From NCBI GenBank assembly GCA_015709495.1, contig CP054189.1:1860001-1924000 (forward strand): a stretch of 64,000 nucleotides of DNA, read 5' to 3'. Below, one piece after another: positions 1 to 64,000 of this stretch (its first letter is position 1; every line of letters begins with the position of its first letter). Made by a program: the position numbers and the translations under genes. Under the pieces are notes generated by a model. It was not told the DNA's origin and searched no databases. It saw only the letters and a program-made list of their open reading frames with translations. The DNA is from Chthonomonadaceae bacterium (GTDB lineage: Bacteria; Armatimonadota; Fimbriimonadia; Fimbriimonadales; Fimbriimonadaceae).

Positions 1-2
1 CG

Positions 3-941
3 CTGAACATCATGTTTACGCCGCATCTCTCCTCGGCGATGGCGATGTTCGGCTTCGTTTACCTCTGGTACCTCTTGGGAGTGCTGCTTCTCGAAATCTG
101 GTTCGACTATCGCAAGAACATCGTGGAGTGGGCCAAGGAGTCGCGGGGCCTCAAGCGCTGGATCTACTCGATTCTGACGCTTGGCTACTGGGATGTCTCT
201 GAGCGCTCTCTTGCCTTCGATGAGAAAGCGGGACGTTTCATTACGGTCATCGGGATTCCTTCGGCGGTGTTGTTGCACGGCTACGTGGGTTTCATTTTTG
301 GCTCGGTAAAAGGGAACCCTTGGTGGTCGAGCGTGCTGATGCCGATCATCTTCCTCCTCTCGGCCATCGTCTCAGGCATCGCCGCCGTGCTCCTCATCTA
401 CATGGTCTCCTCATGGATTCGGAGGATTCCCATTGACATGAAGTGCGTCGATGCGATCGGGCGCTACCTCATGTTTGCGCTGATCTTCGACCTCGCGCTC
501 GAGGGGCTCGACGTCGTCCATCGGATGTATGAGGCGGGTGAGTGGTTCGAAGTGCTGGGCCTTCTCAGTCAAGGCTATCTCTTCGAGACGGTGTTCGGAA
601 TGCAGTTCTTCTTGGGCGGGGTCGTGCCCTTGGTTTCGCTGGCCCTGCTGCAGTGGCTCAAGGTGAGCGAACTCACGAGGAGGCGGGTCTTGTTCGCCAG
701 CGGAGCGCTCGTGTTGACCGGAGTGCTGTTCATGCGATGGAACGTCGTGATCGGAGGTCAATTGATCTCGAAGAGTCTAGCGGGCCTCACAACGTACCGA
801 CTTGTGATGGCGGGAGAAGAAGGGGGAGGCATCGCGCTCGCGGTCCTCTTGCTCCCGATTGTAGCTCTGCTCTTTCTCGTGTGGCTGTTGCCACCCTGGA
901 TCGAGAGGCACGACGGAGCGGTCCGAGGAGCGCCCTCGTAA
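3..941 (+). CDS. NrfD/PsrC-like polytopic membrane subunit (5' partial)
   Basis: Integral membrane subunit of the NrfD/PsrC (polysulfide reductase, ActC) family, which carries quinone chemistry for periplasmic redox complexes. The visible 312 residues hold about eight hydrophobic segments. The family-typical stretch HGYVGFIFGSVKGNPWW lies near residue 95, followed by a Ser/Ala-Gly helix. The frame is open to the window edge, so the true start lies upstream; the first ATG at position 12 would already begin in a helix. It ends 20 nt before the convergent guaB stop. Partner iron-sulfur or molybdopterin subunits must be to the left. Family is fairly clear; the specific complex cannot be told from this fragment. 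Confidence 0.7.
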   Translation: MNIMFTPHLSSAMAMFGFVYLWYLLGVLLLEIWFDYRKNIVEWAKESRGLKRWIYSILTLGYWDVSERSLAFDEKAGRFITVIGIPSAVLLHGYVGFIFGSVKGNPWWSSVLMPIIFLLSAIVSGIAAVLLIYMVSSWIRRIPIDMKCVDAIGRYLMFALIFDLALEGLDVVHRMYEAGEWFEVLGLLSQGYLFETVFGMQFFLGGVVPLVSLALLQWLKVSELTRRRVLFASGALVLTGVLFMRWNVVIGGQLISKSLAGLTTYRLVMAGEEGGGIALAVLLLPIVALLFLVWLLPPWIERHDGAVRGAPS

Positions 942-961
942 GAGCGGCCGCCTACTTCAGC

Positions 962-2440
962 TCAGTCTGAATCGGACGTGCTGTAGGGGGCGGTGTAGTT
1001 CGGCGGTTCTTTGGTGATCCATACGTCGTGGGGGTGGCTCTCCCGAAGTCCGGCGTTGGTTATTCGGACGAACTCCGGTTCGTGGGCGAGGGCCGATAGG
1101 TGCGCCGCCCCTACGTATCCCATCCCCGACCGAAGGCCGCCGACCAGTTGCTCCATCGTTTCGTGGAGGGGCCCCTTGAACGGCACTCGGCCTTCTACGC
1201 CTTCCGGAACGATGGTTCCCCCAGCTTCCTTGATCTGCATGTACCGATCCGAGGAGCCGCTCTTCATGGCGCCGACCGAACCCATGCCTCGGTACACCTT
1301 GTATGCCCGGTTGCGATAAATCTCGATCTCCCCTGGGCTTTCTTCGCAACCCGCAAACATATTCCCCAACATGACTGTGTTTGCGCCGGCAGCAAGCGCC
1401 TTGACGATGTCGCCTGAACTGCGGATGCCGCCATCTGCGATCGTAGGTACTCCAAGTTCGGCGGCTTCTCGGCAACAGTCGTGTACCGCCGTGAATTGAG
1501 GCACGCCGATCCCGGCCACCACTCGAGTGGTGCAGATCGACCCCGCGCCGATGCCCACGCGAAGTCCGTCGACGCCCAGCGCGCACAAGTCCCGGACCCC
1601 CTCGCGCGTCGCGACGTTGCCGGCGATGACGGGCAAATCCGGCAGCCGTTGCTTGAGAGTCTTGACGCAGTCCATCACTCCCTTCGAATGCCCGTGGGCG
1701 GCGTCGATAACGACAAAATCGACTCCGGCCTCGAACAGGGCCTTCGCCCGCTCGAAAGGTTCGCGGAGAGCGCCGATCGCTGCCCCGACCACGAGCCGTC
1801 CTTTCGCGTCCTTGGTTGCGTTTGGGTGCTGCTTGAGCTTCAGGATGTCTTTGATCGTGATGAGTCCGCTCAGCTTGCCTTCGTCGTCGACGAGAGGGAG
1901 CTTCTCGATTCGGTGCTCGGCGAGGAGCAGTTCCGCTTGTTCCAGGTTCGTTCCGATGGGGGCCGTGACCAGGTTCATGCTGGTCATCCGGGTGTGAATC
2001 GGCTTCGAGAAGTCGGTCTCGAATCGAATATCTCGGTGCGTCAGAATGCCCACCAGCGTACCGGCCGGATCGACGATCGGGACGCCGCTGATGTGGAAGT
2101 GGTCCATCAGCTCGATAGCTTCGCGGATCGTCTTGTCGGGCCCCAGCTTGATCGGGTTGGTAATGACTCCGTGCTCGCTTCGTTTGACCCGGTCGACCTG
2201 GCTGGCTTGGGCCTCGATATCCATGTTGCGATGGATGACGCCGACCCCTCCCTCGCGCGCCATCGCCACAGCGAGCTTTGCGTCGGTGACCGTGTCCATC
2301 GGCGCCGACACAATGGGAATCTTCAGGCGAATCGTAGGGAGGAACTGGGTCGAAAGATCGACCTCGCTCGGCAACACTTCGGTCTTTTTGGGGACAAGCA
2401 ATACGTCGTCGAAGCTGAAGCCTTCGCGGAACATCTGCAT
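962..2440 (-). CDS. guaB: Inosine-5'-monophosphate dehydrogenase
   Basis: Oxidises IMP to XMP with NAD+, the committed step of GMP synthesis in the cytosol. The 492 residues have the normal IMPDH layout: a split TIM barrel with two CBS domains inserted at about residues 95-205, and the catalytic loop GSICTTR with the active-site Cys near residue 305. A phosphate-binding segment [12 protein letters not shown] and a flap region rich in Gly and Met ([10 protein letters not shown]) follow. The start is ATG 2440, with a second ATG two codons in. No Shine-Dalgarno precedes it; instead CATAAT sits 5 nt upstream, which points to a leaderless transcript. Monocistronic by context. Confidence 0.97.
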
Positions 2441-2808
2441 ATTTGATTATGGCAGGAAGGGCAGCGCCGTCTCACGGCGATGACGAGTGAGGTCGCTGTC
2501 CAAGTTCGTAGGATCCGGCCGTCAGGCCCAAACGCTTCACTCTGGCAGTCACCAGTAGGCCACATCGACGCTTCCGCACCCCTGGCAACGGCTCCTGCAA
2601 GCCTCACAACTGCTCTTGCGAACCCCCAGGGGCCCTCGTCACCCTTGCAGGAGCTTCCGTCGGGGCAGGAATCTCAGCCGTCGGGGCTAAGACAGCCTCA
2701 TGCCAGAAATCAGGCGGGTCGGTCCCGGCCTCCGGGACCCATCGACTCAGGCGATCGCCGGCATCTTGTCCGCGGGCCTGCCTGGCCGGCGGGCGCCCTT
2801 GTCGCCAC
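2441..2808. other. Gene-free stretch
   Basis: Between guaB and the REP-like element no protein with recognisable family features is seen in any frame. Short open frames here have no ribosome-binding site and no family pattern. The only recognisable site is the guaB -10 hexamer at its left end. Confidence 0.5.
2446..2451 (-). promoter_or_regulatory. -10 hexamer of a probable leaderless guaB promoter
   Basis: On the minus strand CATAAT ends 5 nt before the guaB ATG, leaving no room for a Shine-Dalgarno. The same geometry recurs at several other genes in this window. A -35 element is not evident. Confidence 0.5.
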
Positions 2809-3213
2809 GTAGGCCCGAAGGGCCGTTCATCCAAGAGCGAAGGGCGAAGCCCTGGACAAAGGAAATGCCGTAAGAGAGGATGCGGTCTGAAGGGCCGGGA
2901 TTCAATCCCACAGATACCGTTCATCGAACGACAACAAAGGGCATGGACGTGATCCTCGACGCCGCCCGTCTGGATCGAGGGGCAGCCGATGTTGGCCAGG
3001 ACGCCGACGATATAGGGATGCAGTTCTTGCCGGATCGCCGGGGCGAGCCAAGGGGTTCGGTCCTTCGTGCTGAAAACGGCGTGGACTAGGACGGTGGCGA
3101 GGGACTGCGGCATCCTCCCGATTGTATCGCGGCCTTTCAGGCCGCCGGTCATTCCGGGGCCCGCGCTTTCCAGGGCGTTGCCCTTCGCAGGTGGATGCTC
3201 GCCCCGTTGGGGC
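2809..3213 (-). mobile_element. Decayed REP/RAYT-type element: transposase remnant between inverted palindromes
   Basis: A 0.4-kb unit with imperfect GC-rich palindromes at both ends. GCGAAGGGCGAAGCCCTGGA at 2837-2856 matches, as an inverted copy, the 20-mer at 3169-3188 at 18 of 20 positions, differing only in the loop. Further palindromes lie at 2809-2828, 3129-3146 and 3201-3213 (GCCCCGTTGGGGC). Between them is the N-terminal part of an IS200-like Y1 transposase. This is the organisation of a REP-associated tyrosine transposase with its REP sequences. It is unlikely to be autonomous because the catalytic-tyrosine half is unrecognisable. Confidence 0.6.
2934..3113 (-). pseudogene. REP-associated/IS200-type Y1 transposase, N-terminal fragment
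   Basis: About 60 residues beginning MPQSLATVLVHAVFSTKDR match the start of the Y1 (HUH) transposase family and run to the metal-binding HUH motif DHVH. Immediately after that, similarity stops: the frame continues into low-complexity sequence, and a neighbouring frame closes after a few codons. The catalytic tyrosine helix is missing, so the protein should be inactive. The full open frame (2604-3152) overstates the gene; its C-terminal part is composed of palindromic repeat sequence. Confidence 0.65.
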
Positions 3214-3410
3214 TGATTCGAGACGATGCGGAATCCGAGCGTCGACCTTTTCGACGCCGAAGGAAGGCCTTTCGGCGATGGGCTCGACCGGATCGGCCTG
3301 GCATATGCCTAACTTGAACTCACGACTAAGACTACGGCGAGACATTATCCTATTTTCTCCTGGCAGAACAAGTAGGTGTCCACAAATTTCGCCGCAGTGC
3401 AATCCTCCGA

Positions 3411-3469
3411 CGAGGAGGGGGAGTGAAGATTGAAATGCAGGAGCCCTCTCGAGGACGGGGAATGAAGAT
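3411..3469 (+). repeat. 39-nt-spaced direct repeat at the DUF262 remnant
   Basis: CGAGGAGGGGGAGTGAAGAT at 3411-3430 recurs at 3450-3469 with 18 of 20 identities. The 39-nt offset is a multiple of three, so each copy carries an in-frame start-like codon (GTG, then ATG). It looks like a small tandem duplication around the initiation region. Confidence 0.55.
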
Positions 3470-3605
3470 CGACCCCAAGAACATCACCGTCCGCGAGTTG
3501 GTCGAGGGCTTCAGCGGCAAGGCGGAAGAGGGCGCGCGCTTCGCCGACAGCCCCTCCCTCGGACGAATCGAGTCTGAGGGACGGCGCAAGAAGAGGGAGC
3601 CTTGA
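3462..3605 (+). pseudogene. DUF262 (GmrSD-type restriction protein) N-terminal remnant
   Basis: The first 16 codons, MKIDPKNITVRELVEG, closely resemble the conserved N-terminus of DUF262-domain proteins. DUF262 is the GTPase/nuclease half of GmrSD-like modification-dependent restriction systems and related single-gene defence proteins. Those proteins normally run for several hundred residues; here similarity is lost after about 22 residues and the frame closes at 47. None of the downstream DUF262 motifs are present. A GTG 39 nt upstream would add 13 residues derived from a duplication. Best read as the stub left by a deletion. Confidence 0.5.
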
Positions 3606-3633
3606 ATCGGGGCGCGACGATACCTCAGCCGAG

Positions 3634-3654
3634 CCCGTAGGGTAAACCCACGGG
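3634..3654 (+). promoter_or_regulatory. Hairpin directly abutting the aldo/keto reductase start codon
   Basis: CCCGT-A-GGG-TAAA-CCC-ACGGG can form an 8-bp stem with one bulged A and a 4-nt loop. Its last base is next to the ATG at 3655, and no Shine-Dalgarno is visible. It also contains TAGGGT, a possible weak -10. Role is unknown; if transcribed it would occlude the initiation region. Confidence 0.35.
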
Positions 3655-4659
3655 ATGGAATATCGATCGCTCGGACGAACGGGGATGCAGGTTTCTGTGG
3701 CCTGCATGGGGACCATGACCTTTGGTTGGGAGCCTGACGATTGGGGCTCGACGAAGGAGGAGTCGCTTCGCGTCGCTCAAAGCGCGTTCGAGATAGGAAT
3801 CAACTTCTTCGACTGTGCGGACGTGTACGCGAGAGGCGTCAGCGAGGCTATCCTGGGCGAGGCGCTGAGGGGCAAACGAGACAAGATCGTGCTGGCGACC
3901 AAGTGCCACGGCAAGATGGCGGACGACGACCCGAACGCCTGGGGCAATTCACGCAAGCACGTCATCGAAGCCTGCGAAGCTTCGTTGCGAAGGCTCGGAA
4001 CGGATTGGATCGACCTGTACCAAATCCACCGCCCGCAACCCAGTGTGCCGATCGACGAGACGATTCGCGGGTTGGAGGACCTCATCCGCGCGGGGAAGGT
4101 GAGGTATGCCGGGACCTCGACGTTTGCGGCTTGGCAGCTTTGTGAGGCCCACTATGTCGCCCGGTCGCTGGGGGCGTCGGGGTTCGTGTGCGAGCAACCC
4201 CCCTACAACCTCCTCGACCGCAGAATCGAGCGAGAATTGCTCCCGTTCTGCCGAACCTACGACTGGGGGGTGATCCCGTGGTCGCCCCTAGCCGGGGGGC
4301 AGTTGAGCGGGAAGTACCTGGACGGCATAGCGAGCGGGGCGAGATACGCCTCGTCGGACCCGATGAACCGGGTCAACGCGCAGTCTATGACTGCCGTCCG
4401 CAAGCTCAAGAAGATTGCGGATCGGGAGGGTTTGACGTTGGCTCAATTGAGCTTGGCGTGGGTCGCCGGCCAACCGGGGGTGACCAGCCCCATCATCGGG
4501 GCGAAATCCGAAAAACAGTTGAAAGAGTCGGCCGACGCTTGCCAGATCAAACTCTCGCACCGGGCGCTTCAGGCGATCGACAAGGTCGTCCTGCCCGGCG
4601 GTAACGTTCTGAACTACTACTCCGCGGAATTCGGCCCCAACGCTAGGCCCTGGTGCTGA
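3655..4659 (+). CDS. Aldo/keto reductase
   Basis: NAD(P)H-dependent oxidoreductase of the aldo/keto reductase fold, 334 residues, cytosolic. The catalytic tetrad can be read as Asp53 and Tyr58 (DCADVYARG), Lys83 (ATKCHGK) and His125 (YQIHRPQ). The C-terminal phosphate-binding stretch PIIGAKSEKQLKES binds the cofactor pyrophosphate. It resembles the YajO/Tas and voltage-gated-channel beta-subunit branch, which often acts on carbonyls of unknown identity. It stands alone on the plus strand and converges with mqnD 3 nt away. The physiological substrate cannot be assigned. Confidence 0.9.
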   Translation: MEYRSLGRTGMQVSVACMGTMTFGWEPDDWGSTKEESLRVAQSAFEIGINFFDCADVYARGVSEAILGEALRGKRDKIVLATKCHGKMADDDPNAWGNSRKHVIEACEASLRRLGTDWIDLYQIHRPQPSVPIDETIRGLEDLIRAGKVRYAGTSTFAAWQLCEAHYVARSLGASGFVCEQPPYNLLDRRIERELLPFCRTYDWGVIPWSPLAGGQLSGKYLDGIASGARYASSDPMNRVNAQSMTAVRKLKKIADREGLTLAQLSLAWVAGQPGVTSPIIGAKSEKQLKESADACQIKLSHRALQAIDKVVLPGGNVLNYYSAEFGPNARPWC

Positions 4660-4662
4660 GCC

Positions 4663-5505
4663 TCAGTCGATCACTTCGACGTCAACCTTAGGCACGAGGC
4701 CGATTTCGGCGGCCTCACTCAACATGCGCCGAATCGCTGCAATGCCCTCCGGCCCCATGTCGCGGGTGCGATCGTTGACGTACATCCCGACGAACTCATC
4801 GCTTGTAGACTCATCGAGGCCGCGAGCGAACTGGAGGGCATACGCCAGCGCCTCTTTCCGGTTCGAGAGCCCCGCCTCGATCGACTCTCTCATGCAACGG
4901 CTCACCTCACGGCAAAGCTCGGGACCGAGGTCCTTGCGGACCACATTCACCCCAAGCGGTAAAGGCAGGCCCGTCCGCTCCTTCCACCACTTGCCCATGT
5001 TGATGATCTCGACCAACCCCTCTTGTTCGTAGGTCAACTGGCCTTCGTGGATGATGAGCCCGGCTTCGAACTGGCCGTCCTGGAGCGCGGGAATGATCTG
5101 ATCGAACGGAACGACCTCGTGTTGGGGCCCCGGTTCGAGCCCGAATTGGTCGAAGAACCACAAATTGAGTTGCAAGAACGCACTGGTGAGCCTGCCGGGT
5201 ACGGCGATTCGGATTCCGGGCAGCTCCTCAGCGGCGATCGGCCGTTTGGCGACCACCATCGGGCCGTACCCTTCACCGAAGGACCCGCCGTGCCGGAGGA
5301 GCGCGTACTTGTCGCAAACATGAGAAAAAGCATGGACCGAGACCGCGCTGGATTCGAGCCTTCCTTCCTTTGCCCATTCGTTCAGCGTCTGGATGTCCCG
5401 AAGAATGTGCTCGAAGGAGTGCTCGCTACGGACCTTCCCGCTGGCAAGTCCCCAAAACATGAAGGCGTCGTCCGAGTCGGGAGAGTGCCCAATGCGAATC
5501 GTCAT
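4663..5505 (-). CDS. mqnD: 1,4-dihydroxy-6-naphthoate synthase (futalosine menaquinone pathway)
   Basis: MqnD converts cyclic dehypoxanthinylfutalosine to 1,4-dihydroxy-6-naphthoate, a late step of the futalosine route to menaquinone. The 280-residue protein has the periplasmic-binding-protein-like fold of the MqnA/MqnD family. It begins TIRIGHSPDSDDAFMFWGL, has an SAVSVHAFSHV segment, and a central HEGQLTYE carrying the likely catalytic His. It shares a short divergent intergenic region with the PD-(D/E)XK gene. On its strand TAACCT lies about 9 nt before the ATG, a possible near-leaderless -10. MqnD is preferred over MqnA because of the HSPDSDDAF start and the family length. Confidence 0.85.
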   Translation of the reverse strand: MTIRIGHSPDSDDAFMFWGLASGKVRSEHSFEHILRDIQTLNEWAKEGRLESSAVSVHAFSHVCDKYALLRHGGSFGEGYGPMVVAKRPIAAEELPGIRIAVPGRLTSAFLQLNLWFFDQFGLEPGPQHEVVPFDQIIPALQDGQFEAGLIIHEGQLTYEQEGLVEIINMGKWWKERTGLPLPLGVNVVRKDLGPELCREVSRCMRESIEAGLSNRKEALAYALQFARGLDESTSDEFVGMYVNDRTRDMGPEGIAAIRRMLSEAAEIGLVPKVDVEVID

Positions 5506-5561
5506 CGGGGCAGAAGGTTACCCTTTCCAGCTTCCCGAGGGCAGGCCGCCCGAAGGTGCGA

Positions 5562-5567
5562 TACACT
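5562..5567 (+). promoter_or_regulatory. -10 hexamer of a probable leaderless promoter (PD-(D/E)XK gene)
   Basis: TACACT is followed by exactly 6 nt (CTATCT) and GTG 5574. This placement favours GTG 5574 over the in-frame GTG 5556, which lies upstream of the hexamer. Confidence 0.45.
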
Positions 5568-5573
5568 CTATCT

Positions 5574-6377
5574 GTGGCCCGCAAGCCCTCGTTGAGTCCC
5601 TCGAAGATCACGCTGTTCTTGGCGTGCAAGCTGAAGTACCGTTGGACCTACGTCGATCCGCGCGGGCGGGCGTTCTTCCGCGCCAAGAGCTACTACAGCT
5701 TCGGGACGACCCTGCACAGGGTCTTGCAGAGGTTTCACGATCCGGCCGACACGGACGTGGTGAGTGTGGAGCAGGCCGTCCAGGCAGTTCATCAGGCGTG
5801 GGTCTCTGCAGGCTACTCGGGCCCTGAGCAGGAGCAGGCTAAGCGAGAGCTTGGCGAACAGGCGATCCGGGACTACGTCGAAGCGCATCTCGCCGTGCCT
5901 TCGGAAGCCGTAACGGTCGCTCTGGAACGACTCCTGCAAACCGACATGGGAGCGTTCAGATTGCTGGGGCGAGTGGACCGGATCGACGAGTGGCCCGACG
6001 GCAGCATCGAGATCATCGACTACAAGTCGGGCCGGTCGAATGTGGAAGAAGCCGAGGTCCGGGGCGATCTGGCGATGAACTGTTACCACCTCTTGGTTCG
6101 AGAGACCTTTCCCGGGCGGCCGATCCTTGCGACGATCGTCGCCGTGAGAACCGGAAACAGGGCTACCGTCGGTTTTGCTCCCGATGATGCGGACCGCTTT
6201 GGCCAGGACTTGAGGGTACTGGGCGAAGAGATTCTGGGGACCGATTGGGAAGAGGTCGTCCCGGTGCGAATCCCCGCGTGCGAGACTTGCGACTTCGTGC
6301 CTCTATGCGCGCGTCATCCCGAGTTCGACATTTCGGGTCTGACGCTTTCACGGCGAATGAGCAACCGCGATGGCTGA
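5574..6377 (+). CDS. RecB-family PD-(D/E)XK nuclease-like protein
   Basis: A 267-residue stand-alone nuclease domain of the RecB/AddB/Cas4 superfamily. It starts with the family's SPSKITLFLACKLKYRW segment. The catalytic core is GRVDRIDE ... IEIIDYKSGR, giving the Asp-x(n)-Asp-Tyr-Lys signature, followed by a QxxxY-like helix (MNCYHLL). Near the end CETCDFVPLC, together with the N-terminal Cys, could ligate an Fe-S cluster as in AddB and Cas4. The start GTG 5574 (VARKPSLSPSK) is preferred because of the -10 hexamer just before it. Its 3' end overlaps the convergent M16 gene by 30 nt. Likely DNA repair; no cas genes are present. Confidence 0.85.
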   Translation: MARKPSLSPSKITLFLACKLKYRWTYVDPRGRAFFRAKSYYSFGTTLHRVLQRFHDPADTDVVSVEQAVQAVHQAWVSAGYSGPEQEQAKRELGEQAIRDYVEAHLAVPSEAVTVALERLLQTDMGAFRLLGRVDRIDEWPDGSIEIIDYKSGRSNVEEAEVRGDLAMNCYHLLVRETFPGRPILATIVAVRTGNRATVGFAPDDADRFGQDLRVLGEEILGTDWEEVVPVRIPACETCDFVPLCARHPEFDISGLTLSRRMSNRDG

Positions 6378-7532
6378 CTCCAGCCATTGCTTGGCAAGTT
6401 CCTTCGCTCGAAGCAATTCGATTCGGTCCATCCTCTCGACGAGAAGCCGCTCGAACTCCGCGTTGCCGGAATTCAGGAGCCAGTAGGCCCTGAGAAACGC
6501 CTCTTCTGCAGAAGTTCCTCGCTGGGGTCCCGGAATCCAAGCCCTGAAGAGGTTGGGTCCGATCCCCAAACTCAGCGCCGCCCGCGCTGAAGCCCTGGCG
6601 CGGTCGAGATCCGCTTCGGTCCAGCCTTCAACGGCGGCGATCAGCGCCTTTCTTGCCTCGGCCGATGCCTCTTGAGCGCTAGCGCCCCGAGCCCCCGCCC
6701 AGAGGATTCGAATCCGCATTGAATCCAATTCCGGCCAGAGCAACGCCTCTTGCCGGTAGCTGATGCCCAGCGCCTGCCTGAGCGTCCGGTGGAGTGACGC
6801 CGACTTCCCACCGCCCAGTAGGTAAGCGATTGCGCCGAGCGCGGCCGCATCGGGGCTCTCCAGTCGGACCGGGGGAAGCGCCAGTTCCCCTCCCTGAGCC
6901 TCTGGGAACCGAGATTCCGAGGCCTTAGTAACTGGGAATTCGAGGACGCGCTGGATTCGGCCTGAATACCACGGAAACGCCCTTTGCTCCCAAGCCGCCT
7001 TGGCTGCTCCAGGCTCAAACTTGCCCGCCACCGCCACCGCCACCGCTCCGGGCCGAACGAACTCGCGGTACAGGTCGGTGACGATTTCCAGGCTCATCCG
7101 ACTGGGGGCGGGTGGCACGGGGCGCAGGATCGCATCCCAAGGTTCCACGACCGCCCTGCGGGTCTTCGAGATCGCTTGCTGGAGCGACTCCTCCGTGAAC
7201 CTAGGCTCCATCAGGATCGACGCCGCCATCGACAGGGCGGTCGGGAGTTGGCTCGCCGGAAAGCTCATTCCGATCCGCAAGCAGTCCGGTCCAACCGCCG
7301 CAAAAAGGGGTTCGCCGGTTTGGGAAGCATAAGCCCTCAGCGTTGGGGCGGGATAGGTCTGGGTCTGGACGATCATGGATTGCGCAAGCGCGGGGATTGC
7401 GGCCTTGCGAAACTCCGAAAGGGAGGGCAACTTGATGCAAATCTGGACGGAGACGGTCTTCGCGTCGTCGAGGGGGACCTCGATCAGGGGAGGCGTCGAT
7501 GAGAGGAGAAGGAGCGGAACGGCCCAATTCAA
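6348..7532 (-). CDS. M16 peptidase-like protein lacking the zinc motif
   Basis: Second gene of an M16 (insulinase/pitrilysin-type) pair, 394 residues with a short hydrophobic signal-like N-terminus (NWAVPLLLLSS). The middle and C-terminal parts carry the M16 second-domain pattern, including AIAYLLGGGKSASLHRTLRQ and GISYRQEALLW. No HxxEH zinc-binding motif can be found, so it is probably the non-catalytic partner of the upstream protein, as in other two-gene M16 systems. Its ATG overlaps the upstream stop in an ATGA arrangement, so translation should be coupled. Its 3' end overlaps the convergent nuclease gene by 30 nt. Confidence 0.8.
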   Translation of the reverse strand: MNWAVPLLLLSSTPPLIEVPLDDAKTVSVQICIKLPSLSEFRKAAIPALAQSMIVQTQTYPAPTLRAYASQTGEPLFAAVGPDCLRIGMSFPASQLPTALSMAASILMEPRFTEESLQQAISKTRRAVVEPWDAILRPVPPAPSRMSLEIVTDLYREFVRPGAVAVAVAGKFEPGAAKAAWEQRAFPWYSGRIQRVLEFPVTKASESRFPEAQGGELALPPVRLESPDAAALGAIAYLLGGGKSASLHRTLRQALGISYRQEALLWPELDSMRIRILWAGARGASAQEASAEARKALIAAVEGWTEADLDRARASARAALSLGIGPNLFRAWIPGPQRGTSAEEAFLRAYWLLNSGNAEFERLLVERMDRIELLRAKELAKQWLESAIAVAHSP

Positions 7533-8701
7533 GGCTGTCCACCTCGAACCTCGACCCTTTGGTCGGCGCTGAAAGCGGCCCAGCCCTGCCGAAAGTCGGC
7601 GAGCGTCAGCCGGTCGAGTTGGCCGAGGATTTTCTCAGGGCTCATCCCAAACGCTCCGCTGGCCAGGTAGCCGCGCAAGAACGCCGAACTGGTAGGATCG
7701 GCGAGCTGTCGGCGCACCCATCGCCTCGCGAGGTCGACTCCCGCCTCAAAGCGCCGTGCCGCGGAGTCTGAGCTCGAATCCTCGGCGGCTCTCAGGAGTT
7801 CGGGCCACGAATCGGTCCCGCCGACCAAAATCAGCGAGTTCTCTGCCGAGGGCGTATAGATGAAGAAGCTCCCCGGCGAGTGTGCCGCGAGCGCGAGCCC
7901 GGCAGCGAGCGTCGCGGCAGCCTCTCGGGAATCGAAGCTGCCGGTTAAGGCCGCCAAGACTCCCCCATCCACTCCGGGCAAGAAGCCCTTCGCGGGCGCG
8001 CCGGACTGCCTTCGCTGGGGTGGTTCGGGCTTCCCTGGGGCGATCGGGGCCAGAGCGGATTTCGCCGCCTGTATCATCAATTCAGCGGGCTGAGGGCCAG
8101 CGAGCGAGATCGTGACCTTGCTCTGATCGCAAAGCTCCGAATGAAGCCTCTCCATGTCGGCAGGCGTCGCCCCTCGCAAAGCCTCTTCGCTGCCTTGGGT
8201 ATCGATCCCCTCTTCACCATAGGCGAGGAGCCATGCCTTCGACGAAAGCCGCTCCGGAACGCTCATCAAGGCTCGCTCATGTCGCAGGATTTCCAGTTCC
8301 TTTGCGAGGGCGGCGGGGGAAAACGCGCGAGGGCGAAGGATCTCCAGGAGGGCGTCCAGCGCAGCGTCGAGCTGAGCCGGAGCGCATTCGATTTCGAATT
8401 GGTTGGCGTCCCGAAACGTTCGCGCCCGCAAGGTCATGCCCGCGGATTCGAGGCGTATATCGAGATCGCCGTTGGGACCAGCCGCCGCCAAGTGCTCCCA
8501 CAGATGCCTCCACCCATGGTTCGCGGGCGATTCGGGCCAGCTTCGGGCCGAGAGTAGCAGTTGCGCGGAAGTTCGCTTCGCTTCAGGCAGGGAATGGGCA
8601 ACGAGAATGGCCCCCGTGGGAAGCACGGTTCGTAGCCAAGGGGAATCCTCTTGGGGCGCCGTGAACGTCCCCAAAGCCAACGCGGCCCACGCAACGACCA
8701 T
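7529..8701 (-). CDS. M16 family zinc peptidase (catalytic partner)
   Basis: 390 residues with a signal peptide (VVAWAALALGTFTA). The inverted zinc motif HLWEH (HxxEH) is present near residue 66, with a candidate third ligand Glu in KELEILRHE about 80 residues later. M16 enzymes cleave peptides inside a clam-shell of two halves, and the next gene supplies a motif-less homologue. It follows the FKBP gene by 2 nt and overlaps the next gene by 4 nt, so SDR, FKBP and both M16 genes can be one transcript. Likely periplasmic or outer-membrane associated peptide degradation. Confidence 0.85.
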   Translation of the reverse strand: MVVAWAALALGTFTAPQEDSPWLRTVLPTGAILVAHSLPEAKRTSAQLLLSARSWPESPANHGWRHLWEHLAAAGPNGDLDIRLESAGMTLRARTFRDANQFEIECAPAQLDAALDALLEILRPRAFSPAALAKELEILRHERALMSVPERLSSKAWLLAYGEEGIDTQGSEEALRGATPADMERLHSELCDQSKVTISLAGPQPAELMIQAAKSALAPIAPGKPEPPQRRQSGAPAKGFLPGVDGGVLAALTGSFDSREAAATLAAGLALAAHSPGSFFIYTPSAENSLILVGGTDSWPELLRAAEDSSSDSAARRFEAGVDLARRWVRRQLADPTSSAFLRGYLASGAFGMSPEKILGQLDRLTLADFRQGWAAFSADQRVEVRGGQP

Positions 8702-8703
8702 GG

Positions 8704-9027
8704 TCAGCGGACTTCGAGCAGCTCGACTTCGAACTCGAGCGGGGTATTCGGAGGGATCACCCCTCCCGCGCCGCGCTCTCCATAAGCCAGCGAACTCGGA
8801 ATGCTCAGAGTCCTCTTTCCGCCCACGCGCATCCCCGCGACTCCGAGGTCCCAGCCCTTGATCACTTGACCTGCGCCCAGCGTAAACGTGAAGGGCCCAC
8901 GTCCCACGCTCGAATCAAAAGTCTTTCCATCGAGAAACCGGCCCGTATAGTGAACGCTAATCGTCTTGCCAACGGTGGCTTCAACGCCGGTTCCTACCTC
9001 GACGTCGGTCGTCGTCAGTTCATCCAT
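8704..9027 (-). CDS. FKBP-type peptidyl-prolyl cis-trans isomerase
   Basis: A single FKBP domain of 107 residues that catalyses proline isomerisation during protein folding. The signature residues are intact: VHYTGRFLDGKTFDSS, FTLGAGQVIKGWDLGV, and the closing AYGERGAGGVIPPNTPLEFEV. There is no signal peptide, so it should be cytosolic unless a longer form exists. CATAAT ends 5 nt before the ATG, suggesting its own leaderless start inside the gene cluster. The two M16 peptidase genes follow closely downstream. Confidence 0.95.
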   Translation of the reverse strand: MDELTTTDVEVGTGVEATVGKTISVHYTGRFLDGKTFDSSVGRGPFTFTLGAGQVIKGWDLGVAGMRVGGKRTLSIPSSLAYGERGAGGVIPPNTPLEFEVELLEVR

Positions 9028-9032
9028 GCCTC

Positions 9033-9038
9033 ATTATG
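9033..9038 (-). promoter_or_regulatory. -10 hexamer of a probable leaderless FKBP promoter
   Basis: Minus-strand CATAAT, then GAGGC, then the ATG at 9027. The 5-nt spacing equals that at guaB and glyA. Confidence 0.5.
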
Positions 9039-9065
9039 AACGGGCTGGCGAGGGCCTGCCCGACC

Positions 9066-9809
9066 CTAATGGAAGTAGCTCGCCCCGTTGATATCGATCA
9101 CGACGCCGCTCAAGTATCGCGCCTCTTCCGAAAGCAAGAACCGGCAAGCGGCTGCGCAATCTTCGGGAGTCGCCATTCGCCCAAGAGGGATTCCGGCAAG
9201 GATTTCGCCGAGCCGATCCTCCATGCCTTCGCGCGCCATCGCGGTCTCCGTCCAGCCGGGCGCGATCCCGAAGAACAGTACGTTCTGCGAGGCGAGTTCG
9301 GCGGCGAGGCTCCGAGTCAGATTCGTCAGGGCCGCCTTGGAGGCCGCGTACGTCGCTGCGCCCGCCTCTCCCTTAAAGCCGACCCGGCTCGAGACGTTGA
9401 GAACCTTGCCCTCACCCTGGACGCGAAAATGGGGGATCGCGGCCCGTATGAGCCGAACCGGCGCTTCGAAGTTGACGGCAAAGGTCTTGCGCAGGTTGGT
9501 CTCGAAGACCGCCTCCGAAGCGCCCGCGAAGTCGAGCGGGAGATAAACGCCTGCGTTGTTGACGAGCGCATGGAGCGGCCCGTCCGCAACCACTTGGGCG
9601 AGAAGGGAGTCAGCGCGAGAGGGGTCCGAAAGGTCGGCGATGTAGCTGCCCGCAGCCTGATTCCCCACGGCGCGCTCGGACTCTTCGAGGTCCTTTCCCG
9701 GATGCGATCCGTGCAGCGCGACCTGCCATCCAGCTTCTGCGAGCGACCTCGCTATCGCCCTGCCGATTCCCCGAGACGAGCCTGTGACCAAGACACGCGA
9801 GCTACCCAT
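9066..9809 (-). CDS. Short-chain dehydrogenase/reductase (FabG-like)
   Basis: Classical SDR of 247 residues with a Rossmann cofactor motif TGSSRGIG at residues 9-16, NNAG at 84-87, catalytic Ser near 140, and Tyr154/Lys158 in YAASK. The TGSSRG glycine loop with following Arg favours NADP(H). It is similar to 3-oxoacyl-ACP reductases, but no fatty-acid synthesis genes are nearby, so the substrate stays open. TACAAT sits 6 nt before the ATG, suggesting independent leaderless transcription although the permease gene lies 21 nt upstream. Confidence 0.9.
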   Translation of the reverse strand: MGSSRVLVTGSSRGIGRAIARSLAEAGWQVALHGSHPGKDLEESERAVGNQAAGSYIADLSDPSRADSLLAQVVADGPLHALVNNAGVYLPLDFAGASEAVFETNLRKTFAVNFEAPVRLIRAAIPHFRVQGEGKVLNVSSRVGFKGEAGAATYAASKAALTNLTRSLAAELASQNVLFFGIAPGWTETAMAREGMEDRLGEILAGIPLGRMATPEDCAAACRFLLSEEARYLSGVVIDINGASYFH

Positions 9810-9815
9810 GCGGCC

Positions 9816-9821
9816 ATTGTA
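9816..9821 (-). promoter_or_regulatory. -10 hexamer of a probable leaderless SDR promoter
   Basis: Minus-strand TACAAT, then GGCCGC, then ATG 9809. The 6-nt spacing excludes a normal ribosome-binding site. Confidence 0.5.
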
Positions 9822-9830
9822 CTGGACGGC

Positions 9831-10643
9831 TCACATCCCGACGCCGGTGTAATACTTGAGCCCCTTGCGCCAAAGGACTTGGGAAACGGCGTAAATCACC
9901 ACGATCCAAACGGCCTGGATCATCAGCGTTTTGTGCGACTCCGGACCCTCCAGCTTGCCGATGAGGATCTCCGTCGGCGCCCCGGCTGTGTAGTAGAAGG
10001 GCATCCATTTCGATGCGCTCTGGGCCCAACCAGGAAGCAAGGAAAGAGGGAACAGGTACCCCGACAAGAACAGGTGAGGCACGTAATAAAGCTCGAAAAC
10101 GGCCATCGCCTCTTGCGTAAACAGCGCGATCATTCCCATCGCCATGACGAACACGAAGCTCACAAGGTGCCCCAGAACCATCGAGGCCCACAGTTCCCAC
10201 CCAAGGTAGACGGTAGCGCCTTCGAGGAAGCTCCGGTAGAGCGCAAGAAGCGCGATCAGGAACGGAACCGTAAAGGCCATGCGGATGCACCGCCACGAGA
10301 GGTTACGAAAGAAGGTGTACTGATAAAACGAAATCGGTCGGATGAGGTAGGTAGAAAAGATGCCCTCGCGTATCTCGATGGCGACTTCCCACATGATGTG
10401 GCTGTTGACGAACGATCCAAGGATCAGCATTCCGAGGTAGTAGAGGACGAAGTCGGAGGTTCTGAGTCCCGCGATGGGGCCGCCCGAGCTTGCCGCCGCC
10501 CACACGAGGGGCATGGTGATGGCCGTCGTAAGGTCCGTCAGGATCCAAATGATGCCGCTCGCGCGATACGCGATGCCGTCTTGCACGAAGATGGCAAATA
10601 GCGCCCACCACTTTCGAATCGCGACTCTGGCTCCAATAGGCAT
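9831..10643 (-). CDS. ABC-2 family transporter permease
   Basis: A 270-residue permease with six predicted membrane segments, matching the ABC-2 permease subfamily of PF06182 type. The conserved pattern includes the N-terminal amphipathic KWWALFAIFVQDGIAYR, the loop EIREGIFSTYLIRPIS, and LPGWAQSASKWMPFYY near the C-terminus. ATG 10643 is chosen because the preceding 36 codons are charged and unlike a permease. TAGAAT and TATAGT hexamers lie 10 and 15 nt before it. No ATPase or second permease is adjacent, so it must pair with subunits encoded elsewhere. Confidence 0.85.
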   Translation of the reverse strand: MPIGARVAIRKWWALFAIFVQDGIAYRASGIIWILTDLTTAITMPLVWAAASSGGPIAGLRTSDFVLYYLGMLILGSFVNSHIMWEVAIEIREGIFSTYLIRPISFYQYTFFRNLSWRCIRMAFTVPFLIALLALYRSFLEGATVYLGWELWASMVLGHLVSFVFVMAMGMIALFTQEAMAVFELYYVPHLFLSGYLFPLSLLPGWAQSASKWMPFYYTAGAPTEILIGKLEGPESHKTLMIQAVWIVVIYAVSQVLWRKGLKYYTGVGM

Positions 10644-10805
10644 TGCAGACGAGATTCTACTATACCGTCGCCAAGCACCTCGAGTGGCTCGCCAGGGGCC
10701 CCTCCGACGTTCACGCTTGCAGCCGACGCACAAAGGATGGCTGCTCGACACGAATAGGATACATCTATGTCAAGCATGAAAAACTCACCCATATTGGGAA
10801 ATCTG

Positions 10806-10814
10806 TGTTACACT
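10806..10814 (+). promoter_or_regulatory. Extended -10 promoter element before the MauE/DsbA-like gene
   Basis: TGTTACACT has the extended -10 form TGn plus a TACACT hexamer and lies 9 nt before ATG 10824. No good -35 is seen, as is common for extended -10 promoters. It argues against the in-frame ATG at 10767, which is upstream of it. Confidence 0.4.
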
Positions 10815-10823
10815 TCTTTCACG

Positions 10824-12041
10824 ATGCGAGGAAGAGGACGAGAGCATCGACCGATGAGCAACGCTCCGGAGGAACGCTCGCCATCTGCGCCCCCCCCAGG
10901 GAGTGAGCTTGTGGAGGGTCAACAGACCACCGCAGTACGCCGTCGGCCCAATCGTAAGGGAGCTTTGACCCTGTTTCCGCGGGGTCGTTCTTGGACAGTG
11001 AATCCGAGAATGTGGGTGGGAGCATGGGCGTGGATTCTGGTCTGTATTGCGCTCTGGGTTGCCGCAAGCCTGAAGATTCTGCGATTCGGGCTGTTTCTTG
11101 AGTATCTATCGAGCGTGACTCAGTTGTCGGCGCCTCTGCTGATCGTCGGCGCTTTGGGGCTCGTTGCGGCTGAACTCGGACTCCCCATTGCATCGCTAAG
11201 GCCAGGCTGGTTTCGGACCTGCAGTTTTCTGGCAGGGGGACTCTTTCTGGTCTTCGCCACGTTTCACTTCGTCCGCTGGGCAATCGGAGATCCGCTTCCG
11301 TGCGCTTGCTTCGGCGCGCTCGTGCCGTTGTCGGCGGCTCAGTTTGCCGCAGTTGATCTTGGACTCGCCGTGGCCGCGTTCGCCGCAGGTTCGTGCCTTA
11401 CGAAGCCGCAAATCGCAACCGACAAGAACCAGCGGTCGACTTGGTTCGCGCTCACGATGTGGACGGGCGCGGCCGCCCTCCTATGCTTGACGATGTTGAA
11501 GGTTGTAACGACCGCAACAGGGACGGCCACAACTGACTTTCGCCGGGTGTCGATCGATGCGCACGCGTTTGAATCTGGCCGGGCGGTCCTGCGTCAGGGG
11601 AACGTCCCGGGACGCCTCATTGTTGTTTTCGGAGACTATGAATGTCCCTACACGCGTAGCTTGTTGTTGAGTCCGGTTTGGGCACAGGTGCTGGCCGACG
11701 ATCGGATTACCGTTCAATGGCGCGAACTGCCCTTGACCAACCTCCATCCCCGCGCGCTTTCTCTCGCTTGTCTGTCCAAGAGGTTGTTGCTGCGCAGTGA
11801 GTTGCATACCCAGCAGGCCGAACTTATGGCGCTCGCCGAATCAGCCAATGGCCCATTGATGGCCGGCTTTCCCGCTGATGAGGTAGCAACACTTCAAGAC
11901 CTGGTGAAGCAGGATGTCGAGATTGCCCATCGATTGGGGCTCCGCGCAACTCCGCTCGTTCTTGCCGTTCGCGATGGAGCGGTCGTTCACGTCAGCGACT
12001 TAGAACACGCTCTTCGATTCTGTACAGGAGAAAAAACATGA
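10824..12041 (+). CDS. MauE/DoxX-like membrane protein fused to a DsbA-like thioredoxin domain
   Basis: 405 residues. After a basic 55-residue cytosolic N-terminus come four to five membrane helices with MauE-family features (AASLKILRFGLFLEYL and the CxCFG motif in PCACFGAL), then a fifth helix. The C-terminal 150 residues form a thioredoxin-like domain with VVFGDYECPYTRSLLL and a cis-Pro loop ATPLVLAV. MauE proteins help form disulfides in exported partners. Here the usual CPYC is CPYT, so only one active-site thiol remains. The stop overlaps the ATG of the Cys-rich peptide gene (ATGA), which makes that peptide the likely client. ATG 10854 is an alternative start. Lower GC than flanks. Confidence 0.7.
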   Translation: MRGRGREHRPMSNAPEERSPSAPPPGSELVEGQQTTAVRRRPNRKGALTLFPRGRSWTVNPRMWVGAWAWILVCIALWVAASLKILRFGLFLEYLSSVTQLSAPLLIVGALGLVAAELGLPIASLRPGWFRTCSFLAGGLFLVFATFHFVRWAIGDPLPCACFGALVPLSAAQFAAVDLGLAVAAFAAGSCLTKPQIATDKNQRSTWFALTMWTGAAALLCLTMLKVVTTATGTATTDFRRVSIDAHAFESGRAVLRQGNVPGRLIVVFGDYECPYTRSLLLSPVWAQVLADDRITVQWRELPLTNLHPRALSLACLSKRLLLRSELHTQQAELMALAESANGPLMAGFPADEVATLQDLVKQDVEIAHRLGLRATPLVLAVRDGAVVHVSDLEHALRFCTGEKT

Positions 12042-12397
12042 AAACTAGGAAACATCTCGTCATCGCCAGTTGCGCCGTTGCTTGTGCCGCAACTGCATTT
12101 GCCGCTTGCCCCGGACCTACAGCACCCCAATGGAACGGTCTAGTGGGCAAGTGCGTCCAGGGGTTTTGGATTAGATACTGCCAAGATACGGAATTGGACG
12201 TGGACGGTGGATGTCTGGGAAATACGCAGAACAACAAGTGCAATACGTCGCAGATGTCCGAGCCCAAGCTAGTCTATCACCCCCAGTACAGCGGACAGTG
12301 TACTCTTGACCAAAGTACAAACCCTTGCGTGTTTTGGTATCAGGATGGTTACATTTCCTATCACATTGGAAATCTCGACATGAGGTTTTACTGCTAA
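12038..12397 (+). CDS. Small secreted eight-cysteine protein
   Basis: 119 residues with a clear signal peptide (KHLVIASCAVACAATAFA, probable cleavage after AFA). The mature chain of about 96 residues has eight cysteines, the last being the C-terminal residue, and is rich in Tyr, Trp, Asn and Gln. An AGGAG ribosome-binding site lies 7 nt before the ATG, which overlaps the MauE/DsbA-like stop. An even Cys count beside a disulfide-forming protein suggests an extracellular disulfide-knotted product. I do not recognise the family. The following two genes encode anchored and pilin-like exported proteins. Confidence 0.75.
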   Translation: MKTRKHLVIASCAVACAATAFAACPGPTAPQWNGLVGKCVQGFWIRYCQDTELDVDGGCLGNTQNNKCNTSQMSEPKLVYHPQYSGQCTLDQSTNPCVFWYQDGYISYHIGNLDMRFYC

Positions 12398-12409
12398 TTT
12401 GGGCCTTCG

Positions 12410-13366
12410 GTGAATTGGACTTTCGGTAGCGTTCGAGTGATCCTCTACTGGCGAGTATTGGCATTCTTTGTGATCGCCTTTGCGGCGGTAGGTTATGCGC
12501 AAACGACACAGGGTGCCAACTGGCAGGTGCGCTTCAAGGTGGATTCTATACAGCCCGAGAGTCTGCATCTCGGTGAACTGACCATCGTTCATAAGGGTGA
12601 AAGGTGGCTTATCTTGTACAAGGGTCCAAAGTACGAGTTGAGTTGCTTGTATACTCCTGATTGGACGCTTTCTTGTGGTGCAAGATTGCCAACCGGGATG
12701 GCGTTCCTCCTTCCACCTCAGGCGACTGGACGGGTGCCTTTCGTCCCTCCGCTGTCCGAAGGTCTTCTTCCATGGGACTTGTACCCCGCGCCCGACCTCG
12801 CAACGAGGGGCGTCCAGGTGCAGGTGACGAACCTAGATGCAATCGCCGAAGCACCTCATCTGGTTGTGGAACCCGCCAGCATCCAGTGGCTGGAGTCCGG
12901 GCTGTCACCTCCGGTTCGGGAGGTCATAACCTTTCGAAACGGCGTAATCAAAGACGTATGGTTGTTCAGCGATTATCGTACCCATCAAGGCATGCATGTT
13001 CCCGGCCGCATCGAACGGCTGAAGCGCAAAGCCTCGGGAGTCGACATTCCATCGGACCAGCGGATTGTGTGGACGTTTGTGGCCTTCGAATCACCGTCGA
13101 AGCTTCAACTCGAAGATGCTGCGATTATCGCCAACGGTGCCGCGATTCAGGACAATCGCGACCCGTATCAACCTACCCACTTCGTTTTCGGGCACGTTGA
13201 AGGGCCGTTACTCGAACAGGCGTCGTACGCGGCCGAGGACACGCTTGACAGCCGTCAGAAGGAACAGGCTTCTCCCTGGTTCGCAGGCTTCGCGGCCGTC
13301 GTTGGAGCCTCCCTTGGGCTGGTGGCATCGAGAAAGGCAATCCAAACATTGTGGAGCGCAAAGTGA
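12410..13366 (+). CDS. Exported protein with C-terminal membrane anchor, weakly LolA-like
   Basis: 318 residues: an N-terminal signal (WRVLAFFVIAFAAVGYAQ), a beta-rich exported domain, and a C-terminal hydrophobic helix (FAGFAAVVGASLGLVAS) ending in basic residues. The pattern of alternating strands (ELTIVHKGERWLILYKG, REVITFRNGVIKDVWLFS) recalls LolA or outer-membrane lipoprotein-sorting folds, but this is a weak resemblance. The start is GTG 12410, with GTG 12437 a possible alternative. It lies 12 nt after the Cys-rich peptide gene and 10 nt before the pseudopilin gene, so all four genes are likely co-transcribed. Confidence 0.6.
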   Translation: MNWTFGSVRVILYWRVLAFFVIAFAAVGYAQTTQGANWQVRFKVDSIQPESLHLGELTIVHKGERWLILYKGPKYELSCLYTPDWTLSCGARLPTGMAFLLPPQATGRVPFVPPLSEGLLPWDLYPAPDLATRGVQVQVTNLDAIAEAPHLVVEPASIQWLESGLSPPVREVITFRNGVIKDVWLFSDYRTHQGMHVPGRIERLKRKASGVDIPSDQRIVWTFVAFESPSKLQLEDAAIIANGAAIQDNRDPYQPTHFVFGHVEGPLLEQASYAAEDTLDSRQKEQASPWFAGFAAVVGASLGLVASRKAIQTLWSAK

Positions 13367-13376
13367 GGATACGACA

Positions 13377-14009
13377 ATGAAAAGAACTCGAGCATTCACA
13401 CTAATTGAGATCCTAGTTGTAGTCGGGATTGTGGCGATACTCGCCGCACTCATTTTCCCTGCGGTCGCAAGATCGAAGAGAAGGGCCGTCGAAACCACTT
13501 GCATTTCGAATCTCAGGCAAATCGGCGTCGCTAATGGGCTTTACATGGTCGATTACAATGACCTCATGCCAGTTGACGTACCTGTGATTTGGGACTACAA
13601 CAAAGAATTCGTCGATCTGTTGGAGCCGTATGGCACGAAGCTGGAGCTATACGAATGCAAGAGTCGGTCCGATGGGTACCCGCGCCCTCATATCGACGTC
13701 AAATCCAGAAACGCAATCGTGTTCACTCGAGGTAACGACTTTCGGATTGTGTGGCCGGTCCTTCTTGGGACCAACTTTGTGTTTGCGTACTGTCATTGGC
13801 ACGGGCCAGACGGGGTAACTTGGCCCGGCGGCAAGGGGTTCATTCAGGCGGTGCGTGTGTCGGGCGAGGCGCAACGGATTCCCGCTGCCCAGATCGTCGT
13901 CCACGAGGACGATTGGGGCGGGTTCGGACCCGACGTCAACCCTAACTACTACCGGTGGTACCAGTTTCCGGGGGAGACGTTTCCGCCAGGGTTAGTCCAG
14001 GTCCCGTAA
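13377..14009 (+). CDS. Type IV pilin-like (pseudopilin) protein
   Basis: 210 residues with a textbook prepilin N-terminus: MKRTRAFTLIEILVVVGIV, where prepilin peptidase would cut before Phe (A-FTLIE), leaving Glu5 in place. Then CISNLRQIGVANGLYMVDYNDLMP, typical of the H/G pseudopilin class seen in Planctomycetes and Armatimonadota. The C-terminal domain is rich in Trp and Tyr, with two Cys (YECK and YCHW) that could pair. GAGGA lies about 8 nt before the ATG. Last gene of the cassette; it converges with rplE. Confidence 0.85.
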   Translation: MKRTRAFTLIEILVVVGIVAILAALIFPAVARSKRRAVETTCISNLRQIGVANGLYMVDYNDLMPVDVPVIWDYNKEFVDLLEPYGTKLELYECKSRSDGYPRPHIDVKSRNAIVFTRGNDFRIVWPVLLGTNFVFAYCHWHGPDGVTWPGGKGFIQAVRVSGEAQRIPAAQIVVHEDDWGGFGPDVNPNYYRWYQFPGETFPPGLVQVP

Positions 14010-14043
14010 ACCCTGTGGAAGGCAGTCGTCCGAACACGTCCTA

Positions 14044-14640
14044 TCAAGATTCGCGCAGGGGCAGGCCCATTTGCTTCAAGAACGCGCGGCCCTCTTCGTC
14101 GGTGCGGGCGGAGGTGCAAATGACCACGTCCATTCCTCGAATGCGGTCGAAGGTATCGTACGGGATCTCAGGAAACACAAGCTGTTCCTTGAGACCCAGA
14201 GAGTAGTTTCCTCGGCCGTCGAACGAATTCGGCGACAAGCCCTGGAAGTCGCGAATGCGAGGCAACACCACGGTACATAGCTTGTCGAGGAAGTGATAGG
14301 CGCGGTCGCCTCGCAAGGTCACCTTGCAGCCGATCTTCATCCCTTCGCGCAGCTTGAAGTTCGCAATCGACTTCTTGGCGGTCGTGATGACCGGCTTTTG
14401 CCCTGCGATCAGCGTGAGGTCGCGCAAGGAGTTCTCGAGGTTCTTGTCCGCCTTGTCGGGGTTGCCCGTACCCATGTTGATGACGATCTTTTCGAGCTTG
14501 GGGGCCTGCATGACCGTCGAGTAACTGAACTGCTGCATGAGGTTCTGGAGAACCTGCTCGCGATACAGTTTTTTGAGGCGAGGGTAGGGAAGCGCGGCGG
14601 CCTCACCTCCCGACGTTTTCTTAGATTCCTTCTTTGCCAT
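14044..14640 (-). CDS. rplE: 50S ribosomal protein uL5
   Basis: Binds 5S rRNA and joins it to the large subunit central protuberance. The 198 residues carry the uL5 core: [44 protein letters not shown], and [21 protein letters not shown] 20-residue Lys/Ser-rich N-terminal addition precedes the usual start. It is the last gene of this ribosomal run; the expected rpsN, rpsH and rplF are not downstream. The plus-strand pseudopilin gene converges instead. Confidence 0.97.
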
Positions 14641-14693
14641 TGTGTTGATCCTCTGCGCGGCTGATTACCGACCAGCCGCTACGGACACCGCGA

Positions 14694-15092
14694 TCAATTC
14701 GACTCTTCGTCCGGGATGATCTCGCCCGATTTCTTCGCGTACCTTTGAATCTTGCCGTCGATGACCTTTCGCCCGACCCGCGTCGGCTCAGACGACTTCG
14801 GGTCCAGCACCATTACGTTGCTGACATGAATCGGCAGCGGAATGCGCAGCCGCGTCGAGCGCTGTTCGGTCGTGCGGGCCTTGCGGTGCTTGATTCCTGC
14901 GTTGAGCGGCAGCGGTTGATCGGGGTTCTCGTCGTTCGGCTTGAGAACCAGCACTCGCTGCTTCTTCGGGTCGACTGCGGCGACGAATCCGACCTCGCCT
15001 TTGTCCTTACCTGCGATGATCTGGACCCGATCGCCCCTTCGAACTTTGAGCTTCACGGGCTTCTTTCTCTGTTTGGTTTCGGCCTTCGTCAC
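14694..15092 (-). CDS. rplX: 50S ribosomal protein uL24
   Basis: Assembly-initiating protein of the large subunit. The KOW segment VRRGDRVQIIAGKDKGEVGFV and VLVLKPNDENP identify it. It is 132 residues, longer than the usual 105 or so, owing to a Lys-rich start and a hydrophilic tail. The GTG start directly abuts the rplN stop codon, so it depends on coupled translation. Confidence 0.95.
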   Translation of the reverse strand: MTKAETKQRKKPVKLKVRRGDRVQIIAGKDKGEVGFVAAVDPKKQRVLVLKPNDENPDQPLPLNAGIKHRKARTTEQRSTRLRIPLPIHVSNVMVLDPKSSEPTRVGRKVIDGKIQRYAKKSGEIIPDEESN

Positions 15093-15464
15093 TTAGAGCA
15101 CCTCCGGAGCGAGCGAGACGATCTTCATGAAGTTTCGATCTCTCAGTTCGCGGGCCACCGGCCCGAAGATTCGGGTACCTCGTGGCTCCATGTTCTGCGG
15201 GTTGATCAGCACGCACGCGTTCTCGTCGAAGCGTAGCGTCGAGCCGTCGGCTCGGCGGATCGACTTCTTCGTTCGGACGATGACGGCTTTCACAACGTCA
15301 CCCTTCTTCACGGGCATATTCGGTGTGGCGACCTTGACGGACCCGACGATCACGTCGCCCACGCGGCCATACCTAGGCTGCGAGCCTTTCAGAACGCGTA
15401 TGCACATGACCTCTCTCGCGCCTGAATTGTCGGCGACTTTCAGTCTCGTAAACTGTTGAATCAT
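15093..15464 (-). CDS. rplN: 50S ribosomal protein uL14
   Basis: 123 residues, full length for the family: starts [16 protein letters not shown] and ends [15 protein letters not shown]. It sits at the subunit interface and contacts 16S rRNA. ATG 15464 is chosen over one seven codons upstream because it matches the family start and has GGGAAG at good spacing. It lies 51 nt after rpsQ. Confidence 0.97.
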
Positions 15465-15515
15465 CTCTGTACTTCCCGGGATCACCGAGCGCGGCCGCTC
15501 CTTGGGGCGAAGTCG

Positions 15516-15788
15516 TTACTTCACCTTCTGGACGATGCGCGTGACCCTCCATCTCTTTTCGCGGCTCACGGGACGCGTTTCCATGATTTCGACCACGTCT
15601 CCCACGTCGCACCCGATCTCGTCGTGAGCCTTAAACTTCTCCGTTCGTCGAACGACCTTTCCGTAGAGAGGGTGCTGGATGCGCCGCTCGATGCTCACCA
15701 CGACGGTCTTCTCCATCTTCGTCGAGGTGACGACGCCTTCACGGAACTTCCGGCGTCCGCGTTGGGCCGGGGCGGTCGGTTCGCTCAC
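15516..15788 (-). CDS. rpsQ: 30S ribosomal protein uS17
   Basis: 90 residues with the OB-fold pattern [35 protein letters not shown] and [17 protein letters not shown]. It is a primary 16S rRNA binder. Its ATG overlaps the rpmC stop by 4 nt (ATGA). Confidence 0.97.
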
Positions 15789-15994
15789 TGGCTCGCCCCC
15801 TTCTTCTTCTGGCTGATGAGGGTCAAGAGGCGCGCGATGTTGTGGCGGCGCACCTTGAGGCTCGCGGTGTCCGTCATCTGCCGAAACACGAGGTCGCGCC
15901 GCGCCTTGTAGAGGGCGGCTCTTTCTTCGAGCACCATCTTCTCGAGCTCGGGGACGCTCTTGTCCATCAACTCATTTGCCTTCAAGCTCTTCAT
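15785..15994 (-). CDS. rpmC: 50S ribosomal protein uL29
   Basis: 69 residues, the usual size: [20 protein letters not shown], then [20 protein letters not shown]. It lies near the exit tunnel and helps dock signal recognition particle. ATG 15994 is preferred over an in-frame TTG five codons upstream because of family length and the purine-rich AGAAAAGAAG before it. Confidence 0.95.
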
Positions 15995-16029
15995 GTCTTC
16001 TTTTCTCAACCTATTCTCGACTACCTGAC

Positions 16030-16455
16030 CTACCCTTCTGGAAGGAACGTGAAATCCGCCTTCGTCACAAACTTGGTGCGGATCGGGAGCTTATGCATCG
16101 CCAACCGCATCGCCTCTTTCGCCACGGCCTCAGGAACGCCGTCCATTTCAAACAGCACGCGGCCCGGTTTCACGACCGCCACCCATCCTTCTACGGGTGC
16201 CTTACCCTTGCCCATGCGCGTTTCAAGTGGCTTCTTCGTAAACGACTTGTCGGGGAACACCCGAATCCAGACCTTACCTCCCCTCTTGACGTGCCGCGTC
16301 ATGGCGATACGGGCGGCCTCGATCTGCCGGCTCGTGATCCAGTGCGCGTCGAGCGACATCAACCCATACGACCCGAACGCGATCGTGTTGCCCCTCGTGG
16401 CGTCACCCTTCATGCGGCCACGGTGGTGCTTGCGGTATTTGACTCGCTTAGGCAT
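16030..16455 (-). CDS. rplP: 50S ribosomal protein uL16
   Basis: 141 residues beginning [22 protein letters not shown], with RIFPDKS-type sequence [23 protein letters not shown] close to the family pattern and [15 protein letters not shown]. It shapes the A-site tRNA corridor. The start codon lies inside the end of rpsC, and an ATG two codons earlier (16461) is also possible. Confidence 0.97.
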
Positions 16456-17230
16456 CAACATCGGTCTTCACTTCCTCTGAAACGGGTACTACGCTAACGG
16501 GTTCTTCGACTGCCGCGGCCGAACTCGGCTTGACGTCCGTCATGTCCTCATCGATCCGCTCGGGGGCGATCTCCGCAAGCTTCTTCTCAGGCAGGACCTC
16601 CCCGCGGTAGATCCAAACCTTGACTCCGACCGAACCATAGATCGTGTCGGCGGTCGCAAAGCCGTAATCGATGTCCGCCCGGATCGTGTGCAGCGGAACC
16701 TTGCCGAACTTGTCCTTTTCGGTGCGGGCGATTTCGGCTCCGCCTAAGCGGCCTGAAATCTGCACTTTGATGCCGCGCCCGTTCATTCGAACCACGCGGG
16801 TGATCGACTGCCGCATGGCTCGGCGGTGGGAAACGCGCCGTTCGAGTTGAACCGCGATGTTCTCCGCCACGAGTTGGGCGTCGAGTTCGGGCTGCCGAAC
16901 TTCCGTAACGTTTACCTGAACTGACATCGTCGGGTCGAGTCTTCGGGCCTTTCGGTTCAGGATGTCGGTGATCTCATCGATGCCCTTGCCGCCCTTACCG
17001 ATGACCGCTCCGGGGCGCGAGGTGAAGACCGTGACCTTCACCCGGTTGGCGGCGCGCTCGATTTCGACGCGAGAAACCAGCCCCTTGCCAATCCGCTCCT
17101 TGATCTCGTTGCGGATGTGATGGTCCTGTAGGAGAGCCGCGCCATAGCCCTTCTTACCGTAAAACCAGTGGCTGTCAAAGCCACGGATTACGCCTACTCG
17201 AAAGCCGACAGGATTGATCTTTTGACCCAA
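16448..17230 (-). CDS. rpsC: 30S ribosomal protein uS3 with acidic tail
   Basis: 260 residues. The KH domain motif [12 protein letters not shown] and the C-terminal [31 protein letters not shown] are canonical for uS3, which lies at the mRNA entry and has helicase activity with uS4. After about residue 220 there is an unusual tail of some 40 residues rich in Glu, Val, Ser and Asp. It starts 3 nt after rplV and overlaps rplP by 8 nt. Confidence 0.97.
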
Positions 17231-17233
17231 GTG

Positions 17234-17902
17234 TTACTCCGTTTTTGGTTCCTCTTCCGCGGGGGTTTCCCCGTCCGTCTCGGTCGTATTCGTTTCTTCG
17301 GTGCTCTCTGTCAATTCGGGTTCCGCTTCTACTCCGGCTTCTGCCGCGTCTTCGGCAGGGGCCTCTTCGGCGGGCGCATCGGCCTCATCCTGAGGCTCCT
17401 CGGCGATGGGCTCCGGCTCGGTTCCGGCCTCTTCGGTCGGGACCTCGGCTTCCGCAGCCAGCTCTTCGGCAGGCTTTTCGGCCTTCGCCTTCTTCTTGGG
17501 CTTGCCCTTCGTGTCGAAGGTTGGCCGCGGCTTCGGCTTCGGTCCGCCGGCGGGTTTTCTTCCGGTCCCTTCAAACTCCTCGACGACGACGGTGATGTGC
17601 GAGGTCTTCTTGACGATTCGGTACGCCCTTCCCATCGCCCTCGGCTGGATTCGCTTGATGCGCGGTCCTTCGTCGACCATGACGGTCGCGATGCGGAGCC
17701 GGTCGCCGTCCAGCCCGTGGTTGTTCTCCGCGTTGGCGACTGCGCTGTCGATCACCTTCTTGAGAATCCGCGCCGCCTTGCTGGGGTGGAACTGCAACAG
17801 GGTCGCGACCTGGCGCGCTGACTTGCCCCGGATCCGATCCGCAACGATCCTCACCTTGCGAGGTTGAACTCTTACGCCTCTTGCTATTGCCTTGACTTCC
17901 AT
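17234..17902 (-). CDS. rplV: 50S ribosomal protein uL22 with long acidic tail
   Basis: 222 residues, about twice the normal 110. The first 110 are standard uL22 (MEVKAIARGVRVQPRKVRIV, AVANAENNHGLDGDRLRIATV, PRAMGRAYRIVKKTSHITVV). The remaining 110 or so are rich in Ala, Glu, Pro and Thr, with a Lys-rich bridge, and have no recognised fold. uL22 lines the exit tunnel and its globular part is at the tunnel mouth, so the tail would be solvent-exposed near emerging chains. ATG 17902 is chosen over an upstream ATG at 17947 by family start. Confidence 0.95.
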   Translation of the reverse strand: MEVKAIARGVRVQPRKVRIVADRIRGKSARQVATLLQFHPSKAARILKKVIDSAVANAENNHGLDGDRLRIATVMVDEGPRIKRIQPRAMGRAYRIVKKTSHITVVVEEFEGTGRKPAGGPKPKPRPTFDTKGKPKKKAKAEKPAEELAAEAEVPTEEAGTEPEPIAEEPQDEADAPAEEAPAEDAAEAGVEAEPELTESTEETNTTETDGETPAEEEPKTE

Positions 17903-17973
17903 TTCGATTGCGTTCCCTGTCGCTTTGTGGCCGCCCAAGCGACACAAAAAGCGTCAAATTGTACCTGAGCAGG

Positions 17974-18261
17974 CTACCGAATCTTCGTGCCGCGCTCGGC
18001 GAGACCTCCTGCGTGCCCGCGGAAGGTTCGCGTGGGGGCGAACTCTCCGAGTTTGTGGCCGATCATGTTCTCCGTAATGAACACCGGCACGTGCTTTCTG
18101 CCGTCATGTACGGCGAGCGTGTGCCCCACCATGTCGGGGATGATCGTGGACCGTCTCGACCACGTCTTGATCATCCTCTTTTCGCCCTTGGCGTTCATGA
18201 CCTCGATCTTCTTGGCCAAGTGGCCGTCGACGAAAAAGCCCTTCTTTACGCTTCTTGCCAT
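17974..18261 (-). CDS. rpsS: 30S ribosomal protein uS19
   Basis: 95 residues, standard length. [20 protein letters not shown] and [20 protein letters not shown] are diagnostic. It sits in the 30S head near the A site with uS13. It lies 36 nt after rplB and 71 nt before rplV. Confidence 0.97.
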
Positions 18262-18297
18262 AACTTGTTCCCAGTCGTCAGCCGGATGCTCGGCCGC

Positions 18298-19128
18298 CTA
18301 CCGGGTCCTCCTTCGAACGATGTACTTGTCCGACTTCTTGTTCTTTCGGGTCTTCGTTCCCAGGGCCTTGTTGCCCCAGCGATCGACCGGGCCCTTTCGT
18401 CGGCCCACCGGCGACTTCGCTTCGCCACCGCCGTGGGGATGGTCGCGCGGGCTCTTCACGACACCGCGAACGTGGGGCTTCCGGCCCTTGGCCCGCATCT
18501 TGCCCGCCTTCCCAAATTGCTCGTTCTCGTGCTCCGCGTTGCCGACCTCGCCGATGGTGGCGCGGCAGGTGAAATGAACGCGCCGCATCTCGCCACTGGG
18601 GAGTCGAAGGGTCACATAGGAGCCCTCTTTGGCCATGACCTGGGCTGCGGCGCCCGCAGAGCGCACCATCTGGCCACCCCTTCCGGGTTGGAGTTCGACG
18701 TTATGGACGAGGGTTCCCAAAGGAATCCCGCCCAACGACAGCGAATTGCCCGGCAGGATGTCCGCTTCCGGCCCGCTCTCCACGCGGTCGCCAGGCTTGA
18801 GGCCCTTCGGCGCGAGGATGTATCGCTTCTCACCGTCGGCGTAGTGCAAAAGGGCGATGCGGCACGTCCGGTTGGGGTCGTATTCGATGGAATGAACGAG
18901 GGCCGCGACTCCATCCTTCAGCCTCTTGAAGTCGATCTCGCGGTATCGCCGCTTGTTGCCGCCTCCGCGCTGGAATGAAGTCACTCGACCCGTGTGGTTG
19001 CGTCCGCCGGTTCGATTCTTCGCCGACGTGAGCTTCTTCTCAGGCTTGGACTTCGTGATCTCGGAGTACGTCGACGCGATCTTGAATCGGCGTCCGGGCG
19101 AAGTGGGTTTCAGTTGCTTGACTGGCAT
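18298..19128 (-). CDS. rplB: 50S ribosomal protein uL2
   Basis: 276 residues, full length. [29 protein letters not shown], and the conserved [23 protein letters not shown] segment, which includes the peptidyl-transferase-proximal His, are intact. Needed for subunit association and tRNA binding. Starts 3 nt after rplW. Confidence 0.98.
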
Positions 19129-19131
19129 GGC

Positions 19132-19491
19132 TTAGACTCCGTAATCCTCCAGAAGTTGGCCCCTGGCCAGCGTCACGATCGCCTTGCGTTCGCTCGGTTC
19201 GTAGCCTTGGGACGGCCAAGCCGTGGCTCGCGTGCGCACCCTGCGCTTCTTGCCCTTGACCGTCGAGGTGTTGACCTTCTCGACCACGATCCAATCCGCT
19301 TTCTTCTTGCCGGCGTTATAGATCGCTTCGATCGCCGACTTGATTTCGAGCTTATTGGCGTCTGGAGCAACGATAAAGGTGTACTTTCGAACGATCTGGC
19401 GCTCGTCCTTGATGCGGTGGTCGCCGTAGGACAACGCGACGGATCGCTCCGTGATGTGGGGTTTCAGAATGATGGTGTGTGGGTCTTTCAC
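19132..19491 (-). CDS. rplW: 50S ribosomal protein uL23
   Basis: 119 residues with ILKPHITERSVAL, RKYTFIVAPDANKLEIKSAIEAIY and VVEKVNTSTVKGKKRR; docking site for trigger factor and SRP at the exit tunnel. The start is GTG 19491, overlapping the rplD stop as GTGA, with GGAGG about 10 nt upstream inside rplD. An in-frame open stretch continues further upstream but is unlike uL23. Confidence 0.93.
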   Translation of the reverse strand: MKDPHTIILKPHITERSVALSYGDHRIKDERQIVRKYTFIVAPDANKLEIKSAIEAIYNAGKKKADWIVVEKVNTSTVKGKKRRVRTRATAWPSQGYEPSERKAIVTLARGQLLEDYGV

Positions 19492-20153
19492 TTCGACCAG
19501 ACCTCCTCGACCTTCGCAAGCGCCTCTTGGGCCATGACGACCGCGTGGGCGACAAGAACGTCTCGGGCGGAAAACGGAGCGCACTTGGCTTCCTCGCTCG
19601 GATTCTTCGTGGGCGCCGTGCGGACGACGACGTTACTCAGGTTGCGGAAACACTTGTACGTCGTCTCGTCGTATTGGGGCAGCACGATCAGGATTCGCCT
19701 TGTGTTTTGCACTCCGAGCGCGGAGAGCAGGCCCGTCGCGTTTTTCGTCTTGGATTCCGCGAATGCAATCGTGTCGACGATGTGCAAGGCATCGGCCTGA
19801 ATCTTCGAAGCGATCGCGCCGAGAATCGCGCTGCGCCGCTCCTTCTTATTGAGCTTGAGCGAGTAGTCTCTCGGCTTCAGCTCGTGAGCCATGCCTCCGT
19901 GGGTGTAATGCGGCGCGCGGATCGAGCCTTGGCGGGCTCGCCCGGTCTTCTTCTGCCGATACGGCTTTCGACCGCCCCCGCGAACGTCGTGTCGGTCCTT
20001 CGTCGCCGAGGTGCCTTGACGCGAGTTCGCCTCTTCGGTCACAACGGCCCGGTGGAGCGCATGAGGCGCCACTTCAGCGTTGGCGATCGCTGCGGGGACG
20101 TCCACGCTTCCCACCTTCTTGCCGTCTTTGCTTCGAACTTCGAGCTTTGCCAT
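19488..20153 (-). CDS. rplD: 50S ribosomal protein uL4
   Basis: 221 residues. The tunnel-loop motif [20 protein letters not shown] followed by [15 protein letters not shown] is canonical. In enterobacteria uL4 also represses its own operon; nothing here proves that. Starts 8 nt after rplC and ends within the rplW start codon. Confidence 0.97.
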
Positions 20154-20161
20154 CGACTTAG

Positions 20162-20791
20162 TTACCTCTGCGACCTCTTGATCACCACGAGCGAGCCGTT
20201 CGCGCCGGGGACCGAACCGCTCACCACCAGCAGGTTCCGTTCGGCGTCCACCTGGACCACCTCGGTGCCGAGTTGAGTGACGGTTTCCGAACCCATGTGT
20301 CCGGGACGTCGGGTTCCTTTGAAAACCCTCTGCGGACCCGTTGCGCCGCTCGCCAAGGGCCTGCGGTGCGTCATATATCCGTGGGTCATGTGCTGGCCCT
20401 TGAAGTGGTAGCGCTTGACGCCTCCGGCGAAGCCCTTTCCTTTGCTTGTGGCCGTGACCGAAATGGACTCACCTGGGTTGAAAATGTCCACGCCGATCTC
20501 CTGGCCGAGTTCGAAGCTGTCGACGCTCTCGACTCGAAACTCGCGCAAGGTTCGGAGGTTCTTGCCGACTCCGGCCCGCTTCAAATGGCCGAATTTCGGG
20601 TAGGTGAGGCTCTTGTTGCTCGCTTCGCCGTAGCCCACCTGAACGGCCGTATAACCGTCCTTTTCCGACGTCTTGACCTGCGTGACGTACACAGGTCCGG
20701 CTTGAATAACGGTTACCGGCAGCATTTTGCCGTCTTCGGTGAAGACGTGCGTCATTCCAACTTTCGTGCCTAGTATTCCGGGCAGCATCAA
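20162..20791 (-). CDS. rplC: 50S ribosomal protein uL3
   Basis: 209 residues. GTKVGMTHVFTEDGKMLPVTV at the start and KGKGFAGGVKRYHFKGQHMTHG, which reaches the peptidyl-transferase centre, identify uL3. Two ATGs occur in tandem at the start, with AAGGAG about 6 nt upstream. It is the first ribosomal gene of this run; rpsJ, which normally precedes it, is absent and the next gene upstream encodes a nuclease. Confidence 0.97.
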   Translation of the reverse strand: MMLPGILGTKVGMTHVFTEDGKMLPVTVIQAGPVYVTQVKTSEKDGYTAVQVGYGEASNKSLTYPKFGHLKRAGVGKNLRTLREFRVESVDSFELGQEIGVDIFNPGESISVTATSKGKGFAGGVKRYHFKGQHMTHGYMTHRRPLASGATGPQRVFKGTRRPGHMGSETVTQLGTEVVQVDAERNLLVVSGSVPGANGSLVVIKRSQR

Positions 20792-20868
20792 CGACTCCTT
20801 GTCCGCAGTTCATGCGGAGATGTATTTGCCTCAGCTTCGTCTGCTTCCGATGAGTTTCCGGTACCGTT

Positions 20869-20893
20869 GCCCCGCCAGAAACCTTGCAGGGGC
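20869..20893 (-). promoter_or_regulatory. Hairpin in the rplC leader region
   Basis: GCCCCGC and GCAGGGGC can form a 7-bp stem with one bulged base and a 10-nt loop, about 80 nt upstream of rplC. In the 235-nt gap it is the strongest secondary structure I can see. It could be a leader element of the ribosomal operon or a terminator of upstream transcription without a U-run. No clear promoter was found. Confidence 0.3.
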
Positions 20894-21026
20894 GGCGACT
20901 CACCAGGCTAAGAAGCCGTGCAATTGGGCGCGAAGCCAGGCTCCGCGGCAAGCATTTGTACCCCATATTCCGAAACGAATACAAGGGCGAGCGCGAATTC
21001 CTCGCCTCCGAGGGCCGAACGGCTCC

Positions 21027-21899
21027 TTAGTCGAGCTTGAGGCGCTGGTTTAGGAGTCGGGCCAGGCGGTACCCCGCCAGAGCGATCTGGCGTTCCGACA
21101 CGTTGCGAACGGAATCCAAATACGTCTTCGAAGGCACGGCCTGAAAGGGAGTGTTGTACACCTCTTTCCGCGCCAGTTCGAAAGATTCCTTGGCCCAAGC
21201 TTCCGGGTCCAAGACGTCCGTCGAAGCGCCAAAGGCGGACTCCGGGTAGCGCTTGCGCGTCTGTTCCACTCTCTGTTGGAACGCTTTCCGGTCCACCGCG
21301 GAAAGCGGGCGATCGTAATAGGGATAGAGCATCCCTGCCATGTCCCAAAGGAAGTGAAGGCTCCGAGGAGCGGGGTCCCAGCCGGGAGGAGGAAGAATTC
21401 GGTAGTCGTTTCCGCCTCGATCTCCCCCTGGGGTCTGTTCGGAAATCCTTGCGGTCGCATGAAGCGGTTGATGGAGGTCTCCCACCAGATGGAGCAGGTA
21501 CCGCAGCGCGTTGGCGCGTTCCGATTGAGGGCGCTGCGGATCGACCATAACCTCGGACTGGGTAAGGACGGCCCACACAGCGTTCGCGTCAGGCTCAGGC
21601 TTCCGGTCGAGTGGGTTCAGGTCGGCGTCCATGAAGTAGTTGATGTAGTGCCATTCGCGGTCCTTGTCGCTCTTGGCGTCGTCTGCCCAACAAGCGGCCG
21701 TAACGAAGTCTGCGCTTCTGGGTAGCGCTCCGACACTGAGGAGCGCATCGACGCGCGCCTTGACTTGAGGGGTCAGGCCCTCGTACGCGATCATCGCAAC
21801 CGCCATGTGCCCGCTGTCGTGCCACGCAAAGGCCCCGCAGGCAGCTCCGGCAACCGCGAAGAGGGTCAGAGGCTTGAAGGGGAGCGAGAAGGCGCGCAT
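21027..21899 (-). CDS. S1/P1-type secreted nuclease
   Basis: Zinc-dependent phospholipase C/P1 nuclease family, 290 residues, exported. Signal peptide FAVAGAACGAFA is followed by mature Trp1 in WHDSGH, as required because the N-terminal amine and Trp carbonyl bind zinc. Other ligands are visible: Asp in CWADDAK, His in REWHYINYF, HLVGDLHQPLH, GGNDY and LHFLWD. It degrades single-stranded DNA/RNA and 3'-nucleotides, fitting nutrient scavenging. It starts 11 nt after mazG. Confidence 0.93.
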   Translation of the reverse strand: MRAFSLPFKPLTLFAVAGAACGAFAWHDSGHMAVAMIAYEGLTPQVKARVDALLSVGALPRSADFVTAACWADDAKSDKDREWHYINYFMDADLNPLDRKPEPDANAVWAVLTQSEVMVDPQRPQSERANALRYLLHLVGDLHQPLHATARISEQTPGGDRGGNDYRILPPPGWDPAPRSLHFLWDMAGMLYPYYDRPLSAVDRKAFQQRVEQTRKRYPESAFGASTDVLDPEAWAKESFELARKEVYNTPFQAVPSKTYLDSVRNVSERQIALAGYRLARLLNQRLKLD

Positions 21900-21910
21900 A
21901 TTCGGAAAGG

Positions 21911-22930
21911 TTACCTTGCCTCAGACTCCAAGAGGGCCTTCGATTGATTCCAAAGCTCGTCCCATTCCTGTTCCGAAAGCTCGTGCAGGGGCCGCTGTGC
22001 CCTTGCCTCCATCGATTGAAACCGCAAGATGAACCGTTGGGTCATGGAACGGAGCGCGCCCTCAGGTTCGACTCCCAGCCACCTCGCGATGTTGACGATC
22101 GTGAAGAGAACGTCGCCGATCTCGGATTCGATCCTCTCCCCATTGCCCGAGTCGATCGCCTCGGCGAGTTCGGATACCTCTTCTTCGAACTTGTCCAGCA
22201 CGCTCTCGAAGCTCGGCCATTCAAAGCCGGTTCGCGCCGCCCGTTTGCTTACTTCGAAAGCGCGGAGCAACGACGGCAGGCCCGAAGGAACCCCTTCGAG
22301 GATCGACGAGGAAGTTGCGTCGCCTCGTTCCTGCTGTTTGATCCGGTCCCAATTCGCGAGAACTTCGTCGGACGTCTTGGCCTCTGCGCCGCCAAACACG
22401 TGGGGATGCCTTCGGATCAGCTTGTTTCTCGCCCCTTCCGCCACTTCGAGGATCGAAAACCCACCCTTCAAAGCCTCCATCTGCGCGTGCATGAGCGGTT
22501 GCAACAGCAGGTCGCCCAGTTCCTCGACCAGCTTGTCGGGGTTCTTGCCATCGATGGCGTCGACGACTTCATAAGCCTCTTCGATCAGGTGCCGCCGCAG
22601 CGATTCATGGGTCTGTTCCTGATCCCACGGGCAACCGCCAGGCCCCAGCAGCCGGTCGACGACCTGCACGAGCGCTTCGAGCGCGTCCCCCCGCCTGACT
22701 CGGAAGGCCCCCTGGTTCAATCCGGCGTCGGGCAGGATCAGAATCGCGCCGTCGGGAACTTGGCCGTTGGCGACCTCCTTCAGGGCCACGCCCGACTCTG
22801 CGAGCCATTGAGCCGACGGCTGAGAAAGGTCCGGGTGGTAAACGATCGGAAGCGCGGCGAGTTCATCGAGAACGGCCTTGGAGACGTCCTCGGGCCCGCT
22901 TGCGCCAACTCGAATGATGCGAACGGACAT
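21911..22930 (-). CDS. mazG: MazG-type nucleoside triphosphate pyrophosphohydrolase
   Basis: House-cleaning enzyme that hydrolyses NTPs and dNTPs to monophosphates. Two MazG domains are present: residues about 85-195 (GCPWDQEQTHESLRRHLIEE, EELGDLLLQ, KLIRRHPHVFG) and 215-335 (EEEVSELAEAI, ESEIGDVLFTIVN), each with EExxE...ExxD metal ligands. The first 85 residues are an extra alpha/beta segment; in some relatives a complete tetrapyrrole-methylase domain occupies this place, but this one is too short. It starts 6 nt after the SurA-like gene. Confidence 0.93.
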   Translation of the reverse strand: MSVRIIRVGASGPEDVSKAVLDELAALPIVYHPDLSQPSAQWLAESGVALKEVANGQVPDGAILILPDAGLNQGAFRVRRGDALEALVQVVDRLLGPGGCPWDQEQTHESLRRHLIEEAYEVVDAIDGKNPDKLVEELGDLLLQPLMHAQMEALKGGFSILEVAEGARNKLIRRHPHVFGGAEAKTSDEVLANWDRIKQQERGDATSSSILEGVPSGLPSLLRAFEVSKRAARTGFEWPSFESVLDKFEEEVSELAEAIDSGNGERIESEIGDVLFTIVNIARWLGVEPEGALRSMTQRFILRFQSMEARAQRPLHELSEQEWDELWNQSKALLESEAR

Positions 22931-22936
22931 ACCGGT

Positions 22937-23926
22937 TTACCGAGGAGGTGGGGCCGATCCTTGCGCTCCGCCGTGAAACTCGTTCCACGGTTTGGTGAAG
23001 TACGGGTGGCTGACCTCGATTTTCGATTTGGCTCGGAAGTCGGCGAGTTGCTTGGCGACATCGTTCTTGACCTGGCCGCGGTCGATCATCAGTTTCCTCC
23101 GAATCGACTCCTTCAACTTAGCATCCAGCGCGCGCACCGAAGCGGGAAGGATGTCCTCGACGAGGAACTTCGAATGCAGCCCGCCGAACTCGATCCAGTC
23201 GGTGTACTGGCCAATCTTGACGGCCTCGATCGCTTTGAGGATCGGGTCGGCCATCGCCGAAACGGGGATCTCGCCGAGCGCCCCTCCTTCGAACCTCGAA
23301 ACATCCTCGCTATACGTCTTCGCGATCTCGGCAAACGGTCGGCCCGACTGGATATCGCGATCGACCGCAGCCTTCTTCTGGGGGTCCTTCAGCACCACGC
23401 CTCGGAGCTTGAACCGCTTTTCCGAGGTGAACATGGTCGGGTTGTCTTTGTAGAACTTCTCAACCTCAAGGTCGGTGAGGGTAATGCCTGCGGTCAGCAG
23501 TTTGAACCGGGCGAGTTCAATCCGGGCGTGATACTCGAATTGCTCCTTGGTCCTGCCTGCGGCCTCCCACTCTGTGAGCGCGTTGGGAAGCTCCGCAAGG
23601 CGGCTCGCGATGTGGGCCTGCACTTCCGGGTTCGTCGGCGTGACGTTCCGCTCCTTGGCGAGCTGAAGGGTGAGGCGCTCCAAGACGATTTGATCGAGCG
23701 CGAGAAACCCGGCCGGAAAACTCAGAACCCTGTTGCCGAATCTCTCGGCTACTTCCGCGAGATCGAGGTATTCAAGCCGTGAATAAAGTTCGCTTGACTT
23801 GATGGCCTCGCCGTTGACCGTCGAGATGACCTTGTTGGGATCCACCGTGTACTCGGGCACCTGCGCTGAGGCGGTCAGCGGCAGAAGCAGGGACAGACCA
23901 AAAGCTATGTGTTGTTTCATATTCAT
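22937..23926 (-). CDS. Exported SurA/parvulin-like peptidyl-prolyl isomerase
   Basis: 329 residues with a signal peptide ([16 protein letters not shown]). The N-terminal half resembles the SurA chaperone helices ([19 protein letters not shown]), and the middle has a parvulin-type segment ([37 protein letters not shown] shortened: [23 protein letters not shown]). Such proteins fold outer-membrane or periplasmic proteins. The parvulin domain lacks some usual His/Cys positions, so chaperone function may dominate. ATG 23926 and 23920 are both possible starts. Confidence 0.8.
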
Positions 23927-24000
23927 CCCGGACCGTCCTATTGTGACTCCGGCCCGTACCATTTGACGCGCGGCCCTGCTGTCTGCGACGACGATGAGCC

Positions 24001-24894
24001 TTACGGCTTCAGCGCGTCGATCAGTTGGGGGATCGCTTCAAAGAGGTCCATGCAGAGCGCGAAGTCGGCGGCGGCCATCATGGGCGCGTCGGGGTCGGTG
24101 TTGATCGCCACGATCACCTTGCTGTCCTTCATGCCCGCGAGATGTTGGGTCGAGCCCGAGATCCCGGCCGCGATGTACAGGTCGGGAGCAACGATCTTGC
24201 CGGTTTGCCCGACTTGAAGTTCGTTTGGGGCAATCCCGGAATCGACCGCGGCCCGAGTCGCGCCAACCGCCCCGCCCAGCGCGTCAGCAAGGCCCCCTAT
24301 GAGCTTCTCGAACGTCTCAGCGTCCTTCAGCGGGCGGCCTCCGCTGACGACGACCTTAGCCTGCGTAAGGTCGGGGCGTCCGCCTTTGGAGTCGGCGACG
24401 GCCAGTTTTTTCGCCTTGAGGACGCCCGGTAGGGTCGCCGTTGCCTTGGCCACGGGCGCTCCCTCGGTGCTTGAAAACGAGAACCCGGCTGGGCGAATCG
24501 TAAGCACGATGGGCTCTCCCGAAACCTCGACGGTTTCCAACAAAGAGCCTGCGACGATCGGGCGCACGAACATCTGTGGCGACTTCACGGCGACCGCATC
24601 GGTCACCATCACCCCGCCGACGCGGGCTGCAACCCGAGGAAGCACGTCCTTGGCCGCCATTGACGAAACCGCGGCGAGGAAGGAGCGGCCCTCGGCAAAC
24701 CCGGCGACAAACGGTGCGAGCGCGTCAGCCGGGGGCAAGCTACCTGTTGCCTCGATCACCCCTTGAGCCCCCACCGACGTATCCGCTAGGCACCCTAGGT
24801 ACAGCAGTTCAAGTTCGGCTCCGAGCGAATTCGCCAAGGCGGCGAGCGGAGCGGCGTCCGCCGAGGTCCAGCAAATCCCCAGCATCTTGCTCAT
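24001..24894 (-). CDS. etfA: Electron transfer flavoprotein subunit alpha
   Basis: 297 residues. Together with EtfB it carries electrons from acyl-CoA dehydrogenases to the quinone pool. The C-terminal FAD-binding domain is clear: [73 protein letters not shown]. The start overlaps the etfB stop by 4 nt. With the fadN-like gene upstream it forms a fatty-acid oxidation module. Confidence 0.96.
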
Positions 24895-25631
24895 CCGATC
24901 ACCCCCTGCGCGCGGAGTTCCTCGACGAGTTCTGCGACGTCCCCCACTCGTTTGCCTTGGGCTCGGGCGGGGGGCGCCTCGACGCGCACCCTTTTCAGCC
25001 GAGGTGGAGTTGAGCCGCTTGCGGGGCGCTTTTCGAGGGGCTTACTGCGAGCCTTGATGATCCCCGGCAGCGCGATGTATCTCGGTTCATTGAGTCGCAA
25101 ATCGGCCGTGATTACGCAAGGGGCGCTCATCTCCAGAGTTTCCGACCCAGAATCCGTTTCGCGGGTGACCGTCACGGAACCGCCCGAAACGACGACCTTC
25201 GAGGCGAAGGTGGCCTGGGGCCAGCCGAGCCGCTCGGCGAGCATCTGGCCCACTTGATTGTGATCGTCGTCCGTGGCTTGCTTGCCCATCAGAATCAGAT
25301 CGGGGCTCGCTTCGTGAACCACCGCAAGGAGTTCGTCTACCACCTGCCTGGGCTCCAAAGGGCCGGGGTGTTCGATCAGAATCGCCCGGTCGGCGCCCAT
25401 CGCCAGGGCCTTCCGCAACTGCTCTTCGCATTCCAGACCGCCGACGCTCACTGCGACGATTTCACTCGCCACACTTGACTCCTTCAGGCGGACGGCCTCT
25501 TCGAGCGCGATCTCGTCGAAGGGATTGACTTCGAATTTCACTCCGCTCGTGTCGATGCCGCTCCCATCGGCGAGCGGTTTCACTTTCGTAAAGGGGTCGA
25601 GGACCCGCTTGATAGGTACTAAGATTCTCAT
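24891..25631 (-). CDS. etfB: Electron transfer flavoprotein subunit beta
   Basis: 246 residues, starting MRILVPIKRVLDPFTKVKP and containing VNPFDEIALEEAVRLKE, ILMGKQATDDDHNQVGQMLAE and the AMP-binding pattern of the family. ATG 25631 is chosen over an upstream in-frame codon since the extra 36 residues are unrelated to EtfB. It lies 38 nt after the fadN-like stop. Confidence 0.96.
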   Translation of the reverse strand: MRILVPIKRVLDPFTKVKPLADGSGIDTSGVKFEVNPFDEIALEEAVRLKESSVASEIVAVSVGGLECEEQLRKALAMGADRAILIEHPGPLEPRQVVDELLAVVHEASPDLILMGKQATDDDHNQVGQMLAERLGWPQATFASKVVVSGGSVTVTRETDSGSETLEMSAPCVITADLRLNEPRYIALPGIIKARSKPLEKRPASGSTPPRLKRVRVEAPPARAQGKRVGDVAELVEELRAQGVIG

Positions 25632-25669
25632 TTCCGTCGATCCATCGTATCCGAATTGCCTAGGCTCCC

Positions 25670-27862
25670 TCAGTTTCGCAAAGGCTTGCCTGTGGCGAGC
25701 ATGTGTTGAATCCTCGCGAAGGTGAGCGCGTTCCGGCACAATTCGACGAAGGCGTCCCGTTCGCGGTCGAGCGCATCCTCGAAGGAGGTCGCCCTCGCTA
25801 GAACCGACTTCACCTTATCGCCGATTCGCTCGTCGTGCTCTGAAATCTCTCCCGCCGCTCTCTTCTGGCTCTTGGCGCTATCGATCATGCCTGCGACGGG
25901 TCCTTCGAGGGCTCTCCACTCCGGTGTCGCAATGCGTTCCGCGGATCGGGCCAGGGCGATGGCTTCGAAGAGCAGTCGATCCGGGTGATAGACCGTCACG
26001 TCGGTATCTCGCAAGACGTACTCGGCTCGCGCGGCATCGGCGTTATTCTGAACGACTCCCAGCATCATCCTGCCCGCCAACTTGGCGATCTCCTGTGTCC
26101 CGTGAACCTGCGCGATACATCGCGCGCGAGCGGTTCCGCCGCCCCCGGGCAGAAGTCCCACCCGCGCCTCGGGAAAGCCCACTTGGCACTCCGCGTCGAC
26201 CGCAGCAACTGGGCAGCCCAGCGCCAACTCCAATCCCGCGCCAAAGCAGTAGCGAAAAACCGCCGCGCAACCGGGCGTTTGCCCAAGAAGCAAGGAAAGC
26301 TGCTGAAGCTCCGTCAATGCTCGGTCGATGCCCTCCCAGTCCTCTTGCTCGATCTTTTCCCTAAAGAAGTTCAAGTCGAAGCCGGCCGAGAAGCACTTCG
26401 CTTCGCTGGTGAGCACGTACCGCTCGACTTTGCCCGAGGTCATCAACTCCCCAAGGGCGTTGACGAGGTCAGGGCCGATCGTGCCCATTTTCGTCGCCAA
26501 AGAAATCGCCGTAACGCCTTCGCCAAGGTCGCGGAGCCGGTAAAGGCCAGCGTCCTCGAGCACAGAGAACGACTGGAGGCTCTTATACTCGAGCTCTTCG
26601 GGAATCGAAACGTACTTCCCGGCGAAGTCGAGTTGGCGCCCCTCTTGGAAGAAAGGCCCCTCGTTGACGCCTGTTGCGCCGGGTTTCAGGCAGTCGAGCA
26701 TCCCAAAAGGTCCCAGCTCCCACGCGAAGCCCCACTGCATCACACGATCAAAACTGAGGTGGTCGTAGCTGATTTCGGCCTTCAGGTACTGCGCGTATTC
26801 GAGGGCGGGGATCAGGTAGAGGCGCAGAAACTCTCCAACCTCATCTCGCAGTTCGATGGCCTCGCGCAGACGTTCGGTGAGAGGAAGTTTGCCTAGGTCA
26901 CCTAGCGAAGAAAGTTCCGGTTCCTGCCTTTGTCGGTACGCCTTCGTGCCGAGGTCGAACGATAGGAACTCCTTGCCCTCGCGGCGGTAGAATCCCTGCC
27001 CGACCTTCCCCCCGATCCATCCCTTGCTGATCAGATACGAGAGAGATTCCGGCGCCTGCAAAACGCCGATGAACGGATCATCAGGGCACCTAGCGATCAG
27101 GTTCCCAGCGATGTCCTGCATGATGTCGAGGCCGACGATGTCGTTGAGCCGAAAGCTGCCGCTTCTCGGCCTCCCGAGAAACGGCCCGGTGATGGCGTCG
27201 ACGGCTTCGACCGAGAGCCCCAACCGCTCTGCGATATGGACCGCTTTGTACATGCACCACATGCCGAACCGGTTCGCGATGAACCCAGGGGTGTCTTTGG
27301 CGGGCACCACTCGGCGCGCGACCCTTTCTTCGAGAAACCGGGTCATGGCCGTAATCGCCCTCGGATCGGTCTCCTTCGTCGGGATGAGTTCGAGCAGCTT
27401 GAGGTATCGGGGCGGATTGAAGAAGTGCGTCCCCATGAACTTCGAGCGGAACGCTTCGGATCGACCCTCGGCGAGGAGCGAGATCTCGAGTCCGCTCGTG
27501 TTCGTCGTAACGTAAGCGTAGGGAGCGATCAAAGGCTCGATGCGTTCAAAAAGATCCCGTTTGATGTCGAGCTTCTCGACCACGGCCTCGCAAACCCAGC
27601 CCACCTCTGCAAGCCACGCCAAGTCGGCTTCGATGCTCCCCAGCCGAACGCGGGATTCGTTCTGAGGGAGATAAAGGTGAGGAGGGCTTGCTGACTTCGC
27701 CCGCTCGAACCCCTCTCGCACCGACTGGGGTGTCAGGTCGAGAAGGGTGACCTCAAAGCCTAGGTTGGCTAGGTGTAAAGCGATCCCTCCGCCCATCGTG
27801 CCCGCGCCGATCACGCAGACTTTCGTTCCAAAATCCCCCTCGCAAATGCGTTCGAAGTCCAT
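25670..27862 (-). CDS. 3-hydroxyacyl-CoA dehydrogenase / enoyl-CoA hydratase fusion (FadN-like)
   Basis: 730 residues that perform two beta-oxidation steps. Unlike FadB, the dehydrogenase comes first: NAD-binding VCVIGAGTMGGGIALHLANLG at about 15-35, catalytic His in FMGTHFFNPPRYLKLLEL, then the C-terminal HCDH domain (GFIANRFG). The enoyl-CoA hydratase half begins near residue 450; both catalytic Glu positions are present (GAGLELALGC and FPEARVGLLPGGGGT). This order is that of Bacillus FadN. Thiolase and acyl-CoA dehydrogenase are not in the window. It leads a minus-strand run with etfB and etfA. Confidence 0.92.
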   Translation of the reverse strand: MDFERICEGDFGTKVCVIGAGTMGGGIALHLANLGFEVTLLDLTPQSVREGFERAKSASPPHLYLPQNESRVRLGSIEADLAWLAEVGWVCEAVVEKLDIKRDLFERIEPLIAPYAYVTTNTSGLEISLLAEGRSEAFRSKFMGTHFFNPPRYLKLLELIPTKETDPRAITAMTRFLEERVARRVVPAKDTPGFIANRFGMWCMYKAVHIAERLGLSVEAVDAITGPFLGRPRSGSFRLNDIVGLDIMQDIAGNLIARCPDDPFIGVLQAPESLSYLISKGWIGGKVGQGFYRREGKEFLSFDLGTKAYRQRQEPELSSLGDLGKLPLTERLREAIELRDEVGEFLRLYLIPALEYAQYLKAEISYDHLSFDRVMQWGFAWELGPFGMLDCLKPGATGVNEGPFFQEGRQLDFAGKYVSIPEELEYKSLQSFSVLEDAGLYRLRDLGEGVTAISLATKMGTIGPDLVNALGELMTSGKVERYVLTSEAKCFSAGFDLNFFREKIEQEDWEGIDRALTELQQLSLLLGQTPGCAAVFRYCFGAGLELALGCPVAAVDAECQVGFPEARVGLLPGGGGTARARCIAQVHGTQEIAKLAGRMMLGVVQNNADAARAEYVLRDTDVTVYHPDRLLFEAIALARSAERIATPEWRALEGPVAGMIDSAKSQKRAAGEISEHDERIGDKVKSVLARATSFEDALDRERDAFVELCRNALTFARIQHMLATGKPLRN

Positions 27863-28014
27863 TTCTTGACGCCCCTATGGTTGCGCGCCCCATCCCCCGA
27901 AATGGGAATGTAAGAGCCAGCCCGAGCGCCCCTGACGATCTCGCTGGGCGGCTGCGAAGGGCCGGGGAGAGATTACCCTTGACTGAACCTCTTGCGCTAA
28001 GATGCGTCGAAGGT

Positions 28015-28044
28015 TTGACAGTCGGAAACCCCCAACGTTATACT
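28015..28044 (+). promoter_or_regulatory. Sigma-70 promoter of infC-rpmI-rplT
   Basis: TTGACA at 28015-28020 and TATACT at 28039-28044 are separated by 18 nt. This is the best consensus promoter seen in the window. Predicted transcription start is near 28051, giving a leader of about 40 nt to the infC AUC codon. Confidence 0.75.
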
Positions 28045-28066
28045 AGGGGCTCGTAGGAAAACCATT

Positions 28067-28099
28067 ATGCTGACCATCGAGGTGACCCAACATCAATAG
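28067..28099 (+). promoter_or_regulatory. Possible 10-codon upstream reading frame in the infC leader
   Basis: ATG 28067 opens MLTIEVTQHQ and stops at 28097-28099, overlapping the infC AUC start by 8 nt in another frame. AGGA lies 8 nt before it. Its codons cover the infC Shine-Dalgarno, so translating it could reveal or mask that site. No family support is possible for so short a peptide. Confidence 0.3.
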
Positions 28100-28754
28100 A
28101 CCACGGTTTCGGCGCGATCGCGGGCCTGCGCCAGGACCCATGATCAACGAGCGCCTGCTTCGCTTCCGCGACGTGAGACTCATCGGCGCGGACGGAGCGC
28201 AAGTCGGCATAATCGCAACCCGCGAGGCCCTGCGGATGGCGCAGGATGCAGAACTCGACCTCGTGCTCGTCGCTCCCAACGCTCAGCCTCCCGTTTGTCG
28301 GATCGTGGATTACGGCAAGTTCAAATACGAGCAAGAGCGCCGCGAAAAGGAGCACAAGCGCAAAACGCAGGACGTAAAGGGTATAAAGATCAGCCCGCGA
28401 ATTGCGGAGCACGATCTGGGATTTCAGGTCAAGAAAGCCATCCGGTTCCTCGAAGACGGGGACAAGGTGAGGATCACTTGCCAGTTTCGCGCACGGGAAG
28501 TCACCCGGCCCGAACTGGGGAAGGCCAAGCTCGCCAAGATGGCGGAACTTATGGCCGAATACGGGACCGTCGAACGTCAGCCGAGCCTCGAAGGCAGGCT
28601 TATGACGATGGTGATGATCCCGAAGGCCAAAACAGGGCAAAAGCCAGATGGCAAAACTGAAAGTAAAGAAGTCGGCAGCAAAGAGGTTCAAGATAACCGG
28701 AACGGGGAAGTTGACGCGGCGCAAAGCGTACAACAACCACATGTTCCTGAATAA
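28092..28754 (+). CDS. infC: Translation initiation factor IF-3, starting at AUC
   Basis: 220 residues from ATC 28092. The core is standard: EVRLI-like DVRLIGADGAQVGIIATREAL, VAPNAQPPVCRIVDYGKFKYE, VKGIKISPRIAEHD, FRAREVTRPELGKAKL. GAGGTGA lies 7 nt before the ATC, whereas the in-frame ATG 28140 has only AGGA at 3 nt; starting there would also cut the basic segment (NRPRFRRDRGPAPGP) before INER. IF-3 rejects non-AUG starts, and AUU/AUC starts autoregulate infC in other bacteria. The last 35 residues are a hydrophilic tail that overlaps rpmI by 107 nt. Confidence 0.9.
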   Translation: MNRPRFRRDRGPAPGPMINERLLRFRDVRLIGADGAQVGIIATREALRMAQDAELDLVLVAPNAQPPVCRIVDYGKFKYEQERREKEHKRKTQDVKGIKISPRIAEHDLGFQVKKAIRFLEDGDKVRITCQFRAREVTRPELGKAKLAKMAELMAEYGTVERQPSLEGRLMTMVMIPKAKTGQKPDGKTESKEVGSKEVQDNRNGEVDAAQSVQQPHVPE

Positions 28755-28842
28755 GAGCGCGTCGCAGAAGCGAAGGCTCGAAGAAGAACCCGAACTCTGC
28801 AAAGGCGAGGCCAAGAGGGTCAAGAAACTCCTCGGCCTCTAA
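28648..28842 (+). CDS. rpmI: 50S ribosomal protein bL35
   Basis: 64 residues, exactly the family size: MAKLKVKKSAAKRFKITGTG, RRKAYNNHMFLNKSASQKRR, AKRVKKLLGL. The start ATG lies inside infC in a different frame, 107 nt before the infC stop, with no strong Shine-Dalgarno, so coupling to IF-3 translation is likely. Order infC-rpmI-rplT is conserved. Confidence 0.96.
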   Translation: MAKLKVKKSAAKRFKITGTGKLTRRKAYNNHMFLNKSASQKRRLEEEPELCKGEAKRVKKLLGL

Positions 28843-28851
28843 TTCGTTGTC

Positions 28852-28867
28852 TGAGCCTCCAGGCTCA
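28852..28867 (+). promoter_or_regulatory. Palindrome between rpmI and rplT
   Basis: TGAGCCT-CC-AGGCTCA is a perfect 7-bp inverted repeat 9 nt after the rpmI stop. It may help bL20 autoregulation or stabilise the 3' end; no U-run follows, so it is not a typical terminator. Confidence 0.3.
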
Positions 28868-28932
28868 AGTCTCTACCGCTACCGCCCCACAGGGCAGGGA
28901 CCCGGTCAACAAGATAAACGAGGTAACACCAC

Positions 28933-29280
28933 ATGGCAAGAGTCAAACGTGGCCTGATGCGCCACAAACGACACAAGAAGGTCATCGCCAGCGCGAGCGG
29001 CTATTGGGGACGAAAGAAGAACGTCTTCCGCAGGGCCAACGAGCAGGTCATGAAGTCGGGGCAATACGCCTTCCGCGACCGAAGGGCCCGCAAGCGCCAG
29101 TTCCGAAGACTCTGGATCACGAGGATCACAGCGGCCTGCAGGTTGTGCGACATCAAGTACAGCGACCTGATCCACGGTCTCACAACAAAGGGGATCGCCG
29201 TCGATCGAAAGCAGCTCAGCGAACTCGCCATCAACGACATGGACGCGTTCAAGAAGCTCGCTCAAACCGCGACGTCCTAG
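28933..29280 (+). CDS. rplT: 50S ribosomal protein bL20
   Basis: 115 residues with MARVKRGLMRHKRHKKVIAS, RKKNVFRRANEQVMKSGQYAFRDRR and RRLWITRITAACRLC, all typical of bL20. It starts 50S assembly and represses its own operon in E. coli. Lies 90 nt after rpmI, preceded by GAGGT about 9 nt upstream. Confidence 0.97.
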   Translation: MARVKRGLMRHKRHKKVIASASGYWGRKKNVFRRANEQVMKSGQYAFRDRRARKRQFRRLWITRITAACRLCDIKYSDLIHGLTTKGIAVDRKQLSELAINDMDAFKKLAQTATS

Positions 29281-29365
29281 GGATTCCGTCGGATCCCCAC
29301 TTCAGTACCTAAGGCTTTCGGCCCGCCTTGTCCGATAACGCTAAACGGGAGCGCCTGTTTTGCGT

Positions 29366-29818
29366 ATGGGCTCATCGAAGGTGGAATCAATCGTGAACCC
29401 AGGAACCGAAGCTGTTTTGGAATCGAAGGCCGCGACGCCCGTCGTTACGTTGGACCGCGAGTCGGCACACCGCGAGGCCCATCGCACGATCCTGCATCGA
29501 ACGTATGGCCCCCTGCGAAGGGCGCTCGCCGGAAGGTGGATCAAGTCCGAGGTAGGGAAGAAGTTCGAACTCCTGCTCGACTCCGACGGCGGGTTTCAAA
29601 TGAATTGCTACGATTCCGGCGTGCACCTGGCGGGGCGGTACCGCATCGACCCAAGCACCGAAGGAGACCGCCTTGTGCTGACTTCCCCCAACGGCGACGC
29701 CGAGTTCCTCAGGATCGTCGAGGTGGACATCTGGAGGCTCACGCTCGATCCTGCGGGCGAAGGGGAACTCCTCGAACTGACGCGGGCCAACGCGCCGGGA
29801 ATCAGTCCCCGACGATAA
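29366..29818 (+). CDS. Hypothetical protein
   Basis: 150 residues of no recognised family, without signal peptide or membrane segment. Residues about 45-75 contain YGPLRRALAGRWIKSEVGKK, and the rest looks like a small beta-barrel of alternating strands (FELLLDSDGGFQMNCYDSGV, RLVLTSPNGDAEFLRIVEV, WRLTLDPAGEGELLEL), which recalls lipocalin- or DUF-type stress proteins without a firm match. Codon use fits the genome. ATG 29366 is preferred to the TTG two codons earlier. It converges with rtcB, 24 nt away. Confidence 0.6.
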   Translation: MGSSKVESIVNPGTEAVLESKAATPVVTLDRESAHREAHRTILHRTYGPLRRALAGRWIKSEVGKKFELLLDSDGGFQMNCYDSGVHLAGRYRIDPSTEGDRLVLTSPNGDAEFLRIVEVDIWRLTLDPAGEGELLELTRANAPGISPRR

Positions 29819-29842
29819 CTTCGAACCCCGGAGACGCTTCCT

Positions 29843-31021
29843 TCAGTCCTTGTACGGGTCTCGCGTTTCCGGGCCGGCCATCGCAACGCCGACCGGCGTC
29901 AGTCGGTGCAGAACCCGAATCGTGGCCTTGTGGTGTTCCAGCACCTCGTCGAGCTTCTTGTAGCAGTGCGGAGATTCGTCCACGTCGGCTCCGCGAAGTT
30001 CGACTCCTGCGGAACGGATGCGCTCGTCCATCACCTCGCGGGTGACCTTCCCGGCGGCCAACACCTTCCCGGACCTTCGCTGAACCTTGCCCTTCGCCTG
30101 CGTTCGGCTCAGAACTCGCCCTGCGCCGTGGACGGTGGAATAGAGCGCAAGTTTCGACTCCTCGCTGTCGACGCCTTCGAGGATCACCGAGGTGTCTCCC
30201 ATCGTCGCTCCGACGAACCCGCTCTGGCCAGGAAACGCCGGTGTGGCCCCCTTCCTTACCACCCATAGCTCTTCGCCAAAATGAGTCTCCCGCCAGGCGA
30301 AGTTATGGTGATTGTGGACTTCGTCGAGCGGATTCGCGCCGAGGATCGAAAGCACCTGGCCGCAGACCCAATCCCGGCCGGCGTAGGCGTAGCGGCCCGC
30401 AAGCCGCATCGCCTCCAAGTACTCCTTTCCCAACTCAGACTCGATGTGCAGCAAAACCGGAGCCACGAACATCGCGTCTTTGCCCCCGCCCGCCTCAATG
30501 AAGTGAGTTGCGATCCTGTGCCCCAACCCTCTCGACCCGAAGTGAACTCCAATCCATACGCGGTCCTGCTCATCGGTGAAGAGGTCTACGAAGTGGTTTC
30601 CGCCGCCGATGGTTCCCAATTGGTCGCGCGCGAGCTGTTTCAGCGGGCCGACCGCACGAACCTTCCAAGCCGGGTCGTCGAACAACTCATGATCGACCTT
30701 CTCCAACTTGTTGACCCGTCCGACGCCAAAGCTGAGCCTGGACCAAACGTCGTCCATGATCGACTTGATGGAGCTTCGGAGTTCCGTCCCGTTCATGTCG
30801 GTGACGACGGCCTTGTTGCCGCAGGCGATGTCGAACCCTACGCCGCTCGGCGAGACGTGGTGCGCATAAGCGACGACCCCGCCGATCGGAACGGAGTACC
30901 CGACGTGGTGGTCCGCCATCAACGCGACGAACCGTGCGTCGAGCGCGCACGTTCGCATCTGCTTGAGGGCATCCTCTTGGATCGGCTCACCCCAAACGGG
31001 GATTCCTTCGACGAGCTGCAC
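29843..31021 (-). CDS. rtcB: RNA-splicing ligase RtcB
   Basis: 392 residues. RtcB joins 2',3'-cyclic phosphate or 3'-phosphate RNA ends to 5'-OH ends using GTP and Mn2+. The metal and GTP motifs are present: [16 protein letters not shown] with the Cys ligand, [21 protein letters not shown], and the guanylylated His in [13 protein letters not shown]. Start is GTG 31021, with GGGGA upstream. In many bacteria rtcB sits with rtcA or release-factor-like genes; here it is alone and divergent from ispG, so an RNA-repair partner is not evident. Confidence 0.96.
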
Positions 31022-31204
31022 TTTGTTTCCCCGAGCTACGTGTGGCGCCTATGTTGCCTAGCGGTCCGGTCGAACGATCGATGGTTGAACGGCGACGATA
31101 CGCTTCGCAGGTTACCCGTCGGGTCCCGCCCGTGGGCCTCTCGCAGGGAAAGACTCTGCCACAATAGGGTTGAGGCGCCGGAGCCTGGCCGACCCGAAAC
31201 GACA

Positions 31205-32422
31205 ATGGAAGCGATCCGACCGTTCCAACAAAGGCGCGCGAGCCGACTCATCAAGGTGGGGCCCCTCACGATTGGGGGCGGCGCGCCGATCGTCGTGCAG
31301 TCGATGATCACGGAAGAGACGCGGAACATCGCTGCGTGCGTGGATCAAATCGAGGCACTGCATCGGGTGGGATGCGAACTGGTCAGGGTGACGACTCCCA
31401 ACCTCAACGAAGCGAAGTGCCTCGAGGAGATTCGCGCGAAGCTTCGCGAGCGAGGAGTGCAAGTGCCGTTGGTCGCGGACGTCCACCACCAAGGCTCCGC
31501 GATCGCAGTGGAGGTCGCCCAACACGTCGACAAGGTCCGAATCAACCCCGGCCTTTTCGTTTTTCGGAAGCGCGTTCAGCGAACGCTCGACTACAGCCCC
31601 GAAGAGCACGCCCTCGAACTCGAAGCGATTGAGGAAGACCTAGCGCCGGTGATCGAAGCGTGCAAACGACACGGAACGGCGATGCGGATCGGCGTCAATC
31701 ACGGTTCGCTTTCTGAGCGGATGCTCGTCACGTATGGCGATACTCCCGAAGGTATGGTAGAGAGCGCGCTCGAATACATTCGGCTTTGCGACAAGCACGA
31801 CTTTCGCGAGATCGTCGTGTCCCTCAAAGCCAGCCGGGTACCCATCATGCTCGCCGCGAATCGGTTGTTCGCATCGAGATCGGAGTATCCCCTCCACCTC
31901 GGGGTGACCGAAGCTGGAGACGGCCAGTACGCTCGCGTCAAGTCGACCGCGGGGATCGCGACGCTCCTCAATGAAGGGATCGGCGACACGATCCGCGTTT
32001 CCCTTTCGGAAGATCCAATTCAAGAAATCTCCGTTTGTTATGACATTCTCCAAGCTACGGGTTTGAGGCGAACGAAGACCGAGTTTATCGCTTGCCCTTC
32101 ATGTGGGCGAACCAAGTTCGACTTGCCCTCAGTATTTCGAAGGGTGAAGGAGGCGACCGGCCACCTAACGGGGCTTGATATTGCGGTGATGGGCTGCATC
32201 GTCAACGGTCCCGGAGAGATGGCGGACGCGAACTATGGTTACGTGGGACAGGCAGGAGGGAAGATCGCTTTGTATAGGGGCCATGAGTGCGTCAAGAACA
32301 ACATCCTCCAAGAGTGTGGAGTTGACGAGTTGATCGCGTTACTCAAGGCGGATGGTGTTTGGGTCGAACCTTCTTCTGAGCCCGCCCCCAAAGCGCTTCA
32401 CGAACTTCCGCTACTTGGTTGA
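31205..32422 (+). CDS. ispG: (E)-4-hydroxy-3-methylbut-2-enyl-diphosphate synthase
   Basis: 405 residues, penultimate step of the MEP isoprenoid pathway. Barrel motifs [23 protein letters not shown], and RIGVNHGSL are followed by the 4Fe-4S domain with [10 protein letters not shown] and [11 protein letters not shown], giving the three Cys and one Glu ligands. It lacks the large insertion of plant-type enzymes. The frame stays open some 300 codons upstream, but that part is antisense to rtcB; ATG 31205 matches the family start. No SD is obvious. Confidence 0.95.
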
Positions 32423-32492
32423 GGATTCCGCGCGGCAGGGAGGGCCCGTTGCCTGCACGAGCGCTCCGGTATTGGGAGGGATCTGTCAAGAA

Positions 32493-32515
32493 CCGCCACT
32501 TTGACGATTTGGCGG
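32493..32515. repeat. Inverted repeat upstream of the 619-residue secreted protein gene
   Basis: CCGCCA and TGGCGG flank an 11-nt loop that contains TTGACG. A second pair, GTCAA/TTGAC, overlaps it. TACAAT lies at 32528-32533 but the 21-nt spacing from TTGACG is too wide for a standard promoter. A possible operator; nothing more can be said. Confidence 0.3.
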
Positions 32516-32592
32516 CGCAGATAGCAGTACAATGCAGAATCTGACTGGCTGCGGTTACGGCTGAGACGCGCCAATAGGGAAGGGTAGGAGTC

Positions 32593-34452
32593 ATGAAACG
32601 CCGGGGGATATGCGCGGGTTCGAACGCTCGGTTCTGCACGTTGATCGTGCGAACTGGCCTCCTGATCGCGCTTCTTGCCGCCCTCGCGCCGAGTTGGGCG
32701 ATCGACGCCCGTGCCGCAAACGCCTCGCTGTACGTCAACGAGAAGCAAGTCCTTACGCTCAAATCCCTTGCCAACAACGGCGCGAAGGCCGCTGAACTGG
32801 CGAAGGTGATCTCGGGCCTCAAATCCCCTCCGACCGTGGCCGTGAAGGCGGGGGCGAAATCCGCAACGATTCGGTTGGGCGCCCGCGCGTTTCTGAGTGT
32901 CACAGAAGCCGAGGCCAGCTCGCACGGCTCGAACTTCAAGGACCTGGCAAGCAGTTGGGCGGCGAACTTGAAAGCGGCGTTTGCCTTGCCCCCCTTGGTG
33001 ATCGAGGAGACCGAGCTTCTGGTTGCTTCGGACGGAACCAAGTTGGTCAAATTGACGGGGACCGCCGCGCGAAACGCCAAGGTGAAGGTCGAAGATAGCG
33101 ATCTTGTCACCTCAGAGCGGGTCGTTGGCGGCGCGATCCTGCGAGGGCGGGCCATCGGCAACACGTCGCTGACCGTCGAAGCAGGAAAGGAGTGGCGGGT
33201 CGTACCGATTCGGGTGATGCCCGTGGCCGCTAGGTTCCCTCAGAATCTAACCGCGACGGTGACCGGCTTTCCAGCCCGCGAGGAGTCGATTCGAGGTGCC
33301 GTCGCCTATGCGATTCAAACCCAGCTCAAGTCCGTCAGCGCTTCGCAATTCGATTTCATCGTTCCGGCGATGAAGAACTTGGAACCCGGCCAGAGCGCCT
33401 CGGTTACCGTTTTCGTTACGGCCTCCGCGCTCGAAGCCATTCCGAACCGAGGGCCGGTCCAAATCCAGGTCCGCAACGAGCCGCTGCAACGAATGCAGGA
33501 GTCCCAGCTTTGGTACAGCAACGCGCCTGAGAACATCTTGAACGTTGGCGCGCTGTTCATGGCGCGGCTCGAACCCGACAAGCCCAGCCGACTTCTGTAC
33601 CACCACCTCAACGCCACGGCGTTTCCGATCGTGCTCGCAGCGCAAGTGATCAACACCTCGGAGCGAGACGCCAGGGTGCTCGTGATTCCCGGCGACAGCG
33701 AACCTTCCGAGAACCCGGTCCTTGCGGGTTTGCGCGCGGGGGAAGTGTTCTTGCGCAATTGGACGGGGTATTCGGGGGAAGTGCTGACGATCCCACCTGG
33801 GAAGTCGTTGCCCCTTTGCCTACGGAGGCTCGCCCCGCGACAAACCGCGAGCGGCCTCGCTTACTTGCGGCTCCTGGGCGAAGGCGCAGATTCGGTCGTG
33901 CTTAAAATCGAGGCGCAGCCTTCGATGAACTCGGAAGGTCGGTGGGGTCAGGCGCTGAGGAGCCCGACGCCGTGGCACGTTCTTGGGCTCTGGACCTACA
34001 ACCCCAACCGCTTGGAGCTTTCCGAACCTTCGTTGCAGGTGTTTCCCGCCCCGTTTCGAACCGTCGATCTCGACTATGAGGTGGGCGGCAAGTTCGGGTT
34101 TGCGAGGATCGGCCAAGTTCCGATCCTGCGGGCCGACGGGGAGCAGCAGTTGCAGGGCAATTTCGGCGTTTCCTATACGATCGAATCCCGACTCTCGAAC
34201 CCGCTTTCTGAACCGGCCGAAGTCGAGTATGTCTTCGAGGCGAGCGCCGGGTATTCGGGAGCGCTTTTCGTCGTGGAAGGCAAGCTCATCCGAACTCCGC
34301 TTCTTCAGCCCAAGCAGGAGCACAGGTTGTTCGTCGTGAACCTGCGGTCCGGCGAGCGTCGCAACCTCACGCTTCAGACGGTGCCCCTTTCGGGCTCGAG
34401 CTACCCCGCGACGCTCTCGGTTCGCCCCATGCGAGCGGCTGCTTCTCGCTGA
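32593..34452 (+). CDS. Large secreted protein of unknown function
   Basis: 619 residues with a Sec signal (TLIVRTGLLIALLAALAPSWA). Residues about 45-135 form a compact alpha/beta unit, NASLYVNEKQVLTLKS to LASSWAANLKAAF, similar in layout to the periplasmic domain seen before some mechanosensitive channels. Then come strands at 150-220 like a bacterial Ig domain (LTVEAGKEWRVVPIRVMP) and an extended all-beta region to the end. There is no membrane anchor or sorting signal. No function can be named. GTAGGA is 5 nt before the ATG. The next gene is a TPR protein with its own start signals. Confidence 0.75.
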   Translation: MKRRGICAGSNARFCTLIVRTGLLIALLAALAPSWAIDARAANASLYVNEKQVLTLKSLANNGAKAAELAKVISGLKSPPTVAVKAGAKSATIRLGARAFLSVTEAEASSHGSNFKDLASSWAANLKAAFALPPLVIEETELLVASDGTKLVKLTGTAARNAKVKVEDSDLVTSERVVGGAILRGRAIGNTSLTVEAGKEWRVVPIRVMPVAARFPQNLTATVTGFPAREESIRGAVAYAIQTQLKSVSASQFDFIVPAMKNLEPGQSASVTVFVTASALEAIPNRGPVQIQVRNEPLQRMQESQLWYSNAPENILNVGALFMARLEPDKPSRLLYHHLNATAFPIVLAAQVINTSERDARVLVIPGDSEPSENPVLAGLRAGEVFLRNWTGYSGEVLTIPPGKSLPLCLRRLAPRQTASGLAYLRLLGEGADSVVLKIEAQPSMNSEGRWGQALRSPTPWHVLGLWTYNPNRLELSEPSLQVFPAPFRTVDLDYEVGGKFGFARIGQVPILRADGEQQLQGNFGVSYTIESRLSNPLSEPAEVEYVFEASAGYSGALFVVEGKLIRTPLLQPKQEHRLFVVNLRSGERRNLTLQTVPLSGSSYPATLSVRPMRAAASR

Positions 34453-34474
34453 TCGCCCCCCCTGGGCCAGAGCG

Positions 34475-34480
34475 TAGAAT
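34475..34480 (+). promoter_or_regulatory. -10 hexamer of a probable leaderless TPR-gene promoter
   Basis: TAGAAT, then AAAGCC, then GTG 34487. It lies within the 34-nt gap after the secreted-protein gene, so the TPR gene probably has its own start. Confidence 0.5.
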
Positions 34481-34486
34481 AAAGCC

Positions 34487-35392
34487 GTGGCCGAAGACAA
34501 GAAGTACCTTGCCGAACTGTTCGGAATCCGCGTCGACGACGTGCGGGAACCTGGCCCCTCGATCGCAAGCGCGAAGCAGGGGGCAGACGCGGCAGCGAGC
34601 GCCAGACTGGGGGGACAATGCCTCGAAGAAGGGGATTTCGAAGGCGCGATTCGGCACTTCCAAACCTCGGTCGAACAAGCGGGCGAGAAGGACGCGGCGT
34701 TTCGGGCCGATTTGGCCGGCGTCCTGGAGACCGCGGACCGGGAAGCGGACGCGCTGCGCCAATACCGCAGGCTGGAGCGAGGGAGCCCAAGGCCCGAAGC
34801 AGCCGCCGGGATCGCCGACCTTTACCGCCGGTCGGGGAGGTTCAAAACTGCGGTCGAAGAGTTGGGAAAGGGAATCGCCGCCAACCCGCAGGACCCGTTC
34901 TTACACCATAAGCTCGCGCTAACCTTGTCGGAGGCCGGACACCCCAGCGGAGGGGTCGCCCCGGCGATTCGGGCGATTCAACTCGACACTGAAAACGCTT
35001 TCTATTCTTTTTGGCTAGGCGACCTAATGATTCGCCTCAGACGGTTCGACGAAGCCTTGGCGCACTTTCGCGCGGCGCTCGAACTCTCGCCCGGCGATGA
35101 TTACTACTGCCTCAGGGCCTCGGTCGCTTTTTGGGGCGCTGGGCGCAGGGAAGATGCGGTGCTCGCTTTGCAGGTTGCGAGCGAACTGAACGCCGAGAAC
35201 GATCTCTACCCGGCGGTGCGAGAGACGCTTCGACGCGAGTTGGGCGGCGGCTCTGAGTCCGAATGGCGGGCCGCAATGGATGAAATGGACGGTTTCGACC
35301 TCGACCGATGGGTAAGGCTGTGCAAGGAGTACGAGATCGATCCTCCTGCGAACGAGGGCTTGGATTCAAGCTCCGAGTCGGCCACCGGATGA
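34487..35392 (+). CDS. Tetratricopeptide-repeat protein
   Basis: 301 residues, soluble. At least four TPR units can be read between residues 40 and 230 (for example ARLGGQCLEEGDFEGAIRHF, GIADLYRRSGRFKTAVEEL, FYSFWLGDLMIRLRRFDEAL, RASVAFWGAGRREDAVLAL), each with the W/L-G-Y/F-A-A-P type spacing. TPR arrays bind partner proteins; the partner is unknown. The C-terminus is acidic. Its 3' end overlaps the convergent trpE by 27 nt. Confidence 0.8.
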   Translation: MAEDKKYLAELFGIRVDDVREPGPSIASAKQGADAAASARLGGQCLEEGDFEGAIRHFQTSVEQAGEKDAAFRADLAGVLETADREADALRQYRRLERGSPRPEAAAGIADLYRRSGRFKTAVEELGKGIAANPQDPFLHHKLALTLSEAGHPSGGVAPAIRAIQLDTENAFYSFWLGDLMIRLRRFDEALAHFRAALELSPGDDYYCLRASVAFWGAGRREDAVLALQVASELNAENDLYPAVRETLRRELGGGSESEWRAAMDEMDGFDLDRWVRLCKEYEIDPPANEGLDSSSESATG

Positions 35393-36844
35393 ACCTTGGC
35401 GGAGCGCGCGGAGGGCCGCTTCCGCTTTCGCAAGGGTCTCGTCGTATTCACGCTCAGGGACCGAGTCAAATACGATCCCTGCGCCCGCGTAGACGTGACC
35501 CGTGCCGTTTTTGAGAAGGATCGTGCGGATGGCGATCGCGGTGTCCATCGCGCCGTCGAAGCCGATGTAGCCGACGCAACCTGCATAAGGGCCCCGGGAC
35601 GTCGGTTCGAGTTCGTCGATGATCTCCATCGCCCGAACCTTGGGCGCGCCGCTTACCGTACCCGCCGGAAAAGTCGCCCGCAGCAGATCGTAAGCGTCTC
35701 GCCCGGCCCCCAACTCGCCCGTGACCTCGCTGACGATATGCATCACGTGGCTGTACCGCTCGACGGCCATCTTCTCGCGCACGGCGACCGTTCCGAATCG
35801 GCAGACCCTGCCCAAGTCGTTCCGGCCGAGGTCGACGAGCATGATGTGTTCCGCAAGCTCCTTTTGGTCGGCGAGCAGTTCGGCTTCGAGTTGGGCGTCT
35901 TCTTCGGGCGAGGCCCCCCGACGACGGGTTCCCGCGATCGGCCGGACTCGGCACGTTCTGCCGTCGAGGCTCACCAGGAGTTCCGGCGAAGCCCCAACGA
36001 GGTCGAAGTCGCCAAACCGAACGAGAAACATGTAGGGCGAGGGGTTGAACGAGCGGAGCGCCCGGTAGATCGTGAGGGGGTGGGCCCGCGTCGAGACCGA
36101 GAGCCGTTGCGCCAGCACCGCTTGGATGCAATCGCCTTGTTCGATGTACTCCTTCACCCTGCGGACCGCCGACTCATATTGCTCGCGGGTTTGGTTCGAG
36201 ATCGGCACCGAGTTCGAGCCGACTGACGCAGGGAGTTCGGGGAGCGGCCGCGAAAGCCGGGCAGCAACGCGCTCGATTTCGGCTACGGATTGCGCGTAGC
36301 TTTCGTCCGAACCGTCCGCCAAGGCGAGGATGCGAATGAGGTTCCGGGCATGATCGAAGACCACCACGCAGTCCGTGATGTGAAGAGCTACGTCGTCGAT
36401 CTCCAGGTCGTCGGGCGGGCGATGAGGAAGGTCTTCGATGAACCGCACGAAGTCGTACCCCACCAACCCAACCGCTCCACCGATGAACTTGGGCATTCCT
36501 GGCACCCGAAGAACCTCGGGTCCGGCCAACTCACGGGCGACGTACGCCAAGGGATCCTCGCCCGGAGGCAACGGAATGTGCTGCTCGCCCGACCTCGTGA
36601 TCCTTCGGATCGTGTTCCCCCTCGACCGGATCGTCAGTCGGGGGCGCGACCCAAGGATGCTGTACCGCGCGAGGTGCTCACCTCCGGTGACGCTTTCGAG
36701 CAGAAAGCTGCAGTTCTGATCTTGAGCGAGCTTCCAATAAGCTCCGAGCGGGGTCTCCATGTCGGCGAGCAGATCGCAATAGACCGGAATCCTGCGGCCG
36801 GAAGCCGCAAGCTGCCTGTATTCTTCGATGGAGGGGACTATCAT
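35366..36844 (-). CDS. trpE: Anthranilate synthase component I
   Basis: 492 residues. Converts chorismate to anthranilate using ammonia supplied by TrpG. The chorismate-binding C-terminal domain is complete: SPYMFLVRFGDFDLVGASPE, RPIAGTRRRG, HIMLVDLGRNDLGRVC, FPAGTVSGAPKVRAMEII, GPYAGCVGYIGFDGAMDTAI. The N-terminal LLESVTGGEHLARYSILG fits the tryptophan feedback site. TrpE is preferred over PabB by length and the LLES motif. It starts 25 nt after the tryptophanase gene; no other trp genes are visible. Confidence 0.95.
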   Translation of the reverse strand: MIVPSIEEYRQLAASGRRIPVYCDLLADMETPLGAYWKLAQDQNCSFLLESVTGGEHLARYSILGSRPRLTIRSRGNTIRRITRSGEQHIPLPPGEDPLAYVARELAGPEVLRVPGMPKFIGGAVGLVGYDFVRFIEDLPHRPPDDLEIDDVALHITDCVVVFDHARNLIRILALADGSDESYAQSVAEIERVAARLSRPLPELPASVGSNSVPISNQTREQYESAVRRVKEYIEQGDCIQAVLAQRLSVSTRAHPLTIYRALRSFNPSPYMFLVRFGDFDLVGASPELLVSLDGRTCRVRPIAGTRRRGASPEEDAQLEAELLADQKELAEHIMLVDLGRNDLGRVCRFGTVAVREKMAVERYSHVMHIVSEVTGELGAGRDAYDLLRATFPAGTVSGAPKVRAMEIIDELEPTSRGPYAGCVGYIGFDGAMDTAIAIRTILLKNGTGHVYAGAGIVFDSVPEREYDETLAKAEAALRALRQGSSGGRLGA

Positions 36845-36869
36845 GCTCGTCAGGATCGTGCTGCAGCCC

Positions 36870-38240
36870 TCATGCCAAAACCGGCGCCAAGTCCGCCGTG
36901 AAGTGCCTAAGGATCGGCGACTGGCGAGTGATTCTCAGTCCCTGAACTCGAGACCGCTCCTCGAACATCTCGGCGATCACCTCGCAAACGTAGTTCACAT
37001 GAGCTTGTGTATAGACTCGGCGAGGCATCGCAAGTCTCACAAGCTCGCGCTCGGCCGGGTATTCCCGTCCATCAATCGACCTGCCAAACATGAGGGATCC
37101 AACCTCGACGGCCCGGATGCCGCCTTTCAGATACAGTTGGCACACGAGCGCCTGGCCGGGGAAGCTCTCGGGTGGGATGTGCGGGTAGAAGTGTTTGGCG
37201 TCGATATAGACTGCATGTCCGCCAGGAGGTTGGACGATCCGCACCCCGGTCGCGCGAAGATGCTCCGCCATATAGCGAATGGTTGCGGCCCGGTATTCGA
37301 GGTACTTCTCGTCGAGAACTTCCTCCAACCCCACGGCCAGGGCCTGAAGGTCTCGGCCAGCCATCCCGCCATACGTGGGGAATCCCTCCGTCAAAATGAG
37401 CAGGTTTCGCGCTTGCTCCGCCAATTGGGGGTCGTTCATCGCCAAGAAGCCCCCAATGTTTCCGAAGCCGTCCTTCTTGAGGCTCATCGTCGCGCCGTCA
37501 GCATACGAAAACATTTCGCGGGCGATTTCGAGGGGTGACTTATCGGCATATCCGGGTTCTCGCTGCTTGATGAGCCAAGCGTTTTCGGCAAACCGGCAAG
37601 CGTCGATATAGAAGGGCGCGCCAGCTTGCTTGTATAAAGCCGCGACCTTTCGGATGTTCTCCATCGAAACCGGCTGCCCTCCGCCGGTGTTATTGGTCAC
37701 GGTGATCATCCCAATCGGCACCCGCCCAGCGTTCTCGTCGAGGAACGCGCTGAGTTTGTCGAGGTCGATATTGCCCTTGAACGGGAACTCGCTGTCGAAG
37801 TCGTTGGCCTCTTCGACCACAAGATCGACGGCCTTCGCCCCTGTGAACTCGATGTTGGCCCTTGTGGTGTCGAAGTGGTTGTTGTTGGGGACGGACTTGC
37901 CCTCTCCGCCCACGATGCTCATAAGAATCTTCTCGGCGGCGCGACCCTGATGCACCGGGATGATGTGTTCGAACCCAAAGATGCCCTTGACCTGGGTTAC
38001 GAACGCCTTGTAGCTCTTCGAACCGGCGTAGCTCTCATCACCCACCATGATCGCGGCCCATTGCGCCGCCGACATGGCGGCGGTCCCGCTGTCGGTAAGC
38101 AGGTCGATAAGTACCTCTTCGGCGTCGATCTTAAACACGTTCCAGTTGGCCTGCTCCAAAATCGACCTGCGCTCGTCGGGCGAGTTGAAGCGGATCGGTT
38201 CGACGCTTCGAATCCGAAAGGGCTCGATGATCTCCCTCAT
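36870..38240 (-). CDS. tnaA: Tryptophanase (tryptophan indole-lyase)
   Basis: 456 residues; PLP enzyme splitting tryptophan to indole, pyruvate and ammonia. The PLP lysine is in SLKKDGFGN. Two specificity points favour tryptophanase over tyrosine phenol-lyase: NNHFDTTRAN has Asp where the phenol-lyase has Thr, and GIRAVEVGSLMFGR has Val where the phenol-lyase has Arg. Other anchors are IDLLTDSGT, PVHQGRAAEKI, and NTGGGQPVSMENI. ATG 38240 is chosen because GATAAT lies 6 nt before it; a longer frame exists. No tnaC-like leader peptide or tnaB permease is seen. Confidence 0.93.
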   Translation of the reverse strand: MREIIEPFRIRSVEPIRFNSPDERRSILEQANWNVFKIDAEEVLIDLLTDSGTAAMSAAQWAAIMVGDESYAGSKSYKAFVTQVKGIFGFEHIIPVHQGRAAEKILMSIVGGEGKSVPNNNHFDTTRANIEFTGAKAVDLVVEEANDFDSEFPFKGNIDLDKLSAFLDENAGRVPIGMITVTNNTGGGQPVSMENIRKVAALYKQAGAPFYIDACRFAENAWLIKQREPGYADKSPLEIAREMFSYADGATMSLKKDGFGNIGGFLAMNDPQLAEQARNLLILTEGFPTYGGMAGRDLQALAVGLEEVLDEKYLEYRAATIRYMAEHLRATGVRIVQPPGGHAVYIDAKHFYPHIPPESFPGQALVCQLYLKGGIRAVEVGSLMFGRSIDGREYPAERELVRLAMPRRVYTQAHVNYVCEVIAEMFEERSRVQGLRITRQSPILRHFTADLAPVLA

Positions 38241-38246
38241 GCCTCG

Positions 38247-38252
38247 ATTATC
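38247..38252 (-). promoter_or_regulatory. -10 hexamer of a probable leaderless tnaA promoter
   Basis: Minus-strand GATAAT, then CGAGGC, then the tnaA ATG at 38240. A leaderless start rules out tnaC-type leader-peptide attenuation. Confidence 0.5.
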
Positions 38253-38386
38253 GCAGAACGAGCGTGGAGAAAAAGAAAGGCCCCGTGGGGAACGAGGCCG
38301 ATTGTATGGAGATGATAGGGGAACCAGATGGGCTCCCTGGAGGGACACCTCCATCTCCCTGCAAGACCTATGCCAAACTGAGCAGA

Positions 38387-38992
38387 GTGGAACCCCTGAC
38401 CCGAGTATCTGGGAAGATTGCCGTATACGCGACGGACGACGTGGACACCGACCGGATCATCCCCGCGCTCTACCTGTCGCGTGTGTCCAGGTTCGGGTAT
38501 GGCGAACTGCTTTTTAGGAACGTCCGGGGCGGAGACTTCCCGCTGGACGCGCCAGAGGCTCAAGGGGCGGTGATCCTTGTTGCCGGTTCGAACTTTGGGT
38601 GTGGCTCCTCCCGAGAGCACGCAGTCTGGGCAATTCAACAGGCAGGATTTCGGGCGGTGATTGGACGCAAGAAGGCCGACAGCCCTGCGTTCAGCGACAT
38701 CTTTCGGCAAAACGCGGCCAATTGCGGATTGCTTCTGGTCGATTTGCCCGAGGACCAGCACCAGGTTCTCGTCGATGCGGGCTCAGGAGCCTCGATCGAA
38801 ATCGATCTGGAACGGCAGGAGGTGATCGTGGGAAGCCACCGTTTCAAGTTCGAAATCGCTCCCGCAACGAGGAACGCTCTTCTGAAAGGACTCGACCTCA
38901 TCGGAACGACCTTGGAACTCGAAGACCGGATTTCCTCGTTTGAAAAGAGTCGCCGCGCCTTTCAGCCCGCCGAAACCGAGCCGGTCCCATGA
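38387..38992 (+). CDS. leuD: 3-isopropylmalate dehydratase small subunit
   Basis: 201 residues; with LeuC it isomerises isopropylmalate in leucine synthesis. VDTDRIIPALYLSRV, VAGSNFGCGSSREHAVWAI and FSDIFRQNAANCGLL are the swivel-domain hallmarks. GTG 38387 (MEPLTRVSGK) is chosen by family start; the frame is open 41 codons further up, across the tnaA promoter region. LeuC is not in the window. The stop overlaps the next start (ATGA). Confidence 0.88.
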   Translation: MEPLTRVSGKIAVYATDDVDTDRIIPALYLSRVSRFGYGELLFRNVRGGDFPLDAPEAQGAVILVAGSNFGCGSSREHAVWAIQQAGFRAVIGRKKADSPAFSDIFRQNAANCGLLLVDLPEDQHQVLVDAGSGASIEIDLERQEVIVGSHRFKFEIAPATRNALLKGLDLIGTTLELEDRISSFEKSRRAFQPAETEPVP

Positions 38993-39477
38993 TGCGATTT
39001 CTCTTGCTTTCGACCCTAATGATGGCGACATTCCTGCCTGCAGGAGCTGGGACGCAGGGCCCACCCGACAGCAGCTTGCGGCTGTACCCTCTCAAGGACC
39101 TTAGAGTCGTCAAAGTCGGGTTGGGGAAGGTGACGATCCCTTGCTGGCTGATGGACACTCGAGCCAAGCAAGCCGAAGGGATGATGTACCTGGCGGCGAG
39201 CGAAGTGCCTATGGACAAGGGCATGCTGTTCGCGTTTCCGGACGCCCAGCCCCGCTCTTTCTATAACAGGAACGTCACTTTCGACCTCGACCTTGCCTAT
39301 ATCGACGCGCAAGGAGTCGCTTTCAAGTCGATCGTTCTCAAGGCCAAGTCGGAAAAGAGCGTCCCTTCTGAAAAACCTGCCAAGTTCGTCCTCGAGATGC
39401 GCGCCGGCGCCTTCAAAAAGCTCGGAATCAAGTCGGGTTCCAAGTTCTCGATTCCCAAGGACGCAGTAGGGAAGTAA
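38989..39477 (+). CDS. Exported DUF192 family protein
   Basis: 162 residues with a signal peptide (LLLSTLMMATFLPAGAG). The DUF192 core is EGMMYLAASEVPMDKGMLFAF with RSFYNRNVTFDLDLAYID, close to the usual 'RGLMFR..L..D.GMLF.F' pattern. The family is small, exported and of unknown function. Translation is coupled to leuD by a 4-nt overlap. The last residues are Lys-rich. Confidence 0.85.
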   Translation: MMRFLLLSTLMMATFLPAGAGTQGPPDSSLRLYPLKDLRVVKVGLGKVTIPCWLMDTRAKQAEGMMYLAASEVPMDKGMLFAFPDAQPRSFYNRNVTFDLDLAYIDAQGVAFKSIVLKAKSEKSVPSEKPAKFVLEMRAGAFKKLGIKSGSKFSIPKDAVGK

Positions 39478-39484
39478 CAAACAA

Positions 39485-39510
39485 CGAGGGCCCGCCGAAG
39501 CACGCCCTCG
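39485..39510. terminator. Hairpin between convergent DUF192 and STN-like genes
   Basis: CGAGGGC and GCCCTCG can form a 7-bp stem around a 12-nt loop, 8 nt after the DUF192 stop and 22 nt before the other gene's end. No U-run on either side, so a bidirectional terminator is only a guess. Confidence 0.35.
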
Positions 39511-39532
39511 TCGAATGTGAACTCCCTGCGGC

Positions 39533-40435
39533 CTAACCGCTCTTGATCGCGAGCCTCTTCCCTTGGCCCTCGAAGACGATGCTCCAATTGCCTGTCGGGA
39601 CCTTGCCGAGGATCTCCTTCTGCGCCTGCGTCAGTTCGCTGTACTTGAGGTGGCCGTTCTTCTCCATCGTCGTCTTTTGTTCGGCCGTCAGCGTCGAGAG
39701 GAGTTTCTCGACCTTGGAGAGGTTGAGAATCATCGCATCTCCGCCGCCGATCTTGGGCAAAACGAGGTCAGGGATGATGAAATCGCCCTCAAACTTCGGC
39801 AGGGTCTTGAGCTCCTTGAGCAACTCTTCCGCGCGGTCGAGCGACTTTTCTGAGCGCAACTTTTCCACTATTTCCTTGTCGAGAACTCGAACGTCGATCC
39901 GCTCCTTGATCGCCTTGTGGGCTTCTTCCATCGCCTTTTGCATTTCCTTCAACGACTCTTCGCTCAGGAGGTTCTTGTCCCCCATCTTGAAGACGTCGGG
40001 GCCGACGAACGTGAAGTCTCGCCCAGAGGGCCCAAGCTCGAGGAAGTCGAACTTCAGCTTCAAGGAATAGACGGATCCATTTCGTGTCCACTGCCCGTCG
40101 AGCGCCGACGCGATGGCGGCGATCACGTCCTTGAGCGGCTGGTTGACGAAGTTTGCGGTGAGCTTCCGATCGCCAAACGCCTCGGAATCGGCGACAAAGC
40201 TAACGTTTTCGCTTGCAAGCCAATCGAGAACCTCGCTGATCGGCGCGCCCTCGAACCGATTCGTCACCCTGCGCGCAAGCGCCGGATCGTCGACCTGCTT
40301 GATGGGGCCGGTTACAATGACGTCGGGCGCTTTCGTTTTCGCGCTGCCGGGGGCGGTCTTGCCTTGAGGTTCCAGAGTCATCGCGCCCATCGAAAGCGCT
40401 AACAACGACGCCGTTATGGCTGAACTCAGTGTCAT
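39533..40435 (-). CDS. Exported protein with secretin/TonB short N-terminal-like domain
   Basis: 300 residues with a signal peptide (AITASLLALSMGAMT). Residues about 55-125, RVTNRFEGAPISEVLDWLAS to DVIAAIASALDGQW, match the STN pattern that precedes secretins and TonB receptors (a short beta-alpha-beta unit). The following 150 residues are a Lys/Glu-rich helical region (KEMQKAMEEAHKAIKERID). There is no secretin barrel, so it may regulate or bind a partner. GGAGG lies 9 nt before the ATG. Function unknown. Confidence 0.6.
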   Translation of the reverse strand: MTLSSAITASLLALSMGAMTLEPQGKTAPGSAKTKAPDVIVTGPIKQVDDPALARRVTNRFEGAPISEVLDWLASENVSFVADSEAFGDRKLTANFVNQPLKDVIAAIASALDGQWTRNGSVYSLKLKFDFLELGPSGRDFTFVGPDVFKMGDKNLLSEESLKEMQKAMEEAHKAIKERIDVRVLDKEIVEKLRSEKSLDRAEELLKELKTLPKFEGDFIIPDLVLPKIGGGDAMILNLSKVEKLLSTLTAEQKTTMEKNGHLKYSELTQAQKEILGKVPTGNWSIVFEGQGKRLAIKSG

Positions 40436-40627
40436 GTTTTCAGTCCTCCCTGAACCTACTGCTCCTGCGCAGGTCCATCTAATTCCAATGTACAAAACTT
40501 ACGGGGAAGCCAGTTCCGAGCGGGACTTTTTTCTGCTCGCTCGTGAAATTGCCCTGCAATTCTTCGCTCAAATCCCAGCGAACCGCTATATGCTATAGGT
40601 ACTCAGACTCGAAAAGCAGGTCGTCCC

Positions 40628-42085
40628 ATGAACGAAACCCAGAGGATCGCCCACTTGCTCAGGCGCTTCGGACTCGGAGCGTCCCAAGCCGAAATGAAGC
40701 GGTATTCCGCTTTGGGGCTGCACAAGACAATCGACGCGCTCTTGCAGTACGACCCCAAGAAAGCGCCCGAAGTCAGCCCCTTCGAGTTCGTTTTCGTCAA
40801 CAACCAGAACATGGTGGACTTCAACCCCGCGCGCCTGAGCGCATGGTGGGGCCTGCAATTCGTTCTCACCGACCAACCTCTGCAAGAGCGGCTCGCGCTC
40901 TTTTGGCACGACCACTTTGCGGTCAGCGCAAGCAAGGTCGAGAACAGCTTAATGATGCTGAAGTACCTGAACCTGCTTCGGGAAGGGGGGATTGGGAACT
41001 TTCGCCAGCTCATCGGCGATCTCACGGCCGATCCGGCGATGCTCCGCTGGCTCGACGGCGAAACCAGCGTCAAGGGACGCCCCAACGAGAACTTCGCCCG
41101 CGAAGTCATGGAACTGTTCACGCTGGGCGTCGGCAACTATACGGAAAGGGACGTGGCCGAGTTGGCCCGAGCGTTCACCGGCTGGGGCCTGCGGGTCGCC
41201 TTTCGATATGGAACTCCCGCAGCCAATCGCGCCCAACTCGTCGAGTCGATGGAGTCGGGCCGCCCGTTCGTTGCTGCGGCATACTCCCCGGACTTTCACG
41301 ACGACGGTCCCAAAACGGTACTGGGGAAGAACGCCCGTTTCGACACCGACTCCGCCCTCGATCACCTGGTCTCTCGACCTCGGACGGCGCAGTATCTCGC
41401 CACGAAACTTTGGGAGTACTTCGCGTATCCGAATCCTGAGCCGCGGGTTGTCGAACGCGTGGCCAAGTCGTTCGTGGACGGCAAGTACGAAATGAAGGCG
41501 GTGTTGCTTACGATCGCGACGACGCCGGAGTTCTGGAGCGAGAAGTGCGTTCGAAAACAGGTGAAATGCCCCATCGATTTCGTCGTGCCCCCTTTGCGCC
41601 AGTTGGGATTTGCGGAACTCGCCCTGAAACAACGCCCAACCAATGCGGGCCCTTCCAAGCCCATCGAGGGTCCCCTACTAGCTCTGGCAGGCGCCGTCGA
41701 GTCCATGACGAGGCGCATGGGGTTGAGGCTGCTGTTCCCTCCCGACGTTGCAGGATGGAATTGGGGCGATGGGTGGATCAGCCCGGCGATGATGATGGAG
41801 CGGCTCAAGTACGCTGATGTGCTGATGGCAAACCGACAGGGCAGCGCGGTCGAGATCGTCCGCAACTACTTGTCCAGCCCATCGCTGGCGGACTCTGGCC
41901 AGTTGGCGGCGGCCTTCGCGGGGTTGTTCGACGTTCCCCTGACGCTCACCGATATGCAGGTGCTCACTTCGGCGATCGACGCAGCCGGCGGAGTCGAAGG
42001 GGCTTTCCGTCCCAACGTGTTCCCGAACCTCGCCCGCAGGCTGACGAAGCTGGTTTTTGCGATGCCCAGCTACCAGCTCTGCTGA
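40628..42085 (+). CDS. DUF1800 family protein
   Basis: 485 residues. DUF1800 hallmarks are RIAHLLRRFGLGASQAEM at the start, LFWHDHFAVSASKV, GRPNENFAREVMELFTLGVG (with the NENFARELMELFTLG pattern), and a C-terminal LLFPPDVAGWNWGDGWI. The family is widespread in Planctomycetes, Armatimonadota and Acidobacteria, usually paired with a DUF1501 protein, and its role is unknown. No signal peptide is visible with this start. The DUF1501 partner is absent here. The stop codon is part of a 9-bp hairpin. Confidence 0.9.
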   Translation: MNETQRIAHLLRRFGLGASQAEMKRYSALGLHKTIDALLQYDPKKAPEVSPFEFVFVNNQNMVDFNPARLSAWWGLQFVLTDQPLQERLALFWHDHFAVSASKVENSLMMLKYLNLLREGGIGNFRQLIGDLTADPAMLRWLDGETSVKGRPNENFAREVMELFTLGVGNYTERDVAELARAFTGWGLRVAFRYGTPAANRAQLVESMESGRPFVAAAYSPDFHDDGPKTVLGKNARFDTDSALDHLVSRPRTAQYLATKLWEYFAYPNPEPRVVERVAKSFVDGKYEMKAVLLTIATTPEFWSEKCVRKQVKCPIDFVVPPLRQLGFAELALKQRPTNAGPSKPIEGPLLALAGAVESMTRRMGLRLLFPPDVAGWNWGDGWISPAMMMERLKYADVLMANRQGSAVEIVRNYLSSPSLADSGQLAAAFAGLFDVPLTLTDMQVLTSAIDAAGGVEGAFRPNVFPNLARRLTKLVFAMPSYQLC

Positions 42086-42105
42086 GGGAGCCAGCAGCTC
42101 CCTCA
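42083..42105 (+). terminator. Hairpin including the DUF1800 stop codon
   Basis: TGAGGGAGC-CAGCA-GCTCCCTCA is a perfect 9-bp stem with a 5-nt loop whose first three bases are the stop codon. The run after it is GAAGAATAG, not U-rich, so termination efficiency is uncertain. Confidence 0.5.
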
Positions 42106-42144
42106 GAAGAATAGTCTAGGTTGTGGGTCGGAATCGTTGCTAAA

Positions 42145-42215
42145 AGTACGGCAATAACCCAGTACCCGGCAATTCTCCCTTGAGTACTCCCTTTGGCTCT
42201 GCCGATTTGAGTACT
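42145..42215. repeat. Four AGTAC motifs upstream of the HDOD gene
   Basis: AGTAC at 42145, 42161, 42183 and 42210, the last two as the palindrome AGTACT and both within TTGAGTACT. The second is in CCCAGTACCCGGCAAT. ACCCGGCAAT recurs inverted in the hairpin after ppdK at 48987-48996. Confidence 0.4.
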
Positions 42216-42257
42216 GGCGGTCCTACCCGTGGACCGACTTGGAGAGGGGGAATCGCG

Positions 42258-43136
42258 ATGAATTCGGACTACGGAAAGCTGCAACTGAGAATGAAGCGCT
42301 CGCACAAGCTTCCTGCGCTGCCCGCGAATGTCGTTCGATTAATCAACGCCATCGACCACGGGGAAGCCTCGGCTCTCGATCTGGAGAAGATCATCGCTTC
42401 GGATTCGAGCATCGCCGCGAAGGTCTTGTCCGCGACGAATTTCATGGCGCCCCAGCTCGCTCAGTCACCCCATTCGACGCTGCGTTCTGCGATTCTAGTC
42501 GTGGGTCAGCGAGCGATCCGGTCGATTGCGACCTCTTTGATGATGACCCACTTTGTGGGAGCGAGGAACGAAGAGCATACGGAGCAACTCGGAAGGGTCT
42601 CACGCCACTGCCTGGCGACCGGGCTCCTGAGCCGGTACGTGTTCGCCAGGATGCAAAGAGACGAGCCGTTCGAATCGGAGTTGCAGGCCGATGAACTGTT
42701 TGCAGCAGGGGTGCTTCACGATCTGGGTCTTGGGCTGCTGTCGGTGCTCGACCCAGAGTCGTTCGAGCGCACTTACTTCCTCGCGGAGAAAATGAGTTCG
42801 ACGCTGGACGTCGCGTTTCGCAGGCTTTTTGAGGGCGAACTAACCGGCCTTACCATCGCCGCCTTCGAAGGTTACGGACTCCCGCACCTCTATTCCAGCA
42901 TCCTCGAATCGCTGTGGCAGCCTTGGAAGAACAAATCGGAGTTCAGGACGGTCTGCGCCGTATCGTACGCGCATTGGCTGGCCGGTGAACTGGGCTTTCG
43001 TGCCGAGTTCTGGGAGTGCCACGCCGAACTTGAGCCCGAAGTGCAAGTTACGGTGTCTCTTTCGGAAGAGGAGATCGCCCTGCTCCAACCTGCTCTGGAG
43101 CAGCAGGTGGAGTCGTACTTGTCGATCGCGGCGTAG
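42258..43136 (+). CDS. HDOD domain protein
   Basis: 292 residues. The HDOD domain (about residues 10-215) is a degenerate HD-type helical bundle used in signalling: LPALPANVVRLINAID, LEKIIASDSSIAAKVLSATN, ILVVGQRAIRSIATSLMM, and LFAAGVLHDLGLGLL. The His-Asp pair is kept but the other metal ligands cannot be traced, so catalysis is doubtful. Such proteins often relay motility or cyclic-di-GMP signals. ATG 42258 has GGAGAGGGGG upstream. It converges with glyA. Confidence 0.85.
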   Translation: MNSDYGKLQLRMKRSHKLPALPANVVRLINAIDHGEASALDLEKIIASDSSIAAKVLSATNFMAPQLAQSPHSTLRSAILVVGQRAIRSIATSLMMTHFVGARNEEHTEQLGRVSRHCLATGLLSRYVFARMQRDEPFESELQADELFAAGVLHDLGLGLLSVLDPESFERTYFLAEKMSSTLDVAFRRLFEGELTGLTIAAFEGYGLPHLYSSILESLWQPWKNKSEFRTVCAVSYAHWLAGELGFRAEFWECHAELEPEVQVTVSLSEEEIALLQPALEQQVESYLSIAA

Positions 43137-43142
43137 CGGCCC

Positions 43143-44414
43143 CTAGAAGATGTGGATCGGAAAGCGCTCTGTAAGCGCGCCGACGTCCCGCCTCACCTCG
43201 CTTAGCTCGCGTTCGTCCGTTCGGTGGCGCAGAGCCCGCGCGATCAAGGATGCGATGGCGTCCATTTCGGATTCTTGCATCCCCCTCGTCGTGATCGCGG
43301 GCGTTCCCAAACGAAGTCCGCTCGTGACAAACGGCTTCTCCGGATCGAACGGGATCGCATTCTTGTTGGTCGTGATCCGCACGTCGTCGAGCACTTGCTG
43401 GGCTTCCTTTCCCGTGACCCCGAAGGGCCTCAAATCGACGAGCATCAAATGCGAGTCTGTTCCGCCGCTCACGATCCGGAAGCCTTCGCCCTGCAGAGCT
43501 TGAGCAAGCCTTCGGGCGTTCGCTCGCACTTGCGCCTGATAACCCTTGAACCGCGGCTTGAGCGCCTCCCCCAAGCAAACGGCCTTTGCGGCAATGACGT
43601 GCATCAAGGGGCCGCCTTGAACGTTCGGAAACACCGCCTTGTCGACGTCCTTCGCCCTTTCTTCGCGGCACAGCACCATGCCCCCTCGCGGCCCGCGCAG
43701 TGACTTGTGAGTGGTGGTAGTGACGATGTCGCAATAGGGAACGGGGGAGGGATACTGCTCGCCCGCGATCAGCCCGCTGTAGTGGGCCATGTCGCACATA
43801 TGAACCGCGCCGATCTCGTCTGCGATGTCGCGGATGCGGGCAAAGTCGAACTCCCGCGAATAGGCGGTCGCGCCGCTTACGATCACCTTCGGGCGATGTT
43901 GCAAGGCAAGATCCCGCATGACATCGTAATCGATCGTCTCGGTCTCGGCGTCCACTCCGTAGGGGACCACCGAGTACAGCTTGCCGCTGAAGTTCACCGG
44001 GCTTCCGTGGGTGAGGTGCCCGCCATGCGCAAGGTTCATCGCCATCAGCGTGTCGCCGGGCTCGAGGAAGCTAAAATAGGCCGCCATGTTGGCTTGAGCG
44101 CCGCTATGGGGCTGAACGTTGACGTGCTCCGCGCCAAAAAGCTCCTTGGCCCGTTCGATCGCCAGGTTCTCGACCTCATCCACGACATCGCAACCGCCGT
44201 AATACCTCTTGCCCGGATAGCCCTCCGCGTACTTGTCCGTCAAAACGCTCATCATCGCTTCCCGAACCGCAAGGCTTGCGATGTTCTCGCTGGCGATCAG
44301 TTCCAGGTTGCCTTCTTGTCGCCGAATCTCCAACTGAATCAGTTCGAAGACCTCGGGGTCGACTTCAGCAAGGGTCGAGCGATGGACGGAAACCGCGTCC
44401 GAAGTTGCAGCCAT
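43143..44414 (-). CDS. glyA: Serine hydroxymethyltransferase
   Basis: 423 residues; interconverts serine and glycine with tetrahydrofolate. [56 protein letters not shown]-like [11 protein letters not shown], and the PLP lysine in [15 protein letters not shown] identify it. CATAAT ends 5 nt before the ATG, so the transcript is probably leaderless. It is followed by a convergent HDOD gene 6 nt away. Confidence 0.97.
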
Positions 44415-44419
44415 GCCCC

Positions 44420-44425
44420 ATTATG
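44420..44425 (-). promoter_or_regulatory. -10 hexamer of a probable leaderless glyA promoter
   Basis: Minus-strand CATAAT, then GGGGC, then the ATG at 44414. It lies in the 48-nt gap after the upstream PLP-enzyme gene, so glyA should have its own start. Confidence 0.5.
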
Positions 44426-44462
44426 GAAGCATCGCGATCTCGGGGCCACCCAACCGAGAACT

Positions 44463-45752
44463 CTATTTGACGGCTTCGAGGGCCGACTCAAGGTCCGAGA
44501 GGATGTCGCGCGCGTCCTCGATCCCGAGGCTCATCCGAATACCGCCAGGGGCGATTCCCGCTTCTTGCTGCGCCTCCGGAGGCACCGCGCTGTGCGTCAT
44601 CGAAGCCGGATGCTCGATCAGAGTTCGAATCTGCCCCAGCGACACGGCCAGCGTGATGCTGAGTGAGTTGACGGCCAGATGGTCGATCAACGCCTTCGCT
44701 CGCTGATAGGCTTCCTCGGGCGAACCGCTCAGTTCGAAATAGATCATGCTTCCGGGAGCAAAGTTGTCATCGATGTCCCGCATCTGCTTCCGCGCGAGTT
44801 CCCGCTGTGGAAACCCATCGAGTCCAGGGTATCGAACCAGTTTCACTTTGGGATTCAGATCGAGATATTCGGCGACCCGTTGCGCGTTTTGTTGTTGCCG
44901 CTCCACCCGCAAAGCGAGCGTTGGAATGCCGAAGGTGAGGATGTCCCACGCCGCCTTGGGCGAGAGCGAACCGCCAAAGTCCTTTCGGAAGAGCAGGAGG
45001 TCGGTTTCTCGTTCTCGCGGTCCGATGACCGCCCCCCCCATATCCGCGCCAAAACCGGCAAGGTTCTTGGTCAGGGAGTGAACCACGTAATCGACTCCCA
45101 GAGGCAGTGGGCGCTGGCAATAGGGCGTGGCGAACGTGTTGTCGATGATCGTGACGAGCCTGCTCTCTGCGTCGCGGTCCTTGTTCGCATCGCCCGCGGC
45201 CCTGACGACCTCTTCGATGTCGATCAGGTCGAGGTTGGGGTTGCAGGGCGATTCAAAGTACACCACCTTGGTTTCGGGGCGAATGGCCTTGGCGATCGCC
45301 TGTGGATCGCGAAAGTCGACGAACGTGTGACTTACTCCAAACCGCTCCAGCCATCCCGTGATGAGGCTGTAGGTGCAGCCGTAGAGAGTTTTGTGGGCGA
45401 CGATGTGGTCCCCGGCCTTCACGTGAATGCCGATCACGGCGCTGATCGCGGCCATTCCCGTAGCGAAGCTCACCGCAGTCTCGCCCTTTTCGGCAAAGGC
45501 AAGGGTCTCTTCCAGAAGACCCTGCCCCGGTTCATCGAGCCTCGAATAGATGTAGATCGGATGCAGTTTGCTCCGATCGAGTTCGGGGTTGGCGAACTGG
45601 CGAAAGCCCTCAGCTCCTCGCTCGGCGCTTCTGAGTCGAAAGGCTACCGAAGTGGGGATCGGGGGCAGAATGTGGTCGTGGAAGTCCCACTTTTCACTCT
45701 TGAACTTGCCGTGAATGAGGACCGACCGGTCGCGATAAGATGATTTTGACAT
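44463..45752 (-). CDS. Cys/Met-metabolism PLP enzyme (cystathionine gamma-synthase/methionine gamma-lyase type)
   Basis: 429 residues of the trans-sulfuration family. Landmarks are YSRLDEPGQGLLEETLAFAEKG, FATGMAAISAVIGIHVKAGDH, YFESPCNPNLDLIDIE, the PLP lysine in VVHSLTKNLAGFGADMGG, and a late AVSLGQIRTLIEHPASMTHS. The last motif is common in lyases and O-acetylhomoserine enzymes as well as synthases, so the exact reaction is undecided. GGAG is 8 nt before the ATG. It is 48 nt upstream of glyA, suggesting a sulfur/one-carbon amino acid cluster. Confidence 0.85.
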   Translation of the reverse strand: MSKSSYRDRSVLIHGKFKSEKWDFHDHILPPIPTSVAFRLRSAERGAEGFRQFANPELDRSKLHPIYIYSRLDEPGQGLLEETLAFAEKGETAVSFATGMAAISAVIGIHVKAGDHIVAHKTLYGCTYSLITGWLERFGVSHTFVDFRDPQAIAKAIRPETKVVYFESPCNPNLDLIDIEEVVRAAGDANKDRDAESRLVTIIDNTFATPYCQRPLPLGVDYVVHSLTKNLAGFGADMGGAVIGPRERETDLLLFRKDFGGSLSPKAAWDILTFGIPTLALRVERQQQNAQRVAEYLDLNPKVKLVRYPGLDGFPQRELARKQMRDIDDNFAPGSMIYFELSGSPEEAYQRAKALIDHLAVNSLSITLAVSLGQIRTLIEHPASMTHSAVPPEAQQEAGIAPGGIRMSLGIEDARDILSDLESALEAVK

Positions 45753-45865
45753 GGCCTACTCTCCATTGAGTCGAGATGGGAAGGCCGGCGCAGGCTAATC
45801 GACCTCGCTCTATGGGCCACGTCCATATTATGGCTTCTGGCGGGCTGCTGCCGAGCAGCGCGAGG

Positions 45866-46117
45866 TTATTTGGAGCTCGAGTCGGTCAAACCGTACTTGC
45901 GGCGGAATCTCTCGATCCGTCCTGCGGTGTCGACCAGTTTCTTTTGGCCTGTATAGAAGGGGTGGCTGAACGCGCTGATTTCGACCGGAACGACGTAATA
46001 CTTGACGCCCTCGACCTCGCGGGTCTCATTCGTTGTGATCGTCGAGACGCCGTACCATTCATGCTCCCCGTCTACGAAGATAACAGGGTGCGAATTGGGA
46101 TGAATGCCTTCTTTCAT
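45866..46117 (-). CDS. rpmE: 50S ribosomal protein bL31, zinc-free form
   Basis: 83 residues: [20 protein letters not shown], then [27 protein letters not shown]. The CxxC and second Cys pair of zinc-binding bL31 are absent (the position before HPFYTG is Ser rather than Cys), making this the C-minus type. In many bacteria such a copy replaces the zinc form under zinc limitation; whether a second copy exists cannot be seen here. ATG 46117 is chosen with AAGG upstream; a longer open frame extends above it. Confidence 0.93.
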
Positions 46118-46308
46118 CGAAACCTTCTGTTCAGACCCCCTAAGGGGACCGAACATGAATATTGGCATAAGCGCGGCAAGGGTGTCAACGCGCGGGGCGC
46201 CAAACGCCCTTTGCCCCAGCAAAGGTACAATGGTGGCTCCCACGGGGTTTCCTGCGCCAGTGCCGTCGCGTGCCCTGCAACCCGATCAAGGAGACACTAC
46301 ATCTCACC

Positions 46309-48978
46309 ATGAACTCAAAATGGGTTTACCTCTTTCGAGAGGGCAACGCCTCCATGCGCGACCTACTCGGAGGCAAAGGCGCGAACCTTGCCGAAATGAC
46401 CAACATCGGCCTGCCCGTCCCCCCAGGTTTCACGATCACCACCGAAGTCTGCAACGCCTATTACGCCGCCGGACAGCAACTCCCCGACGGTCTGATGGAC
46501 CAGGTCTATCGAGCGCTGCAAGACGTGGAGACTGATCTGGGCAAGCGGTTCGGGGACCCCAGCAACCCCCTTCTCGTATCCGTCCGGTCGGGAGCGAAGT
46601 TCTCCATGCCCGGAATGATGGACACCGTTTTGAACCTCGGGCTCAACGACGAAATCGTCGAAGCGCTGACGAAGATCGTCGATCCTCGCTTTGTCTACGA
46701 CAGCTATCGCCGCCTCATCATGATGCTGAGCGACGTCGCCTATTCGGACCGGTTTCCGGGCCTTTCCAAGCACGATTTCGAGCACATCTTCGCGGGCCTC
46801 AAGCAAGAGCTGGGGGTTTCAGGCGACTTGGAGGTCGATGCGGAAGGGATGAAGGAGCTGTGCCGTCGGTTCGACGCCCATGTGCTCAAGCTGACGGGCA
46901 GCCCGTTTCCGCAGGACCCCCGCGTTCAGCTTCAAGCGGCGATCGAGGCCGTCTTCCGCTCGTGGAACAACGCCAGGGCGATCGTGTACCGGCGCAGAGA
47001 GAAGATTTCGGACGACATTGGGACTGCGGTCAACGTGCAAGCCATGGTCTTCGGCAACCGCGGCAACGACTGCGGCACCGGCGTGGCATTTACGAGGAAC
47101 GCTGCGACGGGTGAGAAGAAGGTCTTTGGCGAGTACCTCATGAACGCCCAAGGCGAAGACGTCGTCGCCGGCGTTCGAACTCCGGTTCCGATCAGCCAAT
47201 TGGCTGCGGAGAACAAGGAGTTGTACGATCAGTTCGAGGAGATTTGTGAGAGGCTCGAACGCCACTACAAGGATATGCAGGACATCGAGTTCACGATCGA
47301 GCACGGCAAGCTCTTCATCCTGCAATGCCGAACGGGCAAGCGAACGGGCCCGGCCGCGATCAAGATAGCGGTCGATCAGGTGGAGGAGGGCCTCATCACC
47401 CGCGAGCAGGCGCTGCTTCGCGTCGATCCTGAATTGCTCAACCACTGCTTGCTGCCCGTGATTTCCCCAGGCGCGGCGTATAAGGTCATCGCCAAGGGAC
47501 TTCCGGCTGGGCCTGGAGCGGCGACTGGCATCGCCGTGTTCGACGCTCAAACCGCAGCCGAACTGGGCAAGGGGGGCGAGGGCCGGAATGTCATTTTGGT
47601 GCGTGCGGAGACAAGCCCGGACGATCTGAAAGGCATGTTGGCCTCTCAGGGGGTCTTGACCGAAAAGGGAGGGATGACCAGCCATGCCGCCCTGGTCGCC
47701 CGTGGGTTCGGGATTCCCACGGTAGCGGGCTGCTCCGATATCTCCGTGGACGCGGCGAACAAGAACTTCTCGGTCGGCGACGTCACGGTTCGCGAAGGCG
47801 ACGTGATCTCTCTCAACGGGTCCTTAGGCGAGGTTATTTGGGGTGGGGTACCCGTCGAAGAACCGAAGCTGACGGGCGACTTCAACACCTTCATGGGTTG
47901 GGCCGATGAGGGACGGACGATGCGAGTTCGGACCAACGCCGACACGCCTGCGGACGTAGAGCTCGCGTTGCGGTTTGGCGCAGAGGGGATTGGACTTTGC
48001 CGAACCGAACATATGTTCTTCGAAGGCGACCGCCGCCCAGTCGTGCAGCGGATGATCCTTTCCAAGTCGGATGACGAGCGTCAGGCCGCGCTAGACGAGC
48101 TCTTGGAGTTCCAGCGGGACGACTTCGTGGGGATATTCGAAGCCCTCGACGGCTTGCCTGCGACGGTTCGGCTGATCGATCCGCCGCTGCATGAGTTTCT
48201 ACCGAACCTGGTGGAACTCGCGCAAGAGGTGGCCGTGGCGAAGGCGAACGGAAGCCCCAACGTTGAGAAGGAAGCGATGCTTCGAGCCGTGGAGTCGATG
48301 CACGAAGTCAACCCGATGATGGGGCTCCGAGGCTGCCGGCTCTCGATCGTATTTCCGCAGATCGTGCAAATGCAGACTCGCGCGATTTTGGAGGGCGCGG
48401 CGCGGGTGATTCGATCGGGGCGGCGAGCCGTGCCTGAGATCATGATCCCGCTAGTCGGCCATGTCAACGAGCTCCGGGCCGTAAAGGCAAAGCTCGAAGA
48501 AACGGCGCGCAAGGTGGTCGAAGAGCAGGGGGTTGAGATCCCCTACAGTTTCGGAACGATGATCGAGGTTCCGCGAGGAGCGCTGACGGCCGATGAGATC
48601 GCAGAGGAGGCCGACTTCTTCAGCTTCGGAACGAACGACCTCACGCAGATGACCTTCGGGTTTAGCCGTGACGATTCCGACCGGTTCTTGCGCCCCTACG
48701 TCGAACAGAAGATCCTCCCACGCGATCCCTTCGAGTCGATCGACGTCTCCGGCGTGGGCCAGTTGATGGAGTTCGCCGTATCAAAGGGGCGGTCGGTCAA
48801 ACCTTGGCTGAAACTGGGGATTTGCGGGGAACACGGCGGCGAGCCGGATTCGATCGACTTCTGCAACGAACTCGGACTCGATTACGTGAGCTGCTCCCCT
48901 TACCGGGTTCCCATCGCGCGATTGGCTGCCGCGCAGGCAGCGCTCAAGAAAGGCGTGGCCGTCATGGTAGATAAGTAG
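46309..48978 (+). CDS. ppdK: Pyruvate, phosphate dikinase
   Basis: 889 residues, full length. Interconverts pyruvate and PEP with ATP/AMP and Pi/PPi. N-terminal ATP-grasp KGANLAEMTNIGLPVPPGFTI and VRSGAKFSMPGMMDTVLNLG; phosphohistidine in GGMTSHAALVARGFGIPTV; C-terminal barrel with GLCRTEHMFF, NPMMGLRGCRL, and LGICGEHGGEP. It can serve gluconeogenesis from amino acids or pyrophosphate-dependent glycolysis. ATG 46309 has AAGGAG about 15 nt upstream, a long spacing. A hairpin follows its stop. Confidence 0.97.
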   Translation: MNSKWVYLFREGNASMRDLLGGKGANLAEMTNIGLPVPPGFTITTEVCNAYYAAGQQLPDGLMDQVYRALQDVETDLGKRFGDPSNPLLVSVRSGAKFSMPGMMDTVLNLGLNDEIVEALTKIVDPRFVYDSYRRLIMMLSDVAYSDRFPGLSKHDFEHIFAGLKQELGVSGDLEVDAEGMKELCRRFDAHVLKLTGSPFPQDPRVQLQAAIEAVFRSWNNARAIVYRRREKISDDIGTAVNVQAMVFGNRGNDCGTGVAFTRNAATGEKKVFGEYLMNAQGEDVVAGVRTPVPISQLAAENKELYDQFEEICERLERHYKDMQDIEFTIEHGKLFILQCRTGKRTGPAAIKIAVDQVEEGLITREQALLRVDPELLNHCLLPVISPGAAYKVIAKGLPAGPGAATGIAVFDAQTAAELGKGGEGRNVILVRAETSPDDLKGMLASQGVLTEKGGMTSHAALVARGFGIPTVAGCSDISVDAANKNFSVGDVTVREGDVISLNGSLGEVIWGGVPVEEPKLTGDFNTFMGWADEGRTMRVRTNADTPADVELALRFGAEGIGLCRTEHMFFEGDRRPVVQRMILSKSDDERQAALDELLEFQRDDFVGIFEALDGLPATVRLIDPPLHEFLPNLVELAQEVAVAKANGSPNVEKEAMLRAVESMHEVNPMMGLRGCRLSIVFPQIVQMQTRAILEGAARVIRSGRRAVPEIMIPLVGHVNELRAVKAKLEETARKVVEEQGVEIPYSFGTMIEVPRGALTADEIAEEADFFSFGTNDLTQMTFGFSRDDSDRFLRPYVEQKILPRDPFESIDVSGVGQLMEFAVSKGRSVKPWLKLGICGEHGGEPDSIDFCNELGLDYVSCSPYRVPIARLAAAQAALKKGVAVMVDK

Positions 48979-49004
48979 CCAGTACCCATTGCCGGGTGAC
49001 TGGC
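48978..49004 (+). terminator. Hairpin after ppdK
   Basis: GCCAGT-ACCC-attgcc-GGGT-g-ACTGGC forms a 10-bp stem with one bulge, starting at the last base of the stop codon, followed by AATAAT. It resembles a terminator lacking a U-run and shares the sequence ATTGCCGGGT with the repeat at 42163-42172. Confidence 0.5.
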
Positions 49005-49069
49005 AATAATGCTGGATTTGTCGCGGTTCCTTCAGATTGTGGTCACGAATTCGAACCGACTGTGATAGG

Positions 49070-49082
49070 ATTCAAATTGAAT
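49070..49082. promoter_or_regulatory. 13-nt palindrome upstream of the PEP-CTERM gene
   Basis: ATTCAAATTGAAT is a perfect odd-length palindrome 47 nt before the GTG start. A second small hairpin, ACGCCG-TTTTG-CGGCGT, follows at 49086-49102. The first could be an operator; the second lies in the leader. Confidence 0.35.
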
Positions 49083-49128
49083 TCGACGCCGTTTTGCGGC
49101 GTTGGTTGAAATGATAGGAGGAGATTCT

Positions 49129-49737
49129 GTGAAAACACTTCGAATTGCCGCGCTTGCCGTGGTGGGCGGCGCGATCGCTTCGGCAAATGCCACTTGGTAC
49201 TTCAGCGAGGCCGCTTTCGTGGCGGCTATTGCCCCAGGTTACTACCTGGAGACGTTTGCTGGATGGACCTACGGTTCGCCGCTGAACGGCTCTCAGTTGA
49301 CTTGGAGCGCCCCGGGCGCGAACGGCTACGGCTGGGATGCGAGCGCTGCTGGCGGGCTCTGGTCAAACCCAGACGCTCTCTCGACGAACTCCGCGTTCGA
49401 CCCCGTAACGATCACGATGACCGGTAACGCGGCGACGGCGTTTGGCGCCCGGCTCGCGAACTCCGACATCAACGGCGCCCTGATCAACGGAACGGTTACC
49501 CTCGACATCGCCGGTATCGGCCTTCAGAGCATGGCCACCGGTGGGGGTGAGCAGTTCATCGGTTGGGTCGGTGGCGGCGCGATCACGAGCGCGACCATGT
49601 CGGCCGACGATCCCGGCGTCAATAGTTGGGTCAACATCGACAACGTCTACACGGGCGTGGTTCCTGAGCCTGCGACGATGCTCGCCCTTGGGCTGGGCAG
49701 CGCTGTAGTCGCTCTGCGACGCCGCGTTCGCAAGTAA
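49129..49737 (+). CDS. PEP-CTERM sorting domain protein
   Basis: 202 residues. Signal peptide (IAALAVVGGAIASANA), an Ala/Gly/Ser/Thr-rich exported region, and a C-terminal VPEPATMLALGLGSAVVAL-RRRVRK: the PEP motif, a hydrophobic helix and a basic tail that exosortase recognises. Such proteins are usually cell-surface or matrix components. GTG 49129 is used because AGGAGG lies 7 nt upstream (ATAGGAGGAGATTCT). The gene has its own terminator. Exosortase is not in the window. Confidence 0.9.
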   Translation: MKTLRIAALAVVGGAIASANATWYFSEAAFVAAIAPGYYLETFAGWTYGSPLNGSQLTWSAPGANGYGWDASAAGGLWSNPDALSTNSAFDPVTITMTGNAATAFGARLANSDINGALINGTVTLDIAGIGLQSMATGGGEQFIGWVGGGAITSATMSADDPGVNSWVNIDNVYTGVVPEPATMLALGLGSAVVALRRRVRK

Positions 49738-49757
49738 GCGAACTCGAAAGTCCTTGC

Positions 49758-49788
49758 CGAGCGTCCCGTGCAAGCCACGGGGCGCTCG
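49758..49788 (+). terminator. Rho-independent terminator of the PEP-CTERM gene
   Basis: CGAGCGTCCCGTG and CACGGGGCGCTCG form a 13-bp stem (one G-T wobble) around a CAAGC loop, 20 nt after the stop, followed by CTTCTGTTTCT. Confidence 0.8.
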
Positions 49789-49928
49789 CTTCTGTTTCTG
49801 GTGCGCTGAACGGATGGGAGACCCCAAGCCGTCTCTCTGAGAAAGAGGCAAACAAAGGACTACGGGAACTGAAACTCGTCGGTTCGTGTTCCGGTAGTTA
49901 TAGGAAGGAACTCCAAGGAAATCACCTC

Positions 49929-50525
49929 GTGGCAAGTCGAAACGTCGCAGCGATCGTAGCTGATAGCGGAGCGTTCAGCGAACTGATGGAGAAGACCTAC
50001 AAGAAGGTCTTCAGCCTCGCCTACCGACTTGCCGGTGATCGGAACGACGCCGAGGATCTCACCCAAGAAGCTTATTACCGGGCCTACCGCAGTTTCGGAG
50101 ATTATGAGGGCGACAAGCCGTTCGAGAACTGGATCTTCCGGATCGTTACACGGCTTTTCCTCGACCTCTTGCGAGCCCGAAAGCGGCGCATTCAACCGGT
50201 GTCCCTCGATTCGCCCCTGATTCGTGAGAGCACCGAGGAATCGCTGTTCTTCGAAGTCGCAGACTCCGCGCCTGACCCCGAAGCGCAGTTTGTCGATCAG
50301 ACGTTTTCGGAAGACCTGCAACTGGCGTACAACGCGCTGAGTTCCGAGCAGAGGATGCTCGTCATGCTCGCCGACGTCCAGCAGATGCCATACAAGGAGA
50401 TCGCCCTGCTGATGGACAAGCCTGTGGGCACCATTCGGTCGAGGCTCCACAGAGCCCACAAGCAGATGCGGGCAAAGTTGCTGAGGCTGCGTGAGGGGCG
50501 CGCTCCGACAGAGAGCCCCAGCTAA
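49929..50525 (+). CDS. ECF-type RNA polymerase sigma factor
   Basis: 198 residues. Sigma region 2 is YRLAGDRNDAEDLTQEAYYRAYRSF with the -10 recognition helix, and region 4 is LMLADVQQMPYKEIALLMDKP-VGTIRSRLHRAHKQMR, the -35 binding helix. Regions 1.1 and 3 are absent, as in ECF factors. The start is GTG 49929 with AAGGAA 8 nt upstream. No anti-sigma gene follows; the next gene is an S9 peptidase 64 nt away, so activation is not explained by the context. Confidence 0.92.
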   Translation: MASRNVAAIVADSGAFSELMEKTYKKVFSLAYRLAGDRNDAEDLTQEAYYRAYRSFGDYEGDKPFENWIFRIVTRLFLDLLRARKRRIQPVSLDSPLIRESTEESLFFEVADSAPDPEAQFVDQTFSEDLQLAYNALSSEQRMLVMLADVQQMPYKEIALLMDKPVGTIRSRLHRAHKQMRAKLLRLREGRAPTESPS

Positions 50526-50589
50526 CCTCCTCTACCAATTCGGGCGCCGAAAGGGTCAAATCACCTGAAAATCGGGGTAGCCTCCCCGC

Positions 50590-53454
50590 ATGATGGCAGC
50601 TTCCCATGCGCGTGGCCGGGGCCGAGTCGTCCCGGTTCTTCTTGTCCTTTTGTCGCTATTCTCGGGCGCGTACGGCCAGAAGAAGGTCCTGACGCACGAC
50701 TTGTACGATAGTTGGAAGTCGATCCGCTCGCCAATGCTCTCGAAGGACGGCAAGTGGCTCGCCTACCAGGTGGCGCCTCAAGTCGGCGACGGCGTGTTGA
50801 TCGTACGGGCGACCGCCTCGGGCGCAGAAGTGAAGATCGAGCGGGGAACTGCCGCGAACTTCAGCCACGATTCGAAGTATCTGCTGTGTACGGTCGTCCC
50901 ACCGAAAGAGGAAGTCGACAAGGCGCGCCGCGAGAAGAAGCCCGCCAAAGACCAGCCGAAGAACTCCCTGGCCGTGCTCGAACTCGGGCAGTCCACGCCT
51001 AAGGTCATCGAACGCGTTCGATCATGGCGGCTCGCCGAAAAGGGGGGCTCGTGGTTCGCCTATCAGATCGAAGAGGTTCCCCCGGCAACGCCAGCGCAGC
51101 CTGCGAAACCCGCCGAGGGACAAGAGGCCGCTGAGAAGCCCCAAGGTCCCCAAAAGAAGAAGGACCATGCTCCCGGTACGCCTCTGCTTTTGCAGCAGAT
51201 CGGTTCGGCAAAGGAGATCCGGGTACCGGATGTGGCTTCCTATACGTTCTCCGAAGACGGCTCTTTAGTGCTTTTTGCCGCATCTACCAAGGATGGCAAA
51301 GGCGACGGAGTGTTCTATCTCGATCTGGGCAAGGAGGCGACGTACCCGGTCGTCTCGGAGCTGGGGCGATACTCGCAACTCACCTACCATGACAAGACGC
51401 GCAGGCTGGCTTTCCTCAGCGATAAGGACGATTACGCGGCGGAGAAGCCCAAGCAGAGCCTTTTCGTGTATCGGCTGGGTGAAGTCAAGGAGCAAGCGAT
51501 GGTGTCCGCAACGACTGCGGGCGTCCCCCAAGGTTGGGAGATCGTGACTCGGGGCGCGCTGAGGTTCTCAGACTCCGGTGCGCGGGTGCAGTTTGCCACA
51601 GCGCCGCTCGCGCCCGAGGCCCCGAAGGACGACACCCCCGAAGAAGAGAAGGTGCAGGTCGACGTATGGAATTGGCGCGACCCGCAGCTCCAGCCTCAAC
51701 AACTGTTGCAAGCCAACGCCGAGCGAAATCGAAGCTATACCGCGGTGCTTCACCTTGGCTCGAACCGGGTCGTTCAGCTCTCTTCGCCCGACTTGCGAAC
51801 CGTCAACGTCGGAGGGAAGGGCGACGCCAAGTTCGCCGTTGCCGCAGACGACCGGCCGTATCTTCAGCACATCTCCTGGGACCAAGGGTACTACGATATC
51901 TACATCGTCAACGTCGAGGACGGCTCGCGGAAGAAAGCGCTCGAACAGTGGGCCGTCGTGCCCTCAACCTCGCCCAGCGGCCGCTTTGCGATGGTGTATG
52001 ACGAGGTGAAACGAACGTGGTCGAGCCTCGAACTCGCAACTGGAAAGATCACCGACCTGAGTTCGGCGATTCCCTATGCGATCCACGACGAAGAGGACGA
52101 TCATCCTGCAAATCCCGGATCGTACGGACTGAGCGGATGGACGGATGGCGACAAGCGCGTGCTCATCAACGACCGCTTCGACATCTGGGCTTGCGATCCG
52201 ACGGGCGCGGCGAAGCCCACCTGCGTGACCGACGGCGTCGGACGGGCGTTTCGGATCAGCTTCCGGCCCGTCGTCATGGATCGCGAGCGCGACACCCTAG
52301 ACCCCGCCGCTCCTCTGTTCTTGCTCGGCATGAACGAAGACACCAAGGCGACCGGTTTCTTCCGCGACCGAGTGGAAGGAGTCGGATCGCCCGAGCGGCT
52401 GCTTTATGAAGACGCAATCCTCACGTTTACGACGAAGGCGGAGCAATCCGACACGATCGTCTACACGCGCCAAACCTTCACGGAGTACCCCGACCTCTGG
52501 CTGGCTACCACCCACTTTCAGGGCGGAAAGAAGGTCTCGGAGGCAAACCCGCAGCAGTCGGAGTACAACTGGGGCGCCTCGGAGCTTGTTCGATGGGTGT
52601 CGGGCGAGGGCGTGCCGCTCAGCGGCGTGCTCGTCAAGCCGGAGAACTTCGATCCCGCCAAGAAGTACCCGATGATCGTGTACTTCTACGAGCGCCTCTC
52701 CGACCAACTTCATCGGCATCGAGTTCCAGCGCCCAGCGCTTCGACCATCAACCCAACCGTATATGCCAGCAACGGCTACTTGGTCTTCATGCCCGACATC
52801 CCTTATGAGATTGGATTCCCCGGAGAGAGTTCGGAGCAGGCGATCATTCCGGGGGTGCTCTCTTTGATCGATCGAGGGTTCGTCGATCGCCAGCGCATCG
52901 GCATTCAAGGACAGAGCTGGGGCGGCTATCAGGTAGCGTTTCTGGTGACGCGGACCAACCTCTTCCGAGCCGCTTGCGCCGGCGCCCCGGTTTCCAATAT
53001 GTTCTCCGCGTACGGGGGCATTCGGTGGGGAAGTGGCCTGGTTCGGGCCATGCAATATGAGAAGGGTCAGAGTCGAATCGGCGCGACCATTTGGGATAAA
53101 CCCTTGCTCTACATCGAGAACTCGCCCGTGTTCTGGGCAGACCGCGTCAACACGCCGCTTCTGATGATGCACAACGACAAGGATGGCGCCGTTCCCTGGT
53201 ATCAAGGCATCGAGTACTTCACGGCTTTGCGGCGGCTGCAGAAGCCCGTTTGGCTCGTGGTGTACAACAACGAGGACCACAACCTCACGCGACGGCCCAA
53301 TCAGAAGGATTGGGCGGTTCGGATGCAGCAGTTCTTCGATCACTACCTCAAGGACGCCCCCGCGCCGAAGTGGATGACCGAGGGCGTTCCCGCCGTCGAA
53401 AAGGGTCGGACTTTGGGCCTTGAGATGCCGGGAGCGGGCAAGCCAGGAGGCTAG
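50590..53454 (+). CDS. S9 family (prolyl oligopeptidase-type) secreted peptidase
   Basis: 954 residues with a signal peptide (VVPVLLVLLSLFSGAYG). A long beta-propeller region is interrupted by a Pro/Ala/Lys-rich linker at about 160-200. The alpha/beta-hydrolase domain has the nucleophile Ser776 in GIQGQSWGGYQ, Asp in HNDKDGAVPWYQG, and His in NNEDHNLTRRPNQ. It cleaves short peptides, probably in the periplasm. A second S9 protein occurs at 56.6-59.1 kb with low similarity. It has no obvious neighbour in the same operon. Confidence 0.93.
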   Translation: MMAASHARGRGRVVPVLLVLLSLFSGAYGQKKVLTHDLYDSWKSIRSPMLSKDGKWLAYQVAPQVGDGVLIVRATASGAEVKIERGTAANFSHDSKYLLCTVVPPKEEVDKARREKKPAKDQPKNSLAVLELGQSTPKVIERVRSWRLAEKGGSWFAYQIEEVPPATPAQPAKPAEGQEAAEKPQGPQKKKDHAPGTPLLLQQIGSAKEIRVPDVASYTFSEDGSLVLFAASTKDGKGDGVFYLDLGKEATYPVVSELGRYSQLTYHDKTRRLAFLSDKDDYAAEKPKQSLFVYRLGEVKEQAMVSATTAGVPQGWEIVTRGALRFSDSGARVQFATAPLAPEAPKDDTPEEEKVQVDVWNWRDPQLQPQQLLQANAERNRSYTAVLHLGSNRVVQLSSPDLRTVNVGGKGDAKFAVAADDRPYLQHISWDQGYYDIYIVNVEDGSRKKALEQWAVVPSTSPSGRFAMVYDEVKRTWSSLELATGKITDLSSAIPYAIHDEEDDHPANPGSYGLSGWTDGDKRVLINDRFDIWACDPTGAAKPTCVTDGVGRAFRISFRPVVMDRERDTLDPAAPLFLLGMNEDTKATGFFRDRVEGVGSPERLLYEDAILTFTTKAEQSDTIVYTRQTFTEYPDLWLATTHFQGGKKVSEANPQQSEYNWGASELVRWVSGEGVPLSGVLVKPENFDPAKKYPMIVYFYERLSDQLHRHRVPAPSASTINPTVYASNGYLVFMPDIPYEIGFPGESSEQAIIPGVLSLIDRGFVDRQRIGIQGQSWGGYQVAFLVTRTNLFRAACAGAPVSNMFSAYGGIRWGSGLVRAMQYEKGQSRIGATIWDKPLLYIENSPVFWADRVNTPLLMMHNDKDGAVPWYQGIEYFTALRRLQKPVWLVVYNNEDHNLTRRPNQKDWAVRMQQFFDHYLKDAPAPKWMTEGVPAVEKGRTLGLEMPGAGKPGG

Positions 53455-53549
53455 CGGGCGATTGGGCTCGCCCAGCCGGGTGGGCCCTGAGGTTCCCCGG
53501 TAGAAATGCCGATAGTCCAATGAGGGCCGAGTGCGCCCTCGCTGGACAC

Positions 53550-55634
53550 ATGAGTTCGATTCAGCGTCTGCTGCGCCATACTGACCTACTCCTGGGAATG
53601 GGCCTCATCGCCGTTGTTGGGATTCTCATCATCCCGCTGCCGCACTGGCTCCTCGACCTTGGGCTGGTCATGGCGATCGGCGCGTCGGTCGTGATCCTGC
53701 TCGCGGCGGTCAACGTGACCGACCCGCTCCAGTTCAGTGTGTTTCCGAGCCTCCTGCTCATCACGACGCTTTACCGGCTCGCCCTCAGCATCGCGGCCAC
53801 GAAGCTGATTCTGGGTACGGCCGAGGCGGGCCATGTCATCGATACGTTCGGAAGCCTAGTGATGGGGGGCGACTTCGTCGTCGGCTTCGTGGCGTTCCTC
53901 ATCCTCGTCGTCGTGCAATTCGTGGTGATCACGAACGGCGCGGGCCGGGTGTCTGAAGTCGTCGCCAGGTTCACGCTCGACGCGATGCCCGGAAAGCAAA
54001 TGGCGATCGACGCCGACCTCGCAGCGGGGATCATCGACGACGAAGAAGCCAAGCAACGACGCAAACAGATCAAGCAAGAGGCGGACTTTTACGGCGCGAT
54101 GGACGGCGCGTCCAAGTTCGTCAAAGGCGACGCCATCGCCTCGATCCTCATCATCCTGATCAACATCATCGGCGGGTTGGCCGTGGGGTTCCTGAAGGGC
54201 CAGGGCGACGCCATGACGATTTTGAGAACCTACGCTCTGCTCAGCGTGGGCGAAGGCCTCGTTAGCCAACTCCCGGCCCTTCTCATCAGCACGGCGAGCG
54301 GCCTGATGGTAACCCGCGCGGGACAGGAACGGAGCATGGGCGCAGAGGTGACCGCGCAGCTTCTCGGACAGCCGAGAGCGATGCTGTTTGCAGCGATTTC
54401 TCTGGGCTGCCTGGCCTTTGTTCCAGGGTTTCCGGCCACGATCTTCCTGGGCGTGGCGGTGCTCCTGTATGGGCTCTATAGCTACCTCAAGGGCAACCCC
54501 AACGCCCTGCGCAACCTATCCCTTGGTAAGTCTGACAACAAACCTGACGGCGCAAAGCCTGAGGCGAAGAAGGACACCGTCCCGCAAGGGCCCGAAGCCG
54601 TACTCCCGTTGCTCGGCGTTGATCCGCTCGAAATCGAAATCGGGTATGGGCTCACCAAACTCGCGGACCCACGAGTGGGGGGCGACCTCGCAGATCGAGT
54701 CTCTGCGACTCGGAGGCAAATCGCCATGGAAATCGGATTCGTAATGCCGACCGTTCGAATTCGGGACAGTATCCATCTGCGGTCGAACGAGTACGTCCTA
54801 AAGGTTCGCGGCGAAGAGGTCAACCGCTCCGAAGTGATGCCCGATCGGCTCCTCGCTGTGAATTCCGGCGCGGTGATTCAGAACGTGGCTGGGATCGCCG
54901 CAAAGGACCCGGTCTTCGGACTGGACGCCTTGTGGGTCGAAGCTGGCGACCGTGAGGCTGCGGAACGCGCGGGATTCACCGTCATCGAGCCTTCCGCGGT
55001 GCTGAGTACCCACCTCTCTGAGGTCGTCCGGGCACATGCCGCCGATCTCCTGAGCCGCCAAGACGTCCAGATGTTGCTCGACAATGCGAAGGCTCACGAC
55101 GAGGCGGTCGTCAACGAGCTCGTCAACAACGTGCTGCAGGTCGGGGACATTCAGAAGGTCCTCCAGCACCTCTTGCGGGAGAAGGTGCCGATCCGGGACA
55201 TGGTGACGATCCTCGAAACCATGGCGGACTTCGGCTCGCGCGTTAAGGACCCCGAGCAATTGGGCGAGCTCGTCCGCGCGGCAATCTCTCGCACCATCAC
55301 CCGGCAGTACCTCGATGACAACAATAAGCTGTATTGCATCACGCTCGAACCGGCTGTTGAGCGGGACCTTGCCGAAAAGGTCAACGTGACGAGTTTCGGC
55401 TCGATGCTCGTGCTCGATCCCGATGAGCAGCGCCATCTCGTGCAGCGGCTGCAATCTGAAGTCGATCGCGCGTCGGCGCAAGGCTATCAGGCGGTGCTGA
55501 TCTGCAGCACGCAGCTCAGGCTGCCCCTACGGCGGTTGGCTGAAAAGAGCCTTCCCTCGCTCCCGATCCTGGCGTATAACGAGGTCGCCGAAAAAGCCGA
55601 AGTCGAGTTCGTCGGCCAGGTCAAAGCCGCTTGA
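53550..55634 (+). CDS. flhA: Flagellar export apparatus protein FlhA
   Basis: 694 residues. Eight or so N-terminal membrane helices (FPSLLLITTLYRLALSIAATK, NGAGRVSEVVARFTLDAMPGKQMAIDADL with the FHIPEP-family signature) precede a cytosolic export-gate domain ending EFVGQVKAA. FlhA controls entry of flagellar substrates. No other fli or flh genes are adjacent, which is unusual. FlhA rather than type III SctV is chosen from GRVSEVVARFTLDAMPGKQMAIDADL and length, but this is not decisive. ATG 53550 is used; an ATG 10 codons upstream is also in frame, with a GAGGGC/GCCCTC hairpin between. Confidence 0.88.
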   Translation: MSSIQRLLRHTDLLLGMGLIAVVGILIIPLPHWLLDLGLVMAIGASVVILLAAVNVTDPLQFSVFPSLLLITTLYRLALSIAATKLILGTAEAGHVIDTFGSLVMGGDFVVGFVAFLILVVVQFVVITNGAGRVSEVVARFTLDAMPGKQMAIDADLAAGIIDDEEAKQRRKQIKQEADFYGAMDGASKFVKGDAIASILIILINIIGGLAVGFLKGQGDAMTILRTYALLSVGEGLVSQLPALLISTASGLMVTRAGQERSMGAEVTAQLLGQPRAMLFAAISLGCLAFVPGFPATIFLGVAVLLYGLYSYLKGNPNALRNLSLGKSDNKPDGAKPEAKKDTVPQGPEAVLPLLGVDPLEIEIGYGLTKLADPRVGGDLADRVSATRRQIAMEIGFVMPTVRIRDSIHLRSNEYVLKVRGEEVNRSEVMPDRLLAVNSGAVIQNVAGIAAKDPVFGLDALWVEAGDREAAERAGFTVIEPSAVLSTHLSEVVRAHAADLLSRQDVQMLLDNAKAHDEAVVNELVNNVLQVGDIQKVLQHLLREKVPIRDMVTILETMADFGSRVKDPEQLGELVRAAISRTITRQYLDDNNKLYCITLEPAVERDLAEKVNVTSFGSMLVLDPDEQRHLVQRLQSEVDRASAQGYQAVLICSTQLRLPLRRLAEKSLPSLPILAYNEVAEKAEVEFVGQVKAA

Positions 55635-56591
55635 TCAATACCCCATTTCCGGGTCGATGCGATTCTCCATAGCCTCTCCCTGCCCGGCTTGCCGCAGCAG
55701 TTTGGCGATGTGTTCGAAGCGGTGGGACTCCACTTCGGTCGAACTTCCGCCCCGATGGGGACTGAGGACCACGTTGTCCAAAGTCTCGAACGGGTAATCG
55801 GAGGGGGACACTCGTTCGCCAGGTTTCGGATAGCGGTACCAGACGTCGAGCCCAGCTCCCCCCAAGTGGCCGGAGGAGAGCGCTTCGAAGAGCGGACGCT
55901 CGTCGACGATCTTGGCTCTGGCGACGTTGATCAGAATCGTACCCTTGGGCAGCGCGGCGAGTTCCCTTTCCCCGATCATCCCTTCGGTGTGCGGAGTGAG
56001 CGGCAGAGCGATGTGGAGCACTTCCGCGCACGCGAGGGCCTCGGCGAGGTTCTGGAAGGAAACCACGGAAACGGGGGCGTCCGCGCCGAGCTCGGGCCGG
56101 TTTCGGATCGCCGTGACCTTCATCCCGAGCGCTACGCACGCCTTGGCGATTCTCCTCCCGATCCCGCCATAGCCCAGAACCAGGGCCCGCTTGCCTTCGA
56201 GCCTGAGGGACTGGGCATCGTCCCATCGGGGGGACCAGTCGCCCTTCCGAAGCAATCCGTCCATCGGCACGATTCTCTTGCATACCGCGAACATCAGCGC
56301 AAGAGCCATCTCGGCGGTCTCTGGGCCGCTATGGTGGATGTTGTGAAGGCTCAGGCGCGGGCGTTGGCGCAAGAGCGCGAGCGTCTCAGGAGGCACGCCC
56401 GTAAACGGCACGATCACGGACCTCAGAACGCTCGACGCCTCCAACCTCTCCGCGTTGGGCCAACCGTCGACCAATACCTCGTAATCGGATGGCCCCGGTT
56501 CGCCGCCGAATAGTTCGATGCCTTCGCCGACCCACTCTCGGAGCCGCGCGACCTCCTCTGCCGAGGACAATCGGGGGTACCACACTCTCAC
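55635..56591 (-). CDS. D-isomer specific 2-hydroxyacid dehydrogenase
   Basis: 318 residues. The NAD-binding Rossmann motif is RALVLGYGGIGRRIAKACVALGM, followed by the catalytic Arg in NVARAKIVDE, Glu in GLDVW-region and His in LSPHRGG. The N-terminal substrate domain is short and divergent. Substrate not assignable (candidates include glyoxylate/hydroxypyruvate and related acids). Start is GTG 56591; TAGGGT lies 12 nt upstream, a weak -10. It converges with flhA at 1 nt. Confidence 0.87.
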   Translation of the reverse strand: MRVWYPRLSSAEEVARLREWVGEGIELFGGEPGPSDYEVLVDGWPNAERLEASSVLRSVIVPFTGVPPETLALLRQRPRLSLHNIHHSGPETAEMALALMFAVCKRIVPMDGLLRKGDWSPRWDDAQSLRLEGKRALVLGYGGIGRRIAKACVALGMKVTAIRNRPELGADAPVSVVSFQNLAEALACAEVLHIALPLTPHTEGMIGERELAALPKGTILINVARAKIVDERPLFEALSSGHLGGAGLDVWYRYPKPGERVSPSDYPFETLDNVVLSPHRGGSSTEVESHRFEHIAKLLRQAGQGEAMENRIDPEMGY

Positions 56592-56628
56592 TCGCCCAGG
56601 TGTACCCTATGCCCGGCCGAGAGGAGCG

Positions 56629-59079
56629 TCAGTTCCCGCCTTTGTTCGTCATGTCCGCGCTTCGGCGGTACCCGTCCCCCAGCAGGTGTTCGGCGAAGTA
56701 CTCGTACATCATCTGCGTGAAGTACCCCGTCATGCTGCCGAAGCCATGCGCTTGGCCCGGCATCAGCATGAAGTCGAACCTCTTGTTGGCTTTGATCAGC
56801 GCATCCACCAGCCGAATCGTGTTGCCGGGATGGACGTTGTTGTCCATATCCCCATGTACGAGGAGCAACTTACCCTTGAGGTTCGCAGCCATTTCGGCGT
56901 TCGTAGGAACCTTGATCTCGAATGTGGTCTCTTCGACTTCGTTCCCTTGGGCGTCTTTGACCTTCTTCTTGACCTCCTTCAGGCCGTGGTGCTGCTCGCT
57001 CCAGTTCTGGTTGTAGATATTGTTGTCGTGGTTGCCTGCAGAGGAGACTCCGACCTTGAAGAAGTCGTTGTAGGGAGGGACGAGCAGGGCGGCTGCAGTC
57101 ATGAACCCACCGCCGGAGTGCCCATAAATGCCCACCCTCTCGATGTCGATCCAAGGGTTCTTGGCGGCGAGTTGCTCGATCCCGGCTTTCTTGTCGGCGA
57201 GCCCGTAGTCTCGCAGGTTGTAATAGCCGTAGCTGTGGTAGGCGTTGGAGCGTCGCGGGTTGCCTCCGCGGTTGCCGATCTGAATCACGATGAACCCAAG
57301 CTGCGCCAGCTCTTGCTGCCCCCCGGTTGGCGAGAACCCGACCGTTACCGATTCGGTTTGCGGACCCGGATAGACGTACGCGATGATCGGGTACTTCTTG
57401 TTCGGGTTGAAATCGAACGGCTTCCACATGTTGCCGTAGATTTCTGTGACTCCGTCCGCGGCTTTGACGACGAACGGCTCGGGAAACCTCCACCCCATTT
57501 CTGTGAGTTGCGAGAGGTCTGTCTTTTCCAACTCCATGATGACTTCGCCGTTCGCATCGCGAAGCACGCATCCGGGCGCAAGGTCGATCCGCGAGAAGCT
57601 ATCGACGAGAAACCTCTGCTTCGGGGAGGGCGCGGTCGAATGGTTGGCGTCGCCGGCATCGAGGAGCTTGAGGTTCTTGCCGTCCAGTTGGACGGAGTAA
57701 AGGTGCGAGTGGTAGGGGTTCTCCCCCAGTTCTCGACCCACTCCGCGAATCCAGACCTTGCCTCCCTCCGCATCGACTGCGACGATCGTGTCAGCTCGCC
57801 ACGGACCGGACGTGAGGGCGTGCTTCAGAGTTCCGTCGTTGCTGTAGAGGTAGTAATGACCCCACCCCGTTCGTTCGGAGAACCAAATGAAGTCGCCGCC
57901 AGGCTTCACGTATCGAACGCCTTGGGTTTCGAGGAAGGCGTTCTCTGTGGACTCGCTGAGCAAGACCTTCGACGCAGTGGTCAGCAGGTCCCATTCACAA
58001 AGGTCCAGGTTGCGCTGGAGGCGATCCTTGCGAACGAACCGAAGCTGCTTCGAGTCAGGCGCCCACTCGATATCGGAAACCCGTTGGTCTTTCCATCGCT
58101 CGACCGGCACTTTCTGAAACAGCTTGCCTTCCGTGCGGAAGACGTGAACCTCCTGCTGCGCGACGTCGGCTTCGCCTGGCATCGCGTACTTGTAGCTCAT
58201 CAGGGTAGGCCGGGGTTGAGAAAGGACGTTGACCAAGAAAAGCTCTTTGACCTTTCTTGAGTCTGAGCGAACCACATAAAACGCCTTCGAATCGGACGAC
58301 CACCTTACGTTGGCGCGAACTCGGCGAGGCGCCTGCCCGGTCCGTTCCTCTTGCTGCTCTTCGTCTTCTTGGCGTCCGCCAAAACCGCCGTCGCTCCCGA
58401 AGCTGTAGTACTGGGCTCCGTCTTTGCTCAGTTGGATGGGTTCGTCCTCCTTGCCCACTTCGACGACGAATAGGTTGTGGTTCTCGGCGTAGGCGTACCA
58501 TTTCCGATCTGGCGAGAAGTTTCTGTATTCGCGGGACTGCTGGGCTCCTGGCCGCTGTGCTTGGCCCTGAGTGGGCGGCGCCTGCGCCCTTCCGAGCGAC
58601 TTCAGCGCGCCGGTCGCCAGCTCGAGTTCAAACCGTTGCTCGTCCGTAGTGAACCGAAACTTCGCGCCATCGTCCGTCACGCTCGTGGCGCTCAGGCTCA
58701 GCGCGTGAGCCTCCTTGGGCTTCTTGGTGGCTTCGGTTAGGTCGGCGGCGAGCTTCTGATGATCGAACAGAGGCTTCTTTTGCTTGGCTTTCGCGTCCAC
58801 AAGCACGTACCTTGTGCCTGCTGCGTCTCGCCATGAATACCAGAACTTGTCCGTTTCGCCGATCCAGTTAGCCGAAATCGAGTTGCTATAGACGAATTTC
58901 TGGAGTTTGCTGTTTGCAAACTGCTCTTGCAGCTTCCAATTGGCACGGACTTCGGTCTGCGCCAGCCCAGCGGACGGCGCAAGGAGTGCGATTCCCAAGG
59001 CGGAAGCGAAGCCGAACCTGTTCAGAAGGTGAGTGGCCCGAAGGGGGGCGAAGTCGCGAGAGAGTGGACGTGCGGTCAT
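56629..59079 (-). CDS. S9 family peptidase with DPP-IV-type beta-propeller
   Basis: 816 residues with a signal peptide (GFASALGIALLAPSAGLA). An N-terminal beta-propeller of the DPP-IV type is followed by the hydrolase domain: catalytic Ser in GIYGHSGGGFMT-like VGIYGHSGGGFMT, Asp in VHGDMDNNVHPGN, His in LMPGQAHGFG. DPP-IV relatives remove dipeptides from N-termini with Pro or Ala at position 2. GAGGAAA lies 8 nt before ATG 59079, which decides against upstream starts at 59121 and 59094. Low similarity to the other S9 protein, so not a recent duplicate. Confidence 0.92.
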   Translation of the reverse strand: MTARPLSRDFAPLRATHLLNRFGFASALGIALLAPSAGLAQTEVRANWKLQEQFANSKLQKFVYSNSISANWIGETDKFWYSWRDAAGTRYVLVDAKAKQKKPLFDHQKLAADLTEATKKPKEAHALSLSATSVTDDGAKFRFTTDEQRFELELATGALKSLGRAQAPPTQGQAQRPGAQQSREYRNFSPDRKWYAYAENHNLFVVEVGKEDEPIQLSKDGAQYYSFGSDGGFGGRQEDEEQQEERTGQAPRRVRANVRWSSDSKAFYVVRSDSRKVKELFLVNVLSQPRPTLMSYKYAMPGEADVAQQEVHVFRTEGKLFQKVPVERWKDQRVSDIEWAPDSKQLRFVRKDRLQRNLDLCEWDLLTTASKVLLSESTENAFLETQGVRYVKPGGDFIWFSERTGWGHYYLYSNDGTLKHALTSGPWRADTIVAVDAEGGKVWIRGVGRELGENPYHSHLYSVQLDGKNLKLLDAGDANHSTAPSPKQRFLVDSFSRIDLAPGCVLRDANGEVIMELEKTDLSQLTEMGWRFPEPFVVKAADGVTEIYGNMWKPFDFNPNKKYPIIAYVYPGPQTESVTVGFSPTGGQQELAQLGFIVIQIGNRGGNPRRSNAYHSYGYYNLRDYGLADKKAGIEQLAAKNPWIDIERVGIYGHSGGGFMTAAALLVPPYNDFFKVGVSSAGNHDNNIYNQNWSEQHHGLKEVKKKVKDAQGNEVEETTFEIKVPTNAEMAANLKGKLLLVHGDMDNNVHPGNTIRLVDALIKANKRFDFMLMPGQAHGFGSMTGYFTQMMYEYFAEHLLGDGYRRSADMTNKGGN

Positions 59080-59271
59080 CTGTGGTTTCCTCATGCGGGG
59101 CAGGGGGCAGCCAGAAAGCAAGCACCCGCTTTCCGGCGGTTTTCCCTCCGGCTATAAGCGAAATACGATCACCCGACGAGCGATTCCTTCAGAAACCCCT
59201 AGTTCTGAGTACCAAAGAACTCGCGATCCGCAAAATCCCAGGCCGAATCCCGGGCTGTTCGAATCCGATGC

Positions 59272-59754
59272 CTATCGGCCGCCTTTAGCCAAGGCAGAAT
59301 CGAGTTGGATATTCGCCGTTCGGAGCCTTTGGGCGAGCAATCGGGCGATATTCGCCATCAGCGCGGCCTTCGTCGAGGCATCCTGATCCATCAATTCTCG
59401 GAGCCTTGCCGAGGGAATCACTGCGACTGAAGTCCCGCCGACGCTTACGACGTTAGCCGAGCGCGGCTGATCGTCGATGAGCGAGACCTCGCCGATGATG
59501 CTGCCCTCTCCGATCTCCGCCAGCGTCTCATCCGAAAACGTCTTGATGCAGGCAAGCCCGCGCAGAATCAGCATGAGGTCGGAGTTGCGGTCGAATTGCC
59601 GGACGATCGTATCGCCTCCATTGAACTCCTTCACAGCGGCGAGCCCCACGACCGAGTCCAATTGACCCTCGTTCAGGCCTTGAAACAAGTAGTTCTTCTT
59701 CAGTACTTCAACGACTTCCAACGATCCTTCCTCCAGATGCTCATTGTATGCCAT
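59272..59754 (-). CDS. Cyclic nucleotide-binding domain protein
   Basis: 160 residues. One cNMP-binding domain: FQGLNEGQLDSVVGLAAVKEF, LILRGLACIKTF, and the phosphate-binding cassette GEGSIIGEVSLIDDQPRSANVV. No helix-turn-helix follows, so it is not a Crp-like regulator by itself. It may act as a ligand-controlled adaptor. AGGG lies 7 nt before ATG 59754. It diverges from the acetyltransferase gene. Confidence 0.85.
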   Translation of the reverse strand: MAYNEHLEEGSLEVVEVLKKNYLFQGLNEGQLDSVVGLAAVKEFNGGDTIVRQFDRNSDLMLILRGLACIKTFSDETLAEIGEGSIIGEVSLIDDQPRSANVVSVGGTSVAVIPSARLRELMDQDASTKAALMANIARLLAQRLRTANIQLDSALAKGGR

Positions 59755-59808
59755 TCGACGCCCTGAAACAACCTCCTCTAGCTGCGGTAACATCGAATTG
59801 CCTCAAGA

Positions 59809-60969
59809 ATGTCTGTTTTGGTGCGCCCCTATCAACCCCAAGACCGAATTGGCTTCGGTCACGTTCGGTCCATGGTCTACCGAAACGGCGCGCCGGTGTC
59901 TCCGGACGAGAATCTGATCCCGATCGATTGCATGGGTTTCGTGGCGGAGATCGACGGCCGGATCGTCGGCGCCTTTACTGGGATCGATATGTGGTCCACG
60001 CACCACCATCGCCTCGTTCGGACGATGGGGATCGCTTCGGTCGGAGTCCTGCAAGAGGCCCGCTCGCAAGGGGTGGGGAAGGCTCTGATGGCGGAGTCGA
60101 TGCGCTCTCTCAAGGAGTCCAACTTCGTTCTGGCCTCCCTTTACCCATTCCGAGGTTCCTTCTATCGTAAGTTCGGCTATGAGTACTGCGGCCTTCGCCG
60201 AAGAATCACGTGCCCTGCCGCCGATTTCCCTTCCGTCGAGCCCGCATTGCCCATCCGCGCGCTCAAGCCTCACGAACTCGATCTCGTGCGACCCTGCTAC
60301 GAGGCGTTTGCAGAACGCTACAACGGGATGAACCTCCGCAACGAGCAGCAGTGGGTGCGGCAGATGGGAGGCGAAACCCCGTTCGCTCTGTTCACTTTCG
60401 GCGACCCCATCGAGGGCTATGTGGCGGTTCGGCTGCAATCGACTTTCTGGGAAGACCAGCCGATTCGAGAGTTCGTTTGGACGTCGAGCCGCGCTTACGC
60501 GACTGGTCTCTCTTTTCTTAAGACACTGCTAGTCAACAAGACTTCCGCAACTTGGGATGAACCGGGCGACGGCCTGTTTGCGGTTCGGCACTTCGAGCGC
60601 GGGATCACGGTGGGAATCGAGAATCCCATCATGTACAGGGTCATCGACGTGCCGTCCTCGCTTCGCGGCCTGAGATGCGAGCAGGGGGAAGGCGAGTTTG
60701 TCCTTGAGGTCGCGGATACTCAACTGCCTGAGAACGCCGGCCCGTGGCGAGTGAGGTTCAACCCAGATGGGACGACGGTCGAACCCGCGGAGACCTCGCA
60801 GACAGGGATTCGACTGGGAATCGGAGCCTACACGCAAGCATGGATGGGCGAGCCAGGGTGGGAAGGTGTTCGTTTCACCGACGACCTCGAGGTCCTTGCT
60901 CCCGCACACTTGGAGGCCGCGCGCAAGTTGATGCCCTTCCGGCGCGGACTTTGCCTGGACTACTTCTGA
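59809..60969 (+). CDS. Eis-like GNAT acetyltransferase
   Basis: 386 residues. An N-terminal GNAT domain has the acetyl-CoA loop MGIASVGVLQEARSQGVGKAL and an EACR-like arrangement FVLASLYPFRGSFYRKFGY typical of the Eis/YhbS branch. The middle is a second GNAT fold, and the C-terminal part is SCP2-like, ending LCLDYF. Eis enzymes acetylate aminoglycosides and other amines at several positions; natural substrate unknown here. Start ATG 59809 follows TAACAT by 12 nt. Confidence 0.87.
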   Translation: MSVLVRPYQPQDRIGFGHVRSMVYRNGAPVSPDENLIPIDCMGFVAEIDGRIVGAFTGIDMWSTHHHRLVRTMGIASVGVLQEARSQGVGKALMAESMRSLKESNFVLASLYPFRGSFYRKFGYEYCGLRRRITCPAADFPSVEPALPIRALKPHELDLVRPCYEAFAERYNGMNLRNEQQWVRQMGGETPFALFTFGDPIEGYVAVRLQSTFWEDQPIREFVWTSSRAYATGLSFLKTLLVNKTSATWDEPGDGLFAVRHFERGITVGIENPIMYRVIDVPSSLRGLRCEQGEGEFVLEVADTQLPENAGPWRVRFNPDGTTVEPAETSQTGIRLGIGAYTQAWMGEPGWEGVRFTDDLEVLAPAHLEAARKLMPFRRGLCLDYF

Positions 60970-60987
60970 AGCCGAAGGTCCGATACA

Positions 60988-61620
60988 TTACTCGCCGCCG
61001 ACTCGGGTCGCTCCTTGGGGAGGACGCCAAGAAAACTGGTCTGGGGTCAGCTTAGGGTCGAGCACGAGCGACTTGTATTGGCCTTTGGCAGAAAAATCGA
61101 GCAAAACGTAGTTCCAGCCCGCCGGAAGCCAGTTCTTGCGATCGACGAACAACGTGATCTTTGCTTGCGCGTTCCCTTCCGACTTCAATTGAACCGCGTA
61201 GCAATCCTTCCCGGCGAAACGTTCCTCCCGCGCCGAAGTGGGAGTCAACTTGGCGTCGTTGGGAAAGACCAGCGCCTCCAAACCCACCATCGCGCCGAGA
61301 TTGAACGACGCGCCCGGAGGCAACCCGGCAGCGGGGGCGGGAGCCACCGAATATCGCTTGTCCGCGAGCATCATCGTGTACGAAGACTTTCCGTCTTGAT
61401 ACACGCCGAGGTGCTTGGATTGGAACCTTGCGAGGTTCGGTTTCAGAAACTTGAAATCGAACGCTTCGGTTTCACCGTACGAAACGACCTCCGCGCGGCC
61501 CTGAAGCGCATTGGCCTTCGAGAGGGTTGCGTTCATCTTGGCCACCACCTCTTCGGCGAAGGCCTTGCTATCGGTTTGCGGACTCAGGGCGATCAGGAGG
61601 GTTAGGCTCAGAGCGTTCAT
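60988..61620 (-). CDS. Exported DUF2092/LolA-like protein
   Basis: 210 residues with a hydrophobic N-terminus (NALSLTLLIALS) that may be a signal peptide. The pattern FKFLKPNLARFQSKHLGVYQDGKSSYTM and FAGKDCYAVQLKSEGNAQAK-ITLFVDRKNWLPAGW matches the DUF2092 family, relatives of LolA-type lipoprotein carriers. Function is probably binding of a lipid or lipoprotein, not proven. It follows the M61 peptidase by 11 nt. Confidence 0.7.
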   Translation of the reverse strand: MNALSLTLLIALSPQTDSKAFAEEVVAKMNATLSKANALQGRAEVVSYGETEAFDFKFLKPNLARFQSKHLGVYQDGKSSYTMMLADKRYSVAPAPAAGLPPGASFNLGAMVGLEALVFPNDAKLTPTSAREERFAGKDCYAVQLKSEGNAQAKITLFVDRKNWLPAGWNYVLLDFSAKGQYKSLVLDPKLTPDQFSWRPPQGATRVGGE

Positions 61621-61631
61621 GGTGTTCGTTT

Positions 61632-63440
61632 TCAGGCTGCTTCCCTGAGTTCCAGACGGGCTAAAGAGCCCACAGCTTCGGTCTTCTCCCTTGCGGGTCC
61701 GAGCCAAGCGTCCCGAAGACGCCGCATAACAGGATTCGAATACGGGGCTGGCTCGACTCGAAGCCGCTCGGCGACCTTGGAGCCAAGCATCATTCGGACG
61801 GGTCGCAGCCCGTCTTCGCCCTTGACGACGATCGAAAGCTCCGTTCCGACCTGTTGCCTCGCCAGAACTTGCGACGCGAGGTCTCGCAGCGATCGGATGG
61901 TGGCCGACCGCATGGAGACTCCGGCGATCTCGACCACTTGCTCTCCCGCCTTCAAGACCTCTGCCCGACTGAGGTCCACGCTCGTCAATCGGAGCCCCGC
62001 CGACGGGTCGTCAATGGTCCACGAGAACCCAAAATCGGGATCTCTCGCCATCCGAAGACGCATCGAGAGGCCCATCTTTTCGAGCTGCCGCTCGACCGGC
62101 AATTCGCCCGGTTGCATCACCCATTTGTCGTAGGCTTCGCCCAGTTTTTCCCCGCCGAACCGCACCAATTCTCTACGTATGGACTCTTCCTCGAACCCAG
62201 GCCGTCCGTCCTTGCACTGGTCGTAGAGGGCGCGCATGACGTCGTCCAACGAGCGCTTTCCTGACGTGGCAGTTCGGAGTTCGATGTCGAGGCAGAGTCC
62301 CAGAAGCCACCCCGTGTTGTAGTAGTTCACGCCGAATCCGGAGCTATTCCCTCGGCCGTTGTTGGCCTCGCCGACTCGGTAGCTCGCGTCGAACGGGCTG
62401 ACCTTGAGCCGCTCTTCGTTGGAACGCGTCCGATTGACGTTCGATTCGACTTGACGATAGAACTCGTCTCGGCCGAACCATCCGGTCCTCGTGGGCAACA
62501 GGGAAGCGTAATAGTCGGTAACGCCTTCGAGCCACCACAGCGCGCCGGTTTTGGGTAGCTGGGTGTAGTCAAAGGGTCCGAGCAGGTAGGAGCGAATGCG
62601 CTTCACGTTCCAAAGGTGAAAGAACTCATGGGCGCACAGGTACATCGTGCTTGGTCCGACGCCCACAGCGAGTCCGATTTGAGTGCTGGAGAGGTGTTCG
62701 AGGCCACCGCCTCCGCTCATCGCTGGGCTCACGCTAAAGTGCCACACGTACTTGCTGTAGGGCAACCCCCCAAAGAACTCAGCTTGGCTCTCCGTCACCT
62801 GCCTGCACATTCTCATCACGAACTCGCGGTCGATGTGCTGCTTGAGGCGTCCCCGATAGACGATGTAATGGGGCTTTCCTCGCGCCGAATAGGAGTCCAT
62901 GAGAAAATCGCCCATCGTGACAGGGTTGTCGGCGAGGACATCGTAATCCTCAGCGCGATAGCTCCCGTCGCGTCGCTCGTCGATCCCGAGGACGGCGAGC
63001 CACCCGTGGGGCAAGTCGAACGTCAGAAGACAGGGCTCCGTTTTTCGATCGACGACGTACAAGTAGGTGGGCGGGCCACTGTAATGCATCGCTCCGTCAG
63101 CGGGGTTGTTGGCGACCCAATACTTCGCGGTCAGCGATTTCACGCTAGCTGTGTCGACGTTCCACGTGAACGCCTCGGGCTTGGTGAACGCGAGTTCCTT
63201 ACCGGCCTCTGAGGTGAATCGAATGTCCTTGATCCCTGCGGCAAAGTCGCGCAACACGTACGCTCCGGGCGACCAACTCGGGACTTGAAGCGCCGTCGTC
63301 GAGGAAGTCACGGGCACGGTCATGGTGACCTCGAGCCTTTGCTGCTCGGGAAGCGCTTTGACCTTGTAGCCGATGTCGGCCAGGCACAAGGCCGCGAAGG
63401 CCATCGCGGCCGACCCAATTAGGAGTCGTATCGTTCGCAT
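61632..63440 (-). CDS. M61 family peptidase with PDZ domain
   Basis: 602 residues with a signal peptide (IGSAAMAFAALCLA). The M61 zinc motif is AHEFFHLWNVKRIR (HExxH), with the third ligand Glu in LWWLEGVTDYYA. The C-terminal part holds a PDZ-like domain (about 480-570). M61 enzymes are glycyl aminopeptidases. TACAAT sits 9 nt before the ATG, suggesting a near-leaderless transcript. Upstream gene (M28 peptidase) is 29 nt away on the same strand, downstream the DUF2092 protein. Confidence 0.92.
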   Translation of the reverse strand: MRTIRLLIGSAAMAFAALCLADIGYKVKALPEQQRLEVTMTVPVTSSTTALQVPSWSPGAYVLRDFAAGIKDIRFTSEAGKELAFTKPEAFTWNVDTASVKSLTAKYWVANNPADGAMHYSGPPTYLYVVDRKTEPCLLTFDLPHGWLAVLGIDERRDGSYRAEDYDVLADNPVTMGDFLMDSYSARGKPHYIVYRGRLKQHIDREFVMRMCRQVTESQAEFFGGLPYSKYVWHFSVSPAMSGGGGLEHLSSTQIGLAVGVGPSTMYLCAHEFFHLWNVKRIRSYLLGPFDYTQLPKTGALWWLEGVTDYYASLLPTRTGWFGRDEFYRQVESNVNRTRSNEERLKVSPFDASYRVGEANNGRGNSSGFGVNYYNTGWLLGLCLDIELRTATSGKRSLDDVMRALYDQCKDGRPGFEEESIRRELVRFGGEKLGEAYDKWVMQPGELPVERQLEKMGLSMRLRMARDPDFGFSWTIDDPSAGLRLTSVDLSRAEVLKAGEQVVEIAGVSMRSATIRSLRDLASQVLARQQVGTELSIVVKGEDGLRPVRMMLGSKVAERLRVEPAPYSNPVMRRLRDAWLGPAREKTEAVGSLARLELREAA

Positions 63441-63449
63441 TGCGATTCA

Positions 63450-63455
63450 ATTGTA
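63450..63455 (-). promoter_or_regulatory. -10 hexamer before the M61 peptidase gene
   Basis: Minus-strand TACAAT, 9 nt before the ATG. Slightly wider than the 5-6 nt seen at other genes. Confidence 0.4.
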
Positions 63456-63469
63456 TCTGGCGGAGCCGC

Positions 63470-64000
63470 TTACGGGTTGCGTTTGAAGGGCCCATCCTTC
63501 ATCCCCGACTCGAACGCGGTCAGATAGAAGAGCCGCGCGGCGTTCACGATCTTGTCGAAATTGATCTTGTCGATCGTGTCGGAGGGCTGGTGGTAGTCAG
63601 GGTGGAACCCGGTGAACAGGAACGCGATCGGGATGCCCTTGGCGGCGAAGCTGTAGTGATCGCTCCGGGTATAAACGCCCTCTTCGTCGTATTCGAACTC
63701 AAACCCCACATGCTTGTTCTGTTCGAGGATCATCTCGTGCAATTCGTTGGAGATTCGTTTGCTTCCGACAAGGTGGATCGTGTTGAGGTTGTCGCTTGCG
63801 GCCTCCCCTTGCTTTTCCTCGTTGCGCCCGACCATGTCGAGCTGCAACTCGCAGACCATCTTCTCGTTTGGGATGATCGGATTGTCAGCGTAGTGTTTGG
63901 AGCCGATCAGCCCCATCTCTTCCCCGCAAAACCACATGACGAGGATGCTGCGCTTAGGTCGGACCGGATTCGTCGCAAGGGCTTTGGCGACGAGCATCAC
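63470..64000 (-). CDS. M28 family zinc peptidase (partial; N-terminal part off the right edge)
   Basis: C-terminal 176 residues. RSILVMWFCGEEMGLIGSKHYAD contains the catalytic Glu-Glu metal-binding region of M28 aminopeptidases; ELQLDMVGRN supplies the Asp ligand, and FHPDYHQPSDTIDKINF the late His ligand. The frame is open to 64000, so the N-terminus and signal peptide lie beyond. It is the sixth peptidase in the window. Confidence 0.93.
   Translation of the reverse strand: MMLVAKALATNPVRPKRSILVMWFCGEEMGLIGSKHYADNPIIPNEKMVCELQLDMVGRNEEKQGEAASDNLNTIHLVGSKRISNELHEMILEQNKHVGFEFEYDEEGVYTRSDHYSFAAKGIPIAFLFTGFHPDYHQPSDTIDKINFDKIVNAARLFYLTAFESGMKDGPFKRNP

Follow-up and report, generated by a model that had tools for sequence, protein, structure and literature searches.

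The window, that is the whole stretch of 64,000 nucleotides analysed, carries four co-directional ORFs in the order A-B-C-D, all read from the + strand. Gene A (10854..12041, with the ATG at 10824 as an alternative start) encodes a MauE-DsbA fusion membrane protein with a PF07291 match, gene B (12038..12397) an exported eight-Cys protein of 119 aa, gene C (12410..13366, with a GTG start) an exported protein that is anchored in the membrane by its C-terminus, and gene D (13377..14009) a pseudopilin of 210 aa. The stop of gene A and the start of gene B share the sequence ATGA, an overlap of 4 nt, while 12 nt separate B from C and 10 nt separate C from D, and the ORF coordinates thus bear out the gene order and tight spacing in the original prediction. 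The lower GC claimed for the cassette is also present, at 0.565 (0.500 in gene B) against 0.619 in the left flank and 0.604 in the right, and just 3.4% of the segments of this length in the window have a GC that low. Searches against a defence library and against Rfam gave no matches, a plasmid search with gene B gave none, and promoter and terminator predictions did not rise above those from shuffled sequences.

When the window flanks are compared by blastn with locus L155 of the same-species genome G179, the segment 10619..14045, approximately 3.4 kb including the whole cassette, is replaced by 72 bp. The borders of this segment are the start of an ABC-2 permease and the stop of L5, and the flanks are 98.3% and 98.7% identical on the two sides; closely related strains have therefore acquired or lost the cassette as one block. 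There is a different ORF at the cassette site in G001, from the same genus. The cassette is strain-variable and swappable.

In a single-protein search gene A matches PF07291 with E 9e-5 and 23.2 bits, below the Pfam cut-off of 27, and in the genome search its MauE domain scores 27.0 bits over positions 3-124 of 128. The fusion protein of G170 matches both PF07291 and PF01323. The MauE domain carries the redox motif PCACFG (11298..11315, + strand), which the charge distribution would place on the extracytoplasmic side. Of 25 cassette MauE proteins, 23 retain the CxC, and only those of G130/G131 have lost it. There is no Pfam match for the DsbA domain of gene A, but its family profile matches ScsC/DsbA/BdbD structures (1e-14 to 5e-7) and the cis-Pro loop is present, with ATP at the invariant Pro column. 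In the alignment the CxxC is absent from this domain, where the motif is CPYT (11643..11654, + strand), the first Cys kept and the second replaced by Thr. The corresponding motif is CPYS in G018 and CxxC in G170, L144, and L136, and there is no CxxC in the DsbA domain of G171b. Without the second Cys the window protein cannot act as a classical two-Cys DsbA. The proposed MauE/DsbA fusion stands as to its domains, a MauE domain with CxC and a DsbA family profile match.

Gene B has ten Cys, two in the signal peptide and, as had been predicted, eight in the mature part, spaced C-14-C-8-C-10-C-8-C-19-C-8-C-21-C. This is a type I scaffold, shared by the window, G170, G018, and G171b, which is roughly C-11/14-C-7/9-C-9/10-C-7/8-C-19/20-C-1/8-C-19/22-C. 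The type II scaffold, at about 14 loci, is roughly C-3/5-C-5-C-15-C-8/11-C-6/7-C-10-C-13/15-C, with variants. Eight mature Cys are counted in 19 of 27 client proteins and 9-12 in the rest, although a crude signal-peptide cut dropped the first of the eight Cys in G018, the inclusion of which gives 20/27. The mature clients are about 70-120 aa, have many N, Q, S, T, and aromatic residues, and carry a net charge of zero or below in 26 of 27 cases. Two client genes are damaged, by an in-frame stop in G131 and a frameshift in G133. Gene B belongs to no family in Pfam or NCBIfam, a protein search with it alone found no convincing relative, and five of the Cys-rich proteins gave no NCBIfam match to NVEALA (TIGR04149) at E up to 1. 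The reading of gene B as a lipoprotein, on the basis of FAAC, was rejected because in its relatives the first Cys is at no fixed distance from the end of the signal peptide. The secreted peptide originally proposed is, from its sequence, exported and Cys-rich, but at about 80-110 residues it is a small protein and not a short peptide.

Gene C has a signal peptide and a single C-terminal membrane helix. By sequence it does not match LolA, its own structure model is poor (pLDDT 37.8, with few relatives behind it), and searches of the relatives with gene C alone returned only noise. Against the type II LolA-like proteins it reaches an hhalign E of 0.03, which is not significant. A single family profile covers the type II anchored proteins (hhalign E 1e-17), for which a LolA half-barrel fold is predicted (model pLDDT 74). 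In Foldseek the best match has E 1.7e-7 and ten of the top 11 PDB matches are to the LolA superfamily, the remaining one being to a DUF1329 protein; the target-normalised TM-scores are modest at 0.35-0.49. Stand-alone LolA-like genes without a Cys-rich neighbour also exist. Gene C resembles the type II LolA-like family in its place, its signal peptide, and its C-terminal anchor, and is not demonstrably a member. Of the anchored LolA-like protein that had been proposed, the anchor and export are retained and the fold is modelled for type II relatives, but the window protein itself has no LolA match and is LolA-like by position and relatives only.

Gene D matches PF07963 (N_methyl) with E 2.1e-6, above the cut-off, and has the methylation/cleavage motif and a GspG-like N-terminus. 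A pilin is tightly linked in 6 of 28 cassette loci and is in the operon of one more (G113), an adjacency more frequent than a genomic background of 39 pilins would lead one to expect (p ~2e-6). The window's genome also contains 4 secretins and several PilB/GspE-type ATPases, and 79 pseudopilin genes have been reported in F. ginsengisoli (PMC4072686). The pilin is a recurrent but optional part of the cassette. Its limited occurrence means that pilin-like export cannot be the general mechanism; the assignment of gene D as a pseudopilin and its linkage hold, but the pilin-like machine that had been suggested does not hold as a general export route.

Gene B evolves too quickly for a search with it alone to succeed, and MauE was therefore used as the anchor in looking for other cassettes, with PF07291 and a cassette MauE profile searched over 101 and 291 genomes and the neighbours then read. 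There are about 28 places in the Armatimonadota where a Cys-rich exported ORF is beside a MauE, DsbA, or anchored protein, the typical set being MauE, a signal-peptide protein usually with eight Cys, and a membrane-anchored protein. The expected co-occurrence of the Cys-rich exported protein with MauE or MauE/DsbA is far beyond chance, as is its extension to the membrane-anchored protein in the neighbourhood survey. The window's own genome has a second copy (G000b), between fusA and tuf, and G036, G166, and G171 have three copies each. The copy most closely related to that of the window is in G170, where homologues of A (27% over 341 aa, 2e-29), B (35%, 1e-12), and C (24% over 275 aa, 1e-22) are found in the same order.

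The control is provided by 21 other MauE loci, mostly in a rhodanese/DUF1573 context, none of which has a Cys-rich neighbour (0/21). In a tree of 49 MauE proteins the cassette and non-cassette sets are parted by a single change, with the non-cassette clade on one side of a branch with SH-aLRT 97 and the window MauE among the cassette proteins, the deep branches of which are poorly resolved. Three further MauE loci in the tree fit neither context label; in one of these, G171c, the genes upstream of MauE encode a DsbA, an eight-Cys protein, a LolA-like protein, and Wzy_C. In G020b there is a full-length MauE in neither context. Small ORFs combining a signal-like N-terminus with at least eight Cys number 0/12 in 236 kb of background. 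A narrow MauE pattern, applied to 84,980 GTDB genomes, finds only Armatimonadota loci, all at known places, a result that holds for that narrow pattern. The cassette is real, recurrent, and modular. Of the four-gene neighbourhood that was to be sought in the Armatimonadota, the A-B-C type of set recurs, but the pilin is present in only 6-7 of 28 loci, and the set of four is just one form of a broader module, in which a C39 peptidase, a Wzy_C or DUF2079 membrane protein, or a separate DsbA can also occur.

The redox component takes several forms. MauE is alone in most type II loci, is accompanied by a separate DsbA in G135a (L136) and G171c (L144), is fused to DsbA in the window, G170, and G018 (with a degenerate version in G171b), and is fused to a TlpA-like domain in G216 (L149). 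The strongest reason to think that the redox function serves the Cys-rich client is that the redox gene varies while this client is constant.

A C39 peptidase (PF03412) is found downstream of the anchored protein in seven loci: G000b, G163, G113, G130, G131, G172, and G141. The PF03412 match was tested in G113, G000b, G163, G172, and G141 (E 4e-13 to 2e-4), while G130/G131 were read by eye. A leader like LTLGEMKAAQGAG is directly before the first Cys of the Cys-rich protein in G163, G172, G113, and G130/G131. With G130/G131 counted once, there are five independent C39 loci where the peptide can be read, and four of them have this double-glycine-like leader, compared with none of about 20 others (p ~4e-4). 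There is no clear leader accompanying the C39 peptidase of G000b, and the window cassette has neither the peptidase nor a GG-type leader. DUF2079 is identified by Pfam in G113, with similar ORFs in G135, G130, G131, and G141, and Wzy_C proteins are present in G170 and G171c.

It is fairly probable that the cassette makes and matures one small Sec-exported protein, which is folded by dedicated redox enzymes. The sequence of gene B suggests that its product is exported by Sec and that the signal peptide is removed. From what is known of the families, its eight Cys would then be oxidised to four predicted disulfides by the membrane protein A, whose DsbA-like domain would act on the extracytoplasmic side together with the CxC of MauE, the latter passing electrons into the membrane. 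In the window strain the DsbA domain is monothiol (CPYT), so that it is likely either that the MauE CxC oxidises the client directly or that DsbA acts as an isomerase-like or holding protein. If the LolA fold of its counterparts is a guide, gene C, held by its one C-terminal helix, may bind or hand on the folded product. The pilin, where present, probably works with the T2SS/type IV pilus machinery of the cell in export or display, and in the sister variants the membrane-anchored C39 peptidase probably cuts the double-glycine-like leader outside the cytoplasm. As to the destination of the client, an effector and a surface component are both compatible with what is seen.

The client may be a bacteriocin- or RiPP-like weapon that inhibits competitors, with the anchored LolA-like protein serving as its carrier or conferring immunity; this is possible, if on present evidence rather unlikely. 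The hypervariable sequence on a fixed Cys scaffold is what would be expected of such a weapon, as are the several different copies in G036, G166, and G171, the presence or absence between strains, and the C39 peptidase with its leader in one branch, and there are candidate RiPP families in Streptomyces with mauE and precursors of at least eight Cys (PMC7794033). The mostly negative charge and the 70-120 aa length of the mature proteins argue against a lytic peptide, these being cationic, and the cassettes read contain no ABC exporter and no recognised immunity gene.

It is doubtful that the Cys-rich protein sits at the tip or along the side of a pilin-type filament as one of its subunits, modified in some branches by a glycosyltransferase-like membrane protein. 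Such a role would account for the six closely linked pilins and the seventh in-operon one, for the Wzy_C or DUF2079 proteins at other loci, and for the secretins and PilB/GspE-type ATPases in the window's own genome, but approximately three quarters of the loci have no adjoining pilin and pilins are abundant in this genome (39).

That the small protein is the disulfide-rich subunit of a periplasmic enzyme, matured like methylamine dehydrogenase, is improbable. MauE is indeed established in the maturation of the multi-disulfide light chain MauA (cited in PMC7794033), but neither a large-subunit gene nor any other enzyme gene recurs beside the cassettes read and the client is without a Pfam family. 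A chance neighbourhood of common genes is very improbable, for although there are 39 pilins in the genome and LolA-like genes elsewhere, the gene sets shared across numerous genera and families, the clean split of MauE by context, and the conserved order of the B (35%) and C (24%) homologues in G170 refute it for A-B-C by recurrence, leaving it possible for D only in pilin-free loci.

Returning to the maturation of one exported client by its own redox enzymes, it is tempting, if speculative, to see in these loci an undescribed, phylum-wide surface or secretion family, in which a hypervariable disulfide-locked protein would have its own MauE/DsbA oxidase, a tethered LolA-fold carrier, an outward C39 in some branches, and a dedicated pilin for export or display. 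The cassette is in any case a recurrent, modular, and strain-variable gene set, without an assigned function, in the Armatimonadota, a poorly known phylum with few cultured members. Known MauE clients are few, and the cassette offers testable ones, together with a natural swapping of redox partners (MauE, DsbA, TlpA, and fusions) while the kind of client stays constant. Should these clients be effectors, a family of disulfide-rich products in the Armatimonadota is still to be mined.

The literature and family databases searched contain no description of the present gene combination or of what the client does. The closest published precedent is in the decRiPPter candidate RiPP families of Streptomyces, in which a mauE homologue is beside a predicted precursor with at least eight Cys and MauE is proposed to act on that precursor (PMC7794033). 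These share with the cassette the mauE and the Cys-rich precursor, but they are bioinformatic candidates, and the passages that describe them do not mention a LolA-fold anchored partner, C39, DsbA fusion, or pilin. The Mau system is similar in that its MauE, which has a conserved CxC, is found next to a small exported protein with several disulfides, with the DsbA/TlpA-type partner in the role of MauD, whereas the cassette has no methylamine dehydrogenase subunit and its client is unrelated and hypervariable. Like the DsbA/DsbB and VKOR-thioredoxin fusions, gene A joins a membrane redox domain to an extracytoplasmic thioredoxin-fold domain, but its membrane half is MauE and its thioredoxin half has CPYT, not CxxC. 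The likeness to the LolA superfamily is in the predicted fold of the type II anchored proteins, the model of the window protein being poor, while the cassette proteins differ in having a C-terminal membrane helix and no detectable sequence similarity. The type II C39 branch shares PF03412 and an L(S/T)xxEM...G(G/A) leader with double-glycine bacteriocin processing. There is no ABC exporter in the cassette, where C39 is instead a separate membrane-anchored protein with a predicted outward catalytic domain and a Sec-exported precursor, which points to an ability of C39 leader peptidases to work outside the cytoplasm on precursors exported by Sec.

A second cassette is carried by the window's own genome (L058 6164-9050, corresponding to about 1988163-1991049 of contig C1), where genes for a pilin, a MauE, an eight-Cys protein, a LolA-like protein and a C39 peptidase lie between fusA and tuf, which flank it on either side. 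G179, the sister genome of the same species, has identical copies of three of these genes, those for MauE, the Cys-rich protein and the LolA-like protein. Translation genes adjoin several of the cassettes (window 14044, L058, L050 and L135), the neighbour being rplE for the window cassette at 14044, fusA/tuf for the second copy, lepA in G018 and an S9-like gene in G163. This could reflect chance, an insertion preference, or shared strong expression.

An M16-M16-SDR gene group neighbours the cassette both in G010 (L053 5066-10796) and in the window (6348-14009). In the window it lies 1-4 kb left of the cassette, while in G010 it adjoins the cassette on the opposite side. This neighbourhood is possibly a hot spot.

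In G113 (L137 4943-6232), an upstream GT2 glycosyltransferase-like frame runs unbroken into the MauE ORF, which would represent either a fusion or read-through. In G170 (L143 3387-5405), a second unit of a 10-Cys protein, a LolA-like protein and a separate DsbA is immediately upstream of the MauE-DsbA unit, giving a tandem arrangement.

The Cys-rich gene is disrupted by an in-frame stop in G131 (L147, about 6320) and by a frameshift in G133 (L141, about 6516-6923). In G141 (L212 3565-4336) a truncated MauE gene abuts a transposase-like ORF, with the LolA-like, C39 and DUF2079-like genes retained. The MauE of G130 and G131 (L147, L148) has PANGFG in place of the CxCFG redox motif, with neither cysteine left, yet both genomes keep the Cys-rich client and a C39-like gene.
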